15,168 nt of DNA from Candidatus Latescibacterota bacterium (GCA_016209865.1 JACQVL010000319.1:1-15168), one strand, 5' to 3'. Counted from the stretch's first letter, positions 1 to 15,168 are shown. The notes: generated by a model not told the origin, from the letters alone. Numbers and translations: made by a program.

Positions 1-90
1 CGCGAAGACGACGAGCGACCCGGTGAAGAGCGCCAGATTCAGACAGACGAGACGCAATCGGGGGAACCACCCGGTATGATGGCCTGTCAT
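1..90 (-). CDS. N-terminal fragment of an unidentified membrane-anchored protein (runs off the window edge)
   Basis: An ATG at 88-90 opens a frame that stays open for 30 codons to base 1 and continues outside the window. It begins MTGHHTGWFPRLRLVCLNLA and continues LFTGSLVVFA, a short basic stretch followed by a hydrophobic segment, as in a signal anchor. The start overlaps the stop codon of the SGNH gene by four bases (ATGA), the usual geometry of translational coupling, so this is most likely the next gene of the glycosyltransferase/SGNH operon. The hydrophobic start resembles other membrane-anchored SGNH or acyltransferase proteins of such operons, but 30 residues cannot decide the family. 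What is seen is the frame and the overlap; the identity is unknown. Confidence 0.55.
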   Translation of the reverse strand, partial: MTGHHTGWFPRLRLVCLNLALFTGSLVVFA

Positions 91-1256
91 CCTGACGCAC
101 GCTCCCTGTTGACGGCGGGAATCAACCGCTGTTGCACGAGCGCCCGGTAGATGAGTGTCGCGGCCAATCGGTGACCGGCCGCCGTCCAGTGCTTGTTGGC
201 CATGAACCACAGCGTCGGAGTCTGCCCGGCCCGGTTCGCGTCCAGGAACGCGGGGGCCAGGTCGATGACCGGGATGTGATGCGCGGCGGCGAACGTGGTC
301 AACTCCTCCCAGGCGGCTCTCCATCTCCCTGTCGGGTTGTTCACCTGCTTGATGTCGGGGATGAGGAGGAGCACAACCTCGGCCTGATGCGTCCGGGCGG
401 TCTCAACGATCTCCAGCAGCAGCCGCTCCGTAACCTCGAACACCTCCGGGTCGATGGCGGAGGCTGGCTGTGGGGCAGGAGCGGGACCGGTTATCGGCGC
501 TGACGCGGGAGCCGGGGAGGCAGCCGGCGGCGCGCGCAGGCCGGACGTGACCAGCCAGCGGTGGTACCGGTCGGCGAAGAAACGATACGCATAAGAGTGC
601 GCCCACAGGACGTCCTTGAACGGGATGGGGAGCCGGCCGGGTTGCTGGCGGTTCTCCTGAACGGCGTGTGCGTACGCCTGTTTATCGTACAGATACCCGC
701 CGACGAGCGTAAACCGGTCTGGCGGCAAGAGGTTCCCCTTCACATCGTTCGCCACGAAAAACCCGATCAGGACGAGATCGGGCTGGTACGCCAGTCCATC
801 CTCCTTGAGATACTGGAGTTCCTGATTCGTCGCATACCCTGGGGCGCCCGCGTTGATGACGTCGTACTCAGACCCTCGTCGATTCGCCCGCAAGAGCCGT
901 TCGAGTTGCTTCGGGTAGGCGTCCTCCGCGTCAACCCCGAACCCGAACGTGAACGAATCGCCTAAGGCAAGAACCCGGAACCTGCCTGGACGCTTCGGCC
1001 CGTACACACGGTCCCGGAGTCCCTGCTCGCTGATCCTCACCCGGACGCGGAACTCCGGGGTGACGTGCGTCCCGTCGAACCCGGGGGTCATCCGGCATCC
1101 CAACGTCTTGCTCAACCGCCAGAGGCCGTTGGGATGGACCTCGTATATCTGGGCGGTGAACAACCGGATTCCCACCTCAATGAGCCCGGCACCGAGCAGG
1201 AGCGAGCCAAGAAGGAGGCTGAAGGAAAAGAGGGTTTCACGGCGATTGCGCAGCAT
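87..1256 (-). CDS. Membrane-anchored SGNH/GDSL hydrolase-like protein
   Basis: A 389-residue protein with one N-terminal transmembrane anchor (about 11-33), so the enzyme domain probably faces the periplasm. SGNH blocks are visible: VLALGDSFTFGFGV with the nucleophile-position Ser101, NAGAPGYATN around Gly137, FFVANDV with the block-III Asn170, and NKHWTAAGHRLAA with His356. A Pro/Ala-rich stretch (about 242-269) links two parts of the domain. Family members usually remove or transfer acyl groups on glycans. Here the acid expected two or three residues before the His is not seen: the residues are A-N-K-H, with Asn354 where an Asp is common, so activity is uncertain. The ATG overlaps the preceding gene's stop by one base (TGATG), which supports this start over the much longer same-frame opening that runs upstream inside the neighbouring glycosyltransferase gene. 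Substrate unknown; operon context suggests a surface glycan. Confidence 0.85.
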   Translation of the reverse strand: MLRNRRETLFSFSLLLGSLLLGAGLIEVGIRLFTAQIYEVHPNGLWRLSKTLGCRMTPGFDGTHVTPEFRVRVRISEQGLRDRVYGPKRPGRFRVLALGDSFTFGFGVDAEDAYPKQLERLLRANRRGSEYDVINAGAPGYATNQELQYLKEDGLAYQPDLVLIGFFVANDVKGNLLPPDRFTLVGGYLYDKQAYAHAVQENRQQPGRLPIPFKDVLWAHSYAYRFFADRYHRWLVTSGLRAPPAASPAPASAPITGPAPAPQPASAIDPEVFEVTERLLLEIVETARTHQAEVVLLLIPDIKQVNNPTGRWRAAWEELTTFAAAHHIPVIDLAPAFLDANRAGQTPTLWFMANKHWTAAGHRLAATLIYRALVQQRLIPAVNRERASG

Positions 1257-2722
1257 CACAACGGAAGTAAGAGCCAAAAGTTCAGCACGATGTCCGCGCA
1301 CGGATCCCCGCTGGCGAGCCGGGAGACCCAGTGGGGGAGTTTCCACTGCCAGGGCGCGGGATGGGCGGCCAGCAGCGGGACGGCACTGAGCACGTTGCTG
1401 GTGACGATCAGGAGCAGCAGGATGATGGCGAGCGGCCGGTGTCGTACCCGAATCTCGTCCAACATGAACCCCACGATGATGAACGACAGCGTGATTGTCC
1501 CGGCCAGATACCGCGTCCAGACCAGCCGGGTAAACACCAGCGAGAACGCGACCGTCGTCCCGATGAGGATGAGAATCGGCAGACTGAGCTGGTGAACCGC
1601 ATTCGGGCCTGGCTTCCAGAGTTCCCGCAGAACCAGGCTTACCATCACCGTCACGATCACGATGAAATAGGAACGCGGGTCGGCCAGGCGGGTGAACACC
1701 CAGGGCGAGAGACCCGGCCATGTCTGATCGAGCCAGACCCTCCCCCCCTCGAACACCGGCGTCATGAACGGGCTCGACGTGACCACGAACCCGCCCCACA
1801 GCAGACCCGCCGTCCACGGTAACCACGCGGCTGATCGGGCGTGCCGGGTGACGATGAGAAACACGACGACAAGGGCATAGGGTAACCCGACCAGGTTGAT
1901 CTCGTTCGCGCAGAGTCGCAGGTTGTTGAGCATCGTGACCGGCGGACTCTGCCAGATTCCCATAAGGAAGTCGAGCGGCCAGTGCCAGGACAGCCGGTGA
2001 CTCGGCACGGCCAGCGTGACTCCTAAGAACACGCTGACGAAGACGAGGAGCGCCATCCGTCGCGAGCGCCCACGCGTGCACAGGAGGCAGTGGAGGGTGA
2101 CGCCGACCGCGACCGGGACAAAAATATAGAAGCTCGTGTAAAAGAAGAGCACCATCGCGCCGATGCACTGCGGGAGGCCGGACGGCTTGCGCTCGAGGAG
2201 ATCGAGATACGCCCACACGAACCACAGGGTCGCGCAGATCGTGAGCGAGGTGTATCGGCACTGTCGCATCAAGAACAGAAGGGGCGCGGACGTGGCGAAC
2301 GTGAGGGTGCTGAAGAGCGCGGCAGTCGGGTTCCGCAGGATGCGGTCGGCGACCCGATAAAAAAGCGGGATCGTCCCGACGGCGATCAGGACAGCGGGCA
2401 GCCGGGCCGCCCAGGTAGAGATGCCGAACACCCGGAACGACAGGACGGTCAGGTAGATGTTGAGTCCCGGATAGACGCCATAGAACCCCTTATCTCGAAC
2501 GAAGTGTTGGATCAAGTCCACGATGGAAGGGTCGCTGTGATACAGTGTGGTCGCCCATCGGATGATCGTCCCCTCATCCGGGTCTAACGCGAGATCGCCC
2601 AGCCGGTAGAACAGGAGTGGGAGAGAACCGGCCATGATGGCGAGCAGGGCTTTGTGCATGGGCGTGCGGAGCATACCAGACGGATTTTCCATCGCGATGG
2701 GCGGCTCGACGAGGCCGGGCAC
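1256..2722 (-). CDS. GT-C membrane glycosyltransferase, PMT_2 / family 39-like
   Basis: A polytopic membrane protein of up to 488 residues. After the first hydrophobic segment comes LALDPDEG (about 45-51), the acidic motif of the first external loop in GT-C enzymes of the PMT/ArnT type, where it serves catalysis or metal binding. This is followed by a conserved-looking AARLPAVLIAV stretch and about ten further hydrophobic segments. Members transfer a sugar from a polyprenyl-phosphate carrier to lipid, glycan or protein on the periplasmic side; the acceptor here is unknown. The longest frame starts at a GTG at 2722, six bases after the preceding stop. ATG codons at 2692, 2674 and 2659 are alternatives, and no clear Shine-Dalgarno separates them. 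The stop overlaps the next start (TGATG). Unlike most genes here it uses several TTA codons not followed by G. Confidence 0.85.
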   Translation of the reverse strand: MPGLVEPPIAMENPSGMLRTPMHKALLAIMAGSLPLLFYRLGDLALDPDEGTIIRWATTLYHSDPSIVDLIQHFVRDKGFYGVYPGLNIYLTVLSFRVFGISTWAARLPAVLIAVGTIPLFYRVADRILRNPTAALFSTLTFATSAPLLFLMRQCRYTSLTICATLWFVWAYLDLLERKPSGLPQCIGAMVLFFYTSFYIFVPVAVGVTLHCLLCTRGRSRRMALLVFVSVFLGVTLAVPSHRLSWHWPLDFLMGIWQSPPVTMLNNLRLCANEINLVGLPYALVVVFLIVTRHARSAAWLPWTAGLLWGGFVVTSSPFMTPVFEGGRVWLDQTWPGLSPWVFTRLADPRSYFIVIVTVMVSLVLRELWKPGPNAVHQLSLPILILIGTTVAFSLVFTRLVWTRYLAGTITLSFIIVGFMLDEIRVRHRPLAIILLLLIVTSNVLSAVPLLAAHPAPWQWKLPHWVSRLASGDPCADIVLNFWLLLPL

Positions 2723-2728
2723 AGCCCG

Positions 2729-4885
2729 TCATCGCGTCCGTGTGAGCGGCGGGGGACGCTTCACCCGGTAGATGCGCTCGCGTCCGGCGTAGTACACGCA
2801 CGTGAACGTCTCCGGGCGGGATTCCGCCCAGGCGCTCTCGATGTCGAAGCGTTCGTGTTGATTGATCGGCTGAACACCTTTGCGTCCGAGGGCGAACAGG
2901 TAAAGATAGTCGATGCGCTGGCGAATGAGGTCCTGTTCCCACTCCATCAGTCGTTGAGCCCGCTGTGCGGGAGGATCATCGCGCGTGAGCCGTGCACTGA
3001 GCCAGATCACCTCATTCTGGAGATCGTACCCGAACAGGGGATACGGCCCCACGTTGCAGGCGATCCGCGCCCCCTGCGAGACAGTGGCGCGGGCGATCCA
3101 TTCCCAACTCACCCCGTACCCGTACCAGGTCGGCCAGGTGTCGTACTTATGGGCGCGGTACGCACGCTCCCATCCGTGGAGTCCGAGCAGTACCAGCCAG
3201 GCGGTGAAGATGAGGACAGGCGGCGAGGAGGCGACCGCCGCGAGACGCGGGGGAACTGTGCGCCCGGCGCGCGCGGCCGTCAACAGCCGCCAGACGACGA
3301 TCCCGCCGGCGACCGCCAGGACGGCCGAGAGGATGCGGGTCGGCATCCGGTGCACCGGCCACTGGCGCGTAAACCCTAAGAACGACGAGATGATCGTCAC
3401 CCCGACCAGTCCCCAGGTGCCGTACCATCGGCCCCGCTCCCCCATCTGGGCGACCGTCCACCCGGCTAAGATGACGCAGAGCGCGATCGTCGCTAAGAGA
3501 TGCCGGATGGCCATCGGACCGGCATAGTAGCCAAACCGAGTATAGATCAATAACGAAAAGACAACAGGAAAGACGACGAACATCGGCAGGACGACCTCCC
3601 GCCAGCGCCGGGTGCGCAGGAGCTGCACGAGTCCGTACACCACGCTCAGGCCGATCAGGACAGACAGGCCGACGCTCTTCAGGCTCTGAGGAGACAGCAT
3701 GAACAGGGAGACATGAAACACCGGACGATAAGGGTTGAACAACTCATCCAACGAGGATACTGTACTGAACGGATACACCCGGTGTCTCGTGATCAAATCG
3801 TCCAGGTGGGTGATCCCTCCGATGCCGAGCGGGACGCTCATCAGCAGGAACGCATGAAGCAGGGCGGTCGCGCGCCGTCCCTGGCGGGATTCCGGGCGGG
3901 ATCGTCCCTTATTCCAGGCGTAGACGACCAGCAGCACCAGCGGCACTCCGTAGTAGACTGAGTTATACTTCGAGCTCAGGAGTAACCCCAGGGAGAGCGA
4001 TAGCAGCACGACCGTGCTGAATCGGTAGGCCCGGGCGAGGGACAGGCCGAAGTGGAGCGCGACGAGGGCCGTCCCGGCCATCTGCGTATCAGGGTCGGTC
4101 AGCGCGATCCCGTTCGCTAAGTATGCCGGTATCGTCAGGACGGCGGTCGCCGTGATGAATGCCAACCGTCGGTCGACGCCCAGACTGCGGCAGATGCCGT
4201 AGCTGGCGACACACCCCATCAGGATGAACGGAATCTGGCAGAACCGCGCGACAAAATCGTGATGGAACGGAAGCAAGAACCAGGCCATGATCAGCCCGGT
4301 GCCGTGCGGGTAAGCATACCGGTCCATCAACTGGATCGGGATGCGCCCACTCTGGAGCCATTCGACCGGCCGCATGAAATGGAAGAACAGACTGTCGATG
4401 CTGATCGGCGGGTTGAGTGAACTGATCCCGAACACGAACGCAAACACGCAGCACGTCACGGCGCCGGCCAGGATCGTCGCCCGGCTACTCGTGATCAAGT
4501 CGAGTCCGGTCTGCAGGAAGCCTGTGACGGCCCGCCGGCATGCTGTCCAGGACGGCGCGACGAGCCATCCCATCCGGATGGCGATGCCCGTCAGGCCGAG
4601 ACAGCCGGCCTGCGCCGCCGACACCGTGACCAGCGAGAGATGGCCGGCCAGGCCGAGGTACAACTCGGTGACAGTAATCTGCGACAGCGCGATGACGGCC
4701 ACCCCTAAGATCGCGTCCGTCCACGTCCCCGACCGATGAAGGTGGGTGTACAGGAGCACGGCGTTCGCCAGGACGACGCCGTTTAACACGCACAACACGA
4801 CGTACGGCCTGAACACCGGGTGGACGGCCGTACCCGCGAGGAGGATGAGTCCGATGAGCGTGGCGCTATGACGAAAGGAACGCAT
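2729..4885 (-). CDS. Large GT-C-type multi-pass membrane protein, probable glycosyltransferase
   Basis: A 718-residue polytopic protein. Several hydrophobic segments come first (about 8-155). Then the segment SIDSLFFHFMRPVEWLQSGR (162-181) matches the acidic external-loop motif of family-39-like enzymes, where an Asp precedes an aromatic/His pair and a 'W-L-x-x-G' element. Many further hydrophobic segments follow. A soluble C-terminal part contains PYPLFGYDLQNEVIW, a kind of motif often found in the periplasmic domain of such proteins. The probable role is sugar transfer from a polyprenyl carrier; neither sugar nor acceptor can be read from the sequence. The stop lies six bases before the GTG of the next glycosyltransferase, so they are almost certainly co-transcribed. 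The start ATG at 4883-4885 lacks a strong Shine-Dalgarno. The spacer upstream holds a double-hairpin repeat (4914-4970), so the transcript start is unclear. Confidence 0.8.
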   Translation of the reverse strand: MRSFRHSATLIGLILLAGTAVHPVFRPYVVLCVLNGVVLANAVLLYTHLHRSGTWTDAILGVAVIALSQITVTELYLGLAGHLSLVTVSAAQAGCLGLTGIAIRMGWLVAPSWTACRRAVTGFLQTGLDLITSSRATILAGAVTCCVFAFVFGISSLNPPISIDSLFFHFMRPVEWLQSGRIPIQLMDRYAYPHGTGLIMAWFLLPFHHDFVARFCQIPFILMGCVASYGICRSLGVDRRLAFITATAVLTIPAYLANGIALTDPDTQMAGTALVALHFGLSLARAYRFSTVVLLSLSLGLLLSSKYNSVYYGVPLVLLVVYAWNKGRSRPESRQGRRATALLHAFLLMSVPLGIGGITHLDDLITRHRVYPFSTVSSLDELFNPYRPVFHVSLFMLSPQSLKSVGLSVLIGLSVVYGLVQLLRTRRWREVVLPMFVVFPVVFSLLIYTRFGYYAGPMAIRHLLATIALCVILAGWTVAQMGERGRWYGTWGLVGVTIISSFLGFTRQWPVHRMPTRILSAVLAVAGGIVVWRLLTAARAGRTVPPRLAAVASSPPVLIFTAWLVLLGLHGWERAYRAHKYDTWPTWYGYGVSWEWIARATVSQGARIACNVGPYPLFGYDLQNEVIWLSARLTRDDPPAQRAQRLMEWEQDLIRQRIDYLYLFALGRKGVQPINQHERFDIESAWAESRPETFTCVYYAGRERIYRVKRPPPLTRTR

Positions 4886-4913
4886 ACAGGATCATCCGTG
4901 TGAGATCATCGTT

Positions 4914-4970
4914 GTAGGGGCGATCCTTGTGATCGCCCACATCAGGGCGAATACAAGATTCGTCCCTACC
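4914..4970. repeat. Double-hairpin REP/MITE-like repeat
   Basis: The ends are inverted: GTAGGGGCGA at 4914-4923 and TCGTCCCTAC at 4961-4970, one mismatch. Inside are two hairpins: GGGCGATC-CTTGT-GATCGCCC, and a second pairing CGAAT with ATTCG flanked by G and C runs. Two hairpins inside outer inverted ends are typical of dispersed REP-doublet or MITE-like repeats. It fills most of the 96-base spacer between the YqeC-like gene and the glycosyltransferase operon, so it could weaken read-through or protect a transcript end. Whether the element is dispersed cannot be tested from one copy. Confidence 0.65.
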
Positions 4971-4981
4971 GACCCATCACC

Positions 4982-5743
4982 TCATCGCAATACCGCGAGT
5001 GAACCTCGTTCCCCCTCGATATTGCCGCACAGAACGTGCGGGACGATGACGGGGTCAGCCGAACGGCAAATCTCTTCGGCCAACCGCCGCCGGTGCGCGT
5101 CCCCGCACCACCCTAAGTACAGAATGGTTTTCGTCGCGACCGGAATCTTCCGGGCGTACGCTTGCGGATGGCTGACCACGCGCCCGATGACCTCGCAGGT
5201 GAGGGGTTGTCCTGGACGTAGCCCGGTGAGCGCCGTGACGCGTTCCGGCCGGTGGACGAACCGTTCGTCGAGAGGGAGGCCGACGCTGTGCAGGCCGACG
5301 ACGATGACGCAGTGCGTCGTCCAGACAGGCACGACCGGCTCATCCGCGCCCGGAGCCTTGAACGGCCTGGTCCGGGCGCCGTCCGCTTTGATCAACAGCA
5401 GAGCCGCCGGACAGACCGCGCGGAGGGTGTCGAGTGCGCCGAAGTCGAGGCCGCGCATTTTATCCGGCCGCACGCGGTCGCCGACGATCGTGAGATGAGG
5501 CTCCCTCGTCAGGCGCTCACGCAGCCGGGCGGACCAATCGGGGTCCTCGGCGGTCACCAGCATCCCGTTGGACTGCCGAGAAGTCGGCGGATGGAGATGG
5601 GTGCTGGAGGTGGTCATGACCGTGTCGCCCCGGCCGAGTCCCTCGGCGGCGAGATGGTACATCAGGGTGGCCTTGCCGCCGCTCCCGACGACCGAGACGA
5701 CATCCCCGCGATGAATACCGAACGTGTCGAGAAAGGAAAGCAT
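4982..5743 (-). CDS. yqeC: YqeC-like selenium-dependent hydroxylase accessory protein
   Basis: A 253-residue cytoplasmic protein that follows the YqeC family from end to end. It has an N-terminal phosphate-binding-loop-like VVGSGGKATL (18-27), MTTSSTHLHPP (43-53), the KADGARTRPFKAPGADEPVVP region (119-139), and GLPLDERFVHRPE (155-167). YqeC proteins are associated with selenium-dependent molybdenum hydroxylases; their exact reaction is unsettled. Two signature positions differ from what I expect: the loop normally reads GGKTT but Ala25 follows Lys24, and the usual acidic residue before ADG is Lys119 (codon AAA, one base from GAA). No molybdenum or selenium genes are nearby. The start directly follows an AT-rich heptad array and lacks a Shine-Dalgarno. 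Family assignment is good; activity is uncertain. Confidence 0.8.
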   Translation of the reverse strand: MLSFLDTFGIHRGDVVSVVGSGGKATLMYHLAAEGLGRGDTVMTTSSTHLHPPTSRQSNGMLVTAEDPDWSARLRERLTREPHLTIVGDRVRPDKMRGLDFGALDTLRAVCPAALLLIKADGARTRPFKAPGADEPVVPVWTTHCVIVVGLHSVGLPLDERFVHRPERVTALTGLRPGQPLTCEVIGRVVSHPQAYARKIPVATKTILYLGWCGDAHRRRLAEEICRSADPVIVPHVLCGNIEGERGSLAVLR

Positions 5744-5750
5744 AAGAGTA

Positions 5751-5785
5751 TTTTGGATTTTGGATTATAGATTTTGGATTATAAC
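5751..5785. repeat. AT-rich heptad array, left arm
   Basis: Five contiguous 7-base units: TTTTGGA, TTTTGGA, TTATAGA, TTTTGGA, TTATAAC. It lies seven bases upstream of the YqeC-like start and is inverted relative to the array at 5823-5855, so the RNA could form a long AT-rich hairpin. Two variant units give ATTATA, which reads TATAAT on the minus strand. Confidence 0.85.
5764..5783 (-). promoter_or_regulatory. Possible -10 boxes (two TATAAT) inside the heptad array, reading toward the YqeC-like gene
   Basis: On the minus strand TATAAT occurs at 5769-5764 and again at 5783-5778, two heptads apart, 21 and 35 bases upstream of the start codon at 5743. No good -35 hexamer is seen 16-18 bases upstream of either, and AT-rich repeats can give TATAAT by chance. 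Confidence 0.3.
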
Positions 5786-5822
5786 TTCTGAGAAAACCTC
5801 GATTGCTTGTATAGTCTATCTC

Positions 5823-5855
5823 AATCCAAAATCCAAAATCTAAAATCCAAAATTG
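5823..5855. repeat. AT-rich heptad array, right arm
   Basis: Units AATCCAA, AATCCAA, AATCTAA, AATCCAA and a partial AATTG, ending seven bases before the DUF4139 stop codon. It is the inverse of the array at 5751-5785. The two arms and the 37 bases between them fill almost the whole 119-base spacer and could form a stem-loop at the 3' end of the DUF4139 transcript. Confidence 0.85.
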
Positions 5856-5862
5856 TCAGTTC

Positions 5863-7278
5863 TCACCACCGATACACCACCGTATACCCTACCCTGGCTT
5901 CACCATCTTTGGGGACGGGGACGTCGAACTCGATCGTCCACGCATCCCGTTTCCGGTACTCCTGGCTCGACTGTCTGATGTACCAGTCGTTCCTGCCCAG
6001 GTGCTCGACGACGGTGATCGTCACCGGGTTAGCAGTATGGTTGCGGAGGACGATGTCGAGGCTCTCTTCTCGCGACCGGTCGGACACCTGCCGGACGGTC
6101 GTCTGTTTCCGCTCGCCGGCCAGGTCGAACGCCGTCCCGACCGTCACCCGCGCCGTCTCGTCCTTCGCCAGGTCTTTCAGCCCATCCTCGCCTAAGAACT
6201 GGCGGCTGCCCGTCGCCCCCTCCTGGTACACCCGGACTTTCCCCCGTGGCAAGGGGAGGCCGAGTCCAGCCCGCTGGCTGTTCTCGAACTCGAAGCGGGT
6301 CTGCACCGCCGTGGGCATCCGCGCCCCGTCGTAGATGTACTGCTTCTTCGCTCTCACCTTCGTGTCGGCGAGCAGGGCAAGCTGGACGGTCTCGTTGTCC
6401 CCGACCCGCGCCCGCCGGTCGAGGGTGTAGGCATGGTACTCGAACAGCGGCTGTTCGTCAAACTGCTGGGCGATCTCTTCTCCGGCTAACACCCGCCCCA
6501 TCGTCCGCGCCATCCTGGCCGGCAGTCGCTCTGGCTCTGCCCGATTGACGTCCCCGGCCACGAGCGTCAGCGCGGCGTTCTCGTAGGTCGCCCCCGACCG
6601 GTTGTCGATCGACGCCCAGCCGGAGAGGGTCAATTCCGTTTCCTGAGCGCTCACGACGGCGGTGTACTCCGCATGCCAGGACATCCCGCCCGTCAGGTAG
6701 CTGACCTCGATGCGCTGCGGCCCGGCCGTCCCGGTGTTCTCGACCAGCCAGGCCAGGGCCGGACGGGTGACGAGTCCGCCGGGGAGGCCGGGGAGGCTCA
6801 CCCGCCGGACCGCGTCCCGCCGGATGAGGTCGATACTGCCGTTCTCCCGCATCAGCGTCAGGTCCCCGCCGAGGCCGAGCAGCCGGCCGCGGACGGGAGT
6901 TCCCGACCCCTCGACCTCGACTTCAACGTCCCGGTCGATGTACTTGCTCAGCAGTATCTCCGGGTTGATGAGGTCGTACGTGAACCGCTGTTCGAGGACG
7001 GCCACCCGGTCCGGGGCCGCCAGCGACCGGACCCGGACGGAGGTCGGGTCGATCTGCGCCGGCACCCCGGCCAGCGTCGCGGTCGTGCGTCCTTTCGCTA
7101 AGTCGAGCGTGCGCACCTCCCGGACGAGGCCGAGGTTGTTGGAGTAGACCGTAAGACCGACCTCCCGGTCCTGCGCCAGTCCGGCCGCGGGCGTGATCCA
7201 GGCTGAGAGCAGGCAGAGTAGAATCAGGGCGCACACAGCGCCTACATCATGTCTTTGGCGGTCTCGACCTGCTTCCAT
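5863..7278 (-). CDS. Secreted DUF4139-domain protein
   Basis: A 471-residue protein with a hydrophobic signal sequence (about 15-34, probable cleavage near GLA|QD at 35) and then a largely beta-rich body, starting with LTVYSNNLGLVREVRTLDL. This is the DUF4139 pattern: an N-terminal region followed by repeated beta elements ending in VGYTVVYRW. The family has no agreed function in bacteria; the sequence implies a periplasmic or surface location. The ATG at 7276-7278 lies inside the upstream gene (37-base overlap) and is preceded by AAGGGA at good spacing. A GTG at 7234-7236, just after the upstream stop, is an alternative that would still keep the signal sequence. The overlap implies co-translation with the small protein upstream. 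Confidence 0.8.
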   Translation of the reverse strand: MEAGRDRQRHDVGAVCALILLCLLSAWITPAAGLAQDREVGLTVYSNNLGLVREVRTLDLAKGRTTATLAGVPAQIDPTSVRVRSLAAPDRVAVLEQRFTYDLINPEILLSKYIDRDVEVEVEGSGTPVRGRLLGLGGDLTLMRENGSIDLIRRDAVRRVSLPGLPGGLVTRPALAWLVENTGTAGPQRIEVSYLTGGMSWHAEYTAVVSAQETELTLSGWASIDNRSGATYENAALTLVAGDVNRAEPERLPARMARTMGRVLAGEEIAQQFDEQPLFEYHAYTLDRRARVGDNETVQLALLADTKVRAKKQYIYDGARMPTAVQTRFEFENSQRAGLGLPLPRGKVRVYQEGATGSRQFLGEDGLKDLAKDETARVTVGTAFDLAGERKQTTVRQVSDRSREESLDIVLRNHTANPVTITVVEHLGRNDWYIRQSSQEYRKRDAWTIEFDVPVPKDGEARVGYTVVYRW

Positions 7279-7640
7279 GCGTTCCCTTCTTTCACTTCGA
7301 GCTTATCGGGGAGAATCTGGGAGGCGTGAACGACCGTGCCCGTCACCCGCACCGTCTTCCCGACGTGGGCGCTGTAGCCTTTCGACATCGAGAGAAAAAC
7401 ATAGACGGTGCCGGTCTTCTCGTCGAGCACGCCCACAGGCGTCCCGGCGGTCGCGCATCGGGTCGCGCATTCTTTGTGATCCCCTCCCCGGTTGGCCTTG
7501 TCGAGCGCGTAGCAGCGCGCGTCGACGAGCTCGCCTTCGATCGTCTTCGTTTCCTCGGCCGCCCGGAGGAGCGACCCCGCAGCCATCACTGTCATGACGA
7601 GAACCGCCGCGACGAGGGTGATGTATCCGTCTCGTCTCAT
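7242..7640 (-). CDS. Small secreted protein with a Cys/His cluster, unknown function
   Basis: A 132-residue protein with an N-terminal hydrophobic signal (about 7-27, likely cleaved near LRA|AEE). The mature part carries C43, H55, C58 and C62 in the pattern C-x11-H-x2-C-x3-C, within ELVDARCYALDK and HKECATRCATAGTPVGVL. This spacing could bind a metal or haem-like ligand, or form disulphides after export. The remainder looks like a small beta-rich fold, ending in a region around residue 100 (VRVTGTVVHASQ) that recalls an OB-like barrel. I do not recognise a named family. The start is well supported by AGGAGG nine bases upstream. It overlaps the DUF4139 gene, so the two products probably work in the same compartment. 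Confidence 0.75.
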   Translation of the reverse strand: MRRDGYITLVAAVLVMTVMAAGSLLRAAEETKTIEGELVDARCYALDKANRGGDHKECATRCATAGTPVGVLDEKTGTVYVFLSMSKGYSAHVGKTVRVTGTVVHASQILPDKLEVKEGNAWKQVETAKDMM

Positions 7641-7707
7641 CGTGCTATGCCTCCTGAAGAGTGTGGTTGATGGAATCCGGCGTCAGCCCCTGAGCCGCTG
7701 AAGCGCC

Positions 7708-7722
7708 GGGGAATCGTTCCCC
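7708..7722. promoter_or_regulatory. Perfect dyad GGGGAA-TCG-TTCCCC
   Basis: A 15-base inverted repeat lies just downstream of the predicted -10 element of the small secreted protein gene. It could be a repressor operator at the transcription start or a stable hairpin at the start of the leader. No regulator is identified. Confidence 0.4.
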
Positions 7723-7726
7723 ACAC

Positions 7727-7753
7727 ATAATAGAAAATAGGAGAGCCGGTCAA
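7727..7753 (-). promoter_or_regulatory. Possible sigma70-type promoter for the small secreted protein / DUF4139 pair
   Basis: The minus strand shows TTGACC (7753-7748) and TATTAT (7732-7727) separated by 15 bases, slightly short of the ideal 17. It would give a leader of about 80 bases ending in the AGGAGG ribosome site of the gene starting at 7640. Confidence 0.4.
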
Positions 7754-7817
7754 GCCTTTTTCGGCCGTCCATCCCCTTTTGCGGCTGGGAACCGGCGACC
7801 GCGTCCGGCTGACGGGC

Positions 7818-7846
7818 TTGCCTCTCCCGGTCGTTCGCGTTATATT
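7818..7846 (+). promoter_or_regulatory. Probable sigma70-type promoter for the PLP enzyme gene
   Basis: TTGCCT (7818-7823) and TATATT (7841-7846) are separated by exactly 17 bases on the plus strand. Transcription would start near 7853, giving a leader of about 67 bases that contains the CCGCAAT heptad array and a GGAG ribosome site upstream of the ATG at 7921. It faces away from the minus-strand promoter at 7727-7753, so this 280-base spacer is a divergent promoter region. Confidence 0.5.
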
Positions 7847-7877
7847 GGGGACACCTCATCCATGGCGGATTGTCATT

Positions 7878-7905
7878 CCGCAATCCGCAATCCGCAATCT
7901 AAAAT
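7878..7905. repeat. Heptad array CCGCAAT x3 plus CTAAAAT
   Basis: Three perfect 7-base units and one variant, immediately upstream of the ribosome site of the PLP enzyme gene. It sits inside the predicted leader. There is no inverted partner array nearby, unlike the loci at 5751, 9071 and 10637. Confidence 0.8.
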
Positions 7906-7920
7906 GCACGGAGTACACTC

Positions 7921-9060
7921 ATGGGATTCGCGACAGATGCCATCCATATCGGCCAGGGGCCCGACCCGGAGACGGGCGCGGTGACGATCCCTCTCTACGC
8001 GACCTCGACGTTCGCGTCGGATGAACTCGGCCGGTCGAAGGGGTTTGATTACAGCCGGACGAACAACCCGACGCGGCAGGCGCTCGAGCAGAACGTCGCG
8101 GCGCTGGAAGGAGGACGGTTCGCCCGCGCCTTCAGTTCGGGCGTGGCCGCCATCTGCGCGGCGGTGATGACCGTCGACGGGGGCAGCCACATCATCGTCA
8201 CCGATCCGGTCTACGGCGGCAGTTACCGGCTGTTCGAGCAGGTGCTGAAGGGGTATGGCTTGGAGTTCTCGTACGTCGATGCGTCGGACGCGGAGCGCGT
8301 CCGGGCGGCCATCACGCCCCGCACCCGTATGGTCTACATGGAAAGCCCGACCAACCCGTTGATGACCTTAGTCGACCTCCGGGCGGTCTCGGACATCGCC
8401 CGCGAACACGGCCTCCTCCATGTGGTCGATAACACCTTCATGAGCCCGTATTTCCAGCGGCCGCTCGACTTAGGCACGGACATTGTCGTCCACAGCAGCA
8501 CGAAGTACCTGAACGGCCACTCCGACCTGTTAGGCGGGATTGCCGTGACCAACGACGACGCGCTGGCCGGACGGCTGCACCTCCTCCAGCGTTCGATCGG
8601 GGCGGTGCCCAGCGCGTTCGACTGTTGGCTCACCCTCCGGGGCATCAAGACGCTGGCCGTCCGGATGCGACAACATCAGGAGAACGCGATGCAGGTCGCC
8701 CGGTACCTGGAGCAGCACCCGAAGGTGACGGCGGTCTACTACCCCGGCCTGGAGCGGCATCCGCAACACAACCTGGCGAAGCGGCAGATGAGCGGGTTCG
8801 GCGGAATGCTGTCGTTCGAGGTGGACGGGCTGGATGCCGCCCGGACGGTCGTCAACTCTCTCCGTATCTTTGCCCTGGCGGTCAGCTTAGGCGGGGTGGA
8901 AAGCCTGGTCGAGCACCCCGCCATGATGAGTCACGCCTCCATCCCACGAGAGGTGCGGGAACACAGCGGCATCCGGGACGGCCTCATCCGGCTGTCCGTC
9001 GGCATCGAGGATGTGGAGGATCTGATCGGCGACCTGGACGCGGCGCTGGCGCGGGCATGA
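7921..9060 (+). CDS. Cystathionine gamma-synthase/gamma-lyase-type PLP enzyme (Cys/Met metabolism family)
   Basis: A 379-residue cytoplasmic enzyme of full family length. It contains YSRTNNPTR (44-52, cofactor-phosphate residues Tyr44 and Arg46 from the neighbouring subunit), DNTF with Asp170 that pairs with the pyridine nitrogen, HSSTKYLNGH with the Schiff-base Lys195, SLGGVESLVEHPAMMSHASI (322-341) and LIRLSVGIED with the substrate-carboxylate Arg357. Glu327 in SLGGVES is found in gamma-synthase and gamma-lyase members, which favours transsulfuration at the gamma carbon over a beta-lyase. Synthase, lyase and O-acylhomoserine sulfhydrylase cannot be separated by eye. The ATG is preceded by GGAG at good spacing. 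It is the only plus-strand gene, monocistronic, and converges on the rhomboid gene. All four TTA Leu codons are followed by G. Confidence 0.9.
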   Translation: MGFATDAIHIGQGPDPETGAVTIPLYATSTFASDELGRSKGFDYSRTNNPTRQALEQNVAALEGGRFARAFSSGVAAICAAVMTVDGGSHIIVTDPVYGGSYRLFEQVLKGYGLEFSYVDASDAERVRAAITPRTRMVYMESPTNPLMTLVDLRAVSDIAREHGLLHVVDNTFMSPYFQRPLDLGTDIVVHSSTKYLNGHSDLLGGIAVTNDDALAGRLHLLQRSIGAVPSAFDCWLTLRGIKTLAVRMRQHQENAMQVARYLEQHPKVTAVYYPGLERHPQHNLAKRQMSGFGGMLSFEVDGLDAARTVVNSLRIFALAVSLGGVESLVEHPAMMSHASIPREVREHSGIRDGLIRLSVGIEDVEDLIGDLDAALARA

Positions 9061-9070
9061 ATCAAGAGCA

Positions 9071-9162
9071 AGGTCGAAGGACGAAGGTCGAAGGACGAAA
9101 ATAAAGACGAGTTGTTTTGTCCTTTTCGTCCTTTGTCCTTCGTCCTTTTCGTCCTTCATCCT
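9071..9162. terminator. Heptad-built stem-loop between convergent genes, likely bidirectional terminator
   Basis: The left arm (9071-9098) is AGGTCGA, AGGACGA, AGGTCGA, AGGACGA. The right arm (9115-9162) is a run of TTCGTCC-type units with some TTTTCGTCC variants. The arms are complementary over several units and would fold into a long hairpin in either transcript, in the 101 bases between the PLP enzyme stop and the rhomboid stop. The right arm abuts the rhomboid TAA. A terminator role is inferred from position and structure only. Confidence 0.6.
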
Positions 9163-9902
9163 TATACTTCCCACTCTCCCGCCGGGTTGATCCAGCGTCG
9201 TCGCGGGCGGGGGCGTTCGAAGTACCGGACGAGGAACATCCCGACGAGAAACCCCCCGATATGAGCATACCAGGCGACTCCCCCGCCGCCGCCCGCGCTG
9301 TTCAGCACCTGCATCAGAAACCACAGACCGAGCAGAATAACAGCCGGGATATGGATGATGCGGAAGAATATGAAAAAGAAGGGAAAGATGACGAGGGTTT
9401 TCACGTTCGCGCGGGGGAACAGGACGAAGTACGCCCCTAACACCCCCGCGATCGCCCCGCTCGCCCCGATCATCGGCACGGTCGAGTTCATGTCAGCCAA
9501 GACGTGCGCCAGGCTCGCGCCCAGGCCGGCGATCAGGTAAAACACGACGAACCGGACATGGCCCATCGCGTCCTCGATGTTATTCCCGAAGATCCAGAGG
9601 TAGAGCATGTTGCCCCCGGCGTGCATGAGGCCGCCGTGGACGAACATCGCGGAGAAGAGCGCCAGCGGAAAGGGGAGGAAGGCGGGCGGGTAGGCGTGGA
9701 GACTGCCGGGAATGGGAATCTCAGACCGGTCGATGAAATGCGTCACCTCGAACGGGATGGCGGCGGTGCGAAAAATAAACGCCTGCTCGGCCTCTGGACT
9801 CAGGACAAGCTGGAAGAGGAAGACGATCGCATTGAGGATGATCAGCCCGACCGTCACGACCGGCCGAGAGTACGTCGGATTATCGTCTTTGAGGGGAATC
9901 AT
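9162..9902 (-). CDS. Rhomboid-family intramembrane serine protease
   Basis: A 246-residue polytopic inner-membrane protein of about six segments. It contains MFVHGGLMHAGGNMLYLWIF (86-105) with the HxxxN oxyanion residues His94 and Asn98, MIGASGAIAGVLGAY (144-158) with nucleophile Ser148 in GASG, and HIGGFLVG with catalytic His214, so the Ser/His dyad is intact. Rhomboids cleave transmembrane substrates within or near the bilayer; the substrate here is unknown. The N terminus MIPLKDDNPTYSRPVVT is typical of bacterial members, which supports this start despite a weak Shine-Dalgarno. A strong promoter-like element lies about 110 bases upstream, so it is probably transcribed separately from the caspase/LPP20 cluster behind it. 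Proximity to that cluster may or may not be functional. Confidence 0.92.
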   Translation of the reverse strand: MIPLKDDNPTYSRPVVTVGLIILNAIVFLFQLVLSPEAEQAFIFRTAAIPFEVTHFIDRSEIPIPGSLHAYPPAFLPFPLALFSAMFVHGGLMHAGGNMLYLWIFGNNIEDAMGHVRFVVFYLIAGLGASLAHVLADMNSTVPMIGASGAIAGVLGAYFVLFPRANVKTLVIFPFFFIFFRIIHIPAVILLGLWFLMQVLNSAGGGGGVAWYAHIGGFLVGMFLVRYFERPRPRRRWINPAGEWEV

Positions 9903-9946
9903 AGCAGATGGACGGGACGATGCCCTCGGCCGGGTCGTGTCAGAGA

Positions 9947-9973
9947 TGGATTCCCGTTCGCACGGAAATGACA
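9947..9973 (+). repeat. REP-like hairpin repeat, copy A
   Basis: A 27-base element beginning TGGATTCCCG and ending GGAAATGACA, with an imperfect hairpin in the middle. It matches copies at 10697-10723 and 15116-15142, all in the same orientation. It sits in the predicted leader of the rhomboid gene, about 45 bases upstream of its start. Confidence 0.8.
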
Positions 9974-10008
9974 GTCAGAAGCGACAGCACGGTTGATCGA
10001 CGCCAGTC

Positions 10009-10036
10009 AATATACCCTCCGGTATGCTCCTGTCAA
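10009..10036 (-). promoter_or_regulatory. Strong sigma70-like promoter for the rhomboid gene, with a dyad
   Basis: On the minus strand there is a perfect TTGACA (10036-10031), a 16-base spacer and TATATT (10014-10009). The start point would be near 10002, giving a leader of about 100 bases that contains REP copy A. A dyad ATACC-CTCC-GGTAT (10012-10025) overlaps the -10 and the spacer and could be an operator. Confidence 0.6.
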
Positions 10037-10046
10037 GGAGTCACTA

Positions 10047-10616
10047 TCATCGGCGATTCTGCTCCTCCTGCTCCAGCTCCTGGAACGCTTTGTCCGCGTT
10101 CTCCTTGATCAACTCCTGCATCTCCCGGCTCAACTCCCGCATCTGCTCGACCTGATTCTTGAACGCGGTCACGTCGAGCATGGCGAGCGCGTACTCGGTC
10201 CGCTCTTTCTGGTCGTAGTACCGGTTGACGATCTGAGCACCCGACAACTCCATCGACGTGAACACTTTCGTCGCCTCTTGCGCGAACTGCTCCGGGCTTT
10301 CCCGGTTGTCCAGTCCCCCGCTGATCGACCGGGAATAGACTTTCACTAAGTTCTCGACCTTCGTCTTGAACACACGGGCGAGGTCCGCGCGCGCCTGCGC
10401 GTCCGCCACGTTGCGCCGTAGGCTGGGCGACGAGACGTTGCTCGCCGAGCCGACCGCATAGAACGCCTTTCCCTTGTCGCCTTTAAAGAACCCGGCGCCC
10501 TGATCGATCCATTTCGGACGGTCCTCGGTCGGCGTCAGTTGGCGACTCCCCCCGCAGCCCATCACGATGACCATCATGCCTGTTGCGACGAAGAGCCAGT
10601 TCATTCGGTGTCTCAT
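10047..10616 (-). CDS. LPP20-family outer-membrane-type lipoprotein
   Basis: A 189-residue protein with a lipoprotein signal ending VMGC (lipid-attached Cys21), then an LPP20-type domain: FYAVGSASNVSSPSLRRNVA (52-71) followed by a helical DAQARADLARVFKTKVENLV and, further on, a tyrosine-rich beta stretch NRYYDQKERTEYALAMLDV. The C terminus (about 152-189) is charged and helical, possibly a coiled coil. LPP20 proteins are small envelope lipoproteins; the family includes FlgP of flagellar outer-membrane rings. AAGGAGG upstream of the ATG strongly supports this start. Its stop is 11 bases from the rhomboid promoter. It lies 164 bases downstream of the caspase lipoprotein gene on the same strand and probably belongs to the same envelope system. 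Confidence 0.85.
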   Translation of the reverse strand: MRHRMNWLFVATGMMVIVMGCGGSRQLTPTEDRPKWIDQGAGFFKGDKGKAFYAVGSASNVSSPSLRRNVADAQARADLARVFKTKVENLVKVYSRSISGGLDNRESPEQFAQEATKVFTSMELSGAQIVNRYYDQKERTEYALAMLDVTAFKNQVEQMRELSREMQELIKENADKAFQELEQEEQNRR

Positions 10617-10636
10617 GGGGAACCTCCTTGGAAATC

Positions 10637-10671
10637 AGTGACGAGTGACAAGTGGCGAGTGACGAGCAAAA
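10637..10671. repeat. Heptad array AGTGACG, left arm
   Basis: Units AGTGACG, AGTGACA, AGTGGCG, AGTGACG and AGCAAAA, ending a few bases from the ribosome site of the LPP20 gene. It is inverted relative to the array at 10758-10778. Confidence 0.85.
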
Positions 10672-10696
10672 CAAGAAGTCGATCATTCAGCATGAC

Positions 10697-10723
10697 TGGA
10701 TTCCCGCTTTCACGGGCATGACA
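10697..10723 (+). repeat. REP-like hairpin repeat, copy B
   Basis: A 27-base copy with stem CCCG-CTTTCA-CGGG, beginning TGGATTCCCG and ending GGCATGACA. It lies between the two inverted heptad arrays of the same spacer, 80 bases upstream of the LPP20 start. Confidence 0.85.
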
Positions 10724-10757
10724 ACCTTCTGCACCGATCTTGCAGAGCGTTGGTATT

Positions 10758-10778
10758 ACTCGTCACTCGTCACTGCTC
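10758..10778. repeat. Heptad array ACTCGTC, right arm
   Basis: Two perfect ACTCGTC units and a variant ACTGCTC, the inverse complement of the array at 10637-10671. It ends two bases before the stop codon of the caspase gene, so it could form part of that gene's 3' transcript end. Confidence 0.8.
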
Positions 10779-10780
10779 TT

Positions 10781-13078
10781 TTAATACCTCACCAACACCC
10801 GGTCGACATCGTCGCCCTGGAGTTCGGGCGTCTGTTCCCGGTCGAGCCGGCCCGCCTGCTCTGTGACGTGCTCCCGGACGTACGCGTACAACTCCCGCAC
10901 GGTGATCGTGCTATCCTCGTCCTTGTCTGCGTCCCCTTTGAGACCTTTCAGGAGGAAATAGGTGAACACCCCGTGGGATTTCTCCGGATAGCTGGAGCTC
11001 ACCTGATTCCCGCTGGAGGCGGTCAGGACGATCACCCGGCCGCCCAGCTCCACCCGTCGCGGCTCGACCGCGATGCCGCGCGCGCCCGCTAACAGGAGCT
11101 CGACCTGATCCCCCCGGCCGACGCGCCCGCTAAAACAGGCATCTAAGATGACGGTCACCTGCCGGGCGGGAAGCTGGTTCAGGTTCCGGTACAACTCGTC
11201 CAGCCGGTAATTCGTGGGGGTATAGTTCGGGTCCCCGTCGGACGGGACGAGGTAGGCGTCGCGTGTCGTCAGGTCCGGCACCCCGTGGCCGATGTAGTAG
11301 ATGAACACCTCCGTCTGCTCCGGCTTGATCCGCTTGGCTAACCATCCCTGCTCCGGGTCGAATACCTTCCGGAACTCCCCCTGCGTGGCGTCCCGGTCCA
11401 TCCGGACGTAGATGTTGCTCTCTTTCAACCCCAGCGTCCGGATGAAGTATTCCCGTACGACGGTCGCGTCGTGCCGGGCGTACGGGACGGCTGGGGCGTA
11501 CCGGTAATCCTCGATGCCCAAGATCACGCCGAGGGCATCCGGCCGCTGGGTTTTCGACGAGACGACCTCGTCCACGTCGACGACCGGCAACGACGTCGAG
11601 CTAACGTCCGGCCGATCCCGCCGGGACTTCGCCGGGGCGGCCACGATGCGGCTCTTCCCGGAAGCCAGGGCCAGGCTGAGAGACACTGACTCCCCCGCTC
11701 GCATCACCTCGACCGCCAGCTCTCCCCCTTGCCTGGTCGTCTCGATCACCTCCTGTTCCAGTTCGCTCATCGTGCTCATCGCTTTCCGGTTCACCCGGAC
11801 GATGATATCCCCCTTCCGGAGGCCTAATCGTTCGGCGACCGTGCCGTCGAGGATGCTGGCGACAAGCAGTCCTAAGCTGGTTTCTTCGACCTTCGCGCCT
11901 AAGGAGGCGGTCTGTTTCTGGAGGGCCCCGATCACCTGCGTCAACGAGGCCAGGTTCAGCCGGTACAGCCGCTCAGAGGACTTCAGCTCGACCGCCTTCT
12001 GGTACGCCTGTTTCGCCTCGGTGTACTGTCCGGCGTGTTCGTAGAAAACCCCTAAGTTATTCCACACCGCCGCGCTCTCCGGCTTCCGTTCGAGCGCCCG
12101 GCGCCATTCCCGTCCCGCCTGATCCCACTGGCCGTTGCGGGCGAATTTGACCCCGGTCTTCGTCTCCTTATCCGTCTTCAGCCGCCGGACGACGCTGACC
12201 TGGCGCGGGGAGACCTGGTCGGCCAGCTCGCGGGCCACCTCGGCGGAGAGACTCTGGAGGAGCTCGGACCGGTCCGGGATCGTCGCGCTCAGACGCTGCT
12301 CGACGGTCATCACCGCCACCGATGCGATGAGAGTCGCCAGGAGCTTGACACCCCAGGAGGCGGCTGACTCCCCGGACATCGTCAGGTCGGGCGGCTCGTC
12401 GGAAAACACGAGCTTCCGGCGGGTGACCCGGCGGGAGGCGCTCCGGGAGGCGAGGATGTTGCCCGTCGCCGCCTCGACGAACCGGAGGTTGACGGAGACG
12501 AACCCGCTCCGGTTGAGGAACCGCTCGGTGTAGGCGACGTGCTTGTAGACCGGCACCTGCTTCTGCTTCGGCACCCGTTTGACGACGTTCACCTTTTTCG
12601 TCTTCTCGACCCACTTACCCCCTTCTTTCACGCGGACTTTGGCGATCTCCTGGACGGTCCGGGATTCATACTCGGTGACGGTATCGTACCGGACGAGCAC
12701 CCGTTTGGAATTGCTCTGCATCGTGTAGTCATCGTCGACGCCGCCGTCCACGTCCCCGTCGATGACCGCGTCCACGCCGAGCATCCGACCGGCTTCGGCG
12801 ATGTCCTGGATCGCGCCCCCGGCCAAGCGAGTCGAGGCCCGGTCGGGCTGGACGACGGTGAAGTACTGGTGCCGCATCAGACTCTGAACGAGCAGCGACC
12901 CGACCTTCGTGCTGACTGCGTCGTCCTGGGATTTCAGTCCGATGAACGCGATCGTCCTGACCTGGGAAACGTCGAAATCCGGCGGCTGGTAGGCTAAGAA
13001 GGAGATCGTCTTCGGCCCGGCGCACCCGGCGAGGCCTATCAAACCGATCACGATGGCGATGACATAGGGGCGAAGCAT
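10781..13078 (-). CDS. Caspase-family lipoprotein with CsgG-like, TPR and PDZ domains
   Basis: A 765-residue lipoprotein. The signal ends LAGC (lipid-attached Cys19). Residues about 35-290 resemble a CsgG/FlgO-type fold: VRTIAFIGL, RMLGVDAVIDGDV and VNLRFVEAATGNILASRSAS, with a Lys/Val-rich insertion at 147-180. Two TPRs follow (about 305-366), then a PDZ domain (about 398-470, GLLV, LGLRKGDIIVRVN), a linker, and a caspase-like domain (about 511-740): LGVILGIEDYR, FIYYIGHG with catalytic His598, and VILDACFSG with catalytic Cys648. An EF-hand-like loop D718-x-D720-x-D722-S-x-I725-x-x-x-E729 lies near its end. The complete dyad predicts Arg/Lys-type proteolysis as in metacaspases, in the periplasm. 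The start at 13076-13078 has GGAGAGG just upstream and gives the lipobox; an in-frame ATG at 13162 would bury it. Confidence 0.9.
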   Translation of the reverse strand: MLRPYVIAIVIGLIGLAGCAGPKTISFLAYQPPDFDVSQVRTIAFIGLKSQDDAVSTKVGSLLVQSLMRHQYFTVVQPDRASTRLAGGAIQDIAEAGRMLGVDAVIDGDVDGGVDDDYTMQSNSKRVLVRYDTVTEYESRTVQEIAKVRVKEGGKWVEKTKKVNVVKRVPKQKQVPVYKHVAYTERFLNRSGFVSVNLRFVEAATGNILASRSASRRVTRRKLVFSDEPPDLTMSGESAASWGVKLLATLIASVAVMTVEQRLSATIPDRSELLQSLSAEVARELADQVSPRQVSVVRRLKTDKETKTGVKFARNGQWDQAGREWRRALERKPESAAVWNNLGVFYEHAGQYTEAKQAYQKAVELKSSERLYRLNLASLTQVIGALQKQTASLGAKVEETSLGLLVASILDGTVAERLGLRKGDIIVRVNRKAMSTMSELEQEVIETTRQGGELAVEVMRAGESVSLSLALASGKSRIVAAPAKSRRDRPDVSSTSLPVVDVDEVVSSKTQRPDALGVILGIEDYRYAPAVPYARHDATVVREYFIRTLGLKESNIYVRMDRDATQGEFRKVFDPEQGWLAKRIKPEQTEVFIYYIGHGVPDLTTRDAYLVPSDGDPNYTPTNYRLDELYRNLNQLPARQVTVILDACFSGRVGRGDQVELLLAGARGIAVEPRRVELGGRVIVLTASSGNQVSSSYPEKSHGVFTYFLLKGLKGDADKDEDSTITVRELYAYVREHVTEQAGRLDREQTPELQGDDVDRVLVRY

Positions 13079-13081
13079 GTG

Positions 13082-13088
13082 CCTCTCC
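13082..13088 (-). promoter_or_regulatory. Shine-Dalgarno deciding the caspase lipoprotein start
   Basis: GGAGAGG on the minus strand, with its GGAG core six bases upstream of the ATG at 13078. It selects this start over the in-frame ATG at 13162, which would add 28 residues in front of a good lipoprotein signal. Confidence 0.75.
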
Positions 13089-13163
13089 GATGGTAACGCC
13101 CGATTCTGGAGATCAGCACATGCTTCACCCCTACACCGATTATTTTTCCACGGTCGTTTCATT

Positions 13164-13198
13164 CCCCGAACCCCGAATCCCTAACCCCGAACCCCTGT
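13164..13198. repeat. Heptad array CCCCGAA
   Basis: Units CCCCGAA, CCCCGAA, TCCCTAA, CCCCGAA, CCCCTGT, in the 130-base spacer between the DUF4384 gene and the caspase gene, ending ten bases before the DUF4384 stop codon. No inverted partner array is present. The third unit is a CTAA variant, as at 5823-5855. Confidence 0.85.
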
Positions 13199-13208
13199 TC
13201 TTTCGCCC

Positions 13209-15116
13209 TTACTGCCCCGTGGTCGTAATCCGGATGGCCGCCTGGCCGAATAGGTCGGGACGCGCTCCTGTCGTCAGGCGCTGGATCGTGTTTCTCACCG
13301 TCCCGGACAGCAGCACCCCGCCACTGACCTCCCGGCCGTCGAGGCGGGGGAAGGGGGTGGTGCTGGCGAGGGCGATGAGCTGCTCGACCCCGAACGGCGG
13401 CCGGACGACCAGGTCGAACGCATCATCCGGGCCGGGGATGGTGTACACCTGTCCGGCGGCTACCCGGTCATCCCCCTTCAGCCGGTTGGGGAAGATTTGC
13501 AGCGTGTGGCCATCCGCCTGGCGGTAGAACAGCCGGAGACGGCAGTCGGCCCCCGCGCGAACGTAGACGGTCAGCCGTTCCCCCTCGGCGTACAGCCCAC
13601 CGTCCCCCCGGTCTGTCCACACGACGAGCGGGAGGCCGTGAGCAGAAGGCGGAAGATCGTCCGGGATCACCGGCGGCCGGAGGTCGTACGGGATCGTCCG
13701 CCTCGGGATGACCACGCTGGCGGAGGCGAGCCGTACCCCGTCCGTCCCGGTGACGCGCGCGTTGACGATGACGCTGTCCCCCCGTTCCCAGTAATCCCCC
13801 CAGATGACCGCGTCCGCCCGCACCGCCCGGGCGATCGTCTCCGCCGCGTTCGGGTCGCCGAAGTCGGCGAAACGGGCCGACCGGTCGATGCGTTCGACCA
13901 GACGAACCCGGCCGGCGCCGGCTAAGGCGGCGTTGAGGGACCGGCGGAGCGGGCCGGTAAACGGCCCGGCGATACGGGTATCCTGGTAGGTAAACCGGTC
14001 GACGACGACGGCGGTCTCCGGACGGAGCGTCCGGCTGAGCCGGCAGGCGAGTTCACCCAGGCCATCCTCCAGTCCGAGGGTCCCGGGCAACAGGACGAGC
14101 CGGCCGCTTAGACTGCCCAATCGCTCGACCCATCGGCCAGTCTGGGCTCCGGGCGCCTGTGCCCGAACGGCCGCGGTGTCGATCACAGCCATGACGACGC
14201 ACGCCGCTTCGCCGCACGTCCCGGCCTGAGAGACGGTGGCGGACACCGTCCCGTCCCTCGCCGTGACGCCCGGGCTTTCCAGGCGGCCGGTTCCCTGGGC
14301 GATCAGAAATCTGACGGGGAACCCGGCGGCCGGGACGGGCGCGCCGGACGGGGCGAGGGTGAGCCGGACGGTCAGCCGGTCCGGCACCCGTCCCTCCTCG
14401 ATGCGCTGCTGGTCTCCCGCGACAGGACTGAAGGCGAGGCTTGAGACAAGCCGCCCGATCGTCCGTTCGATGTCCATCACCGTCGGACTAAACGCAGACG
14501 AGCGTGCTTCCGTGTCGAGCAACGCCTCCACCTGATCCCCCACGAGCGCCCGGTACAGCCCTTCATCGGCTTCCGCGCCGGCCCGGTCATCAGCCGCCTG
14601 GGCGTACGCTAAGAACCCCCGGTACGTCTCCCCCGCCGCCAGGTCGCGGTCGCCCTGGGCGATGTAGGTCGCCGCCCGCTGCGCCACCACCCGGAGCTTC
14701 TCAGCGACCCGTTCCGCCGCCGCCTGCCGATCGAGCAGGGCGAGCGAATAATACGTCCTGGCCTTCTTATGGTACCATCGATCTTTGATGACCACCCCGT
14801 CTAAGGTAAGCGACACCGAGGTCTCGACGGTCTCTTCGATGTCGTGCGTGACCGTTGGACGGGTCGTCGACCCGCGTTCCGCTTCTTTGGCCGTCAGCCG
14901 GGCGGTCACGGTGACCCGAATCTGTTTGGCGATCTCCGCGCGGGCCAGGTCGTCCGCCCGCTGCCGGTCGCGATCACGGTTCCCGGTCGACTGCGCGATG
15001 CCCACGCCCTGAATAAAGAGACTGTTCGTGGCGTTCGGATGTTTCACCCAGCCAGGCTGGGCGGCGGCCGGAGGAACGGCCAGGCAGAGGGCGAGGGCCA
15101 CGATACTCAGCATCAT
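13209..15116 (-). CDS. Secreted LPP20-like / Big-1-like / CsgG-like / DUF4384 protein
   Basis: A protein of 635 residues from the ATG at 15116. A hydrophobic signal ends AAAQ (likely cut after Ala19). An LPP20-type segment follows (about 33-130): FIQGVGIAQSTGNRDRDRQR, then alanine-rich helix and a YYSLALLD strand. A Big-1-like Ig domain spans about 245-315 with Cys301 and Cys306. A CsgG-like segment follows (about 367-470): AVVVDRFTYQDTR, LVERI, AVRADAVIWGDYW. A DUF4384 domain closes it (about 496-590): LYAEGERLTVYVRAGADCRL, QIFPNRLKGDDRVAAG, PPFGVEQLIALAS. The probable location is periplasm or outer membrane. DUF4384 commonly occurs with caspase proteins, which fits the next gene. The same frame is open to an ATG at 15167, adding a basic stretch encoded by REP copy C; from 15116 the signal lacks basic residues, so the longer start is a real alternative. 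Confidence 0.8.
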   Translation of the reverse strand: MMLSIVALALCLAVPPAAAQPGWVKHPNATNSLFIQGVGIAQSTGNRDRDRQRADDLARAEIAKQIRVTVTARLTAKEAERGSTTRPTVTHDIEETVETSVSLTLDGVVIKDRWYHKKARTYYSLALLDRQAAAERVAEKLRVVAQRAATYIAQGDRDLAAGETYRGFLAYAQAADDRAGAEADEGLYRALVGDQVEALLDTEARSSAFSPTVMDIERTIGRLVSSLAFSPVAGDQQRIEEGRVPDRLTVRLTLAPSGAPVPAAGFPVRFLIAQGTGRLESPGVTARDGTVSATVSQAGTCGEAACVVMAVIDTAAVRAQAPGAQTGRWVERLGSLSGRLVLLPGTLGLEDGLGELACRLSRTLRPETAVVVDRFTYQDTRIAGPFTGPLRRSLNAALAGAGRVRLVERIDRSARFADFGDPNAAETIARAVRADAVIWGDYWERGDSVIVNARVTGTDGVRLASASVVIPRRTIPYDLRPPVIPDDLPPSAHGLPLVVWTDRGDGGLYAEGERLTVYVRAGADCRLRLFYRQADGHTLQIFPNRLKGDDRVAAGQVYTIPGPDDAFDLVVRPPFGVEQLIALASTTPFPRLDGREVSGGVLLSGTVRNTIQRLTTGARPDLFGQAAIRITTTGQ

Positions 15117-15142
15117 GGATTCCCGCTTGCGCGGGAATGACA
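15116..15142 (+). repeat. REP-like hairpin repeat, copy C, overlapping the DUF4384 gene start
   Basis: A 27-base copy with a perfect CCCGC-TT-GCGGG-type stem. It starts at the first base of the minus-strand ATG at 15116 and covers the position of that gene's ribosome site. Read on the minus strand in frame it encodes the well-known repeat peptide SFPRKRES. Confidence 0.85.
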
Positions 15143-15168
15143 ACCCTTTCTTCTGCGTTATTCTCATA

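Follow-up and report, generated by a model that had tools for sequence, protein, structure and literature searches.

An exported caspase lipoprotein and its DUF4384 partner in Candidatus Latescibacterota: a candidate protease–partner pair of the cell envelope

Research on bacterial caspases has centred on cytoplasmic death and defence, and we know of no established job for most members of the family. A 2012 survey of 671 bacterial metacaspases found WD40 and TPR repeats to be their commonest partner domains and noted varied operons as well as possible signal peptides in the form of N-terminal helices, while PDZ, CsgG, and DUF4384 go unmentioned in its text (PMC3501461). Characterized orthocaspases cleave C-terminal to Arg or Lys (PMC6426788), and fusions of DUF4384 to cyanobacterial and alphaproteobacterial orthocaspases have already been published (PMC6426788; PMC8283722; PMC7475262). 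Elsewhere, caspase-like or CHAT proteases are encoded alongside the bacterial gasdermins that they cut (PMC9612521).

The envelope provides a second set of relevant paradigms. In the LbcA–CtpA system of Pseudomonas aeruginosa, a TPR outer-membrane lipoprotein works with a PDZ protease that acts on envelope proteins (PMC8764530). The LPP20 and CsgG-like families include the ring-forming envelope proteins FlgP and FlgT, and LPP20/SHS2-type and FlgO-like domains are related in fold (PMC12222027).

The window considered here, a stretch of 15,168 nucleotides, makes up an entire contig (C283) in a draft genome of 3.75 Mb. Three genes occupy positions 10047 to 15116, all on one strand as the initial annotation had it, with reading frames confirmed at these places on the minus strand; in the direction of transcription, an exported partner protein is followed by a caspase lipoprotein and then, downstream, by an LPP20 lipoprotein. 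The caspase lipoprotein is read from Met29 of its longest frame because the lipobox LAGC is then correctly placed. For the partner gene, an ATG at 15167 falls inside a REP-like repeat, and 15116 is the sensible start. No RNA elements were found in the window. Its features are as follows.

13209–15116, minus strand: exported partner protein, 635 aa, with Sec signal peptide, LPP20 (SHS2-type) domain, middle region, CsgG/FlgO-like domain, and DUF4384 (Pfam; orthologues in G013 and G001)
14730–15056, minus strand: LPP20 domain of the partner (Pfam)
13701–14054, minus strand: CsgG/FlgO-like domain of the partner, limits approximate (FlgO E = 0.008; alignment with CsgG-positive proteins of L073 and L111)
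13353–13592, minus strand: DUF4384 domain of the partner (Pfam)
10781–13078, minus strand: caspase lipoprotein of 765 aa when read from Met29; its longest frame begins at 13162 (Pfam; lipobox LAGC ending in Cys19; orthologue alignment)
12194–12991, minus strand: CsgG-like N-terminal domain of the caspase lipoprotein, limits approximate (Pfam, alignments, profile comparison)
12509–12709, minus strand: charged insert at the site of the first transmembrane hairpin of CsgG (charge comparison with E. coli CsgG)
11978–12145, minus strand: TPR repeats of the caspase lipoprotein (Pfam)
11669–11905, minus strand: PDZ domain of HtrA/DegP type, caspase lipoprotein (Pfam; NCBIfam HtrA/DegP models; DegP chains)
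10814–11527, minus strand: caspase (Peptidase_C14) domain (Pfam), with His598 at 11285–11287 and Cys648 at 11135–11137
10047–10616, minus strand: LPP20 lipoprotein, 189 aa, a neighbour outside the conserved unit (Pfam, 26.9 bits)
10636–10775, unstranded: nested inverted repeat separating the caspase gene from the LPP20 gene, containing a REP-like palindrome at 10699–10720 (repeat analysis)
15118–15139, unstranded: REP-like palindrome upstream of the partner gene (repeat analysis)
9162–9902, minus strand: membrane protein of the rhomboid family, whose gene flanks the cassette site on the right within the order (Pfam; relatives' loci)

The caspase lipoprotein is placed by its sequence in the Peptidase C14/orthocaspase family, having a p20 domain well above the Pfam cut-off (Peptidase_C14, PF00656; E = 4.9e-17; 62.8 bits vs. 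21.4) and a catalytic dyad formed by His598 within YIGHG and Cys648 within LDACFSG. The NCBIfam model caspase_w_EACC1 gives 82.6 bits, under its subfamily cut-off of 140, and the caspase domain returned no sequence match in the PDB. The initial annotation had called both catalytic residues intact, and its numbering holds provided that Met29 is the start; the GHG and DACFSG motifs recur in orthologous sequence, and the His–Cys dyad is kept in the window, in G013, and in all 29 caspase domains aligned. Cleavage after Arg or Lys is predicted, the Asp of the DxC motif being the only element of such specificity visible in the protein.

The other Pfam matches of this protein are PDZ_2 (5e-10), TPR_16 (4e-10), and DUF6340 (1.7e-8). 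The closest relatives of its PDZ domain are of the HtrA/DegP/DegS type, as judged from NCBIfam models and DegP chains in the PDB. It thus shares a recognition module with proteases of periplasmic quality control, but only the PDZ part matches: the trypsin-like catalytic domain of HtrA is absent, and a cysteine caspase is present in place of a serine protease. Compared with orthocaspases and metacaspases, including WD40-caspases, the common ground consists of the p20 domain with its His–Cys dyad, the Asp two residues before the Cys, and fusion to interaction repeats. The window protein differs in carrying its caspase on a lipoprotein together with CsgG-like, TPR, and PDZ domains, and in having DUF4384 encoded by a separate adjacent gene. 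By sequence, it adds a new architecture to a known protease family; a literature search of partial coverage found no publication that connects a bacterial caspase with LPP20 or CsgG.

Export signals, Pfam matches, and alignment together bear out the early description of an exported, lipid-anchored caspase that has kept its dyad and carries TPR and PDZ domains as adaptors. No Asp follows the lipidated Cys19, so the predicted location is the outer membrane, on its inner face. The idea that export sets DUF4384-linked caspases apart was considered and rejected: by one simple rule applied within the same genomes, 27 of 46 caspases far from DUF4384 are exported as against 15 of 22 linked ones, which makes export a feature of the caspases of these bacteria in general.

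How such a fusion may have arisen can be read from its relatives. A CsgG–TPR profile finds, in all 16 genomes of the order, a lipoprotein of 330–360 aa without PDZ or caspase; in the genome of the window this caspase-free protein adjoins cytochrome b/Rieske genes, and a cytochrome-b-like neighbour is also present in G013 and G001. The caspase domain, for its part, is closest (about 66%) to the WD40-caspases of G001 and G013, with which it forms one supported clade (100/99), and the WD40-caspase of G013 carries a signal peptide. Given these similarities and distributions, the simplest history would be duplication of the CsgG–TPR lipoprotein followed by fusion to a PDZ domain and an exported caspase domain native to the order.

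The CsgG-like label attached to the N-terminal domain is weak in the window alone, where the Pfam CsgG match reaches 22.2 bits (cut-off 20.8) over only 32 residues and hhalign gives a probability of 36% over 25 columns. It is strengthened by intermediate proteins of G109 that link the window domains to CsgG. A 419-aa lipoprotein of G109, matching CsgG at 5e-18, can be aligned along the complete N-domain and the TPRs of the caspase lipoprotein, a second G109 protein matching CsgG at 2e-7 likewise aligns with window domains, and the sole PDB chains near the N-domain profile are those of CsgG, at an E-value of about 1 (0.93). The similarity falls in the strand–turn–strand that comes after the first membrane hairpin. 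In CsgG, that hairpin is transmembrane. At its site, the window protein and its orthologues have a much longer insert of which about 30–35% is charged, compared with 18% in the corresponding stretch of E. coli CsgG.

These features bear on whether the lipoprotein might form an outer-membrane pore of CsgG type, with the caspase trimming outgoing cargo. A CsgG-like N-domain, a lipoprotein signal, and an insert at the very position of the membrane hairpin are what such a secretion channel would call for. Yet the length and charge of that insert speak against a channel like that of CsgG, the family match is weak, and neither csgE/F-like nor curlin-like genes adjoin the locus; indeed, no curli-type accessory or cargo genes occur in the window or at the G013 and G001 loci. 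The resemblance to the curli channel and to CsgG-like lipoproteins is one of a lipidated protein with a CsgG-like core, set apart by the charged insert and the added TPR, PDZ, and caspase domains. We accept a CsgG-like core on this sequence comparison, not a CsgG-type pore, and regard the channel as quite unlikely.

The initial annotation treated all three genes as one cluster and proposed a search for their co-occurrence across genomes. That search upheld the pair of partner and caspase genes and detached the third. Among the 16 genomes of the phylum examined, the caspase lipoprotein is found in 3, each time directly after a DUF4384 gene; these are the only known carriers of the exact architecture, and all are draft genomes. 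The pair adjoins on one strand in three families/genera: G000 (the genome of the window), G001 (54–55%, the genes 20 bp apart), and G013 (49–59%). The order uvrB–DUF4384–caspase is common to G001 and G013, and the order caspase–rhomboid to the window and G013, with the LPP20 gene intervening in the window. In G003 (genus g3, L129), rhomboid and YqeC come immediately after uvrB, leaving the cassette site empty, which indicates a cassette whose two genes are either both there or both missing. In G011, the contig breaks off at the DUF4384 gene, and no caspase turned up.

The LPP20 gene behaves otherwise. Its product has a VMGC lipobox in translation and a marginal LPP20 match (26.9 bits vs. a cut-off of 25.9); it is missing at the G013 locus, lies on a different contig beside other LPP20-type genes in G001, and is set off from the caspase gene in the window by REP-like repeats. 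A conserved three-gene cluster is thus rejected, and the conserved unit comprises two genes, those of the partner and the caspase lipoprotein. That the window merely holds three unrelated envelope genes brought together by chance would fit the unlinked, repeat-bounded LPP20 gene. For the partner and caspase genes, chance is disfavoured by their retention as a pair in three families/genera, their absence as a unit from the same site elsewhere, and a DUF4384–caspase linkage far above random expectation (below), such that we consider it the least probable account of the locus.

The rhomboid-family gene next door, in both the window and G013, raises another reading when set beside the HtrA-type PDZ domain: the caspase could act as a regulatory sensor that cleaves an envelope signalling protein, whether an anti-sigma factor or the rhomboid's substrate, in a cascade resembling DegS plus RseP. 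The rhomboid, though, occurs in 15 of 16 genomes of the phylum, at least 11 of which lack the cassette, and as a dedicated third partner it is rejected on these counts; nor is any sigma or anti-sigma gene seen in the window. A signalling role of this kind appears improbable.

The partner itself (13209–15116) matches LPP20 (E = 1.3e-7) and DUF4384 (E = 2.3e-21) in Pfam, whereas FlgO is reached at E = 0.008 only, below the cut-off. Its orthologues in G013 and G001 fall in the range of 49–54%, and its CsgG/FlgO-like label gains from G109 and G221, whose CsgG-positive proteins can be aligned with its middle. The N-domains of partners elsewhere match FlgP-family lipoproteins in the PDB (E = 0.008–0.09), while the window protein yielded no PDB sequence match for either its full length or its LPP20 domain. 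Direct profile comparison revealed no relation between the window LPP20 domain and the N-domain of short partners elsewhere, so that calling these the same type of partner depends on DUF4384 and the Pfam families only. AlphaFold models of the caspase lipoprotein and the partner, built from two-row alignments, have mean pLDDT values of 38 and 34 and are uninformative on folds.

The partner resembles the flagellar ring proteins FlgP, FlgT, and FlgO and other LPP20 proteins in its LPP20/SHS2-type and FlgO-like domains; it differs in having DUF4384 added and in lying outside any flagellar gene cluster. Because the LPP20 and CsgG-like families include the ring-forming FlgP and FlgT, the sequence suggests that the caspase lipoprotein and the partner may form an oligomeric platform.

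A clan-CD peptidase encoded beside a dedicated partner is also the hallmark of TPR-CHAT proteases and gasdermin–protease pairs. The locus could accordingly be a self-killing or defence pair, in which the caspase cuts the DUF4384 partner, or the LPP20 protein, and the freed product damages the envelope in gasdermin-like fashion. The recurrence of the partner and the interchangeability of caspase and CHAT beside it (below) reproduce the genomic pattern of gasdermins and their proteases (PMC9612521). Here, however, the partner is an exported DUF4384 protein rather than a gasdermin, and both proteins bear export signals, which would preclude a meeting with phage in the cytoplasm. The flanks (uvrB, rhomboid, YqeC) are housekeeping genes with no defence genes among them, and the partner's domains are of the structural FlgP/CsgG/LPP20 type, with no pore, toxin, or gasdermin family among its Pfam hits. 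PADLOC returned only a generic caspase model and one weak match (E = 0.01), on which an antiphage system is rejected. Self-killing as a whole seems unlikely, if slightly less so than the signalling cascade above.

Beyond the order, the linkage of DUF4384 with clan-CD peptidases was mapped for the DUF4384, caspase, CHAT, LPP20, and CsgG families in 80 DUF4384-carrying genomes; the cassette caspases of G013 and G001 were missed by the family search and added by hand, which makes the counts minimum values. A caspase is found within 6 kb of DUF4384 in at least 22 genomes, 19 of them outside the order, where uniform placement predicts about 0.85–0.9; among outside genomes holding both families, the linked pair is present in 19 of 30. 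DUF4384 has CHAT within 6 kb in 8 genomes (0.8 expected), and a caspase or CHAT within 3.5 kb on the same strand in 21 families. Most loci inspected have separate adjacent genes, often both with export signals, and some have fusions. LPP20 (3 outside genomes) and CsgG (5) near DUF4384, and CsgG near CHAT (3), are rarer than the caspase link but above chance.

Individual loci illustrate the exchange of parts. CHAT takes the place of the caspase in G109, G138, and G221, and in G241 a caspase–lectin gene, DUF4384, LPP20, and two CsgG genes fall within about 13 kb. The clearest parallel is G109, of a distant phylum, where CsgG–DUF4384, TPR–CHAT, and CsgG–TPR lipoproteins stand in a row: judged by their domains, these are the components of the window proteins, here encoded in trans and alongside a different clan-CD peptidase. 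As a two-gene system, the DUF4384–caspase link appears undescribed, and publications found to mention DUF4384 in a search of partial coverage assign it no function.

Taken together, these data lead us to an outer-membrane-tethered, partner-regulated, Arg/Lys-specific envelope protease, a prediction that we hold at even odds. Caspase chemistry implies limited cleavage. The exported lipoprotein, lipidated on Cys19, would be tethered to the outer membrane on its inner face. Docking and the formation of rings or oligomers would fall to its CsgG-like domain and TPRs, along with the LPP20/CsgG-like domains of the partner. The PDZ domain may recognize exposed C-termini or misfolded ends and gate the protease, and the caspase domain, if active, would cut selected envelope proteins after Arg or Lys by limited proteolysis. 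The partner would be a regulator or assembly platform and, less likely, a substrate. The overall logic would be that of LbcA–CtpA, with which the window protein shares lipid anchor, TPR, PDZ, and protease in its domains and lipobox; CtpA, however, is a serine protease with a separate adaptor, whereas here a caspase would be the catalytic part with the adaptor fused to it, and the differing catalytic family makes the comparison an analogy only. As the putative purpose, envelope quality control is favoured over programmed death.

More broadly, and somewhat more tentatively than for the window protein itself, we propose that exported caspase and CHAT peptidases with DUF4384/LPP20/CsgG-like partners constitute a widespread, undescribed envelope protease system of more than 20 bacterial families, of which the window may be a derived form, its caspase fused to a CsgG–TPR–PDZ outer-membrane lipoprotein and performing envelope protein surveillance instead of a serine protease. 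An envelope-tethered caspase, and a partner that travels with caspase and CHAT genes across distant phyla, offer a testable handle on envelope surveillance. DUF4384 gains its first strong genomic context, and the recurrent protease–partner pairs in more than 20 other bacterial families point to an overlooked protease system of the cell envelope.

REP-like palindromes of the pattern ATTCCCGC-N4-GCGGGAAT (9949-9969, 10699-10720 and 15118-15139) flank both the DUF4384-caspase pair and the downstream LPP20 gene on either side; this pattern has five strand matches in the window vs 0.08 expected. One palindrome lies within a nested inverted repeat (10636-10775). Three flanking genes are syntenic with G013, a genome of the same order that carries the pair:

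4982-5743, YqeC
5863-7278, DUF4139/DUF4140 protein
9162-9902, rhomboid

The rhomboid is found in 15 of the 16 genomes of the phylum. Farther out, frames overlap across 87-2722, namely, a long one (87-2261) that resembles an SGNH-type hydrolase in its C-terminal part and a membrane protein (1256-2722) resembling a PMT-type glycosyltransferase. In G001, also of this order, the LPP20 orthologue is grouped with two further lipoproteins of LPP20-like type and with a divergent LPP20-domain gene (L057, 1114-4218).

Caspase genes accompany DUF4384 in other genomes as well. A ricin-type lectin-caspase fusion adjoins DUF4384 in G241 (L107, 5649-12767); farther on, the locus also encodes an LPP20 lipoprotein and has two CsgG genes. 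In G275 (L114, 8375-15353), two almost identical ankyrin-caspase genes and a third caspase frame, which stops early, adjoin a DUF4384 gene; these copies bear signs of recent duplication and decay. Three exported caspase genes lie in close proximity in G248 (L118, 5107-8988), two almost identical, one of which carries a DUF4384 fusion.

Clusters with CHAT, another clan-CD peptidase type, also occur. In G068, several LPP20-type exported proteins are clustered, followed by an exported TPR-CHAT protease (L065, 4690-13012). In G109, of a distant phylum, consecutive genes encode the following lipoproteins:

L073, 6116-11961, CsgG-DUF4384, TPR-CHAT and CsgG-TPR/FlgT_C

An additional CsgG/FlgO protein lies behind this row, which is a CsgG-type cluster holding a lipoprotein CHAT protease.
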